From Planotetraspora silvatica (GTDB lineage Bacteria > Actinomycetota > Actinomycetes > Streptosporangiales > Streptosporangiaceae), in NCBI RefSeq assembly GCF_016863315.1, contig NZ_BOOQ01000010.1, forward strand, positions 168,997 through 232,996: a stretch of DNA of 64,000 bases, given 5' to 3'. Below are positions 1 to 64,000 of the stretch, piece by piece (the first letter of the stretch is position 1; each line of letters begins with the position of its first letter). The notes beneath the pieces were generated by a model that was not told the origin of the DNA, searched no databases, and was given only the letters and a program-made list of their open reading frames with translations. The position numbers and the translations under genes were made by a program.

Positions 1-87
1 CAGGGCCAGCACGACGGTGAGGACGAGGAGTACGGCGGCCGTCATCACGGCCGAGCCGCGGAACTGGCGCCAGGTCAGCCAGATCAT
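1..87 (-). CDS. ABC transporter permease, N-terminal fragment (runs off window)
   Basis: Only the first 29 codons are present. They read as a start MIWLTWRQFRGS followed by a hydrophobic stretch (AAVLLVLTVVLAL), the usual N-terminus of the membrane subunit of actinobacterial exporters, where MIWLTWRQ is a very common opening. The ATG overlaps the stop of the upstream ATPase gene in an ATGA, so the two are translationally coupled and almost certainly form one transporter. The transported substrate cannot be told. Confidence 0.75.
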   Translation of the reverse strand, partial: MIWLTWRQFRGSAVMTAAVLLVLTVVLAL

Positions 88-971
88 TGCTGCACCTCCA
101 GGGGGGCTCGCCGGTTCTCCGTGGACTTGTCCATGTAGGCGAGGACGAGGTCTTCCAGGCTGAGCCGGCTGACCGTCCAGGCGGGGTCGTGGATCGGTGG
201 GTCGGTACGGATGACGACGGTGCTCTGCCGATCGGTGTGGCTGACGGAGATCACTCGCTGGTCGGAGGGGAACCGATCGAAGGCGTGGCGGGCGCCGGTG
301 AGGCGGTGGTGGGTGGCCAGTAACCGGTCGACTTCCCCGGCTACCCGGACGCGCGAGTCGACGAGGACGATCAGGTAGTCGCAGACCTTTTCCAGGTCGG
401 AGACCAGGTGGGAGGAGAGCACCACGCTCAGCTTGTGGTCGGCGGTGGCCTCCGTCAGCCCCTGGAGAAACTCGCGGCGGGCGAGCGGGTCGAGCGAAGC
501 CACCGGCTCGTCCATGATCAGTAGTTCGGGCCGCTTGGCCAGTCCCAGGGTGAGGGCGAGTTGGGCGCGCTGGCCGCCCGACAGCTTGCCTGCCCGGTGC
601 GAGGGATCGAGCCCGAGATGTCCGCTGCGCTCCCGCGCGAGCGCGGCGTCCCAGCGGGGGTTGAGCCGGGCGCCCAACCGCAGGTGTTCGGCAACGGTCA
701 ATGCCGCGTAGAGCGGGGTGTCCTGGGCGACGAACCCGACCCTGGCCAGCTGCGCGGGCGTGCTCCCGGGCCGCTCGCCGAGCACCGTGATGTCGCCCGT
801 CGTCGGTTGGAGCTGGCCGCCGGCCAGCTTCAGCAGTGTGGTCTTGCCGGCTCCGTTGGGGCCCACGAGCCCGACGACGTGGCCGGCCGGGATGTCGATG
901 GTGCAGTCGCTCAGTGCCCAGCGCTTGCCGTACCTCTTGCCCAGTGCCTGGGCTTGCAGGACAGAAGTCAC
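84..971 (-). CDS. ABC transporter ATP-binding protein
   Basis: A 295-aa nucleotide-binding subunit that powers the permease encoded directly downstream. Walker A is GPNGAGKTT (about residues 37-45), the signature is LSGGQ, and Walker B is LLIMDEP followed by the D-loop region ASLD. A switch His follows in LSSHL. The roughly 90-residue C-terminal extension after the ABC core is typical of CcmA/YtrB-like exporter ATPases. The start is GTG, chosen because GGAGG lies just upstream and the GTG overlaps the stop of a small upstream ORF (GTGA). The operon diverges from the two-component system at 1202, which may control it, as with bacitracin-type or envelope-stress exporters; that link is inference. 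Confidence 0.9.
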   Translation of the reverse strand: MTSVLQAQALGKRYGKRWALSDCTIDIPAGHVVGLVGPNGAGKTTLLKLAGGQLQPTTGDITVLGERPGSTPAQLARVGFVAQDTPLYAALTVAEHLRLGARLNPRWDAALARERSGHLGLDPSHRAGKLSGGQRAQLALTLGLAKRPELLIMDEPVASLDPLARREFLQGLTEATADHKLSVVLSSHLVSDLEKVCDYLIVLVDSRVRVAGEVDRLLATHHRLTGARHAFDRFPSDQRVISVSHTDRQSTVVIRTDPPIHDPAWTVSRLSLEDLVLAYMDKSTENRRAPLEVQQ

Positions 972-1111
972 GCGATGTCCTCCTGATAGGTGATCCGAAA
1001 GGCGGTCATGAACAGCGCCTCGACGCCTTCGGCGAGGCCGCGGCTCCAGAGCGGCGTGATTGGCGGGAACGAAACTAGGCGCTGCCCTTGCCGGTGCGCG
1101 TCGGCCGTCAT
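968..1111 (-). CDS. Small ORF coupled to the ABC operon, or remnant of a longer gene
   Basis: A 47-codon ATG ORF whose stop overlaps the GTG of the ABC ATPase in a GTGA, the same coupling used inside the operon. Its C-terminus reads ALFMTAFRITYQEDIA. The open frame continues upstream of the ATG to about 1190 without a stop, so it could equally be the tail of a decayed larger protein, for example a regulator that often heads such operons. I do not recognise a family. Support is the precise overlap and an open frame only. Confidence 0.35.
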   Translation of the reverse strand: MTADAHRQGQRLVSFPPITPLWSRGLAEGVEALFMTAFRITYQEDIA

Positions 1112-1201
1112 ACCGAGATCGCGTACTGCCTGAGAACGAGGGGCCGCCAGGTCATCCCTGCGATGTACTCCCGAAGACCATGAGTCCCGTCACAACGGCC
1201 G

Positions 1202-2686
1202 ATGCGGGACGGGCAGGCAGGCGGTGACAATGTGCCGGTGGAAACCGGTGAACGACCACCGTGGTGGCGGCATGTGCTCGATCTGGGCAGCCGGCTGGAC
1301 GAGGACTACCCGGACGGGCGGGGCGTCCGGGGCACGCAAGGGCTGAGTGGCGACGGACCCCCAAGGCCGTCTCGCAGAGCACTCGCCGTCGACGTGGTGG
1401 TCGCGATCGTCCTGATGGTCATCGCGGTGACCGTATCGGCGAAACATCCAGTGATCGCGGATCACTCCGAAGTGAGGGAGTACTTGCGGCTCCGACCTGT
1501 CGCTCCGCCCGCACCGCCGGTTCCTGATCTCCCGCCGGTTCCTGATCCCCCGACCGGCTACCCACCACCTCCTGGCGTCCCGTCCAACGGCCTGCCCCCA
1601 CCTTTTGGCGACCCGTCAGGCAACGCGCCTGCCAAGCCTCAGCCCTACGACCCGCCCGCGTTCCTGGTGGCGCTGACGGCGTTACCGCTGGCGGCGCGGC
1701 GCCGGTACCCGCTCATCACCTTCTGGGTGGTGCTGGCGGCGGCGCTGGCCACCCACGCGGCTGCCACCTGGATCACCGTGCTGACCTGCGCTGTCGCGGC
1801 GTACGGTGCCGTCGCCTACAGCCGTAACCGGTTCCTGGCCATAGGTGGCCTGGTGGTCGCGGCCGGGCTGGCCGGTGGCGCCTTCCGGGATGTCGCGCCT
1901 GGGCTGCCGAATTGGATGGGGCCGTTCGTCGTCCTGCTGAGCGTCGGCGTCTTCGGAAGCTCCGTCCGTTTCTGGCGGCGACAGCTGGGAGCCAGCCGGA
2001 ATCGGCTCGCCGAGTTGCAGCAGGCGCAGGCAGACGCCATGCGCAGGGCTGTCGAGGAGGAGCGCTCCCGCATTGCGGCCGAGCTTCACGATGTGGTGAC
2101 CCACAATGTCAGCGTGATGGTGATCCAGGCCGGCGCGGCCCGCAAGGTCATGGACATGGAGCCGGAGCAGTCGAAACAGGCTCTGCTCGCGATCGAGTCC
2201 GGCGGCCGGGCCGCCATGGCCGAACTGCGCAACGTCATGGGCCTGCTCGCCGGCCCGGGTGGCGAGCGTCTCGACGGGCCTTCCGACGGCCTCGAACCCC
2301 AACCCGGGCTCGACCAGCTCGACGCTCTGGTGGAACGGGTCCGCGCCGCCGGCGTGCCGGTGAGCGTCGAGGTGTCGCCGCCGGGGCCGCTGCCTCCCGG
2401 GATCGACCTCGCCGCCTACCGCGTCGTACAGGAGGCCCTCACCAACACGATCAAGCACGCGGCCGGGGCCGCCGCGTTCGTGACGATCGGTCAGGACGGC
2501 GACTGGCTGGAGATCGAGGTGACAGACACCGGCGGGACACGGAGTGCCTGGCCGCGGGCCGGCGACGGCAGGGGGCTGATCGGGTTGCGCGAGCGGCTCG
2601 CCGTCTACGGCGGGACTCTGGACGCCGGACGGACTCTCGGGGGCGGATTCCGGATCAAGGCCCGCGTCCCGTGGAGGACGACATGA
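1202..2686 (+). CDS. Sensor histidine kinase, LytS/NarL (HisKA_3) type
   Basis: A 494-aa membrane sensor kinase. A hydrophobic segment near residues 61-80 is followed by an unusually proline-rich stretch of about 55 residues (PPAPPVPDLPPVPDPP and similar), then a second block of membrane helices (about 150-260). The dimerisation/phosphoacceptor motif is ELHDVVTHN with His296. The ATPase domain has an N-box (QEALTNTIKHA) and a G-box (GRGLIGLRERL). The response-regulator ATG overlaps its stop (ATGA), so the pair is one transcript. No clear Shine-Dalgarno precedes the chosen ATG, and a GTG at 1231 is an alternative. The likely job is envelope-stress sensing, perhaps for the divergent ABC exporter; the signal is unknown. 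Confidence 0.88.
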   Translation: MRDGQAGGDNVPVETGERPPWWRHVLDLGSRLDEDYPDGRGVRGTQGLSGDGPPRPSRRALAVDVVVAIVLMVIAVTVSAKHPVIADHSEVREYLRLRPVAPPAPPVPDLPPVPDPPTGYPPPPGVPSNGLPPPFGDPSGNAPAKPQPYDPPAFLVALTALPLAARRRYPLITFWVVLAAALATHAAATWITVLTCAVAAYGAVAYSRNRFLAIGGLVVAAGLAGGAFRDVAPGLPNWMGPFVVLLSVGVFGSSVRFWRRQLGASRNRLAELQQAQADAMRRAVEEERSRIAAELHDVVTHNVSVMVIQAGAARKVMDMEPEQSKQALLAIESGGRAAMAELRNVMGLLAGPGGERLDGPSDGLEPQPGLDQLDALVERVRAAGVPVSVEVSPPGPLPPGIDLAAYRVVQEALTNTIKHAAGAAAFVTIGQDGDWLEIEVTDTGGTRSAWPRAGDGRGLIGLRERLAVYGGTLDAGRTLGGGFRIKARVPWRTT

Positions 2687-3354
2687 CCGAGCGGTTGCGC
2701 GCCGTCATCGCCGACGACCAGGCACTGGTACGCACGGGATTCCGCATGATCCTCGCCGCCGACGGCATCGAAGTGGCGGCAGAGGCCGCCGATGGGGACG
2801 AAGCCGTCGCCGCGGTCCGCCGTACCAGGCCCGACGTCGTGCTCATGGACATCCGGATGCCGCGGATGGACGGCCTCGAAGCCACCCGGCGGATCCTCGC
2901 GGGCGGCGCCGAGGACACCCGCGTGCTGATCCTGACCACCTACGACCTCGACCACTATGTGTACGCCGCGCTCGCCGCGGGGGCGAGCGGGTTCCTGCTC
3001 AAGGACGTCACACCCGAACACCTGGTGGCCGCGGTACGCCTGGTGCGCTCCGGCGACGCCCTGCTCGCGCCCACCATCACCCGCCGCCTGGTTGAACGTT
3101 TCGCCCGCCGCGACAACGTGAAGCCCACCCTCCACCGCGATCTGTCCCAGCTGACGCCTCGGGAACTGGACGTGCTGCGCCTGCTCGCGACCGGCCTGAG
3201 CAACGCCGAACTCGCCGACCGGCTGACCCTCAGCGTGGCCACGGTGAAGACTCACGTCGCGCGCATCCTGGCCAAGCTCGGCCTGCGTGACCGTGTCCAA
3301 GCCGTGGTGGTCGCCTACGAGACCGGCCTGATCTCCCCCGGCGGCACCGGTTGA
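2683..3354 (+). CDS. Two-component response regulator, NarL/FixJ family
   Basis: A 223-aa cytoplasmic regulator partnered with the upstream kinase through an ATGA overlap. The receiver domain has the acidic pair in IADDQ, the phosphoacceptor Asp56 in VVLMDIRMP, a switch Thr in LILTTYD and a Lys in LLKDV. The C-terminal LuxR-type HTH covers about residues 155-215 (LTPRELDVLRLLATGLSN, then KTHVARILAKL). Length and order are standard for the family. It should bind DNA as a phosphorylated dimer, probably upstream of its own operon or of the divergent ABC genes. Confidence 0.93.
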   Translation: MTERLRAVIADDQALVRTGFRMILAADGIEVAAEAADGDEAVAAVRRTRPDVVLMDIRMPRMDGLEATRRILAGGAEDTRVLILTTYDLDHYVYAALAAGASGFLLKDVTPEHLVAAVRLVRSGDALLAPTITRRLVERFARRDNVKPTLHRDLSQLTPRELDVLRLLATGLSNAELADRLTLSVATVKTHVARILAKLGLRDRVQAVVVAYETGLISPGGTG

Positions 3355-3448
3355 CCTGAATCCACTGGACAACGGCGCCAAGCGGCAAGTACCTGAAGTG
3401 TGGACTTGCCACAACAGTGTTCGGGAGGCTTTCGGCATGCCGGTCGCG

Positions 3449-4345
3449 TCAGGTGCTCCCGGAGGGATCTGAGGCCTGCCCGCCGTTCTCCTCGTGCGAG
3501 GCCTTGTGTTGTGAGGCCGCTACCACGATCTGTTCGGTGTCCTTGTTGCGCGTCACCCAGAGATAGACCAGCGCGCCGACGAACAGCACGATCGAGGTCC
3601 ACTGGTTGATCCGCAGCCCCAGGAGCGTCACCGCGTGGTCCACTCCGCCCACCGGGTCGATCCGCAGCCCCTCGATCCAGAACCGCCCGAACGTGTAGCC
3701 GGCGACGTAGAGGGCGAACAGGCGGCCGTGGCGCAGCGTGAACCGCCTGCCGGCCAGGATCAGTCCGAAACCGAGCGCCGCGTCCCACAGCGACTCGTAC
3801 AGGAACGTCGGGTGGTAGAGCACGCCTGCCTCGCCGCCGTGCGCCTGGTCGATCTCCAGGCCCCACGGCAACGTGGTCGGACTGCCGTAAAGCTCCTGGT
3901 TGAACCAGTTGCCCCAGCGGGCGATCGCCTGCCCGAACGCGATGCCGGGCGCGACCGTGTCGGCCACGGCGCCCAGAGACAGCCCCCGGCGGCGGCAGGC
4001 CAGCCACATGCCCACGCCTCCCAGGGCGATCGCGCCCCAGATGCTGAGCCCGCCTTCCCAGATGAACAGCGCCCGGTAGGGCTCCTTGATCGCGCGCGGG
4101 CCGAAGTAGGTCTGCCAGTCGGTGATGACGTGGTAGAGGCGAGCGCCGATCAGACCGAAGATCACTGCGGGGACCGCGATGTCGCTGATCGCGCCCTTCT
4201 CGCCGCCGCGGGCGCGCCAGCGGCGCTCGCTAAGCCAGATGCCGAAGGCGATCGCGAGGACGAAGCACAATGCGTAGGCCCGGATCGGGATGAATCCGAG
4301 ATGCCAGACCCCTTCGGCAGGGCTCGGAATCGAGGCGAGGGGCAT
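3449..4345 (-). CDS. lgt: Prolipoprotein diacylglyceryl transferase
   Basis: Transfers diacylglycerol from phosphatidylglycerol to the lipobox cysteine of prolipoproteins in the cytoplasmic membrane. The 298-aa protein shows the Lgt signature around GLIGARLYHVITDW and the conserved GQAIARWGNWFNQELYG segment, with about seven hydrophobic helices and a polar C-terminal tail. The frame stays open far upstream, but the family N-terminus begins at MPLASIPSPAEGVWHLG, so ATG 4345 is chosen. It converges with the response-regulator gene. Standing alone here, away from its usual trp-linked context, it may be one of several lgt copies; that cannot be judged from this window. Confidence 0.93.
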   Translation of the reverse strand: MPLASIPSPAEGVWHLGFIPIRAYALCFVLAIAFGIWLSERRWRARGGEKGAISDIAVPAVIFGLIGARLYHVITDWQTYFGPRAIKEPYRALFIWEGGLSIWGAIALGGVGMWLACRRRGLSLGAVADTVAPGIAFGQAIARWGNWFNQELYGSPTTLPWGLEIDQAHGGEAGVLYHPTFLYESLWDAALGFGLILAGRRFTLRHGRLFALYVAGYTFGRFWIEGLRIDPVGGVDHAVTLLGLRINQWTSIVLFVGALVYLWVTRNKDTEQIVVAASQHKASHEENGGQASDPSGST

Positions 4346-4521
4346 GCCGGTGAGGCTAGTCAACGTGAGGCCGCTCGGCCGCCTTCGTGACCTGATCGCA
4401 AACCTTCTACGACGTGACGTGGCATAGACGAGCCGGTGCAGCGTTCGACGGCGGCCTTGATACGGTCTTCGGCCGTGCTGGGCGTCTGGGTCGCGCGGCA
4501 CGCACCTGCATGGCGAGTTTT

Positions 4522-5397
4522 CTACGCGTTCAGGTCGGCCGGGCCGCCCGTGGTCACGCCCTCCAGGGGGGCGTCCGTCGCCTCCGCCGACTCGCGCTGG
4601 GTGCGGACGTCGGCCAGTCGGGCGTTCAGGGCGTGTTCGATGGCCTGGTAGGCGTCGCTGCCCAAGACCAAGCGGCGGGGTGCCGGGTTCTGGTCGACGG
4701 CGGCGATCATCGCGGTGGCCATCCGGGCCGGGTCGCCTATGGCTTCGGTCGTGCGTTCGGTGAGGATGCGGCGGATTCCCGCGGCGGGCGTGCCGTCGTA
4801 GGCCTCGATGCGGTCGGCCAGCACCGAACTGCCGTAGCGGAAGTTGGTGCGGGCGCCGCCTGGCTCGACGATGGTGACGCCGATGCCGAACGGGGCCACC
4901 TCGCCGGTCAGCGCATCCGCGAATCCTTCCACGCCCCACTTCGTGGCGTGGTACAGGGACCCGCCCGGCCACGCCGCCTGGCCGCCGACCGAGGAGAGTT
5001 GCAGGATCCGGCCGCCGCCCTGCCGGCGCAGGTGCGGCAGCGCGGCGCGGATCAGCCGGATCGAGCCGGTCAGATTGGTCGCGATCTGATGCACCACCTG
5101 CTCGTCGGTGAACTCCTCGGCCGCGCCCATCAGGCCGTACCCGGCATTGCTGACCACGACGTCGATCCGGCCCAGGGCGGCCCATGCTTCGTCGACCACC
5201 GCGGTGATCTCGGCCGGGTCGGTGACGTCGAGGTGGGCCGCGCGGAAGGCGTCCGGCCAGCGGGCCGACAGATCGTCGACGCTGCCGAGAGCGCGGAAGG
5301 TGCCGACGACGCGGTCGCCACCGGACAGGAGTTGCTCGCTGAGGTGCCGGCCGAAACCGCTGTTGGCTCCGGTGATGAGCCAGGTTCGTGAAGTCAT
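4522..5397 (-). CDS. Short-chain dehydrogenase/reductase (SDR)
   Basis: A 291-aa classical SDR with the NAD(P)-binding motif TGANSGFG near the N-terminus, the NAG motif (VVSNAGYG), catalytic Ser in LSSVGG and the YxxxK pair (YHATKWG). The specificity loop and C-terminal region resemble the oxidoreductases commonly encoded next to XRE-MmyB regulators in actinomycetes. The ATG at 5397 is chosen because the Rossmann motif begins right after it; the open frame upstream is non-coding. It is divergent from the regulator at 5501, which probably controls it. Confidence 0.88.
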   Translation of the reverse strand: MTSRTWLITGANSGFGRHLSEQLLSGGDRVVGTFRALGSVDDLSARWPDAFRAAHLDVTDPAEITAVVDEAWAALGRIDVVVSNAGYGLMGAAEEFTDEQVVHQIATNLTGSIRLIRAALPHLRRQGGGRILQLSSVGGQAAWPGGSLYHATKWGVEGFADALTGEVAPFGIGVTIVEPGGARTNFRYGSSVLADRIEAYDGTPAAGIRRILTERTTEAIGDPARMATAMIAAVDQNPAPRRLVLGSDAYQAIEHALNARLADVRTQRESAEATDAPLEGVTTGGPADLNA

Positions 5398-5456
5398 GCC
5401 GGTAGCGTGCGCCGAACCCGGCAAATCAACTATTCCCCTGTTGAGAGGGGTGCTGC

Positions 5457-5480
5457 CAGGGCTACCCAGTGGGGGCCCTG
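5457..5480. promoter_or_regulatory. Inverted repeat in SDR/XRE divergent promoter
   Basis: CAGGGC (5457-5462) and GCCCTG (5475-5480) form perfect 6-bp arms around 12 bases, 20 bp before the regulator start. A second imperfect element, CCCCT/AGGGG, lies just upstream near 5435-5450. Placement between a regulator and its divergent target makes this a candidate operator; binding is inferred. Confidence 0.4.
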
Positions 5481-5500
5481 ACCGGCTTAGGGTCGAGAGC

Positions 5501-6361
5501 GTGAACCTGATCGGCGAATACCTGCGGGCCCGGCGCGAGCTGATCCGGCCCGAGGATGTCGGGCTGCCCCACAACGGCCATCGGCGGGTGCCGGGGCTGC
5601 GACGGGACGAACTGGCCATGCTCGCCGGGATCAGCACCGAGTACTACACGCGGCTCGAGCAGGGCCGCGACCGACGTCCCTCACCCCAGGTGATCGATGC
5701 GATCGCCCGCGCGCTCGGCCTCGACGAGGACGCGACCGCACACCTGCACGCGCTCGGCGCCCCGGAGGAACCTCGGCGGCGGCGCCCCGAGCGGGTCCGA
5801 CCAGGCGTGCAATCTGTGCTCGACGTCTGGCACAACACCCCCGCGTACGTCCAGGGGCCGTTCCAGGACGTCCTGGCGGCCAACCGTCTCGCCATGGCGT
5901 TGTCGCCGATCTTCACCCCGGGCACCAACGTTCTCCGCTCGGTGCTGCTCGACCCTGCCGTGCAGGAGTTTCTGCCCGGCTGGCAGAACCGGATCAGCAG
6001 TCTGGTCGCCGCCCTGCGGGTGATGGTCGGCCCGGACGTCGACAACCCGCGCTTGACCGACCTGGTCGGCGAACTGTCGGTGAAGAGCGACCTGTTCCGC
6101 CGGCTCTGGTCGCGCCACGACGCCAAGCCGCATCCGGGCGGCGGTGTGCACCGCCTGCGGCACCCGATCGTCGGCGATCTCGAGCTGCGCTATGAGAAGT
6201 TCGCCGTCACCGGCGTCGACGGGCAACTGCTCGTCGTCTACCACGCCGAGCCGGGCTCACCGAGTGCCGACGCCCTCACCCTGCTGGGGTCGCTGCCGGA
6301 GGAATCCGCGTCGCGCCCTCCCCAAACCGTGTCTCGAAGTCACGCGCGTCCCGCTCGCTGA
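5501..6361 (+). CDS. XRE-family transcriptional regulator with MmyB-like ligand domain
   Basis: A 286-aa DNA-binding protein. The N-terminal HTH has the hallmark RRVPGLRRDELAMLAGIS followed by YYTRLEQGRDRRPS. The C-terminal two thirds match the MmyB-like PAS/lipid-binding domain seen in regulators that sit opposite SDR genes (segments HNTPAYVQGPFQDVLAAN and LRHPIVGDLELRYEKF). The start is GTG 5501, with no strong ribosome-binding site, so it may be leaderless. The 3' end overlaps the convergent phosphotransferase gene by 22 bases. Repression of the divergent SDR gene, relieved by a small hydrophobic ligand, is the usual arrangement. Confidence 0.9.
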   Translation: MNLIGEYLRARRELIRPEDVGLPHNGHRRVPGLRRDELAMLAGISTEYYTRLEQGRDRRPSPQVIDAIARALGLDEDATAHLHALGAPEEPRRRRPERVRPGVQSVLDVWHNTPAYVQGPFQDVLAANRLAMALSPIFTPGTNVLRSVLLDPAVQEFLPGWQNRISSLVAALRVMVGPDVDNPRLTDLVGELSVKSDLFRRLWSRHDAKPHPGGGVHRLRHPIVGDLELRYEKFAVTGVDGQLLVVYHAEPGSPSADALTLLGSLPEESASRPPQTVSRSHARPAR

Positions 6362-7233
6362 CCGTCATAGGAGGCTTCGGAGAAGGTCCGGTGGAGGTGG
6401 GCCAAACCGGCGTCCGCGTACTGCCGGGCGCCGGTGCGCAGGCCGTACGCGATGTCTTCCAGCAGCGAGCACCGGGCGTAGAAGACGGCCCGCTCGTGCC
6501 CGGCGACGTCGAAAGGGCCCTCGTAGTGCGTCAGCGTCAGGTCGAAGATCTCCGGACCGAGGTCCCGGTAGATCAGGGCGAGGTCGTAGGCGGGATCGGC
6601 GAGGGCCGCGTCGGTCCAGTCGATGACCCCCGTGACGGTGCTCGTCTCGACGTTCACGAGGATGTGCTCGCTGCCCAGGTCGTTGTGGCAGAAGGCAAGC
6701 GTGTCGGGCCCCTGTGGAGCCGTGTGGGCGAGGAAGTCCTCGACGAGGCGGCGAGAAGGCACCGGAATGTGCGGCACGATGTCTCGGTAGTCCCGCTCGG
6801 CATCCTCCCGTAGGTCTCCCAGCGGATAGGCGTCGCGCGGCACCAGCGCCGCCATCCGCTCTGCCGGGGCCGTGTGGAGCCGACTGAGGAAGGCCCCCAG
6901 AGGTGCCGCCAGTCGCACGGGCTCCGGGACCGGATGCAGGTTCAGCGGAAGGCCTGGGAGCTTTGCGTATGCGAGGATGCCCGCACCGTCCTCCACGAAG
7001 ATCGGCTGAGGTACGGGCAGTGGGGACAGTTCGCTCACGACGGCCAGAAGGGCCGCCTCGCGCCGAGTCGCCTCGCGCCGGGAGGTCGGGTCGTCGTCCC
7101 TTCTCTGCCGTACGACGATCTCACCGTTGACCTCGTACGCGATGTTGTCCGATCCGCCGCCCAGGCCGGTGATGGTCCTGATCTCGTACCCGGGCAGATG
7201 CCGGGCCAGTAACCGGAGGATGTGGTCGGTCAT
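6340..7233 (-). CDS. Aminoglycoside-phosphotransferase-like kinase (APH family)
   Basis: A 297-aa small-molecule kinase fold. The N-lobe has a nucleotide-loop-like GLGGGSDNIAYEV and the strand EIVVRQRR. The catalytic loop reads LAFCHNDLGSEHILV; the usual HxDxxxxN has His in place of the metal-binding Asn. The DFG-equivalent is GVIDWTDAALADPAYDLA. The substrate is unknown; such actinobacterial proteins range from aminoglycoside and macrolide kinases to choline or homoserine kinases. ATG 7233 is chosen because the frame upstream runs through a tRNA-like fragment. Confidence 0.82.
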   Translation of the reverse strand: MTDHILRLLARHLPGYEIRTITGLGGGSDNIAYEVNGEIVVRQRRDDDPTSRREATRREAALLAVVSELSPLPVPQPIFVEDGAGILAYAKLPGLPLNLHPVPEPVRLAAPLGAFLSRLHTAPAERMAALVPRDAYPLGDLREDAERDYRDIVPHIPVPSRRLVEDFLAHTAPQGPDTLAFCHNDLGSEHILVNVETSTVTGVIDWTDAALADPAYDLALIYRDLGPEIFDLTLTHYEGPFDVAGHERAVFYARCSLLEDIAYGLRTGARQYADAGLAHLHRTFSEASYDGQRAGRA

Positions 7234-7239
7234 CCCCGC

Positions 7240-7294
7240 ACTCCAAACCTCGCTACCAGGACTTGAACCTCGGATCTGTTCCTTGTCAGGCACG
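7240..7294 (-). other. Degenerate tRNA 3'-half-like fragment
   Basis: On the minus strand this reads like the 3' half of a tRNA: a T-arm-like CGAGG-TTCAAGT-CCTGG with 4 of 5 stem pairs, preceded by CTGACAAGG. No D-arm, no proper acceptor stem and no CCA are visible, so it is not a functional tRNA gene. It may be debris of a tRNA gene or of an integration site. Confidence 0.3.
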
Positions 7295-7485
7295 CGTCGG
7301 TGTCCAATGTGACGACCCGTTCCCGCACCCGGCGTTCGGACTCCGCGCCGGAACGCTACCGCCGGATGATCCGCCGGTCACAAATGTCGGAGATATGCCG
7401 CTTGATCGTCAAGGACGATTCACCGGTGGGTTCGGCAACACCGAAATGCTCGACACATTACTGGGATTTGTCGAGAGGGTCGGAC

Positions 7486-8703
7486 ATGAGGTTCCCCACT
7501 GCGCGCCGAGCAGTGCGGTCGCTCGTCGCCGCCGCCGTGATCACTGCGGGCCTGGTTGCGGGCAATGCCGGCGCCCACGCAGAGGACGACCCTCGGGTCG
7601 AGCAGGTCCGGCAGGTGATAGCCGCGCTGAAGCCGCTGGTGAAGCAGCCGGTGTGCGACCAGGTTCCGGAGCCGGATCGTTGGGTCGACGCGGGAATCCC
7701 GGACAAGGGCTCCGCCAATGTGTTGATCTCGGCGCATCGGGGAGCCAACACGCTCGCTCCCGAGAACACCTTGAAGTCGTATGAGTACGCGTTCGCGTAC
7801 GGGGTCGACATGGTCGAGGTCGACGTCCAGCAGACCAAGGACGGGCGCTTCGTCGCGCTGCACGACTCCACGGTCGACCGCACGACCAACGGCACCGGCA
7901 ACATCGCGGACCTGACCTACGACGAGGTGCGCGCCCTCAACGCCGCCGACTACGAGCCCTGGAAGGGCGGCGAGTACGACCCGGCGCAGATCGCCTCGCT
8001 GGAAGAGATCCTCGCCCTCGCCCAGCGGGTCGGCCGCGGCGTCGAACTCGACGTCAAGGGGTCGGTGACCGAGGAAGGCAAGCTCGCCGAGTTGGTGGGC
8101 AAGTACGGTCTCATCGAAAAGTCGATCTGGAATTCGGGCGACCCGCGGATCCTGGTCGCCGAGCCCGGCGCCCGGATCATCTACAACCGTGACTCGTGGG
8201 AGCCTGGCTTCTTGATCTACGAGATCGGGCAGGTCGCCAAGGTCTACGGTTCCACCCTGGCCGAGTACTCGCCTGAGTCCATCGCCGCGGCCCATGACGC
8301 GTGCGCAGTCGTCATGCCGCACGCCTACGACGCCGGGGCCGAGCAGGAAGTGGCCCAGTTCCAGCTCGCTCGTTCGATGGGCGCCGACGGAGTCCAGACC
8401 AACCAGCCCGCCCTCATCGTGGCCGCGGCGGGGGAGGCGGTCCACTCCCGGCTCGTCGTCCACCGTCAGCAGAAGGCGCATGGCGACGACGTGTGCCTGG
8501 TCAACGCCGAGAACGGCCTGGGCTTCCCCGGCAAGACGGTGCACCTGGTCAAGGGCAAAGGCAAGAAGTCGATCAACCTGACCACCGGTCATGACGGCTG
8601 CGTGACCGTGCCAGGCGTGAACTGGCGTGGTTCGTCGGTGTCGTTCGCCGGCGACGGCGCCGTACACGCTTCCACTGCGCGGCTCGTGCCCAGCAAGGGC
8701 TGA
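7486..8703 (+). CDS. Secreted glycerophosphodiester phosphodiesterase
   Basis: Hydrolyses glycerophosphodiesters to glycerol-3-phosphate and an alcohol outside the membrane. The 405-aa precursor begins with a Sec-type signal (MRFPTARRAVRSLVAAAVI, then AGNAGAHAE as cleavage region). The GDPD core contains the catalytic HRGAN...PENT motif, EVDVQQTKDG and LHDSTVDRTTNG (metal-binding E/D and the second His). The last 90 or so residues after the TIM barrel form a separate small domain with two Cys, perhaps an Ig-like or wall-binding module. ATG 7486 is chosen at the signal peptide; the open frame upstream lacks a signal. A strong hairpin follows the stop. Confidence 0.92.
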   Translation: MRFPTARRAVRSLVAAAVITAGLVAGNAGAHAEDDPRVEQVRQVIAALKPLVKQPVCDQVPEPDRWVDAGIPDKGSANVLISAHRGANTLAPENTLKSYEYAFAYGVDMVEVDVQQTKDGRFVALHDSTVDRTTNGTGNIADLTYDEVRALNAADYEPWKGGEYDPAQIASLEEILALAQRVGRGVELDVKGSVTEEGKLAELVGKYGLIEKSIWNSGDPRILVAEPGARIIYNRDSWEPGFLIYEIGQVAKVYGSTLAEYSPESIAAAHDACAVVMPHAYDAGAEQEVAQFQLARSMGADGVQTNQPALIVAAAGEAVHSRLVVHRQQKAHGDDVCLVNAENGLGFPGKTVHLVKGKGKKSINLTTGHDGCVTVPGVNWRGSSVSFAGDGAVHASTARLVPSKG

Positions 8704-8716
8704 GTCAATCTTGAGA

Positions 8717-8753
8717 GCGGGGTGTGTTCACCGGCATGGTGCGCACGCCCCGC
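8717..8753 (+). terminator. Hairpin terminator after GDPD gene
   Basis: GCGGGGTGTG (8717-8726) pairs with CACGCCCCGC (8744-8753): ten pairs with one G-U, 17-base loop, 14 bp after the stop codon. There is no U-run beyond a short TTCTT, as is common in actinobacteria. Confidence 0.6.
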
Positions 8754-8911
8754 CGTTCTTCGGCGTGGGCCCTGGACGCAAATCTCGAGATCCGATACGG
8801 GTGCCACTGCGGTAAGCGGCGGGACCTTTCTGCCAGGAGATCTTGTCTCCTCGTGGCATGATCGCCCTCCGTCTTGATTGGTCGTCGCGGTCTCGGCGGC
8901 GCCAGCGTCAA

Positions 8912-8987
8912 ACGAAGTGACACCTTGTGTGCTCTCGCCCGCAAGGCTTGATGTCGCATCGTGTTCATGTAAAAGCACGAAGTGACA
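8912..8987. repeat. Pair of 11-bp direct repeats upstream of the toxin-antitoxin operon
   Basis: ACGAAGTGACA occurs at 8912-8922 and again at 8977-8987, 65 bp apart (about six helical turns), both upstream of the HigBA-like operon. The spacing would place two bound proteins on one helix face. A weak TTGATG (8948) and TAAAAG (8970) pair with a 16-bp gap lies between them as a promoter candidate. No protein is known to bind; this is positional inference. Confidence 0.4.
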
Positions 8988-8993
8988 GAGTTT

Positions 8994-9021
8994 CAGCTCA
9001 TAGCATCAACGCTATGAGCTG
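8994..9021. promoter_or_regulatory. Perfect 11-bp inverted repeat covering the toxin start codon
   Basis: CAGCTCATAGC (8994-9004), a 6-base spacer and GCTATGAGCTG (9011-9021) are exact inverted arms, and the right arm contains the toxin ATG (9014). As DNA it fits an operator for the XRE antitoxin; as RNA the same hairpin would bury the start codon. No Shine-Dalgarno is visible in front of the ATG. Confidence 0.7.
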
Positions 9022-9370
9022 GGGTACCGTGGAACTGGAACCAGAGGTCCGGAAGTGGCTTGAAGATCTACCTGCGGAGGCGTTCGCGAGGGCGGCCTTC
9101 TACGTTGATCTGCTGGCTGCGGAGGGCCCTTTGCTGGGTGAGCCGCATACGAAGCAGCTTGACGGCAAGCTCCGAGAACTGCGGTTTCACCTCGACGAGT
9201 TCGCTGTACGTATCACCTACTGGATTGCAACGGGCCGCAGGATCGTGCTCTTGACGGTGTTCCACAAGACGCGGCCACGCGAGGACCGTGAGGTCGAACG
9301 GGCTCGGCGAGCTATGCGTCGCTGTGTCGAACTGGCGCACACCGTCGATGGGGAAGAAGAGGCGATATGA
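9014..9370 (+). CDS. HigB/RelE-superfamily toxin (phage-derived Gp49-like)
   Basis: A 118-aa likely mRNA interferase. The core ELRFHLDEFAVRITYWIATGRRIVLL, then VFHKTRPREDREVERARRAMRR, is the standard Gp49/HigB-like C-terminus with basic catalytic residues, preceded by an N-terminal helix pair (VRKWLEDLPAEAFARAAFYV). The antitoxin gene overlaps the stop by 4 bases (ATGA), giving the toxin-first order typical of HigBA. ATG 9014 is chosen because family members begin near this point and the operator palindrome spans it. Expression should be repressed by the toxin-antitoxin complex on that palindrome. Confidence 0.88.
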   Translation: MSWGTVELEPEVRKWLEDLPAEAFARAAFYVDLLAAEGPLLGEPHTKQLDGKLRELRFHLDEFAVRITYWIATGRRIVLLTVFHKTRPREDREVERARRAMRRCVELAHTVDGEEEAI

Positions 9371-9666
9371 GCGAGCAGGAGAGCTGGCGAGAGCTCAGGG
9401 ATCGCCGGTTGACCGAGCCGGGTGCGGTTGAGGCCTATGAGGCGACGCGTCTCGCCTACGAACTGGGCAAGACGGTTCGGGCGATGCGTGAAGGGCGAGG
9501 CTGGAGTCAGAACGACCTGGCACGCAAGACCGGCATGACGCAGTCGGCGGTGGCGCGGTTCGAGGCCGGCGGGACGATCCCCACGTTGCCGGTTCTGGAA
9601 CGCCTGGCACGCGCCTTGGACGCGGATGTCGAGGTCCGTCTGACACCACGGGCTCCTGCCGCTTGA
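9367..9666 (+). CDS. HigA-like antitoxin, XRE-type HTH
   Basis: A 99-aa antidote and autorepressor for the preceding toxin. The HTH spans about residues 37-90, with RAMREGRGWSQNDLARKTGM, QSAVARFEAG as recognition helix and PTLPVLERLARALDADVEV behind it. The N-terminal 35 residues (EAYEATRLAYELGKTVR) are the usual toxin-binding helix. Translation is coupled through the ATGA overlap. It should bind the inverted repeat at 8994-9021. Confidence 0.9.
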   Translation: MSEQESWRELRDRRLTEPGAVEAYEATRLAYELGKTVRAMREGRGWSQNDLARKTGMTQSAVARFEAGGTIPTLPVLERLARALDADVEVRLTPRAPAA

Positions 9667-9777
9667 GCTGAGCCGGCCCGAGCTCATGCGTTCGCCGAAT
9701 GAGGACTACGGCAAGGCAAGATCGTCCTAACCGCTCCCTAGATCCTGTCGACGCTGGTCTGCTCAGCCGACGGCGCT

Positions 9778-10620
9778 CTAGGGCAGAGGTGAGCCTGGTG
9801 AGACCGCGCGCAGCGAGTACAGGATGGGCAGGTGGGAGTCGCCGAAGGGGAGGCGGTACAGGCCGTCCTCGCCCTGCTTGAGGATGCTGCGAGGGTCGAG
9901 GTCTGTCGCGATGTGTTCGCCCAGGTGCTTGATCGTGAGGCCCGCGTCGGCGGCCGCGGTCACGATCTCACCGAGCGAGTGCGGATACTGGATCGTTTCC
10001 TGCGCCGGCATCGTGCGGCCGGGCTCGGCGTATGTCCCGGTGACCATCTCGCGCTGAGATTCCCCACCGCCGTACGGCCAGTCGGCGATCAGCGGATCGA
10101 CGGCGGCCACCGTTTGAAAGGCCGGATGCATGTCCACCAGGACAAGGCTTCCGCCCGGCTTCAGCGCCATCGCCGCACTCCGCATCCAGGCGTCGACGTC
10201 GGCGATCCAACAGAGGACTCCGTAGGTGGCGACCACCAGGTCGAAGCCGTGCGCCAGGTTCGAGGGCAATCGCTGGGTGTCGGCCTCGATGAAAGTGGCC
10301 GCAAGACTGGCCCGCTCCGCCAGCAGACGCGCTCGCTCGACCGCCACAGGGGAGAAGTCGACGCCGGTTACCCGGGCTCCCATGCGAGCCCAGTTCAGGG
10401 TGTCCATTCCGAAATGGCACTGCAGGTGAAGCAGATCCTTGCCGGCCACGTCGCCCGCCAGTTCACGTTCGAGCGTGTATAGCGTCTGGCGCCCATCGAG
10501 GAACGACTCGACATCGTAAAACCGGTCAGTGGCCGTCGAGCCATGGATACGGGCACGTACGTCCCAAAGTGCACGATTCAGCGCGAGCCCGTCTTCGTCG
10601 CTCGGCGTGGTCTCGGGCAT
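9778..10620 (-). CDS. Class I SAM-dependent methyltransferase
   Basis: A 280-aa methyltransferase. The SAM-binding motif is divergent (DLLHLQCHFGMDTLNWARMGARVTGVDFS), the form seen in the UbiE/Methyltransf_25-type subgroup with LQCHFG in place of EIGCGxG. Later motifs FDLVVATYGVLCWI and LKPGGSLVLVDMHP complete the fold. The substrate is unknown. ATG 10620 is preferred over the one at 10638 because the residues between do not look conserved. It is a single gene with no operon partner. Confidence 0.85.
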   Translation of the reverse strand: MPETTPSDEDGLALNRALWDVRARIHGSTATDRFYDVESFLDGRQTLYTLERELAGDVAGKDLLHLQCHFGMDTLNWARMGARVTGVDFSPVAVERARLLAERASLAATFIEADTQRLPSNLAHGFDLVVATYGVLCWIADVDAWMRSAAMALKPGGSLVLVDMHPAFQTVAAVDPLIADWPYGGGESQREMVTGTYAEPGRTMPAQETIQYPHSLGEIVTAAADAGLTIKHLGEHIATDLDPRSILKQGEDGLYRLPFGDSHLPILYSLRAVSPGSPLP

Positions 10621-10685
10621 GCGCCAAGAATGGCACACAGCCTCGCCTCTACGGCATCGCGATCTTTCCGGGGCCGAGGGGATCG

Positions 10686-11540
10686 TTAGAGGAGGGCGAA
10701 CCGCTCGGCGAACGCGGACATCTCATCGCGTTGCAGATCCGGTTCGGCGGTGGTGGGACTCACGACGACGCGGGTCACGCCTTGCGCGGCGAATGTCGCG
10801 ACTTGTTCGACGGTCATGCCGATCGACCCCCAGCGCGTGTACTCGAGTGCCTCCGGGCTACGGCCGGCTTCGGCGGCGGTCGATCGGGCGAGTTCGATCT
10901 GGACGGCGCGCTCGTCCTGGTCAAGCGCACCGCCGGGAAAGTAGCCGTCGCCGCGCCGCCCGGCTCGGCGTGCGGCCGCCCGGCTCGATCCGCCGATGTG
11001 GATCGGCAGGTGAGTGACCCCGTACGGCTTGGGGAAGCTGGACAGATTGTCGAAGGAGAAGAACTCCCCGTCGAAGCCGACGCCGTCCTCGCCGCCGGCC
11101 CAGAGCAGTCGCATCACGTCGATCGCCTCGTCGGCGCGGCGGCCGCGGGTGCTGAAGTCGACGCCCACCGCTCGGGCCTGACCCGGCAGCATGCCAAGCC
11201 CCACGGTCAGCAGCCGCATCCGCCCTTTGGACAGCACGTCGATGGTGGCCAGGCGCTTGGCGAGGATGACCGGGTGGTGGTACGGCAGCAGCAGCACGCC
11301 CGTTCCGAGCAGGATCCGCTGTGTGGCCGCGGCGACGAAGCTCAAGCAGTCGAGCGGATCGGCGTACGGAAGTGACGGCGGGATCTCATGGGCCCCGAAC
11401 ATCGCGCCGGGATACAGCACGATGTGCTCCGGCAGGTACAGGGACTCGAAGCCGCAGTCCTCGGCGTGCCGCGCGAAGGCCGTGATCCTGTCGGGGTCCA
11501 CGCCGTAGAAGGCCGTGTTGTAGCTGATCGCGAACTTCAT
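10686..11540 (-). CDS. LLM-class F420-dependent oxidoreductase
   Basis: A 284-aa luciferase-like TIM-barrel enzyme. Evidence is the N-terminal FARHAEDCGFESLYLPEH, the barrel segment TQRILLGTGVLLLPYHHPVILAKRLATID with a non-prolyl-cis-peptide region, GRMRLLTVGLGML and PIHIGGSSRAAARRAGRRGDGYFP. This fits the probable-F420-dependent group TIGR03619. Hydride transfer through deazaflavin F420 is the family activity; the substrate cannot be inferred. Start ATG 11540. A divergent ATPase gene lies 217 bp away. Confidence 0.88.
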   Translation of the reverse strand: MKFAISYNTAFYGVDPDRITAFARHAEDCGFESLYLPEHIVLYPGAMFGAHEIPPSLPYADPLDCLSFVAAATQRILLGTGVLLLPYHHPVILAKRLATIDVLSKGRMRLLTVGLGMLPGQARAVGVDFSTRGRRADEAIDVMRLLWAGGEDGVGFDGEFFSFDNLSSFPKPYGVTHLPIHIGGSSRAAARRAGRRGDGYFPGGALDQDERAVQIELARSTAAEAGRSPEALEYTRWGSIGMTVEQVATFAAQGVTRVVVSPTTAEPDLQRDEMSAFAERFALL

Positions 11541-11757
11541 GTGGTTCCTTCGGTGAGCCGATGCGACGCCTGCGCAGTCGTGGGCCGGCGCGGCCGATCG
11601 TGGCCATGTCACGTCGCCCCACCGGTCTGCCGTGGCCCAGGCTAGAACCTTGTCGTTGGCGTCAAGGCAACCGGGAACCGGTCGATCGAGGTGCGCCCAC
11701 GACCTACTCGTCCCCGCCGCTCACGTCGGCACGAATGGCGACGGATACGCTGCGCAC

Positions 11758-14121
11758 GTGACCCTGATCGGCCGTCGCAGCGTTCTAGCTGCGGTGGAAC
11801 AGCTGCTCGACCGGGCCGCGGCCGGGATCGGCGGACACCTCGTCGTCACGGGGCCACCCGGTTCCGGCAAGACGGCGCTGACCGGCGCCGCCGCGGAACT
11901 GGCCCGCGCCCGTGGGATGCCGGTGGTCCGTGCGGCGGGGACGGGCCTCGACTCCGGTCTGCTGATCTGGGATCGATTGCTGGGCGATCTCGAAGCGGAC
12001 GGACCTCCGCCCGGCGACGGGCCCCGAGACCTCGATCGCGTCGCCAGGATGACCGTCCGCGGCGGACCGCGCCTCCTCCTGGTCGACGACGTCGACCGGG
12101 CCGGTCCGGCGGCCGTGGAATTCCTTGCTCTGCTCGCCTCCCGCCTCGGGGCCGGCGCGACCGTGCTGCTCGCGACGGCGGAGGATCCCCTCGGGCTGAC
12201 GCCGGAGATTCGCCTGCGCGGCCTGACGGAGCCGGAACTCGCCATGCTGACCGCGGACCTGCCCGCCGAGGCGGTCCACGCGGTGTGGCTGGCATCGTGC
12301 GGACTGCCAGGAGCCGCCATCGATCTCGTCGGTGAGCTGGCCGGTCTCGACGCCTCCGCCGATGCGGTGATCCACCTGGCGCTGACGACGCCGTCGCGGG
12401 CGGAGTTCCTCGACCTCGATGTCGGTCTGATCCGCCTGCTGGAGGCCGCGGCGGGGCGCCCGCTGCCTCCCCCGACCCGGGCGCGGGTGCTGGCCAGGCT
12501 CGCCCGTGAACTGCTGGGCGACCCGTCGGCCGGGGCACGCCGGCGCGAGCTGATCGATGAGGCGGTCACCTTGGCCCGGACGACAGGCAGCCCCGGCACG
12601 ATCGCCGAAGTCCTCGACTGCCGGCTGCACGCCCTGTGGGATCCGGCCGCCGCCCATGAACGCCTGACCACCGCATCGGAGATCGTCGAGCAGGCTCGAC
12701 GGGCGGGCGACGCCGTGGCCGAGCGGCGCGGACTGTTCTGGCGCTTCATCGCCCTGACGGAGCTGGGTGAGCTGGGAGACGCCGAGGCCGCGCTCACGGC
12801 TTACGCCCGGGCCGGTGAGCTGGCCGGCGACGCCGAAGCGGCGGTGGTGGTGCTGGCGCGCCAGGCGATGCTGGCGACGGTTCGCGGACGGTTCGACGTG
12901 GCGGCGGCGCTCGCGGCCGAGGTCGCCGCGCGTGGCCGGCGGGCGGGGATCACCGACACCGACCGCCTGGCCGGGTCGCTGCGCGGATCACTTGCCGCGA
13001 TGCGGGGCGAGTTCGCGTCGCTCGTGGACCCCTGGCAGGACCTCGCCCGGCGGTTGCCCGGCCACTTCTTCGAGGCGACCGCTGCAAGGACCCTGGCCGA
13101 GTCCGGTCGCGACGTCGAGGCGGGTCTCGAGCTGGAACGGCTGCTGCCGGCCGTGCTCGCCGGGTCCGGGCCGCGCTGGCTGGGAGTAGTGGCCGACCTG
13201 GCGATCGTGGCGTCGCGGGTCGGGGAACCGGCGGACGCGCAGGCCTTGTACGACGCGCTGCTTCCCTACCGGGGGCGTCTGGTCGTCTGGGGCGGCGCCA
13301 ACACGATCACCGGGCCGGTGGACGACTACCTGGGCCGGTTGGCCGCCCGGTTGGGCCGGCTCGACCAAGCGGTGTCCCACCTGGATGGCGCGGCGGCGCT
13401 GGAGCAACGGATCGGAGCCCTGCCCTGGCTCGCGTACACCCTGGCCGCCCGAGGCCGCGCCCTGTCCGCACGTGACGGTGCGGGAGACAGGCCCCGAGCC
13501 GGCGACGATCTCGGCCGGGCCCGTTCGATCGCGGAGCGTCTCGGCATGGCGGGGGTTCTCGCCGCGCTCGCCCCGCCTGCCGACGAGTGGCGGCTGAGCC
13601 GCGACGGCGACGACTGGCGTCTCGACGCAGGCGCGGAAACGGTCCGGCTACGCGACGGGCGTGGGCTGGGGTACCTGCGGGCGCTGCTGGCCGCGCCCGG
13701 GCAGGAGATCGCCGCGCTGGATCTCGTGGCGGGAGGCGCGGGCCTGCGGGTGCCCGACGGTGACCCGGTTCTCGACGAGGTCGCCCGCACGTCCTACCGG
13801 CGCAGACTGGCGGCGCTCGACGAGCAGTTCGACGCGGCCGACCGGACCGGCGACGCCGAACGGGCGGCTGCCGTCCAGGAGGAACGGACCGCCCTGCTGG
13901 CCGAACTGCGGCGGGCCAGTGGTCTCGGTGGCCGGCCGCGAGTACAGGTCGGCGAAGCCGAACGGGCCCGTGTCAATGCGACCCGTGCGTTGTGGGCGAC
14001 CGTCAAACGGGTGGAGTCGGCCGCGCCGCTGGCGGGGGCTCATCTTCGGGCGTCTCTGCACACCGGCAGGCTCTTCCGGTATCAACCGGCCCCGGGCGGC
14101 CCGGCCCGCTGGAACGTGTGA
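11758..14121 (+). CDS. MalT/LuxR-like AAA ATPase regulator without a LuxR HTH
   Basis: A 787-aa cytoplasmic protein. The N-terminal P-loop NTPase has Walker A GPPGSGKTALTG and Walker B RLLLVDDVDRAG, followed by a long helical-repeat (TPR-like) middle region. The C-terminus carries a distinct module beginning VRLRDGRGLGYLRALLAAPG and ending in LRASLHTGRLFRYQP, common to actinobacterial ATPases of this type. It probably takes the place of the LuxR DNA-binding domain, which is absent. GTG 11758 is chosen because VTLIGRRSVLAAVEQLL is the family start; the frame is open upstream to 11632. The ligand and role are unknown, probably signal-responsive regulation. Confidence 0.75.
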   Translation: MTLIGRRSVLAAVEQLLDRAAAGIGGHLVVTGPPGSGKTALTGAAAELARARGMPVVRAAGTGLDSGLLIWDRLLGDLEADGPPPGDGPRDLDRVARMTVRGGPRLLLVDDVDRAGPAAVEFLALLASRLGAGATVLLATAEDPLGLTPEIRLRGLTEPELAMLTADLPAEAVHAVWLASCGLPGAAIDLVGELAGLDASADAVIHLALTTPSRAEFLDLDVGLIRLLEAAAGRPLPPPTRARVLARLARELLGDPSAGARRRELIDEAVTLARTTGSPGTIAEVLDCRLHALWDPAAAHERLTTASEIVEQARRAGDAVAERRGLFWRFIALTELGELGDAEAALTAYARAGELAGDAEAAVVVLARQAMLATVRGRFDVAAALAAEVAARGRRAGITDTDRLAGSLRGSLAAMRGEFASLVDPWQDLARRLPGHFFEATAARTLAESGRDVEAGLELERLLPAVLAGSGPRWLGVVADLAIVASRVGEPADAQALYDALLPYRGRLVVWGGANTITGPVDDYLGRLAARLGRLDQAVSHLDGAAALEQRIGALPWLAYTLAARGRALSARDGAGDRPRAGDDLGRARSIAERLGMAGVLAALAPPADEWRLSRDGDDWRLDAGAETVRLRDGRGLGYLRALLAAPGQEIAALDLVAGGAGLRVPDGDPVLDEVARTSYRRRLAALDEQFDAADRTGDAERAAAVQEERTALLAELRRASGLGGRPRVQVGEAERARVNATRALWATVKRVESAAPLAGAHLRASLHTGRLFRYQPAPGGPARWNV

Positions 14122-14193
14122 CCCGCACCACGTACAGGTTGTGCACTCCGGAGTTACGCCTCCTCGGTGAAGCCTCGGGGACGGGAGACGGAC

Positions 14194-15009
14194 ATGCGTG
14201 ACACACATCGGGTCCACTTCGGTGATCTTGCCGCCGACAGCCACGGCACAGCCGATGATCGGCCGCCACTGGTCTTCCTGCACGGCCTCTCCTATGACCG
14301 GCGCCAGTGGGGGCCGGCTCTGAACGCGTTGGCGACCGCCGACCCGGACCGGCGGGTGCTGGCCTTCGACCTGCCCGGGCACGGGGACTCGGCGCGGCGC
14401 GTCTCCTACGACCTCGACGAGGTCGTCGAGGTCCTGCACCAGGCGGTGACCGACGCCGGACTCGACGCGCCGATCGTCGTAGGACACTCACTCGGCGGCG
14501 TGCTGGCGACGATCTACGCCGCGACGTACCCGGCCAGAGGCGTCGTCAATGTGGATCAGCCGTTGCTGGTGGGCGGCTTCGGGGAGGTGCTGCGCCGGGC
14601 CGAGCCGGTGCTGCGGAGCCCGGCCTATGCGGAGGTCTGGGACTCCATGCTTGCCGGGATGCACATCGAACTGCTGCCACCGACCGCGCAGGAACTCGTC
14701 CGTACGGCCACGACCCCCCGGCAGGACCTTCTCCTCGGCTACTGGCACGAGGTCATGGTCACGCCCGCGGAGGACCTCGCTGAACGCCGGACGCGCGACC
14801 TGGAGACCATCCGCTCACGCGGCGTCGCGTACCACCACGTGACCGGGAACGAGCCGAATCCGATGTACCGGCGTTGGCTGGAGTCGGCTCTGCCCGACGT
14901 CACCATCACCGTCCTCCCCGGTAGCGGCCACTTCCCGCACCTGGCCCATCCGGTCGAATTCGCCGAGATCCTCGCCGGAGGTCAGCCTGCGGACAATGCC
15001 TCGAAGTAG
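14194..15009 (+). CDS. Alpha/beta-fold hydrolase
   Basis: A 271-aa hydrolase. The oxyanion region is LVFLHGLSYDRRQW, the nucleophile elbow is VVGHSLGG and the catalytic His lies in GSGHFPHL. Trp, Met and Tyr residues in the cap suggest a hydrophobic substrate. ATG 14194 is preferred because GGGAG sits 7 bases upstream; an earlier in-frame ATG at 14167 lacks one. The 3' end overlaps the convergent SRPBCC gene by 28 bases. The substrate could be an ester, lactone or haloalkane; there is no evidence to choose. Confidence 0.87.
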   Translation: MRDTHRVHFGDLAADSHGTADDRPPLVFLHGLSYDRRQWGPALNALATADPDRRVLAFDLPGHGDSARRVSYDLDEVVEVLHQAVTDAGLDAPIVVGHSLGGVLATIYAATYPARGVVNVDQPLLVGGFGEVLRRAEPVLRSPAYAEVWDSMLAGMHIELLPPTAQELVRTATTPRQDLLLGYWHEVMVTPAEDLAERRTRDLETIRSRGVAYHHVTGNEPNPMYRRWLESALPDVTITVLPGSGHFPHLAHPVEFAEILAGGQPADNASK

Positions 15010-15479
15010 CCCTTCATCGAGGGGTAGTAGTCCGTGAAGTCGGGCCGGGGCGAACCTTCGCGCGCGGCCACGAACATGTCGAGGTAGTACTCCCAGCCGG
15101 CGCCGATCTCTCCGATGCCGTCCTCGCCGACGAGGTGGTGCACGAACCGCAGTTCGGTCGCACCGTCCGCCTCGGACAAAGACAACTCCACTTTCCAGGC
15201 CCCGAACTCGTCGGTCGTCGACAGGGCGAGGCGTCGCGGCGGGTCGCAGGCGTCGATCCGCATCTCACACCACGGCGCCTGCTCCTCATACGTCATCTGC
15301 ACCTTGATCGTCCGGCCTGGCGCGGCCTCGCCCTCCCAGGGGCCGAACCAGCGGGCGGTGCGGTCGGGTTCGGTGAGACTGGCCCACACATCCTCGGCGG
15401 GCGCGCGGAAGGTACGAGTGAGGATCAGATCGCTTCCGGCGCCGGTGCGGAGCAATCGGCCGGTGGGCGTGAGGCTCAT
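14982..15479 (-). CDS. SRPBCC (AHSA1-like) domain protein
   Basis: A 165-aa START/Bet v1-like protein with a hydrophobic ligand cavity. Hallmarks are LTRTFRAPAEDVWASLTEPDRTARWFGPWEGE near the N-terminus and LVGEDGIGEIGAGWEYYLDMFVAA near the end. It is co-transcribed with the ArsR gene through an ATGA overlap, a frequent pairing in which the SRPBCC protein is the regulated product. The true function of this group is not established. A second such pair occurs at 29466-30321. Confidence 0.88.
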   Translation of the reverse strand: MSLTPTGRLLRTGAGSDLILTRTFRAPAEDVWASLTEPDRTARWFGPWEGEAAPGRTIKVQMTYEEQAPWCEMRIDACDPPRRLALSTTDEFGAWKVELSLSEADGATELRFVHHLVGEDGIGEIGAGWEYYLDMFVAAREGSPRPDFTDYYPSMKGYFEALSAG

Positions 15480-15838
15480 GCGGTGTTCTCCCTTCCCCGG
15501 TCCGCGACGCCGCGCTCCCGGCGTTCGCGGCGGGTTCTATAGACCTCTGTCTCGAGTGCGTCGAGATGGTGTTCCCAACCGGAGGGACGGGCGAACAGCG
15601 CGAGCCACTCGGCGAGTTCGGTGAACCGCCCGGTGTCGAGCACGTAGAACCGCCGGCGGCCGACGAGTTCGTCGTGAACCAGCCCGCTCTCCCTGAGCAC
15701 GCGCAGATGCCTGCTCACGGCAGGCCTGCTGACCGCGAAACGCTCGGCGATCTCCCCCGCGGAGAGCCGTTCCTCCCGGAGCATCAGCAGGATCTCTCGC
15801 CGCACGGGGTCGGCGATCGCTCCTGCCACCTCGTCCAC
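15476..15838 (-). CDS. ArsR-family transcriptional regulator
   Basis: A 120-aa winged-helix repressor: AIADPVRREILLMLREERLSAGEIAERFAVSRPAVSRHLRVLRESGLV is the canonical ArsR HTH, followed by the wing GRRRFYVL. No CxC metal site is present, so this is the non-metal, SRPBCC-linked subgroup. The ATG lies only just downstream of AACCTGTCGGTTAC (about 15849-15862), which contains an inverted AACC...GGTT and is a candidate operator. It probably represses its own two-gene operon. Confidence 0.9.
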   Translation of the reverse strand: MDEVAGAIADPVRREILLMLREERLSAGEIAERFAVSRPAVSRHLRVLRESGLVHDELVGRRRFYVLDTGRFTELAEWLALFARPSGWEHHLDALETEVYRTRRERRERGVADRGRENTA

Positions 15839-15899
15839 CCATGAAGCGTAACCTGTCGGTTACGCGTCCGCGAGGTTTCGGCGGGAAACGCGGCCGCGG

Positions 15900-16403
15900 C
15901 TAGGCGCCGGTGGTGCCGTCGACCAGTTCCCGCACGACGTCGAGATGTCCGTTGTGCCGTGCGATCTCTTCGATCAGATGGAGCAGGATCCAGCGCAGAT
16001 TCGGATGCCGGCCGTCCCCGATCGGACGCTTGGCCGGAGCCTCGAGGTCGTGTTCGGTCACAAGTTGCCGGTAGCGGGCGCTCTGGGCCTCGTACTCCGC
16101 CAGCAGATCCGCGAGAGGGATGTCGACCGCGATGCGCATCTCCCGGTCGGGATCCTCGTCCGTCCACGGCCCTTCGTTCTCCGCGCCGAGGAACATCACC
16201 TCGAACCAGTAGTACTCGACCCAGCGGAGATGGTTGATGAGTCCGCACAAGGTCATCAAGGGTGAGCCGGGCAGCGGGGCCCTGCGCGCGTCCTCCGGCG
16301 AGACGCCGTCGCATTTCATGCGGGCGGTGTCCCGGACGTAGGCGAGAAAGGTGGTGAGCGAGGCGCGCTCATCCCAGGTCGGGGGTGTATCGGTTCGTGT
16401 CAT
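15900..16403 (-). CDS. DinB-family protein (DUF664)
   Basis: A 167-aa four-helix-bundle protein. The metal-binding His residues appear in GLINHLRWVEYYWFE and in LLHLIEEIARHNGHLDVVREL, the DUF664/DinB pattern. Some family members are mycothiol-dependent transferases or hydrolases; this one is most like the uncharacterised DUF664 group common in actinomycetes. Start ATG 16403, single gene. Confidence 0.88.
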   Translation of the reverse strand: MTRTDTPPTWDERASLTTFLAYVRDTARMKCDGVSPEDARRAPLPGSPLMTLCGLINHLRWVEYYWFEVMFLGAENEGPWTDEDPDREMRIAVDIPLADLLAEYEAQSARYRQLVTEHDLEAPAKRPIGDGRHPNLRWILLHLIEEIARHNGHLDVVRELVDGTTGA

Positions 16404-16720
16404 TGTGTAGATGGTGTCCGGTCCCCGCTCTCATGTCGAACGGTTAAGTGCTCGACCGCGCCGCCACGCAAGGGGATTCCTCGGCGCCTCGGCTGACATC
16501 GAGGCCGATGGCCGCGTCGTGTCAGGGCGATCCGCGTCAGGCGGCGCCGACATAGGATTCAGGCTCAGCACGGTCCCTCCGACCTCGAGCCGAAGGTTCC
16601 ACGGTCATCGACACCATCAGCGTACGGCCGCTCGCGGGACGGGTCTGGCTCGTTCCCGGCGACCCCGATCCAGACAACATTCGAGGCAGTGTCGCCATCG
16701 TCGCCGACGATGCGGGCAGC

Positions 16721-17317
16721 GTGATCGTCGACGCGGGCCACAGCCCCGCGCACGCCCGTGAGATCCAGTCCGCCATGGATGCGGCGGGGTTGCCGGCCGC
16801 CCGGTGGCTGGTCTACACGCATCACCATTGGGACCACGTCTGGGGTGCGTGCGCCTGGCCCGACGTGGAGATCATCGGCCATATCGCCGGACAGGAGATC
16901 CTCCAGCGCGAGGCGGCCCGGCCGTGGAGCCACCGCTATCTGCGCGACGAGGTCCGTACGAATCCGCTCCTGGGGCCGAGCTTCCGCGCCCGCGCGCTGG
17001 CCATGGAGACCTGGGACGGTTTCACCATCCTGCCGCCACAGTGCACCTTCACCGATGAGCTGGTCCTTCCCGCCGGTGTGCGCCTGCGCCACGTCGGAGG
17101 CGCACACGCGCCCGACTCGACCATCGTGCTCGTGCCCGATTCGGCCGTCGCGCTGCTGGGCGACTGCTACTACCCGCCACCGGCACATCTGCGCGCCCCC
17201 GATGACGCCCCCGATCTGACGATGGTGGCCGGCCTCGTCAGCGACGAGTACGACTGGTACGTCGACAGTCACAGTGAGCCCTGGACCCTGGAGCAGGCAC
17301 GGTCGTACGGAGCCTGA
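16721..17317 (+). CDS. MBL-fold metallohydrolase, 5' end without an obvious start codon
   Basis: A metallo-beta-lactamase-fold hydrolase. The Zn-binding HxHxDH motif is seen in VYTHHHWDHVWG, the next His in LRHVGGAHAPDST and the bridging Asp in LLGDCYYPP. The first in-frame start is GTG 16721, but protein-like sequence continues upstream in the same frame to about 16608 (TVIDTISVRPLAGRVWLVP, then PDNIRGSVAIVAD), a typical MBL N-terminus. No ATG, GTG or TTG occurs there before the stop near 16550. The gene either uses a rare start (ATC or ATT), has a 5' frameshift, or is starting to decay. The substrate is unknown. Confidence 0.75.
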   Translation: MIVDAGHSPAHAREIQSAMDAAGLPAARWLVYTHHHWDHVWGACAWPDVEIIGHIAGQEILQREAARPWSHRYLRDEVRTNPLLGPSFRARALAMETWDGFTILPPQCTFTDELVLPAGVRLRHVGGAHAPDSTIVLVPDSAVALLGDCYYPPPAHLRAPDDAPDLTMVAGLVSDEYDWYVDSHSEPWTLEQARSYGA

Positions 17318-17348
17318 CCCTGGCGGGGCCGTTGAGCCGCCGCCGCGC

Positions 17349-17392
17349 GAACGCCCCGCGCCGCCTCTTGAGAGAGGAGGCGCGAGGCGTTC
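17349..17392. terminator. Bidirectional hairpin terminator between MBL and rsr
   Basis: GAACGCC (17349-17355) pairs with GGCGTTC (17386-17392), and inside it GCGCC-type arms pair around a TTGAGA loop. The hairpin sits between two convergent stop codons. Confidence 0.6.
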
Positions 17393-17396
17393 CCGG

Positions 17397-18980
17397 TCAG
17401 AACGGCCAGTCGGCCGACCTGCCCGCCTCGAGCAGCGGGATCAGCCTGAACGACGCGTCGGAGAACCCGCCGAACTCGTGACGGTTTCCCTGACCCGTCG
17501 GCATCGCCGCCGCGCGGTACCCCTGCAGGTTGAAGCCGTACAGGGGCACGCTCGCCGGCACCGCGTCGGTGACGCCGCCCGCGTAGTGGCCGGTCACGGT
17601 CTGCATGTCCGACAGGATCACCACCCGGTCATGGCCCTTCCACGAGCGCCGCAACGAGTCGGCGATCCGTGTTCCGTGGCCGACCTCGCCGATCCGGCCG
17701 CAGAACCGGTCGACCTCGCGCAGCACCGAGGCGCCGGACCGGATCTCGTGCCGGAACGTCCCGTCGGCGAAGCCGACGAGGTCGACCTGGTCGCCGCGCG
17801 CCGCGAGCGTCACGCCGAACAGCGCGGCCGCCTGGACCGGCGTGACCGTCGACCGAGCCGAGACCGCCCCGGACGACATGGACGCCGAGGTGTCCACCAG
17901 GACCAGCGTCCGGCCCTTGAAGGACGGCACGTTGCCGGTGGCGAGCGTCAGCGCCTTGTCCAGCGCGTGGCCCCACCGCAGCGACGGCGCGTTGCGGTAC
18001 GCCGAGTAGAACCGGAACGGCAGCTGCCGGGACCTGGAGACCTCCTCCGGGTCGGCCAGCTTGGCCAGGATCTGCCCGGCGACCTCGTCGCCGATGCCCG
18101 CCTGGTCGAAGTTCCGCAGGTTCCGCAGCAGCGCCATGTAGCCCATCGACGGGATCACCGTCGACCAGGCCTGCGCGTCCATCGGGCCCTGCGACCATCC
18201 GGCGAGCGCCTCCCATGTCATGCCCGCGGAACGCAGACGGCCGGGGTCGGCGGCCATGACCGTGCGCCGCTCCGCCACCGGCAGCGCCAGCAACTCGGCG
18301 CGTCGGCGCAACATCCACAGCGACTCCGGAATCGGCTTGTCCCGGCCGTGGCGCCGGTCGAGCGCGTGCGTGAACAGGTCGCCCTGCGCGGGCTTGTCGT
18401 CGGCCGCCGTGGGGTGGACGAGGTCGATCACGTCGCCGAAGCGGAAACCGCTGGTCCCGCTGTCGTACTTGGCCAGCGACCGCTCGGTGTACAGGCGCTG
18501 GACGGCGTCGGCGACGCCGCGCTTGACCGGCTTCGGGATCGCCCGGCCGTACCGGGAGGTCCAGTAGGCGAGAGCCTCGCCGGGCTCGTCGGCGCGCTGC
18601 AAGACGGACGCGACCAGGTCGCGGTTGCCGCCGTGCAGGCCGGCCGCGAGACGGGCCCTGACCGCCTCGAGCGCGGCGACGACGGGCGCGGACCGCATGT
18701 TGGCCTCGCCGCGCAGCCACGGGAGGAAACGGGCCATCCAGTCGAGGTCCTCGACGGCGACCTGGTGGACGAGCGCGCGGAAGCGCGCGTCGCGGTCACC
18801 GGCCTTCTCGTAGAAGGTGTTCTCGCCGACCATGTTGGAGACCGCGAGGAGGAAGAGCTCGCCCTTCGCGTCGCGGATGTACCCGGGCGCGCCCTCGTGG
18901 GTGCGGATGCCGGGGGTGGCCCCGGTCGTGACCGGGCTCGTGGTGGCCGGGCGCGCGGCGGTCGTGTTGAACTTCGACAT
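17397..18980 (-). CDS. rsr: TROVE-domain protein, bacterial Ro60 orthologue (Rsr)
   Basis: A 527-aa Ro60 homologue. An N-terminal HEAT-repeat ring binds Y RNA on its outside and RNA 3' ends through its hole, and a C-terminal vWA domain completes the ring. Recognisable are YIRDAKGELFLLAVSNMVGE, FLPWLRGEANMRSAPVVAALE and the vWA metal site LVDTSASMSSG (DxSxS), with the later residue in FADGTF. It acts in RNA quality control and stress recovery, usually as an RNP with a Y RNA and sometimes PNPase. ATG 18980 is chosen over upstream in-frame codons because AGGAAGGGG lies at the right distance. The same strand upstream holds four Y-RNA-like units, so the RNP partners are probably encoded in cis. 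No rtcB neighbour is seen. Confidence 0.93.
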   Translation of the reverse strand: MSKFNTTAARPATTSPVTTGATPGIRTHEGAPGYIRDAKGELFLLAVSNMVGENTFYEKAGDRDARFRALVHQVAVEDLDWMARFLPWLRGEANMRSAPVVAALEAVRARLAAGLHGGNRDLVASVLQRADEPGEALAYWTSRYGRAIPKPVKRGVADAVQRLYTERSLAKYDSGTSGFRFGDVIDLVHPTAADDKPAQGDLFTHALDRRHGRDKPIPESLWMLRRRAELLALPVAERRTVMAADPGRLRSAGMTWEALAGWSQGPMDAQAWSTVIPSMGYMALLRNLRNFDQAGIGDEVAGQILAKLADPEEVSRSRQLPFRFYSAYRNAPSLRWGHALDKALTLATGNVPSFKGRTLVLVDTSASMSSGAVSARSTVTPVQAAALFGVTLAARGDQVDLVGFADGTFRHEIRSGASVLREVDRFCGRIGEVGHGTRIADSLRRSWKGHDRVVILSDMQTVTGHYAGGVTDAVPASVPLYGFNLQGYRAAAMPTGQGNRHEFGGFSDASFRLIPLLEAGRSADWPF

Positions 18981-18985
18981 GGGAA

Positions 18986-19014
18986 CGGGCCCCTTCCTGT
19001 GTGGGAGGAGCCCG
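18986..19014 (-). promoter_or_regulatory. 5'-UTR hairpin overlapping the rsr ribosome-binding site
   Basis: CGGGCTCCT (19014-19006) pairs with AGGGGCCCG (18994-18986), nine pairs with one G-U, 11-base loop. The Shine-Dalgarno-like AGGAAGGGG (18998-18990) lies partly in the loop and partly in the stem. It could end the Y-RNA transcript, or hide the ribosome site until bound; which is not known. Confidence 0.45.
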
Positions 19015-19021
19015 CGTTCAG

Positions 19022-19168
19022 AGTTCGTGCCCGAGATCGAGATCGGCGACGGAGCCAAGTGCTCTATCCAGCTGAGCTACCGGCCGGACACGCCGGCCGG
19101 GCAGGACTCGAACCTGCGACCGCTCGATCCCCTATCGAAGTAACCGTCACCTGCGCACCGGGCACATT
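19022..19168 (-). ncRNA. Y-RNA-like unit 4 with permuted tRNA-like domain (Arg-type D-arm)
   Basis: The unit nearest to rsr. Terminal stem GTGCCCG (19165-19159)/CGGGCAC (19033-19027). The 5' internal loop is GTGCGCA and the 3' side ends in GATCT. Then an 8-bp stem GGTGACGG/CCGTCGCC, followed by TTACTTC. The apex is tRNA-like but in permuted order: hairpin TTCGA-TAGGGGA-TCGAG with a 7-base loop, T-arm GCAGG-TTCGAGT-CCTGC (19117-19101), an acceptor-like palindrome CCGGCCGG-CGTGT-CCGGCCGG (19100-19080) closed by five bases, and D-arm GCTC-AGCTGGATA-GAGC (19077-19061). This matches the layout of YrlA-type bacterial Y RNAs, tRNA mimics bound by Rsr. End points are set from the stems, not mapped. 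Confidence 0.85.
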
Positions 19169-19171
19169 CTG

Positions 19172-19286
19172 AAGTCGTTTCTCCTCCCGAGATCAAAGGT
19201 CGGCGGCAGTGTGCGGGTATCGAAACCCGCCACCCGAAGGTGTTCGACCAATGAAGTAACTGCTGCCAATCGCACCGGGAGGTGCA
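19172..19286 (-). ncRNA. Y-RNA-like unit 3 with T-arm-like hairpin only
   Basis: Terminal stem CCTCCCG (19282-19276)/CGGGAGG (19189-19183), 5' loop GTGCGAT, 3' side ending TTTGATCT, second stem GGCAGCAG/CTGCCGCC with one mismatch, then TTACTTC. The apex holds CACC-TTCG-GGTG, a UUCG tetraloop hairpin, and a T-arm-like GCGGG-TTTCGATA-CCCGC whose loop is one base longer than in tRNA. No D-arm and no acceptor palindrome are present. It shares the scaffold of its neighbours but only part of the tRNA mimicry. Confidence 0.75.
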
Positions 19287-19290
19287 TATT

Positions 19291-19376
19291 AAGTTGTGTC
19301 TCCCCGAGATCAGAGGTGGTACCGGACGGTTTCTTTTGGAGAGAAGTAGCCGGGACCTTCGCACCGGGGAGGTGCA
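19291..19376 (-). ncRNA. Y-RNA-like unit 2, minimal (small hairpin apex)
   Basis: The shortest unit, about 85 nt. Terminal stem CTCCCCG (19371-19365)/CGGGGAG (19306-19300), 5' loop GTGCGAA, 3' side ending CTGATCT, second stem GGTCCCGG/CCGGTACC with one mismatch, then CTACTTC. The apex is only TTCT-CTCCAAA-AGAA; the 7-base loop equals the usual tRNA-Trp anticodon loop (CCA anticodon). No T- or D-arm. It may be a bare Ro-binding RNA or a processing intermediate of the array. Confidence 0.7.
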
Positions 19377-19383
19377 ATATCAA

Positions 19384-19526
19384 GTTGTGTCCCACCCGAG
19401 GTCAGGGCGGCGACGGTAGGTGTCCTGGGCCACTGGACGACACTGGCCGAGGCCAGTGGCGGGATTCGAACCCGCGTTGCCGCTTTGAAAGAGCGAAGTA
19501 ACCGTTGCCTGCGCACCGGGAGGTAC
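19384..19526 (-). ncRNA. Y-RNA-like unit 1 with complete permuted tRNA-Glu-like domain
   Basis: The unit farthest from rsr. Terminal stem CCTCCCG (19523-19517)/CGGGTGG (19398-19392) with one T-T mismatch, 5' loop GTGCGCA, 3' side ending TGACCT, second stem GGCAACGG/CCGTCGCC with one mismatch, then TTACTTC. The apex holds all tRNA arms in permuted order: anticodon-like TCGCT-CTTTCAA-AGCGG (UUC, Glu), a 4-base variable stretch, T-arm GCGGG-TTCGAAT-CCCGC (19475-19459), acceptor CACTGGCC-TC-GGCCAGTG (19458-19441) closed by two bases, and D-arm GTCC-AGTGGCCCA-GGAC (19438-19422). It resembles tRNA-Glu with its ends joined and reopened between D and anticodon arms. Inferred to be an Rsr-bound tRNA mimic; not a normal tRNA gene. 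Confidence 0.85.
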
Positions 19527-19536
19527 AAGATCAGAC

Positions 19537-19609
19537 GATATCCGGTGAGATATCAGGCGCGCATTCTATTTTTCGCGGCGATGGGCGCATTATGACGGTG
19601 GGCGCATTT
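19537..19609 (-). promoter_or_regulatory. Repeat-rich region upstream of the Y-RNA array
   Basis: On the minus strand AATGCGC occurs three times (starting near 19608, 19591 and 19565), the first two as AATGCGCCCA. Closer to unit 1, GATATC occurs twice (19554-19549 and 19542-19537) around TCACCG. Nothing here codes for protein. Position just before the first unit makes it the likely promoter/operator for the array; I cannot assign clear -35/-10 boxes. Confidence 0.4.
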
Positions 19610-19684
19610 TGCCGATGGGCTGGAAGTCGGCGCGCCCTTCTTCAATGTGCTTCGCCCGACTGGAGGCGCGGCGTCTCCGTGAGG

Positions 19685-20518
19685 TCAGATGCTGCGGTGG
19701 GTGCTGACGGCGGCCCGGCGTTCGGCGAGCCTCGGCGCGAGGGCGGCGTCCACGGCGAGCGGATCCCGCGTGTTGAGCTCCTGCAACGCGCGGCGTTCGG
19801 GCAGTTGCGTGTCGATGTCGACGTGGCGGGCCTCCAGGCCGGCCACGATCTCGGCGACCACCTCGTCGACGGGACGGAGTCCGTACCCCAGGTCCGGGCC
19901 CGCCTGGGACGAGGCCATCATCGGCGTGTCGACCGGGCCGGGGTAGACCGTGGCCACGTGGACGCCGCTGCCGATCAACTCGCGGCGCAGTGCTTCGTCG
20001 AATCGGGTGAGACCGGCCTTGGTCGCCGCGTAGGTGGCGTAGTAGGGCAGGCCGACCAGGGCGGAGGCCGAGGCGATGCCGACCAGGGCGGCGTGTCCGT
20101 GCCGTGTGCCCGCGGCGCGCAGGTGCGGCAGCGCCGCCTTGGCCGCGAGTATGGGGGCGACCAGATTGAGCTCGACCATGGCGCGTATGTCGGACACGTC
20201 GATGTCGTCGAGCGCGCCGGCCCGCACGTTCCCCGCGTTGTTGACGAGGATGTCGAGGCCGCCGAGCGCGGCGACGGTCTCCGCGATCACGCGTTCGGGC
20301 TCCCCGTCGACGGCGAGATCGGCGGTGATCGTGTGGGCGGTGCCGCCACGCTCGGCGACCAGCGCAGCGGTCTCGGCGAGAGGTCCGGGACGTCGGCCGG
20401 CCAGGGCGAGCACACCGTGACGGGAGGCCAGTTCCAGGGCCAGGGCACGGCCGATCCCGCTGCCCGCACCGGTGATGAGGGTGCGGCGTGCGTGTAGATC
20501 AAGGTGAGAGCTGTTCAT
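19685..20518 (-). CDS. Short-chain dehydrogenase/reductase
   Basis: A 277-aa classical SDR: TGAGSGIG nucleotide motif, NNAGN, catalytic Ser in IASASALVGLPYY and YAATKAG as the YxxxK site. The PGPVDTPMM loop after it is typical of fatty-acid or alcohol-type SDRs. Start ATG 20518. The gene diverges from a TetR regulator across an interval with two TTGACA/TGTCAA inverted repeats, so it is the likely regulatory target. It lies upstream of the Y-RNA array on the same strand, but its stop is about 155 bp away and the link is probably accidental. Confidence 0.88.
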   Translation of the reverse strand: MNSSHLDLHARRTLITGAGSGIGRALALELASRHGVLALAGRRPGPLAETAALVAERGGTAHTITADLAVDGEPERVIAETVAALGGLDILVNNAGNVRAGALDDIDVSDIRAMVELNLVAPILAAKAALPHLRAAGTRHGHAALVGIASASALVGLPYYATYAATKAGLTRFDEALRRELIGSGVHVATVYPGPVDTPMMASSQAGPDLGYGLRPVDEVVAEIVAGLEARHVDIDTQLPERRALQELNTRDPLAVDAALAPRLAERRAAVSTHRSI

Positions 20519-20617
20519 CGAAGGGACCTTTCGAGATCGAGAAGAGCGCGAAGACCGCTGGTGAGTACGGGATCGCCCGGCGTCGCCATTCGCCCGAAGG
20601 GTGTCGAGGCATCATTT

Positions 20618-20669
20618 TTGACACCCTTGTCATCTTTGACAGGCTTGCATACATTGACAGCTCTGTCAA
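20618..20669. promoter_or_regulatory. Tandem TetR-type operators in SDR/TetR divergent promoter
   Basis: TTGACAG-CT-CTGTCAA (20654-20669) is a perfect inverted repeat. TGACA-CCCT-TGTCA (20619-20632) is a second one, and a lone TTTGACAG half-site lies between them at about 20634-20641. The shared TTGACA-TGTCAA core in front of a TetR gene supports an autoregulatory operator. Confidence 0.65.
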
Positions 20670-20688
20670 AGATGATTAGGGTCGCCAC

Positions 20689-21303
20689 ATGGCTGGACAA
20701 CGTCAATTCGATGAGCGGCGGGCTCTGGAGAGCGCCCGGGACGTGTTCTGGCTCAAGGGCTACGGCGCGACCTCGATGCAGGACCTCGCGACGGCTTCAG
20801 GCGTTCTTCGCGGGTCGCTCTACAACGCCTACGGCGACAAGGAGGCGCTGTTCCTGCGTGTCTATGCGGACTACGCCGACCAGTTCGCGGCCGAGGCGGC
20901 CGGAGCGCTCGCCCATCCGAGCGTCGATCAGGCTCTCCGCGACTTCTTCGACTTCACGATCACATCCATGACCACGGGAGCCCCCACCCGCGGATGCCTG
21001 ACGACGAAGACGGCGATCGACACGAAGGCCGACGGCGAGCGCATCCGCGCCGCGCTTCGCGGCCTGCTCGACGACATGGAGCGTCTGCTGGAACAGCGTC
21101 TCTCCACCGACGAGGCCCGCTCGCGGCTCGCCATCCCTCCGGCGGAGGCGGCGCGAGTCCTGATCACCATGACCCGGGGGATCGTCGTCATGGAACGCGT
21201 CTACCAGGACGCCCAGCGCCTCAGGGCCACGGCTGACTCGCTGATCGACGCGTTGGTCTCGCCTGAGCGGCAGGGGGACGAGGGCCTGCCGACTACGCCC
21301 TGA
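20689..21303 (+). CDS. TetR-family transcriptional regulator
   Basis: A 204-aa repressor. The HTH is ALESARDVFWLKGYGATSMQDLATASGVLRGSLYNAYGDKEALF, matching the YcdC/AcrR-like TetR_N domain. The C-terminal ligand domain includes TTGAPTRGCLTTKTAIDTK, a feature of the TetR_C_16/37-type group near AefR. Start ATG 20689. It probably represses the divergent SDR gene and itself. Its 3' end overlaps the decayed gene on the other strand. Confidence 0.9.
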   Translation: MAGQRQFDERRALESARDVFWLKGYGATSMQDLATASGVLRGSLYNAYGDKEALFLRVYADYADQFAAEAAGALAHPSVDQALRDFFDFTITSMTTGAPTRGCLTTKTAIDTKADGERIRAALRGLLDDMERLLEQRLSTDEARSRLAIPPAEAARVLITMTRGIVVMERVYQDAQRLRATADSLIDALVSPERQGDEGLPTTP

Positions 21304-21790
21304 CTCCCCTGGGCGGAGAGCTGAGGCGGGCCCGTAGTTCGGCCATTCCAGGGCCGGACAGTTGGGACAGCGCGACGTCTCGGCAGGTCAGCAACAGCAG
21401 GATCGCGGAGATCGTGCCTTCGACTCGGTGACCCCGGCCTGTGGACCAGGAGCAGTCGGTGGCCACGAACTCGAACCCGGTCAACCTCGCTGCGCGTGGA
21501 AGGGCCGTCCCATCGTCCAGACGCGGGTCGCGGCCGCCGCCCCGGCCCGCACCGGCATGGGCCGATCCCGTCCGAGCGGGATCGCGATGTCCTGTCCGTG
21601 CACGAGGACGTCGGCTGAGCGGCTCGAAGTCGGTGATCCCGGGGGCCTTCCTACGTGAGCCCACCATGCCGCGCAGCCGGGCGCCGTAGTGCCGGACCGG
21701 CGACTCGGCCTGCCGTACGGCGCTGTCGTGAATCATGCGGTTCACGTTCCCGCGAGCCATCAGCACGCCCGCGCCCGGCTGGTGCGGATC
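21293..21790 (-). pseudogene. Decayed maleylpyruvate isomerase (MDMPI)-family gene
   Basis: Remains of a mycothiol-dependent maleylpyruvate-isomerase-type protein. One frame gives ARGNVNRMIHDSAVRQA and ends with TGFEFVATDCSWSTG, then AILLLLTCRDVALSQLSG. Between them the matching text (ADVLVHGQDIAIPLGRDRPM, then VWTMGRPFHAQR) lies in another frame. So one base was gained near 21622 and one lost near 21489. The N-terminal helix-bundle half of the usual protein is missing too. Either a true pseudogene or, less likely, two sequencing errors plus truncation. Confidence 0.7.
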
Positions 21791-21870
21791 GCCGCCCGCG
21801 GCGAGGCCGGCGTCGCACCACCCCGGCGGTGCGACGGTCGGTCGTCCGGCCGGCAGGTCCGCTGATCGAG

Positions 21871-22545
21871 TCAGGACGTCAGCAGGGTGGGCAGGTCCGC
21901 CACGCCGGGCAGCAGGTGAGTGTGCCGCTCGGCGCCCAGGCCGATGGCGTCCAGCTTTCCGGTGAGGACGCCGACGACGTATCCGGCGCCGGCGTTGGTC
22001 CCGGCCTGCAGGTCGCGGATGGTGTCTCCCGCGACGAGGACCCGTGCGACGTCGTGAACGCCGGTGGCCTCCATCGCCCGGAAGATCATGTATGGGGCCG
22101 GCCGGCCCGCCGGGACGTCGTCCACGCACACCACCGCGTCGACCACCTCGTCGTCCCAGCCGAGGGTGTTCAGCAGGGATTCGGTGACCTCGCGGTCGAA
22201 CCCGGTCGTCAGCGCCACCTTCACGCCGGCTGCGCGGATGCGGGCGAGCGCCTCGGGAACGCCGGGCAGCGGCACGGCCGGCCGGTCGCGGTAGGCCTTG
22301 TCGAGACGGGCGCGGAAGTCGGCGAACGCGGCGTCGACCGTCGCCTCCTCGACTTCGTGGCCGAGGTGTTCTTCGAGCAGATGCTGAATCGCCTCGCGCT
22401 TGCCCGCGCCCATCCAGCGCTGGATGTCCGCCTCCGACGGCTTCCCGCCCGCCGCGGTCACGGATTCGGCCAGCGCCTCGTAGACGGCGCCGTATTCCTC
22501 GATCGTCGTACCGGCCATGTCCAGGACCATCAGTTCGATGGGCAT
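21871..22545 (-). CDS. Phosphonatase-like HAD hydrolase
   Basis: A 224-aa HAD-superfamily enzyme of the PhnX-like group (TIGR03351-type). The nucleophile loop is VLDMAGTT, where the Ala after Asp is characteristic of phosphonatases. The cap contains RWMGAGKREAI, whose Lys could be the Schiff-base residue of phosphonoacetaldehyde hydrolase. Motif II is ALTTGFD and motif IV VLVAGDTIRDLQAG. Expected reaction: C-P cleavage of phosphonoacetaldehyde or a hydroxylated analogue. It is downstream of the GntR gene by 7 bp and opposite an FAD oxidoreductase known from 2-aminoethylphosphonate clusters. Start ATG 22545. Confidence 0.85.
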   Translation of the reverse strand: MPIELMVLDMAGTTIEEYGAVYEALAESVTAAGGKPSEADIQRWMGAGKREAIQHLLEEHLGHEVEEATVDAAFADFRARLDKAYRDRPAVPLPGVPEALARIRAAGVKVALTTGFDREVTESLLNTLGWDDEVVDAVVCVDDVPAGRPAPYMIFRAMEATGVHDVARVLVAGDTIRDLQAGTNAGAGYVVGVLTGKLDAIGLGAERHTHLLPGVADLPTLLTS

Positions 22546-22552
22546 GAGTTCC

Positions 22553-23335
22553 TCACTTGGGGTGTGTCTGGGTGCTGTCGGCAGGGGTCGGCCGCCAGGC
22601 GCGTCCGACGGAGGGATGCGCCTGCTCGGCGTTCTCGATGGTGAAGGTGACGATGTCCGGTCGATAGCGGTCGTCGGAGTACTCGTACGGCTCTCCGGAC
22701 GCGCTGCCGGCACGCCGCCGCTCCCGCAGCAGGGGTGCGCCCTCGGGGACCTCGAGAAGCGAGGCGTCCGTCGGGTCGGCGGCGACCGCGTCGAACACGT
22801 GCCGGGCGACGCTGAGATCGACTCCCTGGCCCGCCAGGTACGCGTAGATCGAGCGGGAGTCCGGATCGAAGGCGAAGTCGAAGAGCAGGCGCCCCACGGA
22901 TTCCACGAAGGTCGTCCGCTCGATCATCGTGGGCCGCCCGTCCAGCAGGCGTAGCCGTACCAGGTCGACGACGGGATCGCCCTCGTCGATCTCCAGTGCG
23001 TCGGCCACCTCCTGGCGTGCGGGCCTGCGCGCGATCTCCAGCGTGCGCTGACCGGGTGTGCGGCCCAGGCTGCGGGCCCAGTGGGAGAAGGACAACAGGG
23101 TCTCGAACGGCTGCGGGACCTGGCTCGTCCGCACGACCGGCGAACGGCCGCGGCCGCCGCCGATGAGCCCCTCGGCACGCAGCGCGCTGAGCGCCTGGCG
23201 CACCGGCCCGCGCGAGGCCGCCCACTGCTCGCAGAGTTGCGACTCGGACGGCAGCGCGGATCCGACGGGCAGGTCGCCGCGGGAGATGCGGCGGCGCAGA
23301 TCGTCGGCGATGCGCTGGTAGAGGGGCTCGTCCAC
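22553..23335 (-). CDS. GntR/HutC-family regulator with UTRA domain (PhnF-like)
   Basis: A 260-aa regulator. The N-terminal wHTH is YQRIADDLRRRISRGDLPVGSALPSESQLCEQWAASRGPVRQALSALR in shape, with R-x-R contact residues. The C-terminal UTRA effector domain follows (from about residue 95, with VDLVRLRLLDGRPTMIERTTF). HutC members bind 2-fold operators and release on small-molecule binding; context points to a phosphonate-pathway intermediate. GTG start 23335 lies a few bases after TATAGT, so the transcript may be leaderless. It is the probable binder of the palindrome at 23484. Confidence 0.88.
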   Translation of the reverse strand: MDEPLYQRIADDLRRRISRGDLPVGSALPSESQLCEQWAASRGPVRQALSALRAEGLIGGGRGRSPVVRTSQVPQPFETLLSFSHWARSLGRTPGQRTLEIARRPARQEVADALEIDEGDPVVDLVRLRLLDGRPTMIERTTFVESVGRLLFDFAFDPDSRSIYAYLAGQGVDLSVARHVFDAVAADPTDASLLEVPEGAPLLRERRRAGSASGEPYEYSDDRYRPDIVTFTIENAEQAHPSVGRAWRPTPADSTQTHPK

Positions 23336-23483
23336 GGAACTTGACTATACAGATACTCCCTGTCGGCACAAGTGGGCGCTGGCGGCACTTCACCTGTAAT
23401 GATCAGCGGAAATGAATCCTGCGAGAACATGGTTCAACGGATTTCATCCCCACGTTGACTCCTGTTCGATCCTGAGCGAGGCT

Positions 23484-23499
23484 ACTTGTCATGACAAGT
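23484..23499. promoter_or_regulatory. 16-bp perfect palindrome over the FAD oxidoreductase start codon
   Basis: ACTTGTCATGACAAGT is fully self-complementary, and its centre contains the ATG at 23491. It has the architecture of HutC-type GntR operators (for comparison DasR sites, ACTGGTCTAGACCAGT). The divergent UTRA regulator is the obvious candidate to bind. Confidence 0.7.
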
Positions 23500-24627
23500 G
23501 GACCTCTGCTCGCCCGCTCCTCCGACAGCGCCGACCTGGTCATCGTCGGGGCCGGGATCGTCGGCCTCGCGCACGCCGTGGAGGCCGTCCGCCGCGGTCT
23601 CTCGGTGGTGGTGGTCGAACGCGACGATCGGGCCGTCGGAGCGTCGGTCCGGAACTTCGGCCACGGGTGCTTCACCGCGCAGGGCGGCCAGGCGCTGCAG
23701 TACGCCATGGCGGCCCGTCCCGCGTGGATCCGGCTGGCGAAGGAGGCGGGTTTCTGGCTGCGTGAGAGCGGAACCGTCGTCGTCGCCCGCGCCGAGGACG
23801 AGCGGGCCGTGCTGGAGGAGCTCCGCGAGTCCCGCGGCGATCAGGTGGAGATGCTCGACAGGGACGACGTCGAGGCCCGCCTGCCGATCGGCGCGGACGT
23901 CATCGGCGGTGCGTGGCTCCCGCAGGACATCCGGGTCGATCCCCGCGAAGCCGTCCACATGATCGCGGCCTGGCTGCGCGCCCAGGGCGTCCGGTTCCGG
24001 TGGGCCACGACCGCCCTGGCGATCGAGCCGGGTCTCGTCCGGACCAGCCGCGGCGACGTCTCGGCGGATCATGTCATCGTGGCCGTCGGGCACGACGTGG
24101 ACCGCCACTTCCCCGGTCTCGCCGACGAGGCCGGTGTCGTCCGGTGCGCCCTGCAGATGTTGCGCGTGGCGGCTCCCGGGGATCGGGTCATCGACCCGGC
24201 CGTGCTCAGCGGCTTCTCCTTGCTGCGATACGGGGGCTTCGAGGAGTGCCCCTCGCTGCCGGCGGTCAAGGAACGCCTCGCGGCCGACCACCCCGACCTG
24301 GTGGCCGCCGGACTGAACCTCATGTTCACCCAGCGCCCGGACGGCGACCTGACCATCGGGGACACGCACACCTACGGCCGTACGGTCGACCCCTTCACCT
24401 TCGAGTCCCTCGATCAGGCCATCCTGGGGCAGATCGCGTCCCTGCTCGGTTGCGGGCCGCTGACCGTCCGAGAGCGGTGGCAGGGCGTCTACGCCTCGTC
24501 GCCGGATCGCGACTTCCTCATCGAGGCCGCCGGCCCCGGTGTCCGGGTCGTCTCGGTCACCTCCGGCGTCGGCATGACCACCGCATTGGGGCTCGCGCAG
24601 GACGTCCTCGGCGGGCTGCTCGGCTGA
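23491..24627 (+). CDS. FAD-dependent oxidoreductase of phosphonate catabolism (TIGR03364-type)
   Basis: A 378-aa DAO-fold flavoenzyme. The FAD motif is LVIVGAGIVGLAHAVEAVRRG, followed by VRNFGHGCFTAQGG, a segment characteristic of the group found next to PhnX-like hydrolases. The C-terminal FAD-contact region is VTSGVGMTTALGLAQ. It is thought to oxidise 2-aminoethylphosphonate or a derivative to phosphonoacetaldehyde, feeding the divergent HAD enzyme; this is family and context inference. No Shine-Dalgarno precedes the ATG, and the operator palindrome lies across it. Confidence 0.85.
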   Translation: MTSGPLLARSSDSADLVIVGAGIVGLAHAVEAVRRGLSVVVVERDDRAVGASVRNFGHGCFTAQGGQALQYAMAARPAWIRLAKEAGFWLRESGTVVVARAEDERAVLEELRESRGDQVEMLDRDDVEARLPIGADVIGGAWLPQDIRVDPREAVHMIAAWLRAQGVRFRWATTALAIEPGLVRTSRGDVSADHVIVAVGHDVDRHFPGLADEAGVVRCALQMLRVAAPGDRVIDPAVLSGFSLLRYGGFEECPSLPAVKERLAADHPDLVAAGLNLMFTQRPDGDLTIGDTHTYGRTVDPFTFESLDQAILGQIASLLGCGPLTVRERWQGVYASSPDRDFLIEAAGPGVRVVSVTSGVGMTTALGLAQDVLGGLLG

Positions 24628-24787
24628 TCGGTTCCGTACGGCAGGCGGTGCGGAGTCGTTTCCCGCTGGACAGGGCATCGAAAATCCCCATCGCCGGCTA
24701 TCGATCGGGTCTGCGTACGGTACCCGTCGCGTGCGGCCGGGCGATCGGGGGATCTACTTCCGGGTGCCGCGCACCCGCTGTCGGTAG

Positions 24788-26284
24788 GTGTCCGTTCCGG
24801 GACTGATCGATTTTCGGGTGGAGAAGGTGAAGATCGAGGAGACGGCCGGCCGGCCGCCGGCGCTCGGCGAGGCGCTCGACGGCGCCCGCATGTCGCGGCT
24901 GCACAAGCGCATCTGGCTGCTCGCGGCGATGGGCATCCTGCTGGACGGGTTCGATTTCTTCATCATCGGCGTGGCGAACCCGCTGATCTCGCAGGACTTC
25001 TCGGTGACCCCGGCGCAGAAGGGGCTGGTCTCGGCCGCGGCGATCGTAGGGGCGACCTTCGGGGCGGGTGTGCTCGGGCCGCTCGGCGACCGGTTCGGGC
25101 GCAGCCGCATCTTCCGCATCGACCTGTGGCTGTTCGTGGTGTTCTCTGTGTTCTGCGCGCTGGCCTGGGACATCTGGTCGCTGATCGCGTTCCGGTTCGT
25201 GCTGGGGGTGGCGATCGGGCTGGACTATCCGATCGCGGCCGGGTACCTGGCCGAGATCCTGCCGACCCGGAACCGGGGGCGCTGGCTGGTCAGCGCGTTC
25301 AGCCTGCAGGCGGCTGGGATCCTGCTCGGCGCGGTGGTCGCGGTGGTGATCCTGGTTCTGCTGCCGGCGATCGGCTCGTGGCGGCTCATGCTGGCATTCG
25401 GCGTGCTGCCCGCGCTGTGGATCATCTGGCTGCGCCGGAACGTGCCGGAGAGCCCGCGCTGGCTCGCCCAGAACGGCCATCCGGACGAGGCGGCCCGGGT
25501 CGCCCAGGCGCTCACCGGGCGAGCGGTGCGGGTGTCCGACGCCGACCGGGAACGGCACGAGCGGCCGCCGGAAGGGCTGAAGGCGTTCCTGCAGCCGCAA
25601 CTGTTCGCCCGGAAGTGGATCCGGCGCACGGTCTTCACCGCGGTGCCGTGGTTCCTGATGGACATCGCCACCTACGGGGTGGGCATCTTCACCCCGACGC
25701 TCCTCGCCGCGCTCGCGCTGGGCGGCGCGAACGCGACGTTCATCGCCGACGACATCGTGTCGACCGCGGGAACCGCGCTGCTCGACGTCTTCCTGGTGGT
25801 CGGGTTCGTGCTCGCCATCTTCCTGGTGGACCGGGTCGGCCGGGTGCCGCTGCAACTGAGCGGCTTCGCCGTGATGACGGTCGCGCTCAGCCTGCTCGGC
25901 CTGGCCGGGCTGCTGACCGGCGGCGCCGAGGCGCACCTGTGGCTGATCGTGCTGGGCTTCGCCCTGTTCAACACGTTCATGAACATGGGGCCGAACGCGA
26001 CCACGTTCGTGCTGCCCGCCGAGGTGTTCCCGTCCGAGATGCGCGCCGCCGGGCACGGCTTCGCCACCGGTTGCGGCAAGCTCGGGGCGGCCCTCGGCAC
26101 CTTCCTGTTCCCGGTGCTGCTCGCCGTGATCGGGGAGAGCGCGCTGCTCTTCGGCATCGCCGGGATCTGCGCGGTGGCGCTGGTCATCACGTACCTGTTC
26201 CGGATGGAGCCGCGCGGGCGGTCGCTGGACGAATTGTCCGGCGCGGAGGCCGCGGCGGTGGCGCCGCGCATCACCCCGCCCTGA
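24788..26284 (+). CDS. MFS transporter, sugar/metabolite:H+ symporter type
   Basis: A 12-helix permease of roughly 490 aa. The signature loop between helices 2 and 3 is GPLGDRFGRSRIFR. GLDYPIAAGYLAEILPTRNRGRW lies after helix 4, PESPRWL opens the central loop, and VDRVGRVPLQ marks the second half. These fit the sugar porter/SHS group. Direction and neighbours suggest uptake of the substrate of the upstream oxidoreductase, perhaps a phosphonate; this is a guess. The start is unsure: GTG 24788 is used here, GTG 24818 and GTG 24827 are in-frame alternatives, and none has a clear ribosome site. Confidence 0.82.
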   Translation: MSVPGLIDFRVEKVKIEETAGRPPALGEALDGARMSRLHKRIWLLAAMGILLDGFDFFIIGVANPLISQDFSVTPAQKGLVSAAAIVGATFGAGVLGPLGDRFGRSRIFRIDLWLFVVFSVFCALAWDIWSLIAFRFVLGVAIGLDYPIAAGYLAEILPTRNRGRWLVSAFSLQAAGILLGAVVAVVILVLLPAIGSWRLMLAFGVLPALWIIWLRRNVPESPRWLAQNGHPDEAARVAQALTGRAVRVSDADRERHERPPEGLKAFLQPQLFARKWIRRTVFTAVPWFLMDIATYGVGIFTPTLLAALALGGANATFIADDIVSTAGTALLDVFLVVGFVLAIFLVDRVGRVPLQLSGFAVMTVALSLLGLAGLLTGGAEAHLWLIVLGFALFNTFMNMGPNATTFVLPAEVFPSEMRAAGHGFATGCGKLGAALGTFLFPVLLAVIGESALLFGIAGICAVALVITYLFRMEPRGRSLDELSGAEAAAVAPRITPP

Positions 26285-26334
26285 CCGGCCCCGAGCGGGA
26301 GTACGGGCGGGCATCGATACCAGATGTTCATCGG

Positions 26335-26367
26335 CAGATAATCTGTCACGGATCGAATTGCTAGACT
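26335..26367 (+). promoter_or_regulatory. marR promoter with 11-bp palindrome
   Basis: CAGATAATCTG (26335-26345) is a perfect palindrome around one base. A -10-like TAGACT (26362-26367) is followed seven bases later by the marR ATG, so the mRNA may be leaderless. The palindrome would overlap the -35 zone, a plausible MarR operator. Confidence 0.5.
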
Positions 26368-26374
26368 TGGCGGC

Positions 26375-26863
26375 ATGACCGCCATGGCACCTGGCCGGAC
26401 CCAACCGGACCTGTCATTCCTGCTCGACCACACCGGCCATGTCCTGAGGACCCGGATGGCGGCGGCGCTCGCCGAGATCGGGCTTACGGCGCGAATGCAC
26501 TGCGTCCTGGTTCACGCGCTGGAAGAGGAACGGACCCAGATCCAGCTCGCCGAGCTCGGCGACATGGACAAGACCACCATGGTGGTGACGGTCGACGCGC
26601 TGGAGGAGGCCGGTCTCGCCGAGCGCCGCCCCTCCACCACGGACCGGCGGGCCCGGATCATCGCCGTCACCGACGAAGGCGCCCGCGTCGCCGAGCAGAG
26701 CCAGAAGATCGTGGACGGCGTGCACCGTGATGCCCTGGCGTCGCTTCCCGAAGACGAACGCGAGGTCCTCCTCCGGGCCATGAACCGTCTGGTCGCAGGG
26801 CATCTGGCCGTTCCCGACGCCAATCCGCAGCCGATCCGCCGGGCGCGGCAGCGAGCGAAATAG
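26375..26863 (+). CDS. MarR-family transcriptional regulator
   Basis: A 162-aa winged-helix repressor: LTARMHCVLVHALEEE, then IQLAELGDMDKTTMVVTVDALEEAGLAERRPSTTDRRARIIAVTDEG, the classic MarR HTH and wing with DRR. Helices at both ends form the dimer interface. It is followed after 75 bp by a drug-exporter gene, the usual regulator-target pair; inverted repeats lie before each gene. Confidence 0.92.
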   Translation: MTAMAPGRTQPDLSFLLDHTGHVLRTRMAAALAEIGLTARMHCVLVHALEEERTQIQLAELGDMDKTTMVVTVDALEEAGLAERRPSTTDRRARIIAVTDEGARVAEQSQKIVDGVHRDALASLPEDEREVLLRAMNRLVAGHLAVPDANPQPIRRARQRAK

Positions 26864-26864
26864 G

Positions 26865-26889
26865 TCTGTAGAGGATCGTCTACTACAGA
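26865..26889. promoter_or_regulatory. Inverted repeat between marR and the MFS exporter
   Basis: TCTGTAG (26865-26871) and CTACAGA (26883-26889) are perfect 7-bp arms around 11 bases, directly after the marR stop. TACGGTCT about 10 bases further could serve as -10. Candidate MarR operator for the exporter gene. Confidence 0.55.
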
Positions 26890-26938
26890 TCTATCTGCTA
26901 CGGTCTCTCTTGTCGCCCATTCGACAGGAGTCGCCGAC

Positions 26939-28420
26939 ATGCCCTCTACCTTTGCCACCGGACCCCGGTCTCGCTGGCTCGCCCTCATAGTGCTCTGCGC
27001 CGGGATGCTCATGGTCGTCCTGGACGGCAGCATCGTCACCGTCGCGCTGCCGGCCATCCAGCGAGACCTGAACTTCTCCCCGTCCAGCCTGACCTGGACC
27101 GTCAACGCGTACATGATCGCCTTCGGGGGTCTGCTGCTCCTCGCGGGGCGGCTCGGCGACCTGATCGGCCGCAAGCGCATGCTCCTCGCCGGCCTCGCGG
27201 TCTTCGTCGTCGCCTCGCTGCTGTGCGGGCTGGCGGGCAGCGCCGAGATGCTGATCGCGACCCGGTTCCTGCAGGGAGTCGGCGGAGCGATGTTCTCGGC
27301 GGTGAGCCTCGGCATGATCGTGACGCTGTTCACCGAGCCGAGCGAGCGAGCCAGGGCGATCGGCGCGTTCGCCTTCACCGGAGCCGTCGGCGCCTCGATC
27401 GGCCAGGTCCTCGGTGGAGTGCTCACCGACGCGCTCGGCTGGCACTGGGTGTTCCTCATCAATTTGCCGATCGGTGTCGCCGCGGCACTGCTGGCCGTAC
27501 CTCTCCTGGAGAACGATCGCGGGCTCGGGCTCGGCAAGGGCGCCGACGCGCTCGGCGCGGCGCTGGTCACCAGTGGTGTGATGCTCGGCGTCTACGCCAT
27601 CGTCCAGGCGGAGCAGTACGGCTGGACGTCGGGGCGGACCCTCGGCCTGGTCGCTCTCGCCCTGGCCCTGATCGCGGGGTTCGTCGTACGCCAGGCCACC
27701 GCGGCGCGTCCTCTGCTGCCGCTTCGCGTGTTCCGCGCACGCAACGTCTGGGGATCCAACCTGATCCAGATGTTGGTGCTGGGAGCCCTGTTCAGTTTCC
27801 AGATCCACATCGCCCTCTACATGCAGGGCGTCCTCGAGTACGGCGCGACCGCCACCGGCCTGGCGATGCTCCCGGCGGCTCTCGCCATCGGTGCGGTCTC
27901 GCTCGGCTTCTCGGCCCGCCTCATCTCCCGATTCGGCGAGCGCGCGATCCTGCTGTGCGGTCTGGTGTTGCTGCTGGCGGCGCGCCTGCTGCTCATCCGC
28001 CTGCCGGTGGACGGCACGTACGTCGTGGACCTGCTCCCCGTGATGTTGCTGACCGCCGGCGGCGGCCTGGTGTTGCCCGCGCTGACCGCGCTGGGCATGT
28101 CGGGAGCCAGGCCCGAGGACGCCGGAGTGACCTCCGGCCTGTTCAACACCACCCAGCAGATCGGCGCCGCGCTCGGTGTGGCGGCCCTGTCCACCCTGGC
28201 CGCGTCTCGCGCGGAGCACCTGGCGGCCGAAGGCGCCCAGGCGGCGTCGGCGCTCACCGGCGGCTACCACCTGGCGTTCGTCGTCGGGGCCGGCCTGCTG
28301 GCCGCCGGGGTCGCCCTCACCGCCCTGGTGCTCAAGAAGCCGGCGCCCGGGAAGCCCGGGAAGGTGACGGCGACGTCTCCCGCGACGGCGACGCCACCCG
28401 CGACGGCGACGACCGTCTGA
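26939..28420 (+). CDS. MFS drug exporter, DHA2 (14-TM, EmrB/QacA) family
   Basis: A 493-aa multidrug antiporter. The family signature is MLMVVLDGSIVTVALPAIQRDL in helix 1, followed by WTVNAYMIAFGGLLLLAGRLGDLIGRK, LQGVGGAMFSAVSLGMIVTLF and the motif-C-like GAVGASIGQVLGGVLTDALGWHWVFLINLPIG. Fourteen hydrophobic segments are visible. The C-terminus ends in a Thr/Ala/Pro-rich low-complexity tail. It is very likely induced through the upstream MarR when a toxic small molecule is present. A perfect palindromic terminator follows. Confidence 0.92.
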   Translation: MPSTFATGPRSRWLALIVLCAGMLMVVLDGSIVTVALPAIQRDLNFSPSSLTWTVNAYMIAFGGLLLLAGRLGDLIGRKRMLLAGLAVFVVASLLCGLAGSAEMLIATRFLQGVGGAMFSAVSLGMIVTLFTEPSERARAIGAFAFTGAVGASIGQVLGGVLTDALGWHWVFLINLPIGVAAALLAVPLLENDRGLGLGKGADALGAALVTSGVMLGVYAIVQAEQYGWTSGRTLGLVALALALIAGFVVRQATAARPLLPLRVFRARNVWGSNLIQMLVLGALFSFQIHIALYMQGVLEYGATATGLAMLPAALAIGAVSLGFSARLISRFGERAILLCGLVLLLAARLLLIRLPVDGTYVVDLLPVMLLTAGGGLVLPALTALGMSGARPEDAGVTSGLFNTTQQIGAALGVAALSTLAASRAEHLAAEGAQAASALTGGYHLAFVVGAGLLAAGVALTALVLKKPAPGKPGKVTATSPATATPPATATTV

Positions 28421-28441
28421 ATTCCGGCGAGACCGGCGAGA

Positions 28442-28473
28442 TCGGGTGGCCTCGGACGTCCGAGGCCACCCGA
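28442..28473 (+). terminator. Perfect 32-bp palindromic terminator after the exporter gene
   Basis: TCGGGTGGCCTCGG (28442-28455), ACGT, then CCGAGGCCACCCGA (28460-28473): 14 perfect pairs, 21 bp after the stop, no U-run. Strong hairpin, also usable from the other strand. Confidence 0.8.
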
Positions 28474-28527
28474 CCGGGTCGGCGCAGGCGGTGGCCTTAT
28501 TGCTACATCAAGTAGTAAACTCGCCGC

Positions 28528-28839
28528 ATGGGTGAGCCTGAAGAGGACTTCGCTCCGGGGGAGGGCCCGGCCGCCAAGGTCAGCGTCTCTTTGCGGGCCG
28601 GCAACATCCGTGCCATCAAAGAGCGTGTCGGAGCTCGCGGGTTCTCCGCCTACGTGGATGCCGCCGTTGAGCGTCAGATCGAGCGAGATCTGCTGGAAGA
28701 GGCGTTGCAGGCCAATGAGGCGGAGAGCGGTCCGGTCCCGCAGGTCTTCCGTGATGAGGCGGCGGAGCTGTTCCGCCAGGTGAAGTCCGCACCCGAGTTG
28801 CAGGGAGACGGTGGATGGCACGCGCACGAAGCAAGCTGA
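28528..28839 (+). CDS. Putative antitoxin (RHH-like) of a VapBC-type pair
   Basis: A 103-aa small acidic protein. AKVSVSLRAGNIRAIKERVGARGFSAYVDAAVERQIERDLLEEAL looks like a ribbon-helix-helix DNA-binding unit (beta strand, then two helices with a G-F-S-A-Y turn). The C-terminal tail would bind the toxin. It overlaps the PIN-domain gene by 25 bases, so the two are coupled. Upstream, CTAC-ATCAA-GTAG (28503-28515) is a small inverted repeat and potential operator. Confidence 0.75.
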   Translation: MGEPEEDFAPGEGPAAKVSVSLRAGNIRAIKERVGARGFSAYVDAAVERQIERDLLEEALQANEAESGPVPQVFRDEAAELFRQVKSAPELQGDGGWHAHEAS

Positions 28840-29231
28840 GCGCGGGCACCGTCGTCCTCGACTCCGAAGGTCTCTCCCGGTGGTGTGCGGCCGACCAGCG
28901 AGTCACGGCGATCATGCGTGAGGCTCAAAGCAACGATTTCCGCGTCGTCGTCAGCGCTGTGACGCCCATCGAGGCATTCGATGGCCGGGTGAAGAGCGAT
29001 CGGCTGCGATGGCATTTGTCCAGGCTTCGGGTCGAGCCGGTGACCGAAGAGGTCTCTCTTCGGGCGCTCGAACTGCTCCGCGCCAGTGGCCTCCACGGAC
29101 ATAAGTACGCCATCGACGCGGTCGTGGCGGCCACGGCTCTTCACTCCGTGAGGCCGGTGGTCGTGTTGACGTCCGACGAGGACGACATGAGGAAACTCTG
29201 CGGAAAGACGGTTCGCCTCGTCAGGGTCTGA
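28815..29231 (+). CDS. vapC: PIN-domain toxin, VapC-like
   Basis: A 138-aa PIN ribonuclease. The acidic active-site positions can be seen: VVLDSEGLSRW (Asp), SAVTPIEAFDG (Glu), KYAIDAVVAATAL (Asp) and LTSDEDDMRKL (Asp). Family members cut tRNA or rRNA loops. It is encoded after its presumed antitoxin with a 25-base overlap. Confidence 0.85.
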   Translation: MARARSKLSAGTVVLDSEGLSRWCAADQRVTAIMREAQSNDFRVVVSAVTPIEAFDGRVKSDRLRWHLSRLRVEPVTEEVSLRALELLRASGLHGHKYAIDAVVAATALHSVRPVVVLTSDEDDMRKLCGKTVRLVRV

Positions 29232-29465
29232 CGGCCCGCGTGCCAGGACGGCATCGCCGAGTTTCCTCCGGCGTCCGCATGCCCGCTCCCCGAGGGTGAG
29301 CGGCGTCGCACAGTGGCCGAGTGTGGTCTCGGCGGCTTCCCCGCATCGAGAGCCGAGGCTGCGCGGTTCCGAAGAGGAACGCGGGCGTTTCCCGGAAGGG
29401 CCTTGACAGGGGGAGACGTGCGGACGCATATTTAACCTACTCGTTTTGAAACAAGGTGGTTATGA

Positions 29466-29849
29466 ATGGCGACCGACCAGCTCAGTCTCGTGTTCCAGGC
29501 GCTCGCGGACCCCATCCGCCGCGCGATCCTGACACGACTGACGAACGGTGACGCGACCGTCGCCGAGCTCGCGGAGCCGTTCAACGTCACACAGCCCGCG
29601 ATCTCGCGGCATCTCAAGGTGCTGGAGACCGCGGGGCTGATCTCGCGCAGCCGGCGCGCGACCGCTCGGCTCAGTCATCTGGAGGCCGAGCCGCTCCGCG
29701 ATGTGACCACCTGGCTGGCTCGCTACCAGCGGTTCTGGGACGAGAGTCATGAGCGGCTCGACGAGCTGCTGGCAGCGCTGCAGAACAACCGGCAAGACGA
29801 TCCCGACCGCGCTGAGGCGGTCTCCATGAAGGGAAACGAAGATGGTTAA
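29466..29849 (+). CDS. ArsR-family regulator (second ArsR-SRPBCC pair)
   Basis: A 127-aa winged-helix repressor with FQALADPIRRAILTRLTNGDATVAELAEPFNVTQPAISRHLKVLETAGLI and the wing ATARLSHLEAEPL. No metal-site cysteines. AAGGTGG is a usable ribosome site upstream, and TAACC...GGTTA (about 29433-29461) is an inverted repeat over the start region. The SRPBCC gene begins 8 bases before its stop, so the pair is one transcript. Confidence 0.9.
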   Translation: MATDQLSLVFQALADPIRRAILTRLTNGDATVAELAEPFNVTQPAISRHLKVLETAGLISRSRRATARLSHLEAEPLRDVTTWLARYQRFWDESHERLDELLAALQNNRQDDPDRAEAVSMKGNEDG

Positions 29850-30321
29850 GACGCAGATCACCGCGGAGCCCGGCACCTCGCAGATCATCATCGAGCGGGA
29901 GTTCGACGCGCCCCGCGACCTGGTCTTCCGTGCCTACACCGACCCGGAGCTGCTCGTGCAGTGGATGGGACCACGCGACCTGACCATGAAGATCGAGGAG
30001 TTCGACGTGCGTGACGGCGGGAAGTGGCGCTACATCAGCACGGATGCCGACGGCAACGACTACGGCTTCCACGGGGTCTTCCACGGGACCCCGTCGCCGG
30101 ACGCCACCGTGCAGACCTTCGAGTTCGAGGGTGTCCCCGGCCACGTCGCCCTGGAGAAGCTCACCCTCGAGGAGCGGGACGGGAGGACCCACGTGCGCAC
30201 GGTGTCCAGCTTCCAGTCGGTCGAGGACCGCGACGGGATGGTCGCCTCCGGGATGGAGCGAGGCGTCCGCGACTCCGACGAGCGGCTGGAGGAGCTGCTG
30301 GCGAGGCTGCAGAACGATTGA
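29842..30321 (+). CDS. SRPBCC/AHSA1-domain protein
   Basis: A 159-aa Bet v1-like protein: IEREFDAPRDLVFRAYTDPELLVQWMGPRDLTMKIEEFDVRDGGKWRYI, then GFHGVFHG and the end VASGMERGVRDSDERLEELLA. These are the standard SRPBCC signatures of ArsR-linked proteins. Ligand unknown. Coupled to the ArsR gene by overlap. A dihydrofolate-reductase-like gene follows after 128 bp and may be co-expressed. Confidence 0.9.
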   Translation: MVKTQITAEPGTSQIIIEREFDAPRDLVFRAYTDPELLVQWMGPRDLTMKIEEFDVRDGGKWRYISTDADGNDYGFHGVFHGTPSPDATVQTFEFEGVPGHVALEKLTLEERDGRTHVRTVSSFQSVEDRDGMVASGMERGVRDSDERLEELLARLQND

Positions 30322-30449
30322 AGCACTTCGTGCGGGGCGGCGGGCCGGAGCCGGTCCGCCGCCCCCGGACGGAGACCGACCTCCGCGGCGCGGTCCTGTG
30401 GGCCCGTCGTGGGGTAGCGGCTCCGCCCCGATCGAACAGTGAGGTAATC

Positions 30450-31046
30450 ATGGGAAAGGTCATCACGCAGCTCTCCATGTCCCTGGACGGCTTCGTCGCC
30501 AGCCCCACCGACGGCGTGGAGCACCTGTTCGACTGGTATTCCAACGGCCCGGTGCGCATCGAGACGCCTGGTACCGGAGGCCCGGCCGCGTTCCTGGTAT
30601 CGGAGGCGAGCGCGGACCATGTCCGGGAAATGATCGACGGCTCGGCCGCCCTGGTCGTCGGGCGGAGGCTGTTCGACCACACCGGCGGCTGGGGTGGCAG
30701 CCATCCGTTGGACGCGCCGGTCTTCGTGGTCACCCACTCCGTCCCCGATGGCTGGCCGCGCGAGGACACGCCCTTCACCTTCGTCACCGACGGAGTCGAA
30801 AGCGCCATCGCGCAGGCCTCGGCCGTGGCGGGCGACAAGGCCGTCGGCGTCGCCGGGCCGAACATCGCGCAACAGGCGATCAACGCCGGCCTGGTCGACG
30901 AGATCAGGGTGGACCTGGTGCCCGTGCTCCTCGGCGCGGGGATCCGCTTCTTCGACAACCTCTCCGGCGCTCCCGTGAAGCTCGACAATCCGCGGATCAT
31001 CGAAGGCGACCGCGTCACGCACCTCTACTACAGGGTCGTCCGCTGA
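30450..31046 (+). CDS. Dihydrofolate reductase / RibD C-terminal-like protein
   Basis: A 198-aa protein with the RibD_C/DHFR-like fold: TQLSMSLDGFVASPTDGVEHLFDWY at the N-terminus, AALVVGRRLFDHTGGWGG and VAGPNIAQQAINAGLVDEIRVDLVPVLLGAGIRFF towards the end. Family members reduce pterin- or pyrimidine-like substrates with NADPH, but most small solitary copies like this one have no known role. ATG 30450 has GAGG at a suitable distance. Confidence 0.9.
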   Translation: MGKVITQLSMSLDGFVASPTDGVEHLFDWYSNGPVRIETPGTGGPAAFLVSEASADHVREMIDGSAALVVGRRLFDHTGGWGGSHPLDAPVFVVTHSVPDGWPREDTPFTFVTDGVESAIAQASAVAGDKAVGVAGPNIAQQAINAGLVDEIRVDLVPVLLGAGIRFFDNLSGAPVKLDNPRIIEGDRVTHLYYRVVR

Positions 31047-31055
31047 TTCCGGCCG

Positions 31056-31625
31056 CTACAAGCGGTAGTCCCACGTGATCTCGTCCGTACGGAGATCCTC
31101 CACGAGTCCCCGGACGTACTCGAGTTCGGCCTTGACCGCGGCCAGCTGGTATTCGGACTCGACGAGGAAGATGCGGGGCAGGAACCTCGCCCCGTCGGTC
31201 AACTCGGTCTGCAGGGCGGCCACCCGAGTCTCCAGCGCGGCGACCCTCGACTCCAGCGCCGCCCTGGCGTCTTCCGGCTCCAGCACGGGGAGGAAGGCCA
31301 GCGCCGCGGGGAACTCGGGGAACTCGCGAGACGGAGTGGAGAGCATCGTCCGCATCCACTGCCGCAACGTCTCGCGGCCCTCGTCCGTGAGCTCGTAGAC
31401 GGTCCGCTCCGGCCGGTTCTCCTCGCGGGAGGTCTCCAGCACCGCGATGAGCCCGTCGCGCAGCAGCCGTTCGATGGTCTGGTACACGCTGTTGCGCTGC
31501 GCGACGTTGACCACGTCGTCCTTGTGCCGTTCCTTGATCAGCTGCTGCATCCGGTACGCGTGCATCGGCGCCTCGCCGGCCAGGGAGAGCAAGGCCATGG
31601 CCAGGGGAGATCGCCGTGTCGACAT
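31056..31625 (-). CDS. PadR-family transcriptional regulator
   Basis: A 189-aa regulator: SPLAMALLSLAGEAPMHAYRMQQLIKER, then VYQTIERLLRDGLIAVLETSREENRPERTVYELTDEG is the PadR wHTH. The C-terminal part has a heptad-like coiled coil (ALESRVAALETRVAALQTEL), as in the Vir-type PadR dimers. An in-frame ATG at 31661 lies within the divergent operator and could be a leaderless start adding 12 residues. It diverges from an FAD monooxygenase, the probable target. Confidence 0.88.
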   Translation of the reverse strand: MSTRRSPLAMALLSLAGEAPMHAYRMQQLIKERHKDDVVNVAQRNSVYQTIERLLRDGLIAVLETSREENRPERTVYELTDEGRETLRQWMRTMLSTPSREFPEFPAALAFLPVLEPEDARAALESRVAALETRVAALQTELTDGARFLPRIFLVESEYQLAAVKAELEYVRGLVEDLRTDEITWDYRL

Positions 31626-31653
31626 GCGGTCCAGCATAAGGGGTTGCCCGATC

Positions 31654-31687
31654 TTAGTCATAATATGTATAGTTAGTTCATGACTAA
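31654..31687. promoter_or_regulatory. Divergent PadR/monooxygenase promoter with inverted repeat over both starts
   Basis: TTAGTCAT (31654-31661) and ATGACTAA (31680-31687) are perfect arms around 18 bp. Each arm contains an ATG, one per strand. TATAGT (31670-31675 region) is a good -10 for the + strand and ends about six bases before ATG 31680, implying a leaderless transcript. Candidate PadR operator. Confidence 0.65.
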
Positions 31688-32861
31688 ACGAGCTCTGATC
31701 ATCGGCGGGGGCATCGCCGGGCCGATCACCGCCATCGCGCTCCGGCGCGCCGGCATCGACAGCGAGGTCTTCGAGGCCTACGACCGCGGGTCGGAAGGTG
31801 TGGGCGCCTTCCTCACGCTCGCGGTCAACGGTCTGGAGGCTCTACGCGTCCTCGACCTGCACGACCTCGTGTGCGACCTGGGCATGGACTCGTCGCTGAT
31901 GCGGATGAGCAACGGCCGGGGCAAGCAGTTGGCGACGCTGGCCCAGCCCAGCAGGACCCTGAAGCGCGCCGACCTCTATCAGGTGCTGCGCGACGAGGCC
32001 GTACGGCGCGGCGCGCACATCCATTACGGCAGGCGTCTGACCGACGCCTCGATCAGCGGGGGACGGGTGCGGGCGGACTTCGCCGACGGCACCTCGGCGG
32101 AGGGCGACCTGCTGATCGGGGCCGACGGGCTGCGCTCCCGCACGCGCACGCTCATCGACCCCGGGGCGCCCCGCGCACGTCACGTCGGCCTGCTCAACAC
32201 AGGCGGATTCGCGCGCGGCGTCACGGTGCCCGGCGAACCGGGCACGAGCTACTTCATCTTCGGGAAGAGGTGCTTCTTCGGCTACCTGATCCATCCGAGT
32301 GGGGAGGTGTGGTGGTTCGCGAACCCGCCGAGCCCCGATGAGCCGACCCCCGCGGAACTCGCGGCGATCACCCCCGGCCAGTGGCGGGCCGAGTTGCTGG
32401 AGCTGTTCAGGGACGACGCCGGGCCCATGATCGACATCATCCGTGCGACCGACCACATCATCCCCGGATGGAACACCTACGACTTCCCGACGGTCCCGAA
32501 GTGGTTCAACGAGCGGATGGTGATCGTGGGCGACGCCGCGCACGCGACCTCGCCCTCGGCGGGCCAGGGGGCGTCCATGGCGATCGAGGACGCGGTCGTG
32601 CTGGCGAGGTGTCTGCGCGACGTCCCCGGCACTCGCGACGCCTTCGCCGCCTACGAACGGCTACGGCGAGGGCGGGTGGAGCGCGTCGTGAAGCAGGGCA
32701 GGCGCAACGGAAGCGGCAAGGCCCCGGGTGCCTTCGGCGCATTCGTCCGGGACCTGGGCATGCCGCTGATCATGCGGCAGATCGAGAAGAGAGACCTGAT
32801 GGCGTGGATCCGCGACTACCGGATCTCCTGGGACGACCAGGTGGCCGCGCCGCGCCGCTGA
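31680..32861 (+). CDS. FAD-dependent monooxygenase (group A, PHBH-like)
   Basis: A 393-aa flavoprotein hydroxylase. The dinucleotide motif is ALIIGGGIAGPITAIALRRAG, the DG motif is LLIGADGLRSRTR and the GD motif is VIVGDAAHATSPSAGQGASMAIEDAVVLA. The group hydroxylates aromatics or tetracycline-like drugs. Divergence from a PadR regulator suggests induction by a phenolic or drug substrate. No ribosome site; likely leaderless. Confidence 0.9.
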   Translation: MTKRALIIGGGIAGPITAIALRRAGIDSEVFEAYDRGSEGVGAFLTLAVNGLEALRVLDLHDLVCDLGMDSSLMRMSNGRGKQLATLAQPSRTLKRADLYQVLRDEAVRRGAHIHYGRRLTDASISGGRVRADFADGTSAEGDLLIGADGLRSRTRTLIDPGAPRARHVGLLNTGGFARGVTVPGEPGTSYFIFGKRCFFGYLIHPSGEVWWFANPPSPDEPTPAELAAITPGQWRAELLELFRDDAGPMIDIIRATDHIIPGWNTYDFPTVPKWFNERMVIVGDAAHATSPSAGQGASMAIEDAVVLARCLRDVPGTRDAFAAYERLRRGRVERVVKQGRRNGSGKAPGAFGAFVRDLGMPLIMRQIEKRDLMAWIRDYRISWDDQVAAPRR

Positions 32862-32881
32862 GCCGTCCCACAAGGGGACGG

Positions 32882-33256
32882 TCAACTCGGGCGCATGTCC
32901 TCCACATGGACGACGGCGGGCTCACGCCCGTCGCGATCGCGCTTGTCCCGGCCGAGCAGGCCGACGTGGAGGTGCCCGTGCTCCTCCAGCTCGTCGGGCG
33001 CGACGTAGGTGAGGACGTCGGGATGATGGCCGGTCACCGCCCAGCCGGGGACGTCGTCGAGCGTGATGACGTCGAAGTCCCCGGCCGGACTGCCCACGTG
33101 AACGGGGCCGTACTCCCGGAGGATGGTGGTCGCCTGCTGGGCCAGGTCGCCGGCGGGCTCCATGAGGATCACGCAGGTTCCATGCGTGAACAGCACCCAC
33201 GACTTGGCGGGATCCAGCAGCCGGCGCCAGGTCTCGATCACGATCTCGTGGTTCAT
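32882..33256 (-). CDS. Hypothetical protein
   Basis: A 124-aa soluble protein with no motif I recognise. It starts MNHEIVIETWRRLLDPAKSW and contains a hydrophobic strand WVLFTHGTCVILMEP and a His/Glu-rich segment ELEEHGHLHVGLLG. The frame is continuous upstream to 33385, but the ATG at 33256 gives a more protein-like start. It converges with the monooxygenase gene and lies on the same strand as the methyltransferase. Confidence 0.65.
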   Translation of the reverse strand: MNHEIVIETWRRLLDPAKSWVLFTHGTCVILMEPAGDLAQQATTILREYGPVHVGSPAGDFDVITLDDVPGWAVTGHHPDVLTYVAPDELEEHGHLHVGLLGRDKRDRDGREPAVVHVEDMRPS

Positions 33257-33344
33257 GCCGGGCAGGCTACCGACCGGCCACGACAAGAACCACCGGACCG
33301 AGGGCGGCGGAATTCCTCGCGGCCGCCTTCTTCTCTCGAGCGTG

Positions 33345-34106
33345 TCAGGCCGGCTTGCGGGCCTCGATGAGGAACCGCGTCGCATGGGCGACGAACGGCC
33401 CTTCAGCCTGGATCCGGTCGTGCAGGACCTTCAGCTCCGCGCGGTAACGGTCGACGGTGAAGCCGGGGACGATCCAGATGACCTTCCGCAGGAAGTAGAT
33501 CACCGCCCCGACGTCGTGGAACACGGTGCGCAGGCTCTCCATGCGGAGGTCGACGACCTCGAGGCCGGCCGCCTCGGCCTCCCGCCTGGCCACCTCGGGG
33601 TCGCGATGCGAGTTCGGCCGCTGGGGGCCGAGGAAGACCTCCGTGAGCTCCACGACACTCCGCGGCCCCACCTGTTGCGACAGATAGGTTCCGCCCGGCC
33701 GCAGGACGCGGGAGATCTCATTCCACCAGGTGACCACCGGATGTCGGCTGATCACCAGGTCGAAGACATCGTCGCCGAACGGGAGCCGAGGCTCGTCGTC
33801 GTCGGCGATGACGGCGACGCCGCGCGGGCGCAGCCGCTGGCTGGCACGCACGATGTTCGGCGGCCACGACTCGGTCGCCACCGTCAGGGCGGGGAGCCAC
33901 GGCACGCCCGCGAGCACCTCACCGCCCCCTGTCTGGATGTCAAGCGCGGCCGAGGCATGGGGCATCCGCTCCGCGATGAGCCGCGAGTAACGCCATGACG
34001 GGCGCTCCTCCGTCGCACGGCCGTTCAGCCAGGAGAAGTCCCAGCCCTCGACCGGGACGGACTCGGCGTCGGCCACGAGTTCGTCAAATGTCCATGTATT
34101 CGTCAC
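33345..34106 (-). CDS. SAM-dependent methyltransferase
   Basis: A 253-aa class I methyltransferase, variant motif I ALDIQTGGGEVLAGV, acidic loop in VIADDDEPRLPFGDDVFDLVISRH, motif III RVLRPGGTYLSQQVG. The fold resembles the 23S rRNA (guanine) RlmA-like or antibiotic-resistance type, but the Zn-binding N-terminal motif is missing. Substrate unknown. Start ATG 34106. Confidence 0.85.
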   Translation of the reverse strand: MTNTWTFDELVADAESVPVEGWDFSWLNGRATEERPSWRYSRLIAERMPHASAALDIQTGGGEVLAGVPWLPALTVATESWPPNIVRASQRLRPRGVAVIADDDEPRLPFGDDVFDLVISRHPVVTWWNEISRVLRPGGTYLSQQVGPRSVVELTEVFLGPQRPNSHRDPEVARREAEAAGLEVVDLRMESLRTVFHDVGAVIYFLRKVIWIVPGFTVDRYRAELKVLHDRIQAEGPFVAHATRFLIEARKPA

Positions 34107-34128
34107 GTCCCCAGGCTGACAGTGGCCC

Positions 34129-35124
34129 TCATGAAACGTCCAAGGGATTTCCGGCGGCGGGGGATCGGCCCGTCACCAGCAGGGTCTTGCCGACGGTCGC
34201 CCGGGACTGGATCGCGGCATGGGCGTCGGCCGCCCGCTCCAGGGGGAAGCGCTGCCCGATCGACGGCCGCAACCGCCCCGCCGCCGCCTCCGCCAGCGCG
34301 TCCGCGGTGAACGCCCGCGACGCCTCGGGCGTGAGCTGGGCGCCCCGGAGAAGGGTCGCGTCGCGATCAGCCGCTTCCTCCTCCGAGACGCCGGCCCAGT
34401 GGCCGCTCGCCATGCCGAAACTCAGCATCCGGCCGCCGCGTCCGAGCAGGTCGAACGCCGACCGTCCGATTTCGCCCCCGACCCCGTCGAAGACGACGTC
34501 GACCCCGCCCCCGGCTTCGCGCACCCGGTCCGTCCAGTCCGGCAGCAGGTAGTCCACGGCCACGTCGGCGCCCAGGTCACGGGCCACCCCGGTCTTGTGG
34601 GCGCCGCCGGCCGCCGCGACGACGGTCGCCCCGGCGGCACGTGCGAGTTGCACCAGCAGGCTGCCCACGCCACCCGCCGCCGCCTCGACCAGCACACGTT
34701 CTCCGGGGCGCAACGCCGCCGTCTGGAGGAGCCACATCGCCGTACGGCCGTCGGCCAGCAGCGCCACCGCGCTGTCGAGTCCCACGCCGTCCGGCACCTC
34801 GATCAGCCCGGCGGCGTCCACCGCGGCGAGCTCGGCGTAGCCCCCCGAGCCGCCGGTGCCGCTGACCACGCTCCTGCCGACCAGGCGGTCGTCGGCGCCG
34901 TCGCCCACGGAGACGACCACGCCGCCGACGCCGTTGCCCGGGATCATCGGGAGGTCCGCCTTGAACGGCCCGAAACCGCCCGCGCGGAACTGGGTCTCGA
35001 CGAAGGTGATGTTGGCGAACGCCACCTCGACGAGTGCCTGTCCCGGACCTGCCACGGGGTCGGGCGTGTCGGACGCGACCAGAACCTCGGGTCCGCCGAA
35101 CTCCTTCAACCACACCGCACGCAC
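34129..35124 (-). CDS. Zinc-type alcohol dehydrogenase / quinone oxidoreductase (MDR)
   Basis: A 331-aa medium-chain reductase without the catalytic Zn ligands, of the NADPH:quinone oxidoreductase group. Evidence is MRAVWLKEFGGPEVL, PMIPGNGVGGVV and the nucleotide-binding VLVEAAAGGVGSLLVQLARAAGATVVA, with the C-terminal GKTLLVTG. The upstream promoter has a 20-bp palindrome between -35 and -10 spaced 19 bp, a MerR-type signature, suggesting induction by oxidative or electrophile stress. A tail of a second such gene lies upstream. Confidence 0.9.
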   Translation of the reverse strand: MRAVWLKEFGGPEVLVASDTPDPVAGPGQALVEVAFANITFVETQFRAGGFGPFKADLPMIPGNGVGGVVVSVGDGADDRLVGRSVVSGTGGSGGYAELAAVDAAGLIEVPDGVGLDSAVALLADGRTAMWLLQTAALRPGERVLVEAAAGGVGSLLVQLARAAGATVVAAAGGAHKTGVARDLGADVAVDYLLPDWTDRVREAGGGVDVVFDGVGGEIGRSAFDLLGRGGRMLSFGMASGHWAGVSEEEAADRDATLLRGAQLTPEASRAFTADALAEAAAGRLRPSIGQRFPLERAADAHAAIQSRATVGKTLLVTGRSPAAGNPLDVS

Positions 35125-35159
35125 GTGATCCCCTCCGGCCGATCGGGTGTCGGGATCGC

Positions 35160-35190
35160 AGTCTGCAACTTCAACTTAAGTTGAAGTCAA
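35160..35190 (-). promoter_or_regulatory. MerR-type promoter (19-bp spacer with 20-bp palindrome)
   Basis: On the minus strand: -35 TTGACT (35190-35185), -10 CAGACT (35165-35160), exactly 19 bp apart. The spacer carries ACTTCAACTTAAGTTGAAGT (35187-35168), a perfect palindrome. The long spacer plus palindrome is the hallmark of MerR-family activators, including SoxR. No merR gene is nearby in the window. Confidence 0.8.
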
Positions 35191-35197
35191 GTCGTGC

Positions 35198-35296
35198 TCA
35201 CGGGACGAGGACGATCTTCACGCTGGTACGGCCGGAGGCGACGCGTACGACGTCCGTGCCGCTCGCGAACCCCAGCCCGTCCCGATGGGCTAAAGC
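35198..35296 (-). pseudogene. 3' fragment of a quinone-oxidoreductase-like gene
   Basis: The minus strand reads HRDGLGFASGTDVVRVASG, then RTSVKIVLVP and a stop. This is the C-terminal strand-helix end of an MDR dehydrogenase. The rest of such a gene is missing; the sequence changes at the palindrome at 35296. Likely left by a deletion or rearrangement beside the intact paralogue. Confidence 0.55.
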
Positions 35297-35309
35297 CGGA
35301 TATATCCGG
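35296..35309. promoter_or_regulatory. 14-bp perfect palindrome upstream of the secreted Cys-rich protein
   Basis: CCGGATATATCCGG, 60 bp before the start codon at 35370. It could be an operator; no known binder. It also marks the point where the dehydrogenase fragment ends. Confidence 0.45.
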
Positions 35310-35369
35310 AAAGTGACAAAGGGTCGGGATTTCTATGTGGCGGGTACGTCTCCTCGTGGGGGGGACGCC

Positions 35370-35744
35370 ATGAAGAAGATCGTCGCTGTCGCCGTGCTCG
35401 CTGCGATGACCATGCTCGGAGCGGTCGCCGCCGCATACGCGGATGGCCGGCACCGGGTGGACGGCCGCCAACAAGAAGAGGTCAGCAGCGCGCAGTACCA
35501 CATCCTGCTCGGACAGTGCCGCTTCGGGGACACGGCCGGCGCGCGGGCCCAATGCCGGACGGACGTCAAGCGGAACTATCGCATCGGCGCACGTAACCCC
35601 GATCTCGACTGCCGCACCTACTCCAGCGTGTCGGTCTGCGGCGAGCTGACCCTCAGCCCGCGAGAGCAGGCCTGCGTGAGCGAATCCGTCGGAGGAGGCC
35701 TCACCTTCCGCCGCGCCGAGGTGGAGTGTTACGCCTTCGGGTGA
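35370..35744 (+). CDS. Small secreted cysteine-containing protein
   Basis: A 124-aa precursor with a Sec signal peptide (MKKIVAVAVLAAMTMLGAVAAAYA). The mature part of about 100 residues holds six Cys (in GQCRF, AQCRT, LDCRT, SVCGE, QACVS and VECYA), consistent with three disulfides. It is polar and has no enzyme motif I recognise. GTGGGGGGGA just upstream acts as ribosome site. The function is unknown, perhaps an extracellular or envelope-associated factor. Confidence 0.75.
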   Translation: MKKIVAVAVLAAMTMLGAVAAAYADGRHRVDGRQQEEVSSAQYHILLGQCRFGDTAGARAQCRTDVKRNYRIGARNPDLDCRTYSSVSVCGELTLSPREQACVSESVGGGLTFRRAEVECYAFG

Positions 35745-35819
35745 CGCACGACGAGGAGGAAGCCCCGCCACATCGATGATTCGTCCGATCACCGCCTCTA
35801 AGTGATCTAACCTGCCGGA

Positions 35820-36224
35820 GTGGACGCCAACAGTCAGGGCGCCGCCGGACTTCTGCGAGCTCTGCTGCGTACGGCGGCGCTATTCACGGAGACGGGCCGA
35901 GCCGTCTCCCAGGACCATTTCCCCCACGTCCGCTGGACGCCCGTCTCGGATCTGGGCGGCCACGCCGTACGGCTCGGCCTTGAACTGGCGGTGCTCGGTC
36001 ACGAGGTCGTCTTCGAGATCCGGGCCTGGCTGGAGGAGGACCGGTTCACAATCGAGGGTGACATGGTGCTGGACGGCGAGGCGGTCCAGCTGGCGCTTCC
36101 CCCGGCGGCGACCTCCGACGTGGAGCGGTTCACGGCCGTGCTCGACCGGTATGCCGAGGAGCTGACGGCCCCCGCCAGGGGACACGTCGGCATGCTGATC
36201 GAATCCTTCGCCCGGGGATCGTGA
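35820..36224 (+). CDS. Hypothetical protein
   Basis: A 134-aa soluble, acidic protein: an N-terminal helix GLLRALLRTAALFTETGRAV, then alternating strands (HAVRLGLELAVLGHEVVFEIRAWLEE) and a C-terminal helix. No known domain recognised. GTG start. The stop codon lies in the first copy of a tandem repeat (36219-36287). Confidence 0.6.
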   Translation: MDANSQGAAGLLRALLRTAALFTETGRAVSQDHFPHVRWTPVSDLGGHAVRLGLELAVLGHEVVFEIRAWLEEDRFTIEGDMVLDGEAVQLALPPAATSDVERFTAVLDRYAEELTAPARGHVGMLIESFARGS

Positions 36225-36287
36225 CGAAAGGTCAGGTCGTGACGAAGGCCAGATCGTGACGGAGGGCCGGTCGTGACGGAGGGTCAG
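36219..36287. repeat. Four tandem 17-18-bp repeats between convergent genes
   Basis: Unit TCGTGACGRAGGKYCRG: 36219-36236 (18 bp), 36237-36253, 36254-36270 and 36271-36287. The first copy contains the TGA of the upstream gene and the last reaches the stop of the DUF742 gene. Looks like slippage-type tandem duplication of a TGA-containing segment. Confidence 0.8.
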
Positions 36288-36637
36288 AGCGCCTGGAGTC
36301 CCTGGATGACCTCGCGCAGGAGACGCTCCTCGGGAAGCTGCGCGACGGTCGCCTGCGGCCGGGCCGTGATGAGGCCCTGATCGCGCAGGTCGCTGAGGAG
36401 GATGCGCATGACGTTGAGCGACATGCCCATGTCCGACGCGATGTCGGCGACCGAGGCGGGGGCCAGGCACATCTGGAGGATCCGCAGGTGCTCGGGAGGC
36501 AGCCCCGCCGCCCGCGTGTGGGCGGACGGAGCCGTTCTGATCATGGTCATCAGGTCGAGGTCCGGCCCGCTGGGCCGGGTCCGGCCCCGCGTCAGCGTGT
36601 AGGGCCGTAGGAGGGGGCCGAACTCCTGCTCTGTCAT
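36284..36637 (-). CDS. DUF742 protein (conservon CvnC-like)
   Basis: A 117-aa protein of the DUF742 family: LLRPYTLTRGRTRP near the start, LPPEHLRILQMCLAPASVADIASDMGMSLNVMRILLSDLRDQGLI as a wHTH-like core. In Streptomyces conservons it is encoded with a membrane kinase (CvnA), a roadblock protein (CvnB) and a Ras-like GTPase (CvnD). Here the kinase is directly upstream with an ATGA overlap, but no roadblock or GTPase gene follows. Confidence 0.9.
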   Translation of the reverse strand: MTEQEFGPLLRPYTLTRGRTRPSGPDLDLMTMIRTAPSAHTRAAGLPPEHLRILQMCLAPASVADIASDMGMSLNVMRILLSDLRDQGLITARPQATVAQLPEERLLREVIQGLQAL

Positions 36638-38745
36638 GACTCCTCCTGGGCGCGCTGCCAGCCGGCCTGGAAGGAGCTGAAGACGTCGCGAGGTTCCTCG
36701 CGGAGCTGGGGTGCCAGATTTGCCTGCCGTACGCGCTTGGGCAGGGAGTCCTCGTCACGGTCCGCGGCGGTGCCGGGGGCCGGCGGCGTGAGCGCGAGCA
36801 CCGGCGGGACCGGTGGCCGCGGCGGGATCAGCCGCTCGACGGAGTGCTCGTCGCCGGCGTTCTCCACCACGATCTCCTTGGGCAGGAGCACGACCGCGCT
36901 GGTCCCGCCGTACGGAGAGGTCCGGAGAGACACGCGGACGCCGTGGCGCCGGGCGAGCAGGCCCACCACGAACAGGCCCAGCCTGTCGCTGTCGGCCAGG
37001 TCGAACTCCGGCGGGTCGGCCAGCCGCTCGTTGAGCTGCGCCAGCTCCTCCGGGCTGATGCCGAGACCGCGGTCCTCGATCTCCACCGCGAATCCGCGGG
37101 CCACCACCTCGCCGCGGACGATGACCTGGGTGTGCGGCGGCGAGAAGATCGTGGCGTTCTCCACCAGTTCGGCCAGGAGGTGGACCAGGTCGGTGACGCT
37201 GCCGCCGATGACCGCGGGGCCCTGCGGCACGACCACGCTCACCCGCAGGTAGTCCTCGACCTCCTCGACGGCCGCGCGGGCCACGTCGAAGAGGCTGACG
37301 GGGTTGCGCCACCCGCGGCCGGGGTGGGCGCCGGACAAGATGATCAGGCCTTCCGCGTGGCGGCGCATGCGGGTGGTCAGGTGATCGACCGCGAAGAGCT
37401 TCTCCATCATGTCGGGGTCGGCGACCTGCTGTTCGAGCCCGTCGAGCAGGGCCAGCTGGCGCTGCAGGAGCGACTGGCTGCGACGGGCCAGGTTGAGGAA
37501 CACGTTGCCGACGCCCTTGCGCAGCTCCGCCTGACCGACCGCGGCCTCCACGGCGGTGTGCTGCACCGAGGTGAAGGCGTTCCCCACCTCGACGACCTCG
37601 GCCGTGTCCCCCCGGGTGACCAGCGGAGGCGTCTCCGTGGCCACGTCGACGTCCTCGCCGCGGCGCAGGCGCTGGACGATGGCGGGCAGGCGCCGGTCGG
37701 CCAGTTCGAGCGCGGCCCGCTGGAGACCGATGAGCTCTGCCGCGAGCCCGCGGGCGAACCTGACGGAGATGAACAGAGTGGCGATCACCGCGAGCAGGCC
37801 CAGGGCTCCGGCGATGCCGATGCGGTAGAGCACGCCCTTGGCCAGGGGAAGGGCGCGGTCCGCGATCGCCTTGCTGCCGTCGCCGCTGATCTGCGAGAGG
37901 GTGCCGACCATTCCTTCCGCGGTGGTGTGCCAGGTGTTCGCGTCGCGGGGCAGCCGCGTGTTGGGCTGCACGCCGACCATGATCTCGTTCTCCATGGACA
38001 TGAACGAGGCGTAGGCGGGCGAGGCGTTCACCGCCGCGAACCCCTTGATCAGCTCGGCGTCGAGCTGGCTGTTGCCGAGCTGGTAGAGGAGGCGGCGCTG
38101 GCCGACCATCTTGGCGAAGGCGTCGCGCTCGTCGGGCGAGATCCTGCCGATGGCGAGCACGCCCGTGATCAGCGCGGACTCCTGGCTCATGACCTCGCGG
38201 CTGCGGCCGATCAGGATGATGGCCTTGGTCTGCTCGATGAGGTCCATGTCAGGGGAGATCATCAGGCGGTCGTACGCCTGGAAGCCGACCTCCGCGACGG
38301 TGCTGTAGTCCTCGATGGCCTCCAGCCGCGACAGGCTGTGGCCGTCGACGCGCCCGCGCAGGCCGTCGAACCTGCGGACCTGGTCGATGAGCTCCTGGAT
38401 GCGTTGCCACATGGCCGGCGGCGTCTCGTCCCGAGCCTTCTGCGAGACGCGGACCAGTTCCTCGAGCGAGGCGTCCGTGCGCTTGCGCTGCGCCTCGAGG
38501 TCGTCGCGCGTGGACGACTTCCTGCCGAGATAGGCGGCGGACAGCAGCCGTTCCTGCTGTATCTCACCAAGGAGCGAGCGCGTGGGAACCACGACGTTGT
38601 CGTACACCGTCTGGATCTTGAGCAGCTCGAGTCCGCTCTGGACGGTGAGGGTGGCGGCGAACCCCCAGATCACCGCGAGGGCGGTCAACGGAACCAGCAG
38701 GATCGCGAAAATCTTGAAACGAATGGAACGTTTCCGTCCAGCCAT
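36634..38745 (-). CDS. Nitrate-sensor-type sensor histidine kinase (conservon CvnA-like)
   Basis: A 703-aa membrane protein. One helix near the N-terminus (FAILLVPLTALAVIWGF), a large extracytoplasmic NIT-type helical sensor domain (about 40-310), a second helix (YRIGIAGALGLLAVIATLFI), a HAMP-like segment, and a cytoplasmic kinase core (LLDGLEQQVADPDMMEKLFAVDHLTTRMRRHAEGLIIL) with ATPase motifs ELVENATIFSPP and DRGLGISPEEL. The C-terminus is Pro-rich. In conservon kinases the ATPase may act without classical His transfer and signal to GTPases. ATG 38745 is used because MAGRKRSIRFKIF is the normal family start. Confidence 0.9.
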   Translation of the reverse strand: MAGRKRSIRFKIFAILLVPLTALAVIWGFAATLTVQSGLELLKIQTVYDNVVVPTRSLLGEIQQERLLSAAYLGRKSSTRDDLEAQRKRTDASLEELVRVSQKARDETPPAMWQRIQELIDQVRRFDGLRGRVDGHSLSRLEAIEDYSTVAEVGFQAYDRLMISPDMDLIEQTKAIILIGRSREVMSQESALITGVLAIGRISPDERDAFAKMVGQRRLLYQLGNSQLDAELIKGFAAVNASPAYASFMSMENEIMVGVQPNTRLPRDANTWHTTAEGMVGTLSQISGDGSKAIADRALPLAKGVLYRIGIAGALGLLAVIATLFISVRFARGLAAELIGLQRAALELADRRLPAIVQRLRRGEDVDVATETPPLVTRGDTAEVVEVGNAFTSVQHTAVEAAVGQAELRKGVGNVFLNLARRSQSLLQRQLALLDGLEQQVADPDMMEKLFAVDHLTTRMRRHAEGLIILSGAHPGRGWRNPVSLFDVARAAVEEVEDYLRVSVVVPQGPAVIGGSVTDLVHLLAELVENATIFSPPHTQVIVRGEVVARGFAVEIEDRGLGISPEELAQLNERLADPPEFDLADSDRLGLFVVGLLARRHGVRVSLRTSPYGGTSAVVLLPKEIVVENAGDEHSVERLIPPRPPVPPVLALTPPAPGTAADRDEDSLPKRVRQANLAPQLREEPRDVFSSFQAGWQRAQEES

Positions 38746-39043
38746 GAGCCCCGCCCGTTCCGAAGACACATGTGTCAATAGTGGCGAAACCCTAGCAATG
38801 GGTGAGCAGGGAAACCAAGTATTTGTCCTAACAAGTTCCGACATTTCACGAGGGCGCACTGGCTTTTGTGATCATGGTCGGGGAAGCCCATGGAGGAAGT
38901 GCGGCGCGGTGCTGCCGTGCGGGCGGTCCGGCGTAATCCGTTCCCCGGTTTTATCGCGGGGGTTCCCGTCCTTTCCCGGGGGTTGTTTTCCTTATTTCCC
39001 GATTGAGTTCTGGGACGCCCTGGGCCTTGTCGTAGCTGTCTAG
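38746..39043. promoter_or_regulatory. Gene-free 298 bp with minus-strand kinase promoter and a palindrome
   Basis: A candidate promoter for the kinase has -35 TTGGTT (38818-38813) and -10 TAGGGT (38794-38789), spacer 18, on the minus strand. GACACATGTGTC (38765-38776) is a perfect palindrome between it and the ATG. The rest (about 38820-39040) is T-rich on the + strand with no ORF of note; I see no other feature. Confidence 0.45.
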
Positions 39044-39054
39044 TTGTCAGACAA
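39044..39054. promoter_or_regulatory. GntR-type operator before the DMT exporter
   Basis: TTGTCAGACAA is a perfect palindrome around one base and fits the FadR-subfamily pattern TxGTnnnACxA. It ends 7 bp before the exporter ATG. The next gene in the operon encodes a FadR/FCD-type GntR protein, so autoregulation is likely. Confidence 0.7.
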
Positions 39055-39061
39055 TCTGTGC

Positions 39062-40003
39062 ATGGCTCTGCGATCCGGTCCCCTCGTCGTCGTGGCCGCG
39101 GCGGTCCTGTGGGGCACGGCGGGCACGGCGGGCGCCGTGGCCGCCGCCGACCCCGTGCCCCTCGCGGCGGCCCGGCTGGTCCTCGGAGGGGCGGTGCTCG
39201 CCTCGGTGGCCGCCTTCACGCGGTCGCGACGCGCGAATCCGCAGGTCGCAGCACGAGGGAGGGGAGTTGTGCCCTGGGGGCAGGTCCTGGCGGCCGGAGC
39301 CGTCGCGGGCTACCAGTTGTGCTTCTTCGCCGCCGTTCAGCGCACCGGTGTGGCCATCGGCACCGTGGTGGCCATCGGCAGCGGGCCGGTGTTCACGGGA
39401 CTCCTGTCCTGGCTCATCGGCCGTGAGCCGCCGAGCCGCCGCTGGACGTTCGCCACCGCCGCGGCCATCGCCGGCTGCGCCGTCCTGGTCTGGGGAGGTG
39501 TCTCCGGCGGCGTGACGGGCGGGGCCGACCCCTGGGGGATCGCCCTCGCCCTGTTCGGCGGCCTGCTCTACGCCTTCTACGCGGTCGTCGCCTCCCAGGC
39601 GATCGGACGCGGCACGGAGTCCGCGATCGTCATGGGCGTCCTGTTCGGCGGAGCCGCCGTCGTCATGCTGCCCGTCCTCCTTGTGACCGGCGCCGGCTGG
39701 CTGGCGCACCCCCGCGGCCTGCTCGCCACGCTTTATCTCGGCTGCGCGACGACGGCCCTCGCCTATCTCCTCTACGGCAGGGGCCTTCGGACGACTCCGG
39801 TGGCGACCGCGGCGACCCTCGCCCTCGCGGAGCCCGCGGTGGCGGCGCTGCTCGGACTGGTCGTGCTGCACGAGCATCTGTCCCCGCTCTCCTGGGGCGG
39901 CCTCGCGCTGCTCGGCCTGAGCCTCGCCGTCGTCGCCCTTCCCGGCGGAACCGCTTCCGGCCCCGCGGAGCGGGTGCCCGCACGTCTAGGCTCGGTGCCG
40001 TGA
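39062..40003 (+). CDS. DMT-family (EamA) transporter
   Basis: A 313-aa inner-membrane protein with about ten helices in two EamA repeats: VVAAAVLWGTAGTAGAVAA opens the first and ALFGGLLYAFYAVVASQAI the second; EPAVAALLGLVVLHEHLSPLSWGGLALL near the end is the typical conserved segment. Probable exporter of amino acids or other metabolites. ATG 39062 rather than TTG 39044 is chosen, since the operator covers the TTG. The regulator gene overlaps the stop (GTGA). Confidence 0.9.
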   Translation: MALRSGPLVVVAAAVLWGTAGTAGAVAAADPVPLAAARLVLGGAVLASVAAFTRSRRANPQVAARGRGVVPWGQVLAAGAVAGYQLCFFAAVQRTGVAIGTVVAIGSGPVFTGLLSWLIGREPPSRRWTFATAAAIAGCAVLVWGGVSGGVTGGADPWGIALALFGGLLYAFYAVVASQAIGRGTESAIVMGVLFGGAAVVMLPVLLVTGAGWLAHPRGLLATLYLGCATTALAYLLYGRGLRTTPVATAATLALAEPAVAALLGLVVLHEHLSPLSWGGLALLGLSLAVVALPGGTASGPAERVPARLGSVP

Positions 40004-40614
40004 CCACGCTCAGGCCCGTCTCCACCGTAGAGGCGCTCGCCGCGGCCCTGCGGGAGCGCGTGCTCTCCGGGGACATCGGGCCGGGCGAGGCGCTGCCCGA
40101 GCAGGAGCTGTCCGCCCGGTACGGCGTCGCCCGGCCGACGGTGCGGGAGGCGCTCGCCGTCCTCGTCCACGAAGGGCTGCTGCGGCGCGAGCGCAACCGC
40201 AGCGCGTACGTCCCCGAGGTCACGGCCGACGACCTCGCCGACCTGATGTACGTCCGGTTGCCGCTCGAGGAACTGATGGCGCGAGCGCTCGCGGGCCGCC
40301 GCACTCCCGGGGCGGAGACCGCGCTGGACCGGCTCGGCGGCCTGCCCGCCGACGCTCCGTGGTCCGCGGTGGTGGCCGAGCACATGGCCCTGCACGAGGC
40401 GCTGATCGCCGCCGTCGGCAGCCCGCGCCTGGACCGTCTCTACGGCTCGCTCGCGGCGGAGACGCGTCTCGGTCTCGTGCGGTTGCGTGACGTGTACGGG
40501 GACCGTCACGATCTGGTGGCCGAGCACCGGGAGTTGTTGCGGATGATCGCGCGAGGTCCCGAGGACGCCGCCCGGCGGGCGGTCAGGGGCCATCTGCGGT
40601 GGCGCGAATCCTGA
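40000..40614 (+). CDS. GntR-family regulator, FadR/FCD type
   Basis: A 204-aa protein. wHTH: LAAALRERVLSGDIGPGEALPEQELSARYGVARPTVREALAVLVHEGLL. The C-terminal helical FCD ligand domain has H residues in VVAEHMALHEALI and EHRELLRMI, expected to hold metal or ligand. Coupled to the exporter gene by GTGA. It probably represses from TTGTCAGACAA at 39044. Confidence 0.9.
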   Translation: MTTLRPVSTVEALAAALRERVLSGDIGPGEALPEQELSARYGVARPTVREALAVLVHEGLLRRERNRSAYVPEVTADDLADLMYVRLPLEELMARALAGRRTPGAETALDRLGGLPADAPWSAVVAEHMALHEALIAAVGSPRLDRLYGSLAAETRLGLVRLRDVYGDRHDLVAEHRELLRMIARGPEDAARRAVRGHLRWRES

Positions 40615-40657
40615 CGTCTCTTGCACGGAGCGCCCCCCAGTCGTCACAATCGCGCCC

Positions 40658-41020
40658 ATGCACGGCAACGCAGTGCCGGATTCCTATGTCTACGTCACCG
40701 AAGAGGGCGTCACCCGTCACTACTCCGACGGCAGCGTCGAGGCCCTCGCATGGGAGGACGTCGTGGAGGTCCGGGTCGGCGGGCTGGCAGCGGGCGAGGG
40801 GCGGCCCGACGTGCTCATCGTCCTTCTCGACCGTGACGGAGAGGGCTGTGTCGTCCCCCGGTCGGCGACCGATGCCGGCTTCCTCGCGCGACTGAGATAC
40901 CTGCCCGACTTCGACCTCGAGCGGCTGAACATGGCCGTGGAGACGGCCAACGACGGATATGTCGTCGTATGGCGGAGTCCCGATCCGCCTTCGCCGTTAC
41001 CCGATCTCGAATACGACTGA
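40658..41020 (+). CDS. Hypothetical protein
   Basis: A 120-aa protein, mostly strands: DSYVYVTEEGVTRHYSDGSVEALAWEDVVEVRV resembles a PH-like/DUF fold, followed by VLIVLLDRDGEGCVVP and a helical end. No function assigned. It starts 43 bp after the GntR stop, perhaps in the same transcript. Confidence 0.65.
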   Translation: MHGNAVPDSYVYVTEEGVTRHYSDGSVEALAWEDVVEVRVGGLAAGEGRPDVLIVLLDRDGEGCVVPRSATDAGFLARLRYLPDFDLERLNMAVETANDGYVVVWRSPDPPSPLPDLEYD

Positions 41021-41052
41021 GACGGTCTTCTCTGCCAGACGCCGTTTCTCCG

Positions 41053-41817
41053 TCAGACGCCGTGCCGGCCCGCTCCGGTGCGGAACCTCTCCACCCCCGC
41101 CAGGCCCTCCGCCCGCATGGCGTCCAACGACACGAGTCCGTGCCGGAACTCGGCGGCCATGGCCTCATCCTCCGGCAACCCCTCCTGCTCCAACGCCGCG
41201 AGCCGGTCCTCGCGCAGGCACGCCTGGGGAAGCGCGGCGAGTTGCGCGGCCAGCGCCTCCGCGGCCTCGCGTGTGCTGCCGGCCGGGACCAGGCGGTTGA
41301 CCAGGCCGATGTCCAGCGCCTCACGGGCAGGTACGGCACGGCCGGTGAGGATCAGGTCGAGCGCCCGTCCCGATCCGATGAGGCGCGGCAGCCGTACCGT
41401 GCCGCCGTCGATCAGCGGGACTCCCCATCTGCGGCAGAAGACGCCGAACGTCGCGTCGTCGGCCGCCACACGGAGGTCGCACCACAGGGCCAGTTCCAGA
41501 CCTCCCGCGACGGCGAAGCCCTCCACCGCGGCGATGACGGGCTTGGACAGGCGCATCCGGGTGGGACCCATGGGACCGTCTCCGCCGGTCTCGACCCGGT
41601 TGCCGCGCTCGGTGCCCATCGCGTGGAGGTCGGCGCCTGAACAGAACGTGCCTCCGTCACCCCACAACACGGCGACGGACGCGCTCTCGTCGGCGTCGAA
41701 CGCGCGGAACGCGTCGGCGAGGGCGGTCGCCGTGGCCCGGTCGACCGCGTTGCGGACGTCGGGCCTGTGCAGGATCACGGTCGTCACCGGGCCACGCCGG
41801 TCGATGCGTACGGACAC
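41053..41817 (-). CDS. Enoyl-CoA hydratase/isomerase family protein
   Basis: A 254-aa crotonase-fold enzyme: VTTVILHRPDVRNAVDRAT, the oxyanion-hole segments TFCSGADLHAM and AVEGFAVAGGLELALWCDLRVA, then FCRRWGVPLIDGGTVRLPRLIG. Acts in acyl-CoA beta-oxidation or related steps. One of the two usual Glu residues appears replaced near GVPLIDGG, so the exact reaction may differ from hydration. Single gene. Confidence 0.88.
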   Translation of the reverse strand: MSVRIDRRGPVTTVILHRPDVRNAVDRATATALADAFRAFDADESASVAVLWGDGGTFCSGADLHAMGTERGNRVETGGDGPMGPTRMRLSKPVIAAVEGFAVAGGLELALWCDLRVAADDATFGVFCRRWGVPLIDGGTVRLPRLIGSGRALDLILTGRAVPAREALDIGLVNRLVPAGSTREAAEALAAQLAALPQACLREDRLAALEQEGLPEDEAMAAEFRHGLVSLDAMRAEGLAGVERFRTGAGRHGV

Positions 41818-41854
41818 GTCTGGAATATAGTTCGGTGGCGCCGTCAGGGGATGG

Positions 41855-42874
41855 TCATTGGATGAAGGAGCCGTCGTTGACGACGCCTCCGTGGGCGAAA
41901 TAGTCGTCCAGCGCGTCGTTCCTGACGGCCTCGGTCATGCTCGCGACCTCATCGTCGTCCAACCGGACGATGCTCGCTCCCCCGACCATCCCGGTGCCGG
42001 CGACGGGGATGGTGGTCGACACCAAATCGGTGCCCCGGATATCGCGCAGTTCGAGCGCCAGATCACGCAGGGTGCCGATGGAGACGCCCGAGTCCACCGT
42101 TATGGACTTGGTCATCGCCTGCAGGAACTCGTCGAGCTTGAAGGGGTTCGTGAGCGTGCCCTTGCTGATCGCCTTCTGGGCCATCGCCTGGAGGAACGCC
42201 TGCTGGCGCTTGATCCGGTCGAAGTCGCCGTCCGGCAGACCGTACCGTTGCCGGACGAACAGCAGTGCCTTCTCGCCTTCGAGGCGAACCGTCCCCTGCT
42301 TCCAGGTGACCTTGTTGGCAGGGTCGACGGTGTCGCGTGCGATGTAGAGGTCGACGCCCCCCAGCGCCTTGCTCATCGTGATGAAGCCGTTGAAGTCCAG
42401 GGCGGCGAAGTGGTCGATCCGCACCTTGGTGAGGTTCTCCACGGTCTTGATCAGTAGCCGTGGGCCTCCGTAGGCGTACGCCGCGTTGATCTTGTCTCTG
42501 CCGTGGCCGGGGATCGGGACGTAGGAGTCTCGCGGAATGGAGATCAGGAAGATCCGCTTTCTGTCCGCGGGCACGTGGACGATCATGAGACTGTCCGACC
42601 GCTGGAAACCGGACTCGCCGGGTCGCCGGTCGGCCCCGATGACCACCCAGTTCTGCGCGGCGCCGATCACCTTCGCCGGCCGCTCCCGTTCTTCGGGGAA
42701 GACCTGCTGCACCCGCTCGATGTTGTTGTCGTAGACGTACTGGCGCTGCATGAGAAGAGCGAAGATCCCCGCGATCGGCAGCAGCACGATCAGCGACACG
42801 ATGATCGCCACCCTGCGTCGCCGGGGGGGCGGCCGTACGGCGTCGGCGTCGAGGAGGTCTTCTATGGAGGTCAT
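41855..42874 (-). CDS. LytR-CpsA-Psr (LCP) family glycopolymer transferase
   Basis: A 339-aa membrane-anchored protein: one TM helix (VAIIVSLIVLLPIAGIFALLM, about residues 23-43) and an extracellular LCP domain, with SDSLMIVHVPADRKRIFLISIPRDSYVPIPGHGRDKINAAYAYGG holding the Arg/Asp residues that bind the polyprenyl pyrophosphate, and RYGLPDGDFDRIKRQQAFL further on. LCP enzymes join wall polymers to peptidoglycan. It is divergent from the polysaccharide locus and probably serves it. ATG 42874 is used because the frame upstream lacks protein character. Confidence 0.9.
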   Translation of the reverse strand: MTSIEDLLDADAVRPPPRRRRVAIIVSLIVLLPIAGIFALLMQRQYVYDNNIERVQQVFPEERERPAKVIGAAQNWVVIGADRRPGESGFQRSDSLMIVHVPADRKRIFLISIPRDSYVPIPGHGRDKINAAYAYGGPRLLIKTVENLTKVRIDHFAALDFNGFITMSKALGGVDLYIARDTVDPANKVTWKQGTVRLEGEKALLFVRQRYGLPDGDFDRIKRQQAFLQAMAQKAISKGTLTNPFKLDEFLQAMTKSITVDSGVSIGTLRDLALELRDIRGTDLVSTTIPVAGTGMVGGASIVRLDDDEVASMTEAVRNDALDDYFAHGGVVNDGSFIQ

Positions 42875-43201
42875 CGCAGGCCACCTGGGGGGAGAGGCGC
42901 GGAAGCAGATCCGCCGGAACGTTAGTCCATTCCGACATCCGTCTCGGTCCCCGTCATTTCCGGGCAGGTGAACTTCTGTTGTATTTCGCGGGAATGCGGC
43001 ACCTTTGGACCGTTCCGTCAAGCGATAACGGTCGCTTCACCGCGGCCGATTGTGGACAGTGATCACCGTTCCATCCCGTCCGGTCGCTCTTTAGTATCGA
43101 TCTGGGTACCCGTCCCTGGAACGCCTGAGTTCCATGTGAACCGTTGGGATGCTTTACGCGTCAATCTCCTGCACACTCCAGCGACTAAAGGGCGTGGTGA
43201 G
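42875..43201. promoter_or_regulatory. 327-bp control region between LCP gene and polysaccharide locus
   Basis: No gene fits here. Two inverted repeats stand out: GACCGTT (43008-43014) with AACGGTC (43027-43033), and TGGAAC (43117-43122) with GTTCCA (43129-43134). ACCGTT occurs a further time near 43060 and AACCGTT near 43139. TTTAGTATC (about 43090) could be a -10. Binding partners are unknown. Confidence 0.45.
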
Positions 43202-44671
43202 ATGGAAGCTCGTGCGGGGCTGCCCCAGCCGCCGGTGGTTCCCATGGACGTCGTTGTGCGGTCTTCGCCCAGCTTGTGGACCACTTCATACCGGAAGGTC
43301 CTGGTAGCGGGTGACCTGTTTTCCGCCGTCATCGCCTTCTCCGCGGTCGAGTTGACACGCTTGCGACTGGGGACCTTCATTCCCCTCTACGACCTCTACT
43401 TCGGACTGTTGCTCACGGCGATCTGGCCCGTGGTCATGGCGATGTCCGGCGGGTACCGCAAGCGCGCCCATGGAGAGGGCACCGCGGAGTTCCGCGCCGT
43501 CACCGAGGGCGGTGTGAGCCTCATCGCCGCCGTGGCCATCGGCGCCTACGCCACCCAGACGATGATCGCCAGAAGCTATGTCATGGCGATGTTGCCGCTC
43601 GCCATCTTCATCACGCTGTTGTTCAGGCACAGGATGCGCAAGCGTCTGCACCGTGCGCGCAGCAACGGCGAATACATGCGACGCGTCGTCGCCGTGGGGC
43701 ATCGGGCCTCGGTCATCGACCTCGTGATGCAGTTCAGGCGCCAGCCGTACCACGGCATGCGGGTCGTGGCCGCGTGCCTGCCGTACAGGCCGGGCAAGGA
43801 CCAGGTGCTCGACGTCGACGGCGTGCCGGTGCTCGGCGACTTCGGCGAGGTTCCCGTGGTCGTCGACCTGGCCGCGGCCGACGCGGTCGCCGTGCTCGCG
43901 TGCCCGGAACTGGACGGCACCGCCCTTCGCCGGCTCGCCTGGGGGATCGAGTCCCGGGGGGCCGACCTGTTCGTCGCTCCCGCGCTCATGGACGTCGCCG
44001 GCCCCCGGATCAGTGTCAGGCCCGTCGCGGGCATGCCGCTGCTGCACGTGGAACACCCGGACATCGACGGCATCCACCAACTCGTCAAGAGTGCGTTCGA
44101 CAAGCTGGTGGCGTGCCTCGCGCTGTTGATCCTGGCCGTGCCCATGCTGGCCATCGGCATCGTCATCCGGGCGACGAGCCCAGGTGGAGCGTTGTTCCGG
44201 CAGACCAGGGTGGGGCGCCACGGTCGCGAATTCCAGGTCCTGAAGTTCCGGACGATGGTCGCCGACGCGGAACGCCTCAAGGGCGTTCTTCTTGAAGAGA
44301 ACGACTCGGACGGCGTGCTGTTCAAGATGAGGAACGATCCAAGGATCACCCGGGTGGGCGGTCTGCTGCGCCGTTACTCCCTCGACGAGCTTCCCCAGCT
44401 TCTCAACGTGCTGCGCGGGGAGATGTCGCTCGTCGGCCCCCGGCCGCCGCTCCCCGCCGAGGTCGCCAAGTACGGCACCGACGTCCGCCGCCGTCTGGTG
44501 GTGAAGCCGGGGATGACGGGGCTGTGGCAGGTGAGCGGCAGGTCCGATCTGTCCTGGGAAGAGTCGGTACGTCTCGACCTTCGGTACGTGGAGAATTGGT
44601 CCCTAATGTTGGATCTCCAGGTTTTATGGAAGACCTGGTCGGCGGTCACCCGCGGAGAAGGGGCTTACTAA
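43202..44671 (+). CDS. Polyprenyl glycosylphosphotransferase (priming enzyme)
   Basis: A 489-aa membrane protein that starts repeat-unit synthesis by moving a sugar-1-phosphate to undecaprenyl phosphate. The N-terminal half has about four helices and a CoA-binding-like/Rossmann domain (RVVAVGHRASVIDLVMQF). The C-terminal catalytic domain is bacterial_transf: GALFRQTRVGRHGREFQVLKFRTMV, LPQLLNVLRGEMSLVGPRPPLP and VKPGMTGLWQVSGRSDLSWEE. Sugar specificity is not visible; glucose or galactose is common. ATG 43202 is chosen over the long open frame upstream. Confidence 0.92.
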   Translation: MEARAGLPQPPVVPMDVVVRSSPSLWTTSYRKVLVAGDLFSAVIAFSAVELTRLRLGTFIPLYDLYFGLLLTAIWPVVMAMSGGYRKRAHGEGTAEFRAVTEGGVSLIAAVAIGAYATQTMIARSYVMAMLPLAIFITLLFRHRMRKRLHRARSNGEYMRRVVAVGHRASVIDLVMQFRRQPYHGMRVVAACLPYRPGKDQVLDVDGVPVLGDFGEVPVVVDLAAADAVAVLACPELDGTALRRLAWGIESRGADLFVAPALMDVAGPRISVRPVAGMPLLHVEHPDIDGIHQLVKSAFDKLVACLALLILAVPMLAIGIVIRATSPGGALFRQTRVGRHGREFQVLKFRTMVADAERLKGVLLEENDSDGVLFKMRNDPRITRVGGLLRRYSLDELPQLLNVLRGEMSLVGPRPPLPAEVAKYGTDVRRRLVVKPGMTGLWQVSGRSDLSWEESVRLDLRYVENWSLMLDLQVLWKTWSAVTRGEGAY

Positions 44672-44672
44672 C

Positions 44673-45737
44673 TTGAAAGCGCTCGTCCTGGCTGGTGGTT
44701 CCGGCACCCGGCTCAGGCCCATCACGCACACCCAGGCGAAACAACTGGTACCGGTCGCCAACAAGCCGGTGCTGTTCTACGGTCTGGAGGCCATCGCCTC
44801 GGCCGGTATCGAGGACGTCGGCATCGTCGTGGGGGACACCCACGCCGAGATCGAGTCGGCGGTCGGCGACGGCTCCGCCTTCGGGCTCAACGTCACCTAC
44901 CTCCGGCAGGAGGCGCCGCTCGGCCTGGCGCACGCCGTCCTGATCGCCCGTGAGTATCTGGGTGACGACGACTTCGTGATGTACCTCGGGGACAACTTCA
45001 TCGTGGGCGGGATCGACGGGCTCGTGGAGCGCTTCCGCGCGGAACGGCCGAGCGCGCAGATCATGCTCACGAAGGTCCTGGACCCGGGGCAGTTCGGCGT
45101 GGCGGAACTCGATGCGGACGGCAGGGTCGTCGGCCTGGAGGAGAAGCCGCGCGAGCCCAAGAGCGATCTGGCCCTCGTCGGCGTCTACTTGTTCACCCCG
45201 CTCGTGCACGAGGCGGTCAGCGCGCTCAAACCGTCGTGGCGTGGCGAGCTGGAGATCACCGACGCCATCCAGTGGCTGATCGACGCGGGACATCAGGTCC
45301 AGCCGACCCAGATCTCCGGCTACTGGAAGGACACCGGCAACGTCACGGACATGCTGGAGGTCAATCGCCTCGTGCTGGAGTCGCTGGAGCCGCGTGTGGA
45401 GGGGGACGTCCACGACTCCGAGCTCATCGGCCGTGTGATCGTGGAGGAGGGCGCCTCGGTGCGCGGCTCCCGGGTCGTCGGCCCGGTCGTCATCGGGCAG
45501 GGGAGCGTCATCGAAGACTCCTACATCGGCCCCTTCACCTCGATCGCGAGGGACTGCCGCGTGAGCCGCAGCGAGATCGAGTATTCGATCCTCCTGTCCC
45601 GCTCCTCGATCGACGGCGTCCGGCGGATCGAGGCCTCCCTCATCGGGCACGATGTCGAGGTGACCCCCGCTCTCAACGCGCCCAAAGCCCATCGTCTGGT
45701 GCTCGGCGATCACAGTAAGGTGCAGATCAGCTCATGA
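44673..45737 (+). CDS. rmlA: Glucose-1-phosphate thymidylyltransferase, long form
   Basis: A 354-aa enzyme making dTDP-glucose. The nucleotide-binding LVLAGGSGTRLRP motif opens it, followed by LVPVANKPVLFYGLEAIASAGI, YLGDNFI and GVYLFTP. The last 100 residues are a left-handed beta-helix (VIVEEGASVRGSRVVGPVVIG), the long-type RmlA seen in antibiotic deoxysugar loci (StrD-like). Start is TTG 44673. RmlB overlaps the stop by 4 bases. First step of the dTDP-rhamnose pathway. Confidence 0.93.
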   Translation: MKALVLAGGSGTRLRPITHTQAKQLVPVANKPVLFYGLEAIASAGIEDVGIVVGDTHAEIESAVGDGSAFGLNVTYLRQEAPLGLAHAVLIAREYLGDDDFVMYLGDNFIVGGIDGLVERFRAERPSAQIMLTKVLDPGQFGVAELDADGRVVGLEEKPREPKSDLALVGVYLFTPLVHEAVSALKPSWRGELEITDAIQWLIDAGHQVQPTQISGYWKDTGNVTDMLEVNRLVLESLEPRVEGDVHDSELIGRVIVEEGASVRGSRVVGPVVIGQGSVIEDSYIGPFTSIARDCRVSRSEIEYSILLSRSSIDGVRRIEASLIGHDVEVTPALNAPKAHRLVLGDHSKVQISS

Positions 45738-46657
45738 AAGTCTTGGTAACGGGGGGTGCCGGCTTCATCGGCTCGCACTTCGTCCGCATGCTGGCGGGCG
45801 ATGCGAGCGTGACGGTGCTGGACAAGCTCACCTATGCCGGTAACCGTGCCAACCTCGCCGACGTCTCCCACACGTTCGTGCACGGTGACATCTGTGACGC
45901 CGCGTTGCTGGCCGACGTGGTGCCGGGCCACGACCTGGTCGTCAACTTCGCGGCGGAGTCCCATGTGGACAGGTCGATCGACGGCGCGGCCGAGTTCGTG
46001 CGGACCAACGTGCTGGGGACCCAGACGCTGATGCAGGCGTGCCTGGATGCCGGAACGCCCCGCGTGGTCCAGGTTTCGACCGACGAGGTCTACGGGTCGA
46101 TCGACGTCGGCTCCTGGGCGGAGGAGGCGCCGCTGCGTCCGCGCTCGCCGTACTCGGCGGCCAAGGCGGGCGGCGACATGATCGCGCAGGCCTACGCCGT
46201 GACCCACGGCCTGCCGGTGTCGATCACGCGCTGCGGCAACAACTACGGCCCCTGCCAGTACCCCGAGAAGTTCATCCCGCTGTCCGTCACCAACCTCCAC
46301 AGCGGCAGGAAGATCCCCGTCTACGGCGACGGCGGCAACGTCCGTGACTGGATCCACGTGGCGGACCACTGCGCGGGGATCCGGCTGGTCGCAGAGGCGG
46401 GCACGCCCGGTGAGGTCTACCACATCGCCGGTACGGCGGAGCTGACCAATCTCGAGCTGACCGGCCACCTGCTGGAGTTGTGCGGGGTGGGCTGGGACAT
46501 GGTGGAGTTCGTCGAGGACCGGAAGGGCCACGACCGCCGCTACTCCCTCGACGACTCCAAGCTCCGCGCGCTGGGCTACCAGGCGGAGATCTCATTCGAC
46601 CAGGGACTGAAGGACACCGTCCGCTGGTACGTCGACCATCCGGGTTGGTGGGCGTGA
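45734..46657 (+). CDS. rmlB: dTDP-glucose 4,6-dehydratase
   Basis: A 307-aa extended SDR: VLVTGGAGFIGSHFVRML, the active-site STDEVYGSI with Thr-Asp-Glu acting on C4-C6, and YSAAKAGGDM as YxxxK. NNYGPCQYPEKFIPL and GNVRDWIHVADH are typical. It makes dTDP-4-keto-6-deoxyglucose. Coupled to rmlA (ATGA) and rmlD (GTGA). Confidence 0.95.
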   Translation: MKVLVTGGAGFIGSHFVRMLAGDASVTVLDKLTYAGNRANLADVSHTFVHGDICDAALLADVVPGHDLVVNFAAESHVDRSIDGAAEFVRTNVLGTQTLMQACLDAGTPRVVQVSTDEVYGSIDVGSWAEEAPLRPRSPYSAAKAGGDMIAQAYAVTHGLPVSITRCGNNYGPCQYPEKFIPLSVTNLHSGRKIPVYGDGGNVRDWIHVADHCAGIRLVAEAGTPGEVYHIAGTAELTNLELTGHLLELCGVGWDMVEFVEDRKGHDRRYSLDDSKLRALGYQAEISFDQGLKDTVRWYVDHPGWWA

Positions 46658-47535
46658 GCGGATGGCTGATCACGGGCGGCGCCGGGATGCTGGCCGCCGA
46701 CGTGTCGGCGCGGGCCGGCGCGACCGGCGAGCCGGTCCTCGCCCTCGGCCGGGCGGACCTCGACCTGTGTGACGCGCGGGCTGTGCGCGATCTCGTGGCG
46801 GCTCACCGCCCCTCCGTCGTCGTCAACTGCGCGGCGTGGACCGCGGTGGACGACGCCGAGGAACACGAGGACGAGGCCATGGAGATCAACGGGCTCGCGG
46901 TCGCGACCCTGGCGGAGGCCTGCTCCCTCGCCGGTGCGCGGCTGGTGCACGTCTCCACGGACTACGTCTTCGACGGGTCCGCGCGCGAGCCGTACGGAGA
47001 GGACGCGCCGACCGCCCCGGTGAACGCCTACGGCAGGACCAAGCTGGCCGGCGAGCGCGCCGCGCTCGAACACGGGCACCATGTGGTCCGCACCGCCTGG
47101 CTGTACGGCGTGGCCGGACCGAGCTTCGCCCGGACCATGATCCGGCTGGCCGCCGAGCGCGAGACCGTGGACGTGGTGGACGACCAGCGAGGCCAGCCGA
47201 CGTGGGCGGCCGATCTGGCGGACCTGCTGGTTCGGTTGGCCCAGTCGGACGCGCCCGCCGGCGTCTACCACGGCACGAGCTCGGGCGAGACGACGTGGTA
47301 CGGCTTCGCCAGGGAGATATTCACGCTGCTCGGAACCGACCCCGACCGGGTCAGGCCGGTGCCGAGCGCCGCCTTCCCCCGCCCCGCGGCGCGCCCGGCC
47401 AACAGCGTGCTCGGGCACGGCCGCTGGGCGGACACGGGAATCGCGCCGATCCGCGACTGGCGTGAGGCGCTGCGCGCGGCCTGGCCGGCGCTGGCGCCCG
47501 TCGCATCGGGGCCGGCGTCGAGGTCGGCTCAGTGA
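46654..47535 (+). CDS. rmlD: dTDP-4-dehydrorhamnose reductase
   Basis: A 293-aa SDR-like reductase: WLITGGAGMLAADVSARA, VVNCAAWTAVDDAEEHEDEAMEING, STDYVFDGS and YGRTKLAGE as the catalytic YxxxK. Last step of dTDP-L-rhamnose formation. GTG start overlaps the rmlB stop. Its 3' end overlaps the convergent rmlC by seven bases. Confidence 0.93.
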   Translation: MSGWLITGGAGMLAADVSARAGATGEPVLALGRADLDLCDARAVRDLVAAHRPSVVVNCAAWTAVDDAEEHEDEAMEINGLAVATLAEACSLAGARLVHVSTDYVFDGSAREPYGEDAPTAPVNAYGRTKLAGERAALEHGHHVVRTAWLYGVAGPSFARTMIRLAAERETVDVVDDQRGQPTWAADLADLLVRLAQSDAPAGVYHGTSSGETTWYGFAREIFTLLGTDPDRVRPVPSAAFPRPAARPANSVLGHGRWADTGIAPIRDWREALRAAWPALAPVASGPASRSAQ

Positions 47536-48119
47536 AGCCCGTCATAGAAGTCCAGGCAGGCGCGGTAGTCGGGCAGAAGCCCGGCGTCCAGCGCCTCCTT
47601 GAGCGTGGGCGCTTCCGCGTCCTTCTCGGACAGGAGGGGCAAGGTCTCGAGCGGCCAATCGATGTCGAGCGTCGAGTCGAGAGGGTGGATCCCGTGTTCG
47701 CGACCCGGCGCGTACGGCGCGGAGCAGAGGTAGACGATCGTGGCCTGCTCGCTCAGCGCGAGGAAGGCGTGGCCGAGGCCCTCCGCTATGTAGAGGCCCT
47801 GCCGGGACTCGTCGTCGAGACGCACCGCCTCCCAGTCGCCGAAGGTCGGCGAGCCGACGCGGATGTCCACCACGACGTCGAGGATCGCCCCGGAAACGCA
47901 GGTGACGTATTTGGCCTGGCCCGGCGGCAGGTCGGCGAAGTGGATCCCGCGCAGCACACCGCGCTGGGAGACCGAGCAGTTCATCTGGGCGACGTCCAGT
48001 CGGTGCCCGATCGCCTCCCCCAGGTCGGATCCTCGGAATGCCTCCAGGAATGCGCCACGCGGGTCGGCGTGAATCCGAGGGGTATAGCGCCAAGCGCCGT
48101 CGATGTTAAGGCGATCCAT
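47529..48119 (-). CDS. rmlC: dTDP-4-dehydrorhamnose 3,5-epimerase
   Basis: A 196-aa cupin epimerase: IHADPRGAFLEAFRGSDL, the catalytic-His segment QRGVLRGIHFADLPPGQAKYVTC, LYIAEGLGHAFLALSEQATIVYLCSAPYAPGREHGIHPLD. Third enzyme of the rhamnose set, but transcribed on the opposite strand to the others. ATG 48119 chosen; an ATG at 48131 is possible. Confidence 0.92.
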   Translation of the reverse strand: MDRLNIDGAWRYTPRIHADPRGAFLEAFRGSDLGEAIGHRLDVAQMNCSVSQRGVLRGIHFADLPPGQAKYVTCVSGAILDVVVDIRVGSPTFGDWEAVRLDDESRQGLYIAEGLGHAFLALSEQATIVYLCSAPYAPGREHGIHPLDSTLDIDWPLETLPLLSEKDAEAPTLKEALDAGLLPDYRACLDFYDGLH

Positions 48120-48190
48120 GTTTCGAAGCATGCCACAACAGATGATTTAGCTGCCTGAAAGCCAACAAACGACTCAGAAGGTGATTTTTC

Positions 48191-49396
48191 ATGACGGCCC
48201 CCTGCCGGCTGTGTGGTTCTGCGAACCTCGTCGGTGTCGTGGATCTCGGGGCGACGCCGCCCTGCGAGCTGTTCCTCACAGCGGACCAACTCGACCTGCC
48301 CGAGGTCACCTATCCGCTGCACCTGCGGGTGTGCACCGAGTGCTGGCTGGCTCAGATCCCGCCTCTGATCACGCCTGAGGAGACGTTCACCGAGTACGCC
48401 TACTTCTCCTCGTTCTCGACCTTCTGGGTGGAGCACGCGCGGGAGTTCGTGGCGGCCAGAGACCTCGGAGACGACGCCTTCGTCGTGGAGGTGGCCAGCA
48501 ACGACGGCTACCTGCTGCAGCATGTGGTGGCGCAGGGGATCAGGTGCCTGGGCATCGAGCCTTCCGCGAACGTGGGCCAGGCCGCCAGGGACAAGGGCGT
48601 GCCGACGCTCACCGCGTTCCTCACGCCGGAGACGGGCGCCGCCGTGCGGGAGGAGCACGGCCCCGCCGATCTGGTGGTGGCCAACAACGTCTACGCGCAC
48701 ATTCCCGACGTCATCGGATTCACCAAGGGCCTGCGTGCTCTCGTGGCCGACGACGGCCTGGTCTCCATCGAGGTCCAGCACCTGCTCACGCTGATCGAGC
48801 TCAACCAGTACGACACGATCTACCACGAGCACTTCCAGTACTACACGGTCGCTTCCGCGCAGCGGGCCCTGGCGAGCGGCGGGCTGACGCTGGTGGACGT
48901 GGAGTTGCTGCCGACCCACGGCGGCTCGATCCGGTTGTGGGCCAGGCCGAACGGCGAGCCGTCCGAGCGGGTGACCGAGGTCCTCGCCAGGGAGAAGGCC
49001 GCCGGACTGCACGAGCTGTCCGGTTACGCCGACTTCGGCGCCCGGGTGGCGCGGGTGCGCCGGGACCTGTTGCGCTTCCTGGTCGACGCCTCGGCCGAGG
49101 GCAAGACCGTGGTGGGCTACGGCGCTCCGGGCAAGGGCAACACGCTGCTCAACCACTGCGGCATCCGGCCGGACCTGCTGGCGTACACGGTCGACCGCAA
49201 CCCGTACAAGCACGGCAGGTTCACGCCCGGCACCCGGATCCCCATCCTGGCGCCCGAGCGGATCGCCGAAGATCGCCCCGACTACGTGCTCGTCCTTCCC
49301 TGGAACCTCCGCGACGAGCTCACCGAGCAGCTGTCCTACGTACGCGACTGGGGGGGAAAGCTCGTCTTCCCCATTCCGAGTTTGGAGATCGTGTAG
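48191..49396 (+). CDS. C-methyltransferase-type SAM enzyme (sugar modification)
   Basis: A 401-aa protein of the NDP-sugar C-methyltransferase group (like TylC3/TcaB9): a Zn-binding N-terminus (CRLCG and later CTEC), the SAM domain VVEVASNDGYLLQHVVAQG with CLGIEPS, and the catalytic-type motif DTIYHEHFQYYT. A C-terminal Rossmann-like domain follows (TVVGYGAPGKGNTLLNHCG). Such enzymes methylate 4-keto-deoxysugars at C3. It begins the cassette with the nucleotidyltransferase, whose GTG overlaps its stop. Confidence 0.9.
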   Translation: MTAPCRLCGSANLVGVVDLGATPPCELFLTADQLDLPEVTYPLHLRVCTECWLAQIPPLITPEETFTEYAYFSSFSTFWVEHAREFVAARDLGDDAFVVEVASNDGYLLQHVVAQGIRCLGIEPSANVGQAARDKGVPTLTAFLTPETGAAVREEHGPADLVVANNVYAHIPDVIGFTKGLRALVADDGLVSIEVQHLLTLIELNQYDTIYHEHFQYYTVASAQRALASGGLTLVDVELLPTHGGSIRLWARPNGEPSERVTEVLAREKAAGLHELSGYADFGARVARVRRDLLRFLVDASAEGKTVVGYGAPGKGNTLLNHCGIRPDLLAYTVDRNPYKHGRFTPGTRIPILAPERIAEDRPDYVLVLPWNLRDELTEQLSYVRDWGGKLVFPIPSLEIV

Positions 49397-50178
49397 TGAA
49401 GGTGGTCCTTTTCTGCGGCGGGCGCGGCACTCGGATGCGCAGCGAGCTCCCCGGCGGAGACATGCCCAAGCCGATGCAGATCGTCGGGCCCAGACCGTTG
49501 GTCTGGCATGTCATGCGCTACTACGCGCACTTCGGGCACAACGAGTTCATCTTGTGCCTGGGATACGGTGCCCAGCACATCAAGGACTTCTTCCTGAACT
49601 ACCGGGAGACCGCCTCCAACGACTTCGTGCTGCGCGACGGCAAGGTCGAGCTGCTGTCCACCGACATCTCGGACTGGTCCATCTCCCTGGTCGACACCGG
49701 GCTCGACTCGCCGATCGGCGAGCGGCTGCGCCGGGTCCGCGACCACCTCGACGGTGAGGAGATGTTCCTGGCCAACTACGCCGACGTGCTCACCGACGCG
49801 CCGCTGTCCGAGATGATCGACCGCTTCGCCGCGACCGACGCCGGTGCGTCGATGATGGTCGTCCCGCCGAACAACACCTTCCACGTCGTCGAACTCGGCG
49901 AGGGCAGCATGGTCGGCGGGATCACCCCGGTGAGCGAGCTGCCGTTATGGATGAACGGCGGCTTCTTCGTGCTCCGCCAGGAGATCTTCGATCACATCCC
50001 CGAGGGCGGAGACCTCGTCGCGGACGGCTGTGCGGAGCTCGCGAAGCACGGCAGGCTGCTGGCCTATCCGCACAGCGGATACTGGCGGCCGAGCGACACG
50101 TTCAACCAGCGGCTCGAGCTCGACCGGGCGTGGGCGCGCGGCGATCGGCCCTGGGCCCTCTGGGAGAGCCGCCAATGA
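49396..50178 (+). CDS. Sugar-1-phosphate nucleotidyltransferase (cytidylyltransferase-like)
   Basis: A 260-aa NTP transferase: KVVLFCGGRGTRMRSELPGGDMPKPMQIV, the shape of RfbF glucose-1-phosphate cytidylyltransferases (GGxGTRL...KPM), with HFGHNEFILCLGYGAQHIKDFFLNY and YWRPSDTFNQRLEL near the end. It activates a hexose-1-phosphate as CDP- (or another NDP-) sugar. The CDP-glucose 4,6-dehydratase gene that normally follows is absent. Confidence 0.88.
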   Translation: MKVVLFCGGRGTRMRSELPGGDMPKPMQIVGPRPLVWHVMRYYAHFGHNEFILCLGYGAQHIKDFFLNYRETASNDFVLRDGKVELLSTDISDWSISLVDTGLDSPIGERLRRVRDHLDGEEMFLANYADVLTDAPLSEMIDRFAATDAGASMMVVPPNNTFHVVELGEGSMVGGITPVSELPLWMNGGFFVLRQEIFDHIPEGGDLVADGCAELAKHGRLLAYPHSGYWRPSDTFNQRLELDRAWARGDRPWALWESRQ

Positions 50179-50816
50179 TCAAACTGAGCCCCGAGCGCTG
50201 CCGGGAGATCCTCCTCCTCGGGGCGCACTGCGACGACCTCGCCATCGGGGCCGGCGGCACGCTGCTCGAGCTCTGCCGGGCCAATCCGGGCGTACGGGTT
50301 ACCGCGCTCGTGCTGTCCGGCGGCGGTACGCCGAGGGAGAGCGAGGAGCGATCCGCGCTCGCCGCCTTCTGCGTCAAGGCGGAGCTCGAACTGACCATCC
50401 TGGACGTGCCCGACGGCCGGCTGCCTGTGCACTGGGAGCGGGCCAAGGAGGCGCTGGAGGAGGTGCGTCGGCGGTGCGAGCCCGATGTGATCTTCGCGCC
50501 CGCGCCGCACGACGCGCATCAGGACCATCGCGCGCTGGCCAAGCTGGTACCTACGGCGTTTCGGGACCATCTGGTACTCGGATACGAGATCCTCAAGTGG
50601 GAATCCGATCTGGAACAGCCGAACGTCTTCACCCCGCTGTCCGAGACGGCGCTGCGGGAGAAGATCGATCTGTTGCATGAGCACTACCCGTCCCAGCACA
50701 TCAGGAGCTGGTTCGACGAAGAGACGTTCCGCGGCCTTGCCCGGGTGCGCGGAGTTCAGTGTCAGAGCCGCTACGCAGAGGCGTTCCACGCGGCGAAAAT
50801 CATCGTGGGTTACTAG
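50175..50816 (+). CDS. PIG-L family deacetylase
   Basis: A 213-aa Zn-dependent N-deacetylase: LLLGAHCDDLAIGAGGTLLEL holds the AHxDD metal motif (PHxDDE in others), and APAPHDAHQDHRALAKL the later His. It removes an acetyl group from an N-acetylated sugar or a precursor, as GlcNAc-PI and mycothiol enzymes do. Coupled upstream through an ATGA overlap. Confidence 0.9.
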   Translation: MIKLSPERCREILLLGAHCDDLAIGAGGTLLELCRANPGVRVTALVLSGGGTPRESEERSALAAFCVKAELELTILDVPDGRLPVHWERAKEALEEVRRRCEPDVIFAPAPHDAHQDHRALAKLVPTAFRDHLVLGYEILKWESDLEQPNVFTPLSETALREKIDLLHEHYPSQHIRSWFDEETFRGLARVRGVQCQSRYAEAFHAAKIIVGY

Positions 50817-50828
50817 GGAGACATATCC

Positions 50829-51857
50829 GTGCGCGTTCTACTGACCGGCCACCAGGGGTACCTCGGCACGGTGATGGCTCCGGTCCTCGCCGCCGCCGGC
50901 CATGACGTGGTCGGCCTGGACTCCGGGCTCTTCGCCGACTGCGTGCTGGGGCCGTCTCCGGTCGAGCCCAAGGGGATCGCGGTGGACCTGCGGGACGTCG
51001 GGCCGGAGCACCTCGCGGGCTTCGACGCGGTCGTCCACCTCGCCGCGCTGTCCAACGATCCCCTCGGTTCGCTCGCGCCCGAGCTGACCTACGACATCAA
51101 CCACCACGCGTCGGTACGGCTGGCACGCCTGGCCAAGGACGCGGGCGTGCGACGGTTCCTCTACGCGTCCACCTGCTCGGTGTACGGTGCCGCGGGCGGC
51201 GACGACCTGGTGGGCGAAGAGGCGCCGTTGCGGCCGGTCACGCCGTACGCCGTGTCGAAGGTGCGGGTCGAGGATGACGTGGTCGGCATGGCCGACTCCG
51301 ACTTCAGCCCGGTGTTCCTGCGCAACGCCACTGCGTTCGGCTTCTCACCGCGGCTCCGCGCGGACATCGTGCTCAACAATCTCGTCGGGCACGCGCTGCT
51401 CACCGGCACGGTGAAGGTTCTGTCCGACGGGACTCCCTGGCGGCCGCTGGTGCACGCTCGCGACATCGCCGAGGCGTTCGCCGCGGTGCTCGAGGCGGAC
51501 CGCGAGAGCGTGCACGCCACCGCGTTCAACGTCGGCACCGAGCGCAACAACGTGCGGGTGTCGGACATCGCGCAGTCCGTGGTGGAGGCCGTGCCGGGAT
51601 CGGAGCTGCTCATCACCGGCGAGAACGGTGCCGACCCGCGGTCCTACCGCGTCGACTTCTCGCGGATCAGGGCGGCGCTACCCGGCTTCGACTGCGCGTG
51701 GAGTGTGCCCGCCGGCGCTCAGGAACTGGCCGCGGCCTACACCGAGCACAAGCTCAGCCAGGAGGCCTTCGACGCGCGTTTCACCCGATTGGCGTGGCTG
51801 TCGGCGCGGCAGCGCGCGGGCACACTCGACGATGTCATGAAGCCGGTGTCCGTGTGA
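50829..51857 (+). CDS. NAD-dependent sugar epimerase/dehydratase
   Basis: A 342-aa extended SDR: VLLTGHQGYLGTVMAPVLAAAGHDVVGLD, LYASTCSVYGAAGGDDLVGEEAPLRPVTPYAVSKVRVEDDV with the Ser/Tyr/Lys triad. It acts on a nucleotide sugar; 4-epimerisation, 4,6-dehydration or 4-ketoreduction are all possible. The glycine motif is GxxGYLG. GTG start, 12 bp after the deacetylase. It may supply the missing 4-keto step of the cassette. Confidence 0.88.
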   Translation: MRVLLTGHQGYLGTVMAPVLAAAGHDVVGLDSGLFADCVLGPSPVEPKGIAVDLRDVGPEHLAGFDAVVHLAALSNDPLGSLAPELTYDINHHASVRLARLAKDAGVRRFLYASTCSVYGAAGGDDLVGEEAPLRPVTPYAVSKVRVEDDVVGMADSDFSPVFLRNATAFGFSPRLRADIVLNNLVGHALLTGTVKVLSDGTPWRPLVHARDIAEAFAAVLEADRESVHATAFNVGTERNNVRVSDIAQSVVEAVPGSELLITGENGADPRSYRVDFSRIRAALPGFDCAWSVPAGAQELAAAYTEHKLSQEAFDARFTRLAWLSARQRAGTLDDVMKPVSV

Positions 51858-51859
51858 GT

Positions 51860-52396
51860 TCAGCTCTTCAGATCAGCCCAGGACCCTGCGGCGGCGTCGC
51901 GGGGGCTGACGTGCGCCGCCGGGAGAGGCCAGGCGACGCCGAGGTCTGGATCGTCGAAGCGGACCGTCAGGTCCTCGCTCGGATCGTGTGGCCGGTCGAT
52001 GCGGTAACAGATGTCGGCCACCTCGGTCAGCACCTGGAACCCGTGGAGGAAACCCCGGGGCACGTACAGGCAGGCGAAGCTTTCGTCGTCCAGCCGGAAC
52101 GCGCGGTGCCTGCCGTACGTGGGGGAATCCGGCCGGGCGTCGACGATCACGTCGTGCACGGCGCCGCGCGCGCAGCGGACCAGTTTTCCCTCGCCGTCGC
52201 CCGATCGGCCGTGCAGTCCGCGCAGGACTCCCCGTTCCGAACGCGACTGGGAGTCCTGGACGAAGGAGTGGGGGTCGAGACCCGCGGCGGCGGCCACGTC
52301 CGCGTCGAACGTCCGGGTGAAGAACCCCCGGTCGTCCCGATGAGGTGTGGGAACGAAAAGCAGGACCCCGGGGAGTTCGCAGTGCTCTACTCGCAT
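51860..52396 (-). CDS. RmlC-like sugar 3,5- (or 3-) epimerase
   Basis: A 178-aa cupin: PHRDDRGFFTRTFDADVAAAAGLD, SERGVLRGLHGRSGDGEGKLVRC with the catalytic His, and LYVPRGFLHGFQVLTEVADICYRID. It differs clearly from the rhamnose RmlC at 47529, so it probably serves the C-methylated or other cassette sugar. Divergent from the methyltransferase paralogue at 52429. Confidence 0.9.
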   Translation of the reverse strand: MRVEHCELPGVLLFVPTPHRDDRGFFTRTFDADVAAAAGLDPHSFVQDSQSRSERGVLRGLHGRSGDGEGKLVRCARGAVHDVIVDARPDSPTYGRHRAFRLDDESFACLYVPRGFLHGFQVLTEVADICYRIDRPHDPSEDLTVRFDDPDLGVAWPLPAAHVSPRDAAAGSWADLKS

Positions 52397-52428
52397 GCGT
52401 TCATCTTGTCCCAGCTGGGGGTCTCGTG

Positions 52429-53520
52429 GTGATCGAATGCCGTTGGTGCCGGTCCGGTGAGGGCGTCGTGGTGCTGGACCTGGGCGCGCAGCCCGCCAGC
52501 GACCACTTCCCCGCCCTGCACGACGCCGGCCCGGATCCGGTCTATCCGCTGCGCATGTGGGTGTGCGGGTCGTGTGGCCTGGCTCAGCTCGCCGAGGACG
52601 CGACCACGCCCGAGGAGCCCAGGGGGGTCGAGCCGGCGGCGCTGGTGGAGCAGGCGGCCGACGCGGTGAGCCGTGTCGCCGCGGCGGGCCTGCTGCCCGT
52701 GGGCGGAACCGTGTTCGAGTACGGAAGTCCGCACGGCGGCTCCTGGCTCGGCCTGCTCGCCGATCGCGGGCTCACTGCGACGGACGGTCAGGCGGATGTC
52801 ATCGTCGACTGCTTCGGCATGATGCACGAGCCCGACCAGGCCGCCGCGCTGCGTGCGCGAGTGGAGCGGCTCGCGCCCGGCGGCGTCCTGCTGCTGCAGT
52901 ATCATTCGCTCGCGGCGATCTTGGGCGGAGCCCAGTGGAATTCTCTGCGGCACGGGCACTATGCGTACTATTCGACCCCGGCGCTCGCCACGATGCTCCA
53001 GCAGTGCGGCCTGGTCGTCCGCACCGCCTTTCGGTTCGATCTGTACGGAGGTACCGTGCTCCTCGTGGTCGCGCGCGAGGGCGCCCCTGACGGCTCGGTG
53101 GCGGAGCTCGTCGTCGAGGAGGAGAGCGCGGGGGTCTTACGGCCCGAAGTGCTCTCCGGGCTGCAGACCACCGTTGGCCGAAGCGCGGGCGCGCTGGCGG
53201 ATTGGTTGCACGAGCGCGCCGGCACCGGCGAGACCGTGCTCGGTTACGGAGCGGCCTCCAGGTCGGTGGCCCTGCTCTGCCAGGCGGGCGTGGATCAGAA
53301 ACTGCTCCCCGCGATCGCGGACGCGTCCGAGGCCAAGCAGGGCCGGCGGATGCCGGGAAGCGCGATCCCCGTGATCTCGCCGGTCGAGCTGATGGCCGCT
53401 CGGCCGGACGTCGTCCTGCTCTTCCTGCCCGACCTGCTCGAGGAGGTGCGGTCCCGCCTGCCCGGGGTGGGCACGTGGGTGTCCGTGGAAGACCTGGGGC
53501 GGGGGACTCCGGAGGAATGA
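52429..53520 (+). CDS. Degenerate C-methyltransferase paralogue
   Basis: A 363-aa protein with the outline of the protein at 48191: N-terminal CxxC pairs (CRWCR, CGSCG), a SAM-like core and the Rossmann-type C-terminus (TVLGYGAASRSVALLCQAG). The key motifs are worn: motif I reads VFEYGSPHGGSWLGLL, the segment after it is shorter, and the YHEH catalytic motif is RHGHYAYYS. It may have lost catalysis or act on another site. GTG 52429 start (GTG 52426 also possible). Confidence 0.8.
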   Translation: MIECRWCRSGEGVVVLDLGAQPASDHFPALHDAGPDPVYPLRMWVCGSCGLAQLAEDATTPEEPRGVEPAALVEQAADAVSRVAAAGLLPVGGTVFEYGSPHGGSWLGLLADRGLTATDGQADVIVDCFGMMHEPDQAAALRARVERLAPGGVLLLQYHSLAAILGGAQWNSLRHGHYAYYSTPALATMLQQCGLVVRTAFRFDLYGGTVLLVVAREGAPDGSVAELVVEEESAGVLRPEVLSGLQTTVGRSAGALADWLHERAGTGETVLGYGAASRSVALLCQAGVDQKLLPAIADASEAKQGRRMPGSAIPVISPVELMAARPDVVLLFLPDLLEEVRSRLPGVGTWVSVEDLGRGTPEE

Positions 53521-53525
53521 ACGAG

Positions 53526-54635
53526 TCAGCGCAGGGTGCCGGCCACCCTCAGCACGTCATCGGCGACGCGGGACCAGCTGTAGTAGCTGATCACGTCTTC
53601 CGCGGCCGCCTCGGTCTTGGCGTACACGTCGTCATCGGAGAGCAGCCGGGTGATGATCTCGGCGAGCGCGGCGGGATCGTCGGAGTCCACCAGGTCGCCG
53701 TTGACGCCTGGGCGGACGATCTCCGGCATGGCGCAGTCTCGGCGCGCCACGCAGGGCAGGCCGTGAGCGAGGGCTTCCACGAACACGATGCCGTATCCCT
53801 CGAAGCGGCTGGGCATGACGAACAGGTCGTGCTCGGCGTAGAGCGGACGCACCTGGTCCAGCGGTATCCGGCCCAGGAAGCGCACGCCGTCCGGGATCGG
53901 TCCAGGAAGGGGCCAGTCGACAGGACCTGCCACAGTGAGCTCGATCTGCGGGTCGACCTCACGACGGAGGATCTCCAGGGCCTTCAGGACGAGGTCGCCG
54001 CCCTTCCCCACGAAGTCCTTGCCGACGAACAGCAGCCGTCTGCGCGGCGTCTCCCGCCGTATGCTCCTGGCCGCCTCGGGGCCGCAGTTGGCGGCGGGCG
54101 GAACCACATGCACGCGCTCGGCGGGCAGCCCGCTCACGCGCACCAGATGCTCGGCCAGCCAGTTGCTCATCGTCAGGACGCCCGCCGCCTTGGCGTAGAT
54201 CTCATGCTGGCGGTCGCGGAGTCGCTGCACCTCGGACGGGTTCAGGCCGCGGCCCTGGCTGAGGTGGGGGCGCTCGAGCACCACGTCGAAGCTGACGTCC
54301 TGGTAGAGCATGAACGGACCCTTGAGCAGGGCGAGGTCACCGATCTGCAGGGTCACGTCCGGCTTGAGCCGGCGCTCGGCCGCGCGGAGCTTGGTGGCGG
54401 TGAGCGCCATGGTCACGGGGCGGTGCGTCCAGTTCGTGCGCCAGCGGCCGTCCCTGCGATAGGCGCCGAGAACGCGCAGAGCCGACCGGCTCAACGTCGT
54501 CCACGTCAGGCCGAGGTCCGCCACCTCGGTTCGTTCGCGCAGTGCGCCACGGAGATTCCACGGGGTGTGCGACCACGTGCCCTCCGGCGGACGGTCCCAC
54601 GCACAGGCGAATCCGATCGACGGGAGAGCAGCCAC
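53526..54635 (-). CDS. Glycosyltransferase family 4
   Basis: A 369-aa retaining GT-B enzyme, C-terminal domain RRLLFVGKDFVGKGGDLVLKALEIL, and the active-site stretch LFVMPSRFEGYGIVFVEALAHGLPCVARRDCAMPEIV with the EX7E-like Glu residues. It uses a nucleotide sugar to extend the lipid-linked repeat. It is the only GT on the minus strand in the locus. Confidence 0.9.
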   Translation of the reverse strand: MAALPSIGFACAWDRPPEGTWSHTPWNLRGALRERTEVADLGLTWTTLSRSALRVLGAYRRDGRWRTNWTHRPVTMALTATKLRAAERRLKPDVTLQIGDLALLKGPFMLYQDVSFDVVLERPHLSQGRGLNPSEVQRLRDRQHEIYAKAAGVLTMSNWLAEHLVRVSGLPAERVHVVPPAANCGPEAARSIRRETPRRRLLFVGKDFVGKGGDLVLKALEILRREVDPQIELTVAGPVDWPLPGPIPDGVRFLGRIPLDQVRPLYAEHDLFVMPSRFEGYGIVFVEALAHGLPCVARRDCAMPEIVRPGVNGDLVDSDDPAALAEIITRLLSDDDVYAKTEAAAEDVISYYSWSRVADDVLRVAGTLR

Positions 54636-54730
54636 ATTCGCCTCCAGAATAACGATTTATCGACACGTGTCGATCCGTCCGCGGATTTTCTCTATCTTAA
54701 ACATTACGAGTTTACGGGGAAGGGTGCTAA

Positions 54731-55531
54731 ATGGACCTGATCGCGGTATTTCAGATCGCATTCCGACGATGGAAGATCCTAGTACCCCTTCTCCTCCTCT
54801 TCGCCGGAATCGGCACGGTCGCCGCCCTTAACGTGGCGCTGACTTACGAGGTGAACGGGGCCCTCCGGGTCACCTATCCCTTCGCGTCGAGCCTCGACGC
54901 GTCCGGTCGTCTCGAGCGAAACCCGTATTACGACACCGAGGGAACCGCGGCCGTACTCAGCGTGATCGCTCTGTCCCCCGACGTCGAGAAAGTGGTCAAC
55001 GCGGCGGGCGGCACGGCGAAGTTCGTGACCAGCAACGAGGGCAACTCGGTAATCAGCATCACGACGACCGACCCCAACCAGGCCAAGGCGTTGCTCACCT
55101 ACCGGACCCTCATCAACGAGTTGGGGGTCAGGCTGGACGATCTTCAGACGCAGAAGCACATCCCGCGGGACTACTGGGTCGCGGTGGACGACGTGGTCCA
55201 GCCTCAGGCGGCGGCGCCGTCCTACACCGGGAAGCTCAAAGTGGGGTTGGCCGCCACCGTGCTCGGCCTCATCATCTCGATCGGCGTCTGCCTGATCGTC
55301 GACTACCGGATGCGCAAGCGTTCGGGCACGCCGGCGTCCTCGCCGGAGCCTTCCGCTCCTGTCACGTACGACACGGTGATCGAGTCCCGGACCACTCCGG
55401 CCGCCATCGAGTCGTGGGAATCGGAGGAGAACGCCGATTTCAATGAGCAGTTCGTCGTCGTGCAGCTTTCGAATCCGGAGGCGAACGGCGCGCGATCGAC
55501 CACGGGCACTCCGCCGGGCCAAGGGTCATGA
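54731..55531 (+). CDS. Wzz-like polysaccharide chain-length/export protein
   Basis: A 266-aa membrane protein: helix 1 near the N-terminus (ILVPLLLLFAGIGTVAALNV), a 150-residue extracellular part, helix 2 (VGLAATVLGLIISIGVCLIV) and a 70-residue cytoplasmic tail rich in Ser/Thr/Glu. No kinase motif is attached. The architecture fits actinobacterial Wzz/capsular-type polymer-length regulators. The Wzy-like gene overlaps its stop (ATGA). Confidence 0.8.
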   Translation: MDLIAVFQIAFRRWKILVPLLLLFAGIGTVAALNVALTYEVNGALRVTYPFASSLDASGRLERNPYYDTEGTAAVLSVIALSPDVEKVVNAAGGTAKFVTSNEGNSVISITTTDPNQAKALLTYRTLINELGVRLDDLQTQKHIPRDYWVAVDDVVQPQAAAPSYTGKLKVGLAATVLGLIISIGVCLIVDYRMRKRSGTPASSPEPSAPVTYDTVIESRTTPAAIESWESEENADFNEQFVVVQLSNPEANGARSTTGTPPGQGS

Positions 55532-57114
55532 GTCTCGGTCTACAAAACGCACGAACCGAAAAGGGCGTTGCTCGCCTCGACGCGTACCTGGACCGCCAGG
55601 CGTCGGTCGCTCTCCCTCTCGTGGCGGCGTACCTCGTCATGCTGGCGGTGTTCGTCGCCCTGGGAGTGTCGGTCGCGCTGCCCGACGTCGGCGTGGTCGT
55701 CCTGGTCGCCGTCGTGCTCGCCGTTCTGGGGCTTCGCTCCCGGCCGGACGAGCAGACGCTGTTCAGCTGGCTGATCGTTATCACGTTCCTCATTCCACAA
55801 TCTCTGATCATCAAACCCCTCGGCCAGGTGGGGCAGCCCGTCCTCCTGGTCGCGGGTCTGTGCATGCTGTTCTGGGTCTTCGGCAGGTGCGACCTGAGGC
55901 TCGGCCTCGACCTGGGACGGCAACCGATCCGATTCGTCGTGCTCCTGTACGTGCTGGCGACACTGTGCGCCTACATCGCCGGACAGGTGCGCGGCATGTC
56001 GCCGCTCGAGGCTTCGGGGGCGGACGCCGCGATGCTCTCGTTGCCGTGCTTCTGCGGCATCCTGCTCTTCGTCGTCGACGGCGTCCGCACCGTCGAGGGC
56101 GTCATCAAGATCATGAAGCTGCTCGTCGCGGGCGCGGTCACCCTGGTCATCACCGCGTTCCTGCAGTACTTCTCGGTCGCCGACCTCTACAGGACGATGC
56201 GGCTGCCCGGACTGACCTTCCACGACACGGAGGACGTCGACGCGCTTCACCGCTCGGGCTTCTACCGTGTGCAGGGTCTGGCGGGACACCCCATCGAGTA
56301 CGGCGTGATCGTCGGCATGGTCCTGCCCATCGCACTCCACCTCGCCCTGCACATCGACCGGCCCCGCAAGGACAGGTGGTGGCTCGCCACCGCGCTCCTG
56401 GCCATCGGCCTGCCGCTCGCGGTGTCGCGTTCGGGCGTCCTGACGGCGATCGTGTCGCTCACCATCTACCTGGTGAGCGTGAACATCCGCTGGGTGCTGA
56501 ACATGTTGCCCCTGGCGGTGGGTGGCCTGCTCGCGCTGGGTGCCGCGTTCCCCGGCCTGCTCGGCAGCATCCGGAGCCTGTTCTTCGTCAGCAACCTTCA
56601 GAGCGACCCGAGCATCGCCGGCCGTACCGACGACCTGCCGGCGGTCCTCGCGACCTGGGCCGAGCATCCGTTCTTCGGCATCGGCCCCGGCACCTACATT
56701 CCGAAGCTCTATCGGATCCTCGACAACGAGTACTTGTACACGCTCGCGACCATGGGTGCGCTCGGCGTGCTGGCCCTTCTTTCGATCTTCGTGGTCGGCT
56801 ACCTTCTGGCCCGGCGGGTCCAGCGGGTGGCCGTGGATCCCAAGGTGCGTGGAATGGGGCAGGCGCTGGCCGCGTCGATCGCCGGTGCGGCGGTCGCGTC
56901 GTTCACCTTCGACGCGTTCGGCTACAAGATCATGTTTGTCACGACCTTGACCATCGTCGCCTGTACGGGTGCGTTGTGGCGGCTAGCAGTACGAGATCAG
57001 GAGACCGCACGTGTCCATATCGGTTCCACCGCTCTCCATCGGCCTACCGGTCAGGAACGGCGCCCGGTACCTAGCCGGGGCGCTGGACTGCCTGCTGGGG
57101 CAGACCTACAGTGA
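55528..57114 (+). CDS. O-antigen-ligase/Wzy-type polymerase
   Basis: A 528-aa protein with about 11-12 helices and a large periplasmic loop (about 220-280 with LHRSGFYRVQGLAGHPIEYG, then GRTDDLPAVLATWAEHPFFGIGPGTYI). These are the Wzy_C/O-antigen ligase features; it links or ligates repeat units. The C-terminal 35 residues lie within the next gene (104-base overlap from 57011) and have no membrane or family character, so the protein may effectively end earlier. Confidence 0.85.
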   Translation: MSLGLQNARTEKGVARLDAYLDRQASVALPLVAAYLVMLAVFVALGVSVALPDVGVVVLVAVVLAVLGLRSRPDEQTLFSWLIVITFLIPQSLIIKPLGQVGQPVLLVAGLCMLFWVFGRCDLRLGLDLGRQPIRFVVLLYVLATLCAYIAGQVRGMSPLEASGADAAMLSLPCFCGILLFVVDGVRTVEGVIKIMKLLVAGAVTLVITAFLQYFSVADLYRTMRLPGLTFHDTEDVDALHRSGFYRVQGLAGHPIEYGVIVGMVLPIALHLALHIDRPRKDRWWLATALLAIGLPLAVSRSGVLTAIVSLTIYLVSVNIRWVLNMLPLAVGGLLALGAAFPGLLGSIRSLFFVSNLQSDPSIAGRTDDLPAVLATWAEHPFFGIGPGTYIPKLYRILDNEYLYTLATMGALGVLALLSIFVVGYLLARRVQRVAVDPKVRGMGQALAASIAGAAVASFTFDAFGYKIMFVTTLTIVACTGALWRLAVRDQETARVHIGSTALHRPTGQERRPVPSRGAGLPAGADLQ

Positions 57115-57892
57115 CTTCGACCTGCTTGTGGCCGACAACAGTTCGACTGACGGCACCGCGGACATCGCCCAGGAGTACGCGCGCCGCGACAGCCGTGTGA
57201 GCTACGTGCGGCACACGGAGGACTTGGGCGCCACCGGCAACTTCAACTACGTCTTCGACAACACCCGCGCCCCCCTGTTCAAGTGGGCCGCGGCGGACGA
57301 CCTGCACGACCCGACGTTCCTGCAGCGCTGCATGGAGGTCCACGCGGCGGATCCCGACGTCGTCACCGTGTGCTCGGCGATCGAGTACATCGACGAGGAG
57401 GGCCGGAGCCTGCGGACCGAGCGCGACTTCGCGTCGGCCGGCTCGCCCGATCCCGTGGCCCGGTTCAACGACTTCGTCGGCTACGACTACTCATGCTCGG
57501 TCAACTTCGGCGTTCACCGGCGCGAGGCGATCGCCGACACCCGGAAGTTCCTGCCCTTCTGGGGCAGTGACCGGGTCTTCCTCGCCGAGCTCGCGCTGCG
57601 CGGACGGATCGTCGTCATTCCGGAGCCGCTTTTCAAGGAGCGTGAGCACGGCGACCGGGTGACCTCCCGCGTCGCCGGTCGTGACGTGCGCCGCTTCCAG
57701 CGCTCGGGCAAGGGCTCGAAGTTCCTCACCTGGCGGCACGCCAGCGAGCTGGTCCGCGCGGTCCGTGCCGCGGACCTGGACCCCGAACAGCGGCGCCGCG
57801 CGTACGGCGTGCTGTCCCACTGGGCGGTGCGCGAGCGGAGAAAGTTCGCCCGGAGCCTGGCCCGTGGCGTAGTGGAGTCGGTCCGTCGGTGA
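57011..57892 (+). CDS. Glycosyltransferase family 2
   Basis: A 293-aa GT-A enzyme: LSIGLPVRNGARYLAGALDCLLGQTYSDFDLLVADNSSTDGT at the N-terminus, with the metal motif in PLFKWAAADDLHDP. GTG 57011 preceded by AGGAG at the right distance. Transfers a sugar from a nucleotide donor. The start lies 104 bases inside the Wzy-like gene. Confidence 0.9.
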   Translation: MSISVPPLSIGLPVRNGARYLAGALDCLLGQTYSDFDLLVADNSSTDGTADIAQEYARRDSRVSYVRHTEDLGATGNFNYVFDNTRAPLFKWAAADDLHDPTFLQRCMEVHAADPDVVTVCSAIEYIDEEGRSLRTERDFASAGSPDPVARFNDFVGYDYSCSVNFGVHRREAIADTRKFLPFWGSDRVFLAELALRGRIVVIPEPLFKEREHGDRVTSRVAGRDVRRFQRSGKGSKFLTWRHASELVRAVRAADLDPEQRRRAYGVLSHWAVRERRKFARSLARGVVESVRR

Positions 57893-57961
57893 CACGGCAC
57901 ATCACTGAGATGGCTGATGTAACACGCGTGCCTCCGCGGTTCGATGAATAGGAGATCGTCA

Positions 57962-59497
57962 GTGGGACAGGGGTCGAACACGGAGACCACGCTGCCAGTC
58001 GAGAAGAAGGCCGCAGCCGGGCACGCCACCACCGCCGAATCGGCGGCGCACGGCGCCCGGTGGACTGTCGCGGCCATGATCGCTCGGCAGTTCGGCCGGC
58101 TCGGATTCGCCGTGGTGCTGGCCAGGATGCTCGGTCCGGTCGACTTCGCGATCGTCGGTGCGGCCACCATCTACATCACGCTCACCGCGGTTCTGCTGGA
58201 AACGGGAATCGCGACCGGCATCGTGCAGAAGGAGGACCTGCGCAAGGCCGACGAGGGCACGGCGTTCTGGACCGTCACGGGGATCGGCGCCCTGGTCTCC
58301 GTGCTCACCGTGGTGCTCGCGATGCCGATCAGCAACTTCCTCGGTATTCCCGCGCTGCAACCCGTGCTCACCGTGCTCGCCGTCGGGCCGCTGCTCAAGG
58401 GACTCATCATCGTCTCGGCCGCCCGGCTGCAGCGGGACCTGCGCTTCCGCGCGCTCGGCCTCGGTGAGATCGTCGCGACACTGGTGGGCGGCGCGCTCGG
58501 CGTCGCCGCGGCCGAACTGGGCGCCCAGTATTGGGCCCTCGTGTGGCAGCAGGTCGCCACGGACCTGCTGTGCCTGATCATCTGGGCCGCGGCGGCCGGC
58601 CTGCCCGGACTGGTGATGGACCGCGAGGCCTTCCGCCACGTCCGCAAGTTCGGGGTGCCCCTGATGGGGTCGCAGATGTTCGGCTATGTCAGCCGCAACG
58701 CCGACACCATCATCGTCAGCCACTACCTGGGCCAGGCGGCGCTCTCCTTCTACATGATCCCGTACCGGATCATGCTCGTGCCGGTCAGCCTGCTCGGCAA
58801 CGTGGCGAACCGGGTGGCTTTCCCCATCATCGCCAGAATTCAGGACCAACCCCAACAGGTGCGGCGGATCTACCTGAAGATCACGCAGGTGATCGCCGTG
58901 GCCGTCGTTCCGGGCATGCTCGCGGTCGCGGTGCTCTCCCCCCAAGTGGTGGAAACCGTGTTCGGTCCCGAATGGATGCCGGCCGTCCCCGTGCTGATCG
59001 CACTGACGACGACCGGAATCCTGGAGTCACTCACGACCACTGGTGGTTCGGTCTTCATGGGGACCGGCCGCGCCGACCTCGCCCTCCGCTGGTCGTGGAT
59101 TCCCCTCCTCGTGTGCCTGCCGGCCTTCTTCCTGGGCCTGCCCTGGGGGGCGACGGGTGTCGCCGCCGCCTATTCCGTCGCCGTACTCGTGATCACGCCA
59201 TTCCAGGTACACGCGATCGGCAAGCTCGCGGCGTTCTCGCTTCTCGACTGGGGGCGGGCCATCCTGCCGACCGTGCTGGCCAGCGTGCCCGCGGTCGGGG
59301 CGGGCTACCTGCTCACGCTCTGGTTTGAAGGGTTCGGGATACCGGTCCCGGCGGTCGCGGTCATCGGCCTGCTGGTCATCGCGGTCCTGTACATGGCGTT
59401 TTTGAGGATTGTCGCCGTCGAGTTGTTCCGCGACTCCCTGACCACCGCCCGGCTGCTGGTTCGCGGCAAGCTCGGCGCGGAGACGGAGGAGGTCTGA
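57962..59497 (+). CDS. Wzx-type oligosaccharide flippase
   Basis: A 511-aa protein with about 12-14 helices: WTVAAMIARQFGRLGFAVVLARMLGPVDFAIVGAATIYI, a typical polysaccharide_synt_3 opening. It moves the lipid-linked repeat across the membrane. GTG 57962 has AGGAG seven bases upstream and is preferred over ATG 57944. Confidence 0.9.
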   Translation: MGQGSNTETTLPVEKKAAAGHATTAESAAHGARWTVAAMIARQFGRLGFAVVLARMLGPVDFAIVGAATIYITLTAVLLETGIATGIVQKEDLRKADEGTAFWTVTGIGALVSVLTVVLAMPISNFLGIPALQPVLTVLAVGPLLKGLIIVSAARLQRDLRFRALGLGEIVATLVGGALGVAAAELGAQYWALVWQQVATDLLCLIIWAAAAGLPGLVMDREAFRHVRKFGVPLMGSQMFGYVSRNADTIIVSHYLGQAALSFYMIPYRIMLVPVSLLGNVANRVAFPIIARIQDQPQQVRRIYLKITQVIAVAVVPGMLAVAVLSPQVVETVFGPEWMPAVPVLIALTTTGILESLTTTGGSVFMGTGRADLALRWSWIPLLVCLPAFFLGLPWGATGVAAAYSVAVLVITPFQVHAIGKLAAFSLLDWGRAILPTVLASVPAVGAGYLLTLWFEGFGIPVPAVAVIGLLVIAVLYMAFLRIVAVELFRDSLTTARLLVRGKLGAETEEV

Positions 59498-59498
59498 G

Positions 59499-60353
59499 GT
59501 GGCGCCCATCGCGAGCGTGGTGATTCCCGCGCACAACGAGGAGCGATCGTTGCCCCGGCTGCTCCGCGCGCTCGAGGAAGGTGCGGAGCCGGGCGAGTTA
59601 GACGTGGTCGTCGTGGCGAACGCCTGTGACGACCGCACCGCAGAGGTCGCAGCCCAAGCCGGCGTCCGTGTCATCGAGACCGAGGTCGCCGGTAAACCGC
59701 ATGCTCTCCGGTTGGGCGACGACACCTGCCACACCTTCCCCCGGGTCTACGTCGACGGGGATGTCGTCCTTCCGGTGGCCGGGATCCGGGCACTGGTGGA
59801 TGCGGTATCGCGCCCCGGAACCCTGATGGCCGCGCCCCGGCCCGTTCTCGACCTCGAGGGGGTCTCGGCATTGGCCCGCCGGGTCCACCGTGTCTGGTCG
59901 GCGCTTCCCACGGTGCGCGCGACCGGCGTGGGTTCCGGAGTGTTCGTGCTCAACGAGGCGGGGCACGCCGCGGCGTTCCCGGTTCCAGATGTGCTGACCG
60001 ACGACGCCTGGGTGCACCGCAGTGTGCGCCCGGAGGAGAAGACAGTGGTGGAAGGGGCACGCTCGATCGTGCGCCCCGCCGCCACCGTGCCCGCGCTCCT
60101 GCGCCGCAGAGCCCGGGTACGGCTCGGCCATCGTGAGCTCGACCGACTCGGCAAGACCGCTCCCGCGGGTGCCGCCGCCGGCATCGGCACGATCGTCGCG
60201 CTCGCACGCTCAGGAGAGATCTCGAAGGTCGACGGCGCCTGCTTCGCCGTGGTCGCGGTCCTCGACCGCGCCCTCGCTGTATTCCGCAAGTTCAGAGGTG
60301 ACGAGAAGAACTGGTCAACCGACAACACCAGCAGGTTCACGCCTGTTACATGA
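59499..60353 (+). CDS. Glycosyltransferase family 2
   Basis: A 284-aa GT-A enzyme: ASVVIPAHNEERSLPRLLRAL, VVVVANACDDRTAEVA, DGDVVLP as the DxD-type motif. The second half ends in RRRARVRLGHRELDRLG and is short for the family. GTG start one base after the flippase stop, so coupled. Confidence 0.88.
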   Translation: MAPIASVVIPAHNEERSLPRLLRALEEGAEPGELDVVVVANACDDRTAEVAAQAGVRVIETEVAGKPHALRLGDDTCHTFPRVYVDGDVVLPVAGIRALVDAVSRPGTLMAAPRPVLDLEGVSALARRVHRVWSALPTVRATGVGSGVFVLNEAGHAAAFPVPDVLTDDAWVHRSVRPEEKTVVEGARSIVRPAATVPALLRRRARVRLGHRELDRLGKTAPAGAAAGIGTIVALARSGEISKVDGACFAVVAVLDRALAVFRKFRGDEKNWSTDNTSRFTPVT

Positions 60354-60371
60354 CAATGTTGGAGGCAATCA

Positions 60372-61181
60372 ATGCCCGGAGTTCTGGAATTCGCCTTCCG
60401 GCGGGAAGAGTTGTTCCCCCTCGCCGACAAGGTGCGTGAGGATTTCCTGAACGCATCCCCCTTCCGGCACGTGGTTATCGACGACTTCCTTCCGGCCGAG
60501 GTGCTCGAGGCGGTTCTCGAAGAGTTCCCTGAGCCCAGGGACGTCGAGTGGCAGAGGTTCGACACCTCTCAGGAGGTGAAGCTGGCTCTGTCCGACACCG
60601 AGCAGATGGGGCCCGCGACGCGGCACCTGCTCGCCGAGTTCAACGGCCAGGTGTTCACGAGCTTCCTCGAGCGGCTCTCCGGCATCGACAAGCTCATCCC
60701 GGACCCGCACTACGACGGCGGGGGCCTCCACCAGATTCGCGCGGGCGGCTTCCTCAAGGTGCACGCGGACTTCAACCTCAACAAGCGACTCAACGTCGAT
60801 CGACGGCTCAACGGGCTCGTGTACCTCAACAAGGACTGGGAGGAAGGCTACGGCGGCCACCTCCAGCTCTGGAACAAGGACATGAGCACGTGCGAGCACA
60901 AGATCCTCCCAGTGTTCAACCGTTTTGTCCTGTTCGCCACGACCGACGACGCCAATCACGGTCACCCGGATCCGCTGACCTGTCCCGACGACCGGGCCCG
61001 CCGCTCGATGGCGCTGTACTACTACAGCAACGGCCGGCCGGACGAAGAGGTCGGCGAGGACCACACCACGCTGTTCAAGCAGCGTCCGGGCGAGCAGTGG
61101 AAGAGCAACCTCCGCCAGGTGGCCAAGCGCTGGGTGCCGCCTGTGCTGGTCGACCTCGCCTCGCGCAATGGAGCCAAATAA
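60372..61181 (+). CDS. 2-oxoglutarate/Fe(II)-dependent oxygenase
   Basis: A 269-aa dioxygenase: FRHVVIDDFLPAEVLEAVLEEF, Fe ligands HADFN (His, Asp) and NHGHPDPL (later His), with RRSMALYYYSN at the end that likely contacts 2-oxoglutarate. It resembles prolyl-4-hydroxylase-like enzymes found in glycan loci. Possible role: hydroxylation or oxidation of a sugar in the repeat, or of a lipid; not known. Confidence 0.85.
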   Translation: MPGVLEFAFRREELFPLADKVREDFLNASPFRHVVIDDFLPAEVLEAVLEEFPEPRDVEWQRFDTSQEVKLALSDTEQMGPATRHLLAEFNGQVFTSFLERLSGIDKLIPDPHYDGGGLHQIRAGGFLKVHADFNLNKRLNVDRRLNGLVYLNKDWEEGYGGHLQLWNKDMSTCEHKILPVFNRFVLFATTDDANHGHPDPLTCPDDRARRSMALYYYSNGRPDEEVGEDHTTLFKQRPGEQWKSNLRQVAKRWVPPVLVDLASRNGAK

Positions 61182-61182
61182 A

Positions 61183-62529
61183 GTGCGCTCGCCGCATGTG
61201 CTGATCATCGTCCAGAACCTGCCTGTCCCCCTGGACAGGCGGGTCTGGCTAGAGTGCCAGACGCTGACGGCGGCTGGTTACGAGGTCTCGGTCATCTGCC
61301 CGAAGGGGCCGGGAGATCCCGGTTACGAAGTCCTGGAGGGCGTCCACCTCTACAAGTACCGGCCGCCACCGCAGGCGGACGGCGCCGTGGGCTACGCCTG
61401 GGAGTTCGTCTACTGCTGGATCCGGACGGCCTGGCTGTCGATGCGGGTACGGCTGCGGCGGCGCTTCGACGTGCTGCAGGCGTGCAACCCGCCGGACACC
61501 TACTGGGCCCTCGCCCTCCTGTGGCGCGTGTTCGGCGTGCGGTTCGTCTTCGACCACCACGACCTCAATCCCGAGGTGTTCCTGTCGCGCTTCGGCCGGC
61601 CCAAGGGCCTCCTGGGCCGGCTTCAGCTCGGCTTCCTGAAGTTCCTGGAGCGGCGGACCTTCCGTACCGCGGACCGGGTCATCTCCACGAACGCGTCGTA
61701 TCAGCGCATCGCCTGGGAGCGCGGCGGAGTGGCTCCGGAGCGCACGTCGATCGTCAGGTCGGGCCCGGACACGTCGGTGATGCGCCCGGTCGACGGGGTG
61801 GACTCGCTCCGCAGGGGGGGCTCCCACCTGGTGGTCTACCTCGGGATCATGGGGCCGCAGGACGGCGTGGACGGGGTCCTGGACGTGGCCGAGCGGGTGG
61901 TCCACGGGCTGGCCCGTACGGATGTGCGGTTCGCCCTCCTCGGATTCGGCGACTGTCTCGAAGACCTCAAGCGCCGGGCGTCCGAGGACGGGCTCGACGA
62001 CTATGTGGAGTTCACCGGACGGGTCGGCCCCGAGCAGATCACGCGCTATCTGTCGACCGCCTCCGCGGGCCTGTCGCCGGACCCCCTCAGCCCGCTCAAC
62101 GACGTGTCCACGATGAACAAGACCATGGAATACATGGCCTACGCGCTCCCCGTGGTCGCCTACCGGCTCACCGAGACGGTGGTCTCCGCCGGCGACTGCG
62201 CGGTGTACGTCGAGCCCGGCGACTCTGACGGGCTCGCCGACGCGCTGGTGGCGCTCCTCGACGACCCCGAGCGGCGCGCCCGCCTCGGTGCGGCGGGACG
62301 GCGCCGGGCGGAGCGTGAGCTGGACTGGGTTCCCCAGTCCGAGGCGTATCTGAACGTCTACGACGAGTTGCTCGGCAGGCAGTCGCCGAAGGTCCCGCAC
62401 GGCTCCGCGGCCCCGAAGGAAACGCTCGACCGCTGGGGTAACCGGCTGGTCGACCTCGGCGACGAACGCGCGCTGCGCGAGTTCGCCGGCAGTAGAAAAG
62501 TGCCCGCCCAGGCGGAGTTGAAGGGCTGA
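61183..62529 (+). CDS. Glycosyltransferase family 4
   Basis: A 448-aa GT-B enzyme: VLIIVQNLPVPLDRRVWLECQTLTAAGYEVSVICPKG at the start, VFDHHDLNPEVF in the middle, and ALPVVAYRLTETVVSAGDCAVYVEPGDSDGLADAL near the nucleotide-binding site. GTG 61183 with upstream GGAG; ATG 61168 is in frame and overlaps the oxygenase gene. Confidence 0.9.
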   Translation: MRSPHVLIIVQNLPVPLDRRVWLECQTLTAAGYEVSVICPKGPGDPGYEVLEGVHLYKYRPPPQADGAVGYAWEFVYCWIRTAWLSMRVRLRRRFDVLQACNPPDTYWALALLWRVFGVRFVFDHHDLNPEVFLSRFGRPKGLLGRLQLGFLKFLERRTFRTADRVISTNASYQRIAWERGGVAPERTSIVRSGPDTSVMRPVDGVDSLRRGGSHLVVYLGIMGPQDGVDGVLDVAERVVHGLARTDVRFALLGFGDCLEDLKRRASEDGLDDYVEFTGRVGPEQITRYLSTASAGLSPDPLSPLNDVSTMNKTMEYMAYALPVVAYRLTETVVSAGDCAVYVEPGDSDGLADALVALLDDPERRARLGAAGRRRAERELDWVPQSEAYLNVYDELLGRQSPKVPHGSAAPKETLDRWGNRLVDLGDERALREFAGSRKVPAQAELKG

Positions 62530-62533
62530 GACG

Positions 62534-63838
62534 GTGTTCATACGGAGAATCGCCGTGGTCGGGACCGGTTATGTGGGCCTGACCACGGGAGCCTGCCTCG
62601 CATCGCTGGGGCACCACGTGGTCTGCGCGGACGTGGACGAGGAGAAGGTCAAGCGGCTCTCCGCGGGCGACGTCGACATCCTCGAGCCACGGCTGGCCGA
62701 TCTGGTCGCCGAAGGCCTGGCGTCGGGCCGATTGTCCTTCGTACGTGGTGCGACCGCCGCGGTGACCGGCGCGGAGGTCGTGTTCCTCTGCGTGCCCACC
62801 CCGATGGGCGTCGGCGGGGTGGCCGACCTCGCGGCGGTGGAGTCGGTCATCGAGGAGGTGCGCGAGCTGCTCGGCGACGGATGCGTGATGGTGAACAAGT
62901 CGACGGTTCCGGTCGGCACCGCCGCGCGGACCGCCGAGTTGCTGGGCCGCGACGACGTGGCGGTGGTGAGCAACCCCGAGTTCCTCCGCGAGGGTTCGGC
63001 CGTCGACGACTTCCTCCGCCCGGACCGGATCGTCGTCGGTTGCGACCAGCAGGACGCCGCGGAGAAGGTGGCGGCGCTCTACTCCAAGCTGGGCGCGCCG
63101 ACCGTGCTCACCGACGCCGCCAGCGCCGAGCTGGTGAAGTACGCGGCCAACTGCTTCCTGGCGATGAAGTTGTCCTACGTCAACGCGCTGGCCGAGTTGT
63201 GCGAGCGGCTCGGCGCGACCATCAGCGACGTCACCGAAGGCATCGGCTACGACCGCAGGATCGGTCAGGCGTTCCTGTCACCCGGACCCGGGTGGGGCGG
63301 ATCCTGTCTGCCGAAGGACACCGCTGCGATGCTCCAGGTCGCGGATGCCGTGGACTTCGAGTTCCGCCTCCTGCGGGCCACGATCGACACCAACACCCGG
63401 CAGCGGCAGCGGATGGTGGACAAGGTGCGGCTGGCCGTGACCGGCAGGCGTACAGGCTCACTCTCCCAGGTCCGCATCGCCATCCTCGGCCTCACCTTCA
63501 AGGCCGGAACCGACGACCTGCGCGATTCGCCCGCCCTCGCGGTGGCCGCTCTGCTGCGCCAGGCGGGCGCCGACATCGTCGCCTACGATCCGGCGCTGGC
63601 GAACAGGACACGTCCCGAGTTGGACGGCGTCAAGGTCGTCGACGATCCGTACGAGGCCGCGGCGGACGCCCAGGCTCTGGTCGTGCTGACCGAGTGGCCG
63701 GAGTTCCGCACGCTCGACTGGGTGCGGGTCGGTGAGGCGGTGAGCCGTCCGATCGTGGTCGACACCCGGAACCTGCTCGACCCGGATGTGCTGCGCCGGG
63801 CCGGATTCGACTGGGTGGGCCTGGGGCACGGAGGGTGA
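62534..63838 (+). CDS. ugd: UDP-glucose 6-dehydrogenase
   Basis: A 434-aa enzyme oxidising UDP-glucose (or a related NDP-sugar) to the uronic acid with two NAD+. N-terminal Rossmann: IAVVGTGYVGLTTGACLASLGHHV; NPEFLREGSAVDDFLRPDRIVVG; the catalytic Cys in GPGWGGSCLPKD; second Rossmann domain with ILGLTFKAGTDDLRDSP. It provides glucuronate for the polymer. GTG start. A strong hairpin follows. Confidence 0.93.
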   Translation: MFIRRIAVVGTGYVGLTTGACLASLGHHVVCADVDEEKVKRLSAGDVDILEPRLADLVAEGLASGRLSFVRGATAAVTGAEVVFLCVPTPMGVGGVADLAAVESVIEEVRELLGDGCVMVNKSTVPVGTAARTAELLGRDDVAVVSNPEFLREGSAVDDFLRPDRIVVGCDQQDAAEKVAALYSKLGAPTVLTDAASAELVKYAANCFLAMKLSYVNALAELCERLGATISDVTEGIGYDRRIGQAFLSPGPGWGGSCLPKDTAAMLQVADAVDFEFRLLRATIDTNTRQRQRMVDKVRLAVTGRRTGSLSQVRIAILGLTFKAGTDDLRDSPALAVAALLRQAGADIVAYDPALANRTRPELDGVKVVDDPYEAAADAQALVVLTEWPEFRTLDWVRVGEAVSRPIVVDTRNLLDPDVLRRAGFDWVGLGHGG

Positions 63839-63845
63839 GCTTCCA

Positions 63846-63880
63846 CCGGGGCGCGGCTCGGCATCCGAGCAGCGCCCCGG
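63846..63880 (+). terminator. Terminator at the end of the polysaccharide locus
   Basis: CCGGGGCGC (63846-63854) pairs with GCGCCCCGG (63872-63880), and inside it GCTCGG-CAT-CCGAGC. It closes the operon and lies between convergent genes. Confidence 0.8.
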
Positions 63881-63890
63881 GAGGGACGCC

Positions 63891-64000
63891 CTACGGTTCG
63901 CGGATCATCTGGCCGGTGTCGCCGTAGGCGTTGTCGGTCCATTCCTTGGTGACGGCGCGGCTGTCGACGGGGCCCCAGAGGTAGGAGCCGCGGACGAATT
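63891..64000 (-). CDS. C-terminal fragment of an unidentified protein (runs off window)
   Basis: The minus strand gives 36 codons ending FVRGSYLWGPVDSRAVTKEW, then TDNAYGDTGQMIREP and a TAG stop. Rich in aromatic residues, like the end of a secreted or sugar-active protein, but I cannot assign a family. The rest lies beyond the window. Confidence 0.6.
   Translation of the reverse strand, partial: FVRGSYLWGPVDSRAVTKEWTDNAYGDTGQMIREP

Follow-up and report, generated by a model that had tools for sequence, protein, structure and literature searches.

An array of predicted Y RNAs with circularly permuted tRNA-like apices upstream of a Ro60 gene in Planotetraspora silvatica

Directly upstream of rsr, a gene for a Ro60-like protein in Planotetraspora silvatica, and on the same minus strand, lies an array of four units (19523-19027; coordinates refer to the window, i.e., the whole 64,000-nucleotide stretch of DNA analyzed here). 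The four-unit array is real, and it is almost certainly an array of Y RNAs with permuted tRNA bodies; the array, its covarying scaffold, and its permuted tRNA parts are established by sequence and comparison. By analogy with Y RNAs that have been studied, the units are very probably Y RNAs whose shared stem would bind the rsr product (Rsr), and they would be transcribed and trimmed into separate RNAs. As for function, our preferred reading, to which we give slightly less than an even chance, is that the units containing a mock tRNA may serve as Ro60-held decoys for anticodon nucleases.

The four units and their shared stem

The rsr gene (17397-18980, minus strand) encodes a 527-residue protein that matches the Pfam TROVE domain PF05731 (E = 1.8e-14) and, weakly and under that family's cut-off, the vWA family PF13519 (E = 1.2e-4); its relatives in the PDB, found by sequence, are 9l5y, 9kop, and 2nvo (E = 1.2e-4 for 2nvo). 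The four tandem units that the original prediction placed on the rsr strand upstream of this gene are found there, at 19523-19392 (unit 1), 19371-19300 (unit 2), 19282-19183 (unit 3), and 19165-19027 (unit 4), and all four carry the predicted common motifs GTGCG(C/A)(A/T), YTACTTC, and, on the 3' side, GA(T/C)CT. The proposed 7-bp terminal stem is complete in units 2, 3, and 4 (7/7 pairs) and falls one pair short in unit 1 (6/7), and the proposed 8-bp upper stem holds in full (8/8, one G-U) for unit 4 only, units 1-3 having 7 of the 8 pairs and a mismatch in the middle. Of 71 related units, 35 likewise leave one central position of this stem unpaired. The broader idea of one scaffold bearing different apices before a Ro60 gene is borne out, several Y-RNA-like units being found. 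A scan of 18950-19700 for promoters and terminators returned none, and neither RtcA nor RtcB is among the seven neighboring frames scanned.

A covariance model (R1) was built from the 71 related units, which were chosen for having three arms. Searched against the window, it finds the four units at 130 (unit 4), 109 (unit 1), 43 (unit 2), and 38 bits (unit 3), the next match scoring 16.6 bits; because units 1 and 4 belong to the 71 units of the model, only units 2 and 3 provide an independent test. Across the 71 units, double changes occur at 27 of the 36 consensus pairs, and the covariation score is 0.437, compared with 0.157 when shuffled and 0.055-0.120 when slid. The homologous loci thus keep and compensate their stems, the opposite of the outcome that the original prediction had named as speaking against it. 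The basal stem with its internal loop, which in YrlA is the Ro-binding element, is present and covaries. Folded one at a time, the units do just a little better than shuffled sequences (z = -1.6, -1.8, -3.7, and -1.8 for units 1-4), and the lowest-energy structure of unit 4 lacks the anticodon hairpin described below, so the case stands on comparison, not on energy. When given the 71 units, RNAalifold did not itself propose the anticodon helix, possibly because two registers one base apart mix in the alignment, and when given 39 of the 47 short units found, its output was limited to the basal stem plus 3 pairs of the upper stem, the anticodon hairpin being absent. Another 21 units, in which the T arm comes early, form a third class.

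Permuted tRNA bodies and anticodon hairpins

Units 1 and 4 carry an anticodon arm, a T arm, a closed acceptor hairpin, and a D arm, i.e., the arms of a tRNA in circularly permuted order, with the Ro stem located between the D arm and the anticodon arm. The complete tRNA-Glu-like apex of unit 1 (all features on the minus strand) comprises an anticodon arm at 19480-19496, present in the computed fold, whose loop CUUUCAA (19491-19485, triplet UUC) is identical to that of the genome's own tRNA-Glu(UUC); a T arm at 19459-19475 with the loop UUCGAAU; an acceptor-like stem at 19441-19458, closed by a 4-nt loop and without a free 3' end; and a D arm at 19422-19438 (GUCCAGUGGCCCAGGAC). The genome's own tRNA-Glu is the best fit (91%) to the stretch around this D arm, and also to each half of the unit compared alone. 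The complete tRNA-Pro-like apex of unit 4 is built in the same order, with an anticodon arm at 19123-19139 (loop UAGGGGA at 19134-19128, triplet GGG, A at position 33), a T arm at 19101-19117, an acceptor-like stem at 19080-19100 with a 5-nt closing loop, and a D arm at 19061-19077 (GCUCAGCUGGAUAGAGC); in two orthologues of unit 4, the anticodon loop is UUCGGGA, the loop of tRNA-Pro(CGG) in the window's own genome. Unit 2 is short, with the Ro-type stem and an anticodon-type hairpin only (19331-19345, 4 bp); its loop CUCCAAA (19341-19335) is identical to that of the genome's own tRNA-Trp(CCA), while tRNA-Trp is not the best fit to the hairpin as a whole. In unit 3, the Ro-type stem is joined by a GC hairpin and by one resembling a T arm (19230-19213); at the anticodon place, there is only a 3-bp hairpin, an anticodon-type loop being weak or absent. 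Units 1 and 2 thus match a real tRNA anticodon loop exactly, and units 3 and 4 do not. That the apices are tRNA parts, anticodon arms included, had escaped the original prediction.

With the permutation undone, ARAGORN reads unit 1 as tRNA-Glu(ttc) and unit 4 as tRNA-Pro(ggg), and it calls tRNAs in 68 of the 71 units, compared with 11 of 71 in native order and none of the 71 in any of five shuffles; the native-order call for unit 4 (19092-19164) runs across the Ro-type stem. These calls would fit true permuted tRNA genes, from which the Ro stem is excised and the halves are joined to give working tRNAs. We regard this as extremely improbable, because a mature 3' end would hardly fit into the short loops of the acceptor hairpins, the short units hold an anticodon hairpin only, conservation is among the highest in the columns on either side of the Ro-type loop, and the genome already has tRNA genes for all three triplets UUC, CCA, and GGG. 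The acceptor, D, anticodon, T order and the free 3' end of a tRNA gene are not found, the order being permuted. The permuted T, acceptor, and D arms of YrlA are present in units 1 and 4 and not in unit 2, and unit 3 has only its T-arm-like hairpin. By the criteria used, all three arms are present in 71 of 229 units; many of the others have either no arm or just the T arm, which means that not every unit requires an anticodon.

An anticodon-type hairpin, defined as one with a 7-nt loop Y-U-NNN-R-N immediately after UAC, is found in 46 of 115 discovery units and 33 of 114 held-out units, compared with means of ~1 and maxima of 5 and 4, respectively, over 200 shuffling runs. Of these 79 loops, 50 have an exact counterpart among the tRNA anticodon loops of the window's own genome (column-shuffled mean 17.6, maximum 30, 2000 runs); when each loop is counted once, 16 of 40 match (mean 5.7, maximum 14, 5000 runs), and among the 17 loops confined to the held-out set, 3 do. 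The rule-matching loops contain 30 different triplets, and only 16 of 83 loci have at least two different ones under the strict rule, a few of the loops there being T-loop-like. Between orthologues, the triplet differs in a fraction 0.565 of comparisons, the loop flanks in 0.262, and the rest of the unit in 0.134, i.e., the triplet changes about four times as frequently as the rest. At the level of sequence, exact tRNA anticodon loops in many units and fast triplet change are features of these arrays.

One way to account for this variation is that the tRNA-like apex brings PNPase or another effector to Rsr, as in complexes of the RYPER type, and that the anticodon arm is a mere feature of the handle, its triplets drifting because they are irrelevant. 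PNPase tethering is the studied role of Y RNAs (passages in PMC7790460 and PMC8394870), and free variation of the triplet with most of the unit kept is as expected if the shape of the arm alone counts. However, column composition does not account for how often the loops coincide with those of real tRNAs, which means that the triplet goes together with positions 32, 37, and 38 just as it does in tRNA, a linkage that pure drift would erase; moreover, one effector would not need several different apices per locus. We consider this explanation rather unlikely. Kissing of loops from different units (CCAA of unit 2 with UUGG of unit 3) was also considered and rejected as a general rule, a 5-base complement between loops being found in 20 of 83 loci compared with 18.3 (maximum 27) in shuffles.

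Occurrence in genomes and phages

In 150 genomes of the order, searched as the original prediction had proposed, the model gives 104 strong matches, of which 81 are within 3 kb of a match to the window-type Rsr and a further 16 are directly upstream of a gene of a second Ro60 family. In all, 97 of the 104 lie beside a Ro60 gene (for one of them, the assignment depends on 37 residues at the edge of a contig); for 6, a Ro60 gene was not found in the stretch retrieved, and 1 was left out of the look-up. At the locus of the Rsr paralogue of P. silvatica itself, there is no covariance-model match. The number of units does not set the window apart, contrary to the original prediction, which had called four per locus unusual: by a simple motif count, 0, 1, 2, 3, and 4 units are found in 3, 3, 15, 15, and 9 of 45 named loci, and 0 to 5 units in 2, 3, 17, 10, 14, and 3 of 49 unnamed loci (the two sets overlap in species), two to five units being usual.

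The same anticodon hairpin is seen in 7 of 29 distinct units of the second Ro60 family (shuffle maximum 3) and in 6 of 37 distinct units adjoining Ro genes of actinophages (shuffle maximum 3), and such predicted arrays adjoin Ro60 genes of both bacteria and actinophages. Among the 10 phage loci examined, the Ro gene lies among tRNA genes in several and is preceded by an RNA ligase gene in one. Such units likely account for some false tRNA annotations, in 4 of the 10 phage records. In one phage locus (L173), a partial model match (623-701) runs across two tRNA-Thr genes, and adjacent tRNA genes of this kind, 3' half then 5' half, are a plausible source of the permuted body; the units could accordingly be Y RNAs that have captured pieces of tRNA genes, the anticodon arm being a functionless relic. 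We find this highly unlikely, given that the arm occurs beside two Ro60 families and in phages and that anticodon-stem columns change together (G-C 28, C-G 23, A-U 2, U-A 2, at one pair and in rows preselected for the hairpin and so biased).

Decoy reading and known systems

If the units are decoys, the shared stem would dock each predicted Y RNA on Rsr, and the apex of units 1 and 4 would display a permuted tRNA with an anticodon arm; a nuclease that reads the tRNA body and the anticodon loop would then bind or cut the mock tRNA, sparing the real one. With its acceptor end closed in a hairpin, the mock tRNA, as drawn, could be neither charged nor used in translation. Having multiple units that differ in their triplets would broaden the range covered, and as the set of nucleases shifts, the triplet would shift with it. 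The hairpin and loop-identity counts provide the anticodon loops of real tRNAs that a decoy calls for, and it is suggested in a passage of PMC7790460 that the tRNA-like domain of YrlA may competitively inhibit an anticodon nuclease. A further passage reports that Salmonella YrlA is not cut by the nuclease studied in PMC7790460, which counts against a decoy, as do the lack of a convincing anticodon arm in unit 3, A33 in unit 4, the many units with no arm or a T arm alone, the small share of loci with at least two different triplets (16 of 83), and the low match rate of loops confined to the held-out set (3 of 17). Nor would a decoy for a body-reading nuclease be predicted to combine a Glu-type D arm with a Cys triplet, as is seen in three Planotetraspora, where the body is uncoupled from the triplet.

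Alternatively, the Y RNA could block Rsr until an anticodon nuclease cuts the mock arm, whereupon the ring would open and take damaged tRNAs for decay or repair. A review title in the reference list of PMC8394870 calls Y RNAs gates and tethers, and RtcB genes are found in 145 of the 150 genomes of the order, the window genome included; however, because RtcB is near universal in the order and its matches in the window genome are on contigs other than that of rsr, its presence says little for this model, and a cutting-induced change of Rsr is purely hypothetical here. We judge the model improbable; RtcB co-occurrence was set aside as uninformative.

Varying real anticodon loops lead to a concrete prediction under the decoy reading, namely, that from each triplet one can read off which tRNA, and hence what type of nuclease, the RNA would handle; the phage arrays, several among tRNA genes, would put Ro60 into conflict over tRNAs. 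More tentatively still, actinomycetes and phages may keep a Ro60-mounted library of unchargeable permuted mock tRNAs, with varied and fast-changing anticodons, as bait for tRNA-cutting toxins or defense nucleases.

Rfam gives no match at cut-off within the window, and YrlA (RF02553, cut-off 69 bits) scores its units at 47.3 (unit 4) and 22.4 bits; at the same cut-off, YrlA is found in none of 20 related loci. Like YrlA, the array adjoins a Ro60 gene and has a basal stem with an internal loop, an upper stem, and UAC, as well as a T arm, a closed acceptor, and a D arm in circularly permuted tRNA order (our reading of the Rfam consensus and of parts of PMC8394870 and PMC11472068). Units 1 and 4 differ in that an additional anticodon arm precedes the T arm; there is none in the Rfam consensus, and the relevant part of PMC8394870 names D, T, and acceptor arms only. 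We take the array to be a new YrlA variant, set apart from published YrlA by description and by the Rfam consensus. The Salmonella rsr-yrlBA-rtcBA RNA repair operon also has multiple Y RNA genes along with Ro60, in a context of tRNA damage (PMC7790460, in part), whereas here the RtcB matches are on other contigs and two to five units lie upstream of the Ro60 gene. The Rsr/Y RNA/PNPase complex (RYPER) of Deinococcus radiodurans likewise has Ro60 with a Y RNA, and 2nvo is related to the window Rsr by sequence. Excerpts of PMC12282133 propose that three strongly transcribed regions close to an Rsr-like gene in Listeria phage CKA15 contain Y RNAs and state that Y RNAs are found in mycobacteriophages, and excerpts of PMC7824862 note jumbo phages in which TROVE proteins neighbor RNA ligases; neither set of excerpts mentions an anticodon arm or a mock-tRNA array. 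Phage tRNAs that escape anticodon nucleases, described as having anticodon loops altered against VapC, PrrC, and colicins (PMC10264068, in part), resemble the present units in bringing tRNA-type anticodon loops into phage-host conflict (parts of PMC10264068 and PMC11555353). Those, however, are working tRNAs, whereas the window units are unchargeable as drawn and sit on a Ro-type stem. In some algae and archaea, circularly permuted tRNA genes have the 3' half ahead of the 5' half and give a normal tRNA as product. The units described here share this order of halves but have a closed hairpin for an acceptor and a conserved stem at the join.

Scaffold and apices of the four units

The array lies on the minus strand of an 8.66-Mb actinomycete genome, between an SDR gene (20518–19685, minus strand) and rsr (18980–17397, minus strand), whose product has a TROVE domain and is 97% identical to the Rsr of Planotetraspora mira. 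Its four units (unit 1, 19523–19392; unit 2, 19371–19300; unit 3, 19282–19183; unit 4, 19165–19027; all on the minus strand) share a 7-position basal stem, a 5′ loop GUGCG(C/A)(A/U), an 8-position upper stem, and UACUUC. The window's array can be aligned with those of four Planotetraspora, each unit with its counterpart. The original prediction described one scaffold with stems of 7 and 8 bp; the scaffold stands for all four units, the departures being single mismatches, which affect the basal stem in unit 1 and the upper stem in each of units 1–3. Inter-unit spacers (e.g., 19391–19372 in the window) are 14–20 nt long in 95 of 125 neighbor pairs, most commonly 16–18 nt, and ACAACTT is frequent in them; a role in RNA processing, as a signal, or in transcription, as a promoter element, is conceivable.

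The apex of unit 1 combines anticodon, T, acceptor-like, and D parts: 3′ of UAC stands a 5-bp hairpin with the 7-nt loop CUUUCAA, followed by a T arm (GCGGG-UUCGAAU-CCCGC), a closed acceptor-like hairpin, and finally a D arm (GUCC-AGUGGCCCA-GGAC). By sequence, this apex is a tRNA opened between its D and anticodon arms; the Ro-type stem occupies the opening, and the acceptor end is closed off. The CUUUCAA loop is that of the genome's own tRNA-Glu(UUC), and in a DNA search of the array against the whole genome (E ≤ 0.001), the sole other match was between a stretch of unit 1 and the tRNA-Glu(UUC) gene (86% over 36 bases, E = 3.5e-4). In ungapped comparisons of the apex halves with 50 distinct tRNAs of the genome, Glu was the best fit for both halves of unit 1 (0.83 and 0.91) and Pro(GGG) for both halves of unit 4 (0.77 and 0.84, with Lys and Arg close to the latter at 0.80). 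The tRNA-Pro-like apex of unit 4, also set on a Ro-type stem, has A at position 33 of its loop UAGGGGA, a loop not shared with the own tRNA-Pro(GGG); ARAGORN, run on the window itself, reports a tRNA-Pro(ggg) at 19092–19164 (minus strand), most likely a false call that is in fact unit 4, including part of its Ro-type stem. The short unit 2 consists of the Ro-type stem and a hairpin only, whose loop, CUCCAAA, equals that of the own tRNA-Trp(CCA), while the entire hairpin best fits a Thr tRNA (0.73), not Trp. In unit 3, the Ro-type stem bears two hairpins, one of GC type and one resembling a T arm, and no more than 3 bp are possible at the anticodon place. The CCAA of the unit 2 loop (within 19341–19335) is complementary to UUGG of unit 3 in the window and some sister species; across loci, complementarity between loops followed no general trend.

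An anticodon-type hairpin in a permuted tRNA body

The anticodon-like loop was noticed among the first 118 units, which came from the window plus 42 of the 45 loci of the first set. A rule (at least 4 bp and a 7-nt loop Y-U-NNN-R-N, starting 0–3 nt after UAC) was fixed after this discovery set and then run on the units of 49 previously unused loci, from genomes of the same order as the window and kin to the discovery set. From 256 units in total, 27 whose first 70 bases duplicated those of another unit were removed, leaving 115 discovery units and 114 held-out units, the latter from 40 loci. The hairpin is present in 33 of the 114 held-out units (shuffle mean 1.06, maximum 4 in 200 runs) and in 46 of the 115 discovery units (shuffle mean 1.04, maximum 5). 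With the start placed at other offsets, the rule was matched 0 to 22 times among 188–229 units; we read the peak at offset 16 as the T loop, at least in part. Among the 79 loops obtained, one to five of which (UUCGAAU, UUCGAGA) may be T-loop-like, 50 match an own-genome tRNA anticodon loop exactly (column-shuffled mean 17.6, maximum 30 in 2000 shuffles). Counting each loop once, the figure is 16 of 40 (mean 5.7, maximum 14 in 5000 shuffles), and for loops exclusive to the held-out set, it is 3 of 17.

Anticodon, T, and D arms are all present, by our criteria, in 71 of the 229 units. In the alignment of these units, 36 pairs are supported, pairing is seen in 93.5% of cells, and 27 of the 36 pairs have double changes; the covariation score is 0.437, as compared with 0.157 when shuffled and at most 0.120 when slid. 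The anticodon helix is 88% paired, a value biased upward because the rows were selected for such a hairpin; the kinds of pair were not selected, and one anticodon-helix pair, in the 55 rows of one register, is G-C in 28, C-G in 23, A-U in 2, and U-A in 2. RNAalifold alone, applied to the 71 units, recovered the Ro-type stem and the T, acceptor, and D helices and did not recover the anticodon helix. Once a script had undone the permutation, 68 of the 71 units were recognized as a tRNA by ARAGORN, compared with 11 of 71 in native order and 0 of 71 in five shuffles. Its triplet is one base off ours in three of the 68 (L003, L006, and L106) and incomplete in L136, and in a few other units, its loop is unlike that given by our longest-stem rule.

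Association with Ro60 genes in the order and in actinophages

A covariance model (R1) built from these 71 units, units 1 and 4 among them, gave 104 matches of at least 60 bits in 150 genomes of the order; 22 first-look candidates were scored per genome under strict filters, so that weaker units were lost. The original prediction proposed testing whether such matches lie next to TROVE genes; 81 of the 104 are within 3 kb of a window-type Rsr match. Of the 58 genomes with an Rsr match, 50 have a strong R1 match; conversely, 63 genomes have a strong R1 match, and 50 of them have an Rsr match. For genomes in which the array has no window-type Rsr next to it, the 14 array loci were fetched; 13 of these genomes lack an Rsr match, and G029 has a weak one on a contig other than the array's. 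In 13 of the 14 loci, a divergent Ro60 gene lies directly downstream of the array, recognized in 7 through Pfam TROVE and vWA_Ro60 and in 6 through 65–67% identity to one of those 7; the remaining locus has a 37-residue start of a divergent Ro60 at the contig edge. These 14 loci hold 16 of the 104 strong matches; of the other 7, 6 are at five loci without a Ro60 gene in the stretch fetched and 1 is outside the fetched loci. Units of this second Ro60 family have the hairpin in 7 of 29 cases (32 matches less 3 repeats; shuffle mean 0.24, maximum 3 in 500 shuffles).

Same-scaffold arrays at L157, L158, L159, L160, and L161 have no Ro60 gene within the 6–9.5 kb fetched; an Rsr match is present at another place in these genomes. 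The window's own genome has an Rsr paralogue (43% identical) on contig C52; upstream of it, a segment (L126, local coordinates 1830–1941) with the ends CCTCCCG and CGGGAGG, and GTG after the first, resembles a further Y-type unit, and an R1 scan of that segment gave no match. In a Micromonosporaceae MAG (L016, 87–2218), the Y array and rsr are preceded by 21 consecutive tRNA matches, an arrangement like that of tRNA-rich phages.

A Ro relative is found in 94 phage records, out of which 10 actinophage loci were fetched. All 10 have a full-length R1 match of at least 39 bits near the Ro gene, upstream of it in nine and downstream in Atuin, and the strict-rule hairpin is present in 6 of 37 distinct phage units (shuffle mean 0.24, maximum 3 in 500 shuffles). 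The annotation of 4 of the 10 records has a tRNA overlapping a Y-RNA-type unit upstream of the Ro gene (GiJojo, L165 2269–2343; VanLee, L169 2204–2275; Frankenweenie, L172 2245–2335; Alone3, L173 2274–2347). One of the 10 loci has an RNA ligase gene ahead of its Ro gene. Elsewhere in L173 (623–701), a partial R1 match (positions 27–105) runs from the 3′ half of a tRNA-Thr gene into the 5′ half of the tRNA-Thr gene that follows, and many partial matches of the 150-genome search may be of the same tandem-tRNA kind; derivation of the permuted body from tandem tRNA genes is possible.

Possible function and relation to known Y RNAs

The anatomy of the units is conserved. Each unit would give a separate RNA, whose common stem would bind Rsr, as in studied Y RNAs, and whose tRNA-like end would point outward; the sealed acceptor would make it a mock tRNA unable to be charged. 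Because such an uncharged mock tRNA would keep what an anticodon nuclease sees, namely the elbow arms and an anticodon loop in which position 33 is mostly U and position 37 mostly A or G, we tentatively favor the possibility that the units are decoys held on Ro60. The same outward apex could instead recruit an effector to Rsr, a main rival that we consider rather unlikely.

The anticodon triplet is itself variable. In seven groups of units from related species that we took as orthologous (31 units in total), positions 34–36 differ in 0.565 of orthologue comparisons, positions 32, 33, 37, and 38 in 0.262, and the remaining columns in 0.134; of 146 three-column windows, only one, in the D loop, varies more than the triplet. 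When unit 1 is compared between the window and four Planotetraspora, its loop reads CUUUCAA, CUCUCAA, or CUGCAAA between constant flanks. Since the Glu-type D arm is kept where the triplet turns into GCA, triplet and body are uncoupled, which counts to some degree against a nuclease recognizing the two together. The other main rival, in which cutting of the mock anticodon arm opens Rsr, seems to us improbable.

For the decoy reading there is a precedent in Salmonella YrlA, for which the accessible text of PMC7790460 raises competitive inhibition of an anticodon nuclease as a possibility. That a bacterial Y RNA can contain a circularly permuted tRNA is already known (excerpts of PMC11472068), and a phage Rsr accompanied by possible Y RNAs has been published (excerpts of PMC12282133). 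The literature searched, available in part, contains no mention of a Y RNA anticodon arm or of such arrays, although an earlier mention is possible; within it, these two features are the new part. Because the permutation is known and the anticodon arm is absent from both the Rfam YrlA consensus and the literature searched, we judge the units to be a variant of a known Y RNA: the description of YrlA in the available portion of PMC8394870 names no arms beyond D, T, and acceptor, whereas the array reported here has the anticodon arm as well.
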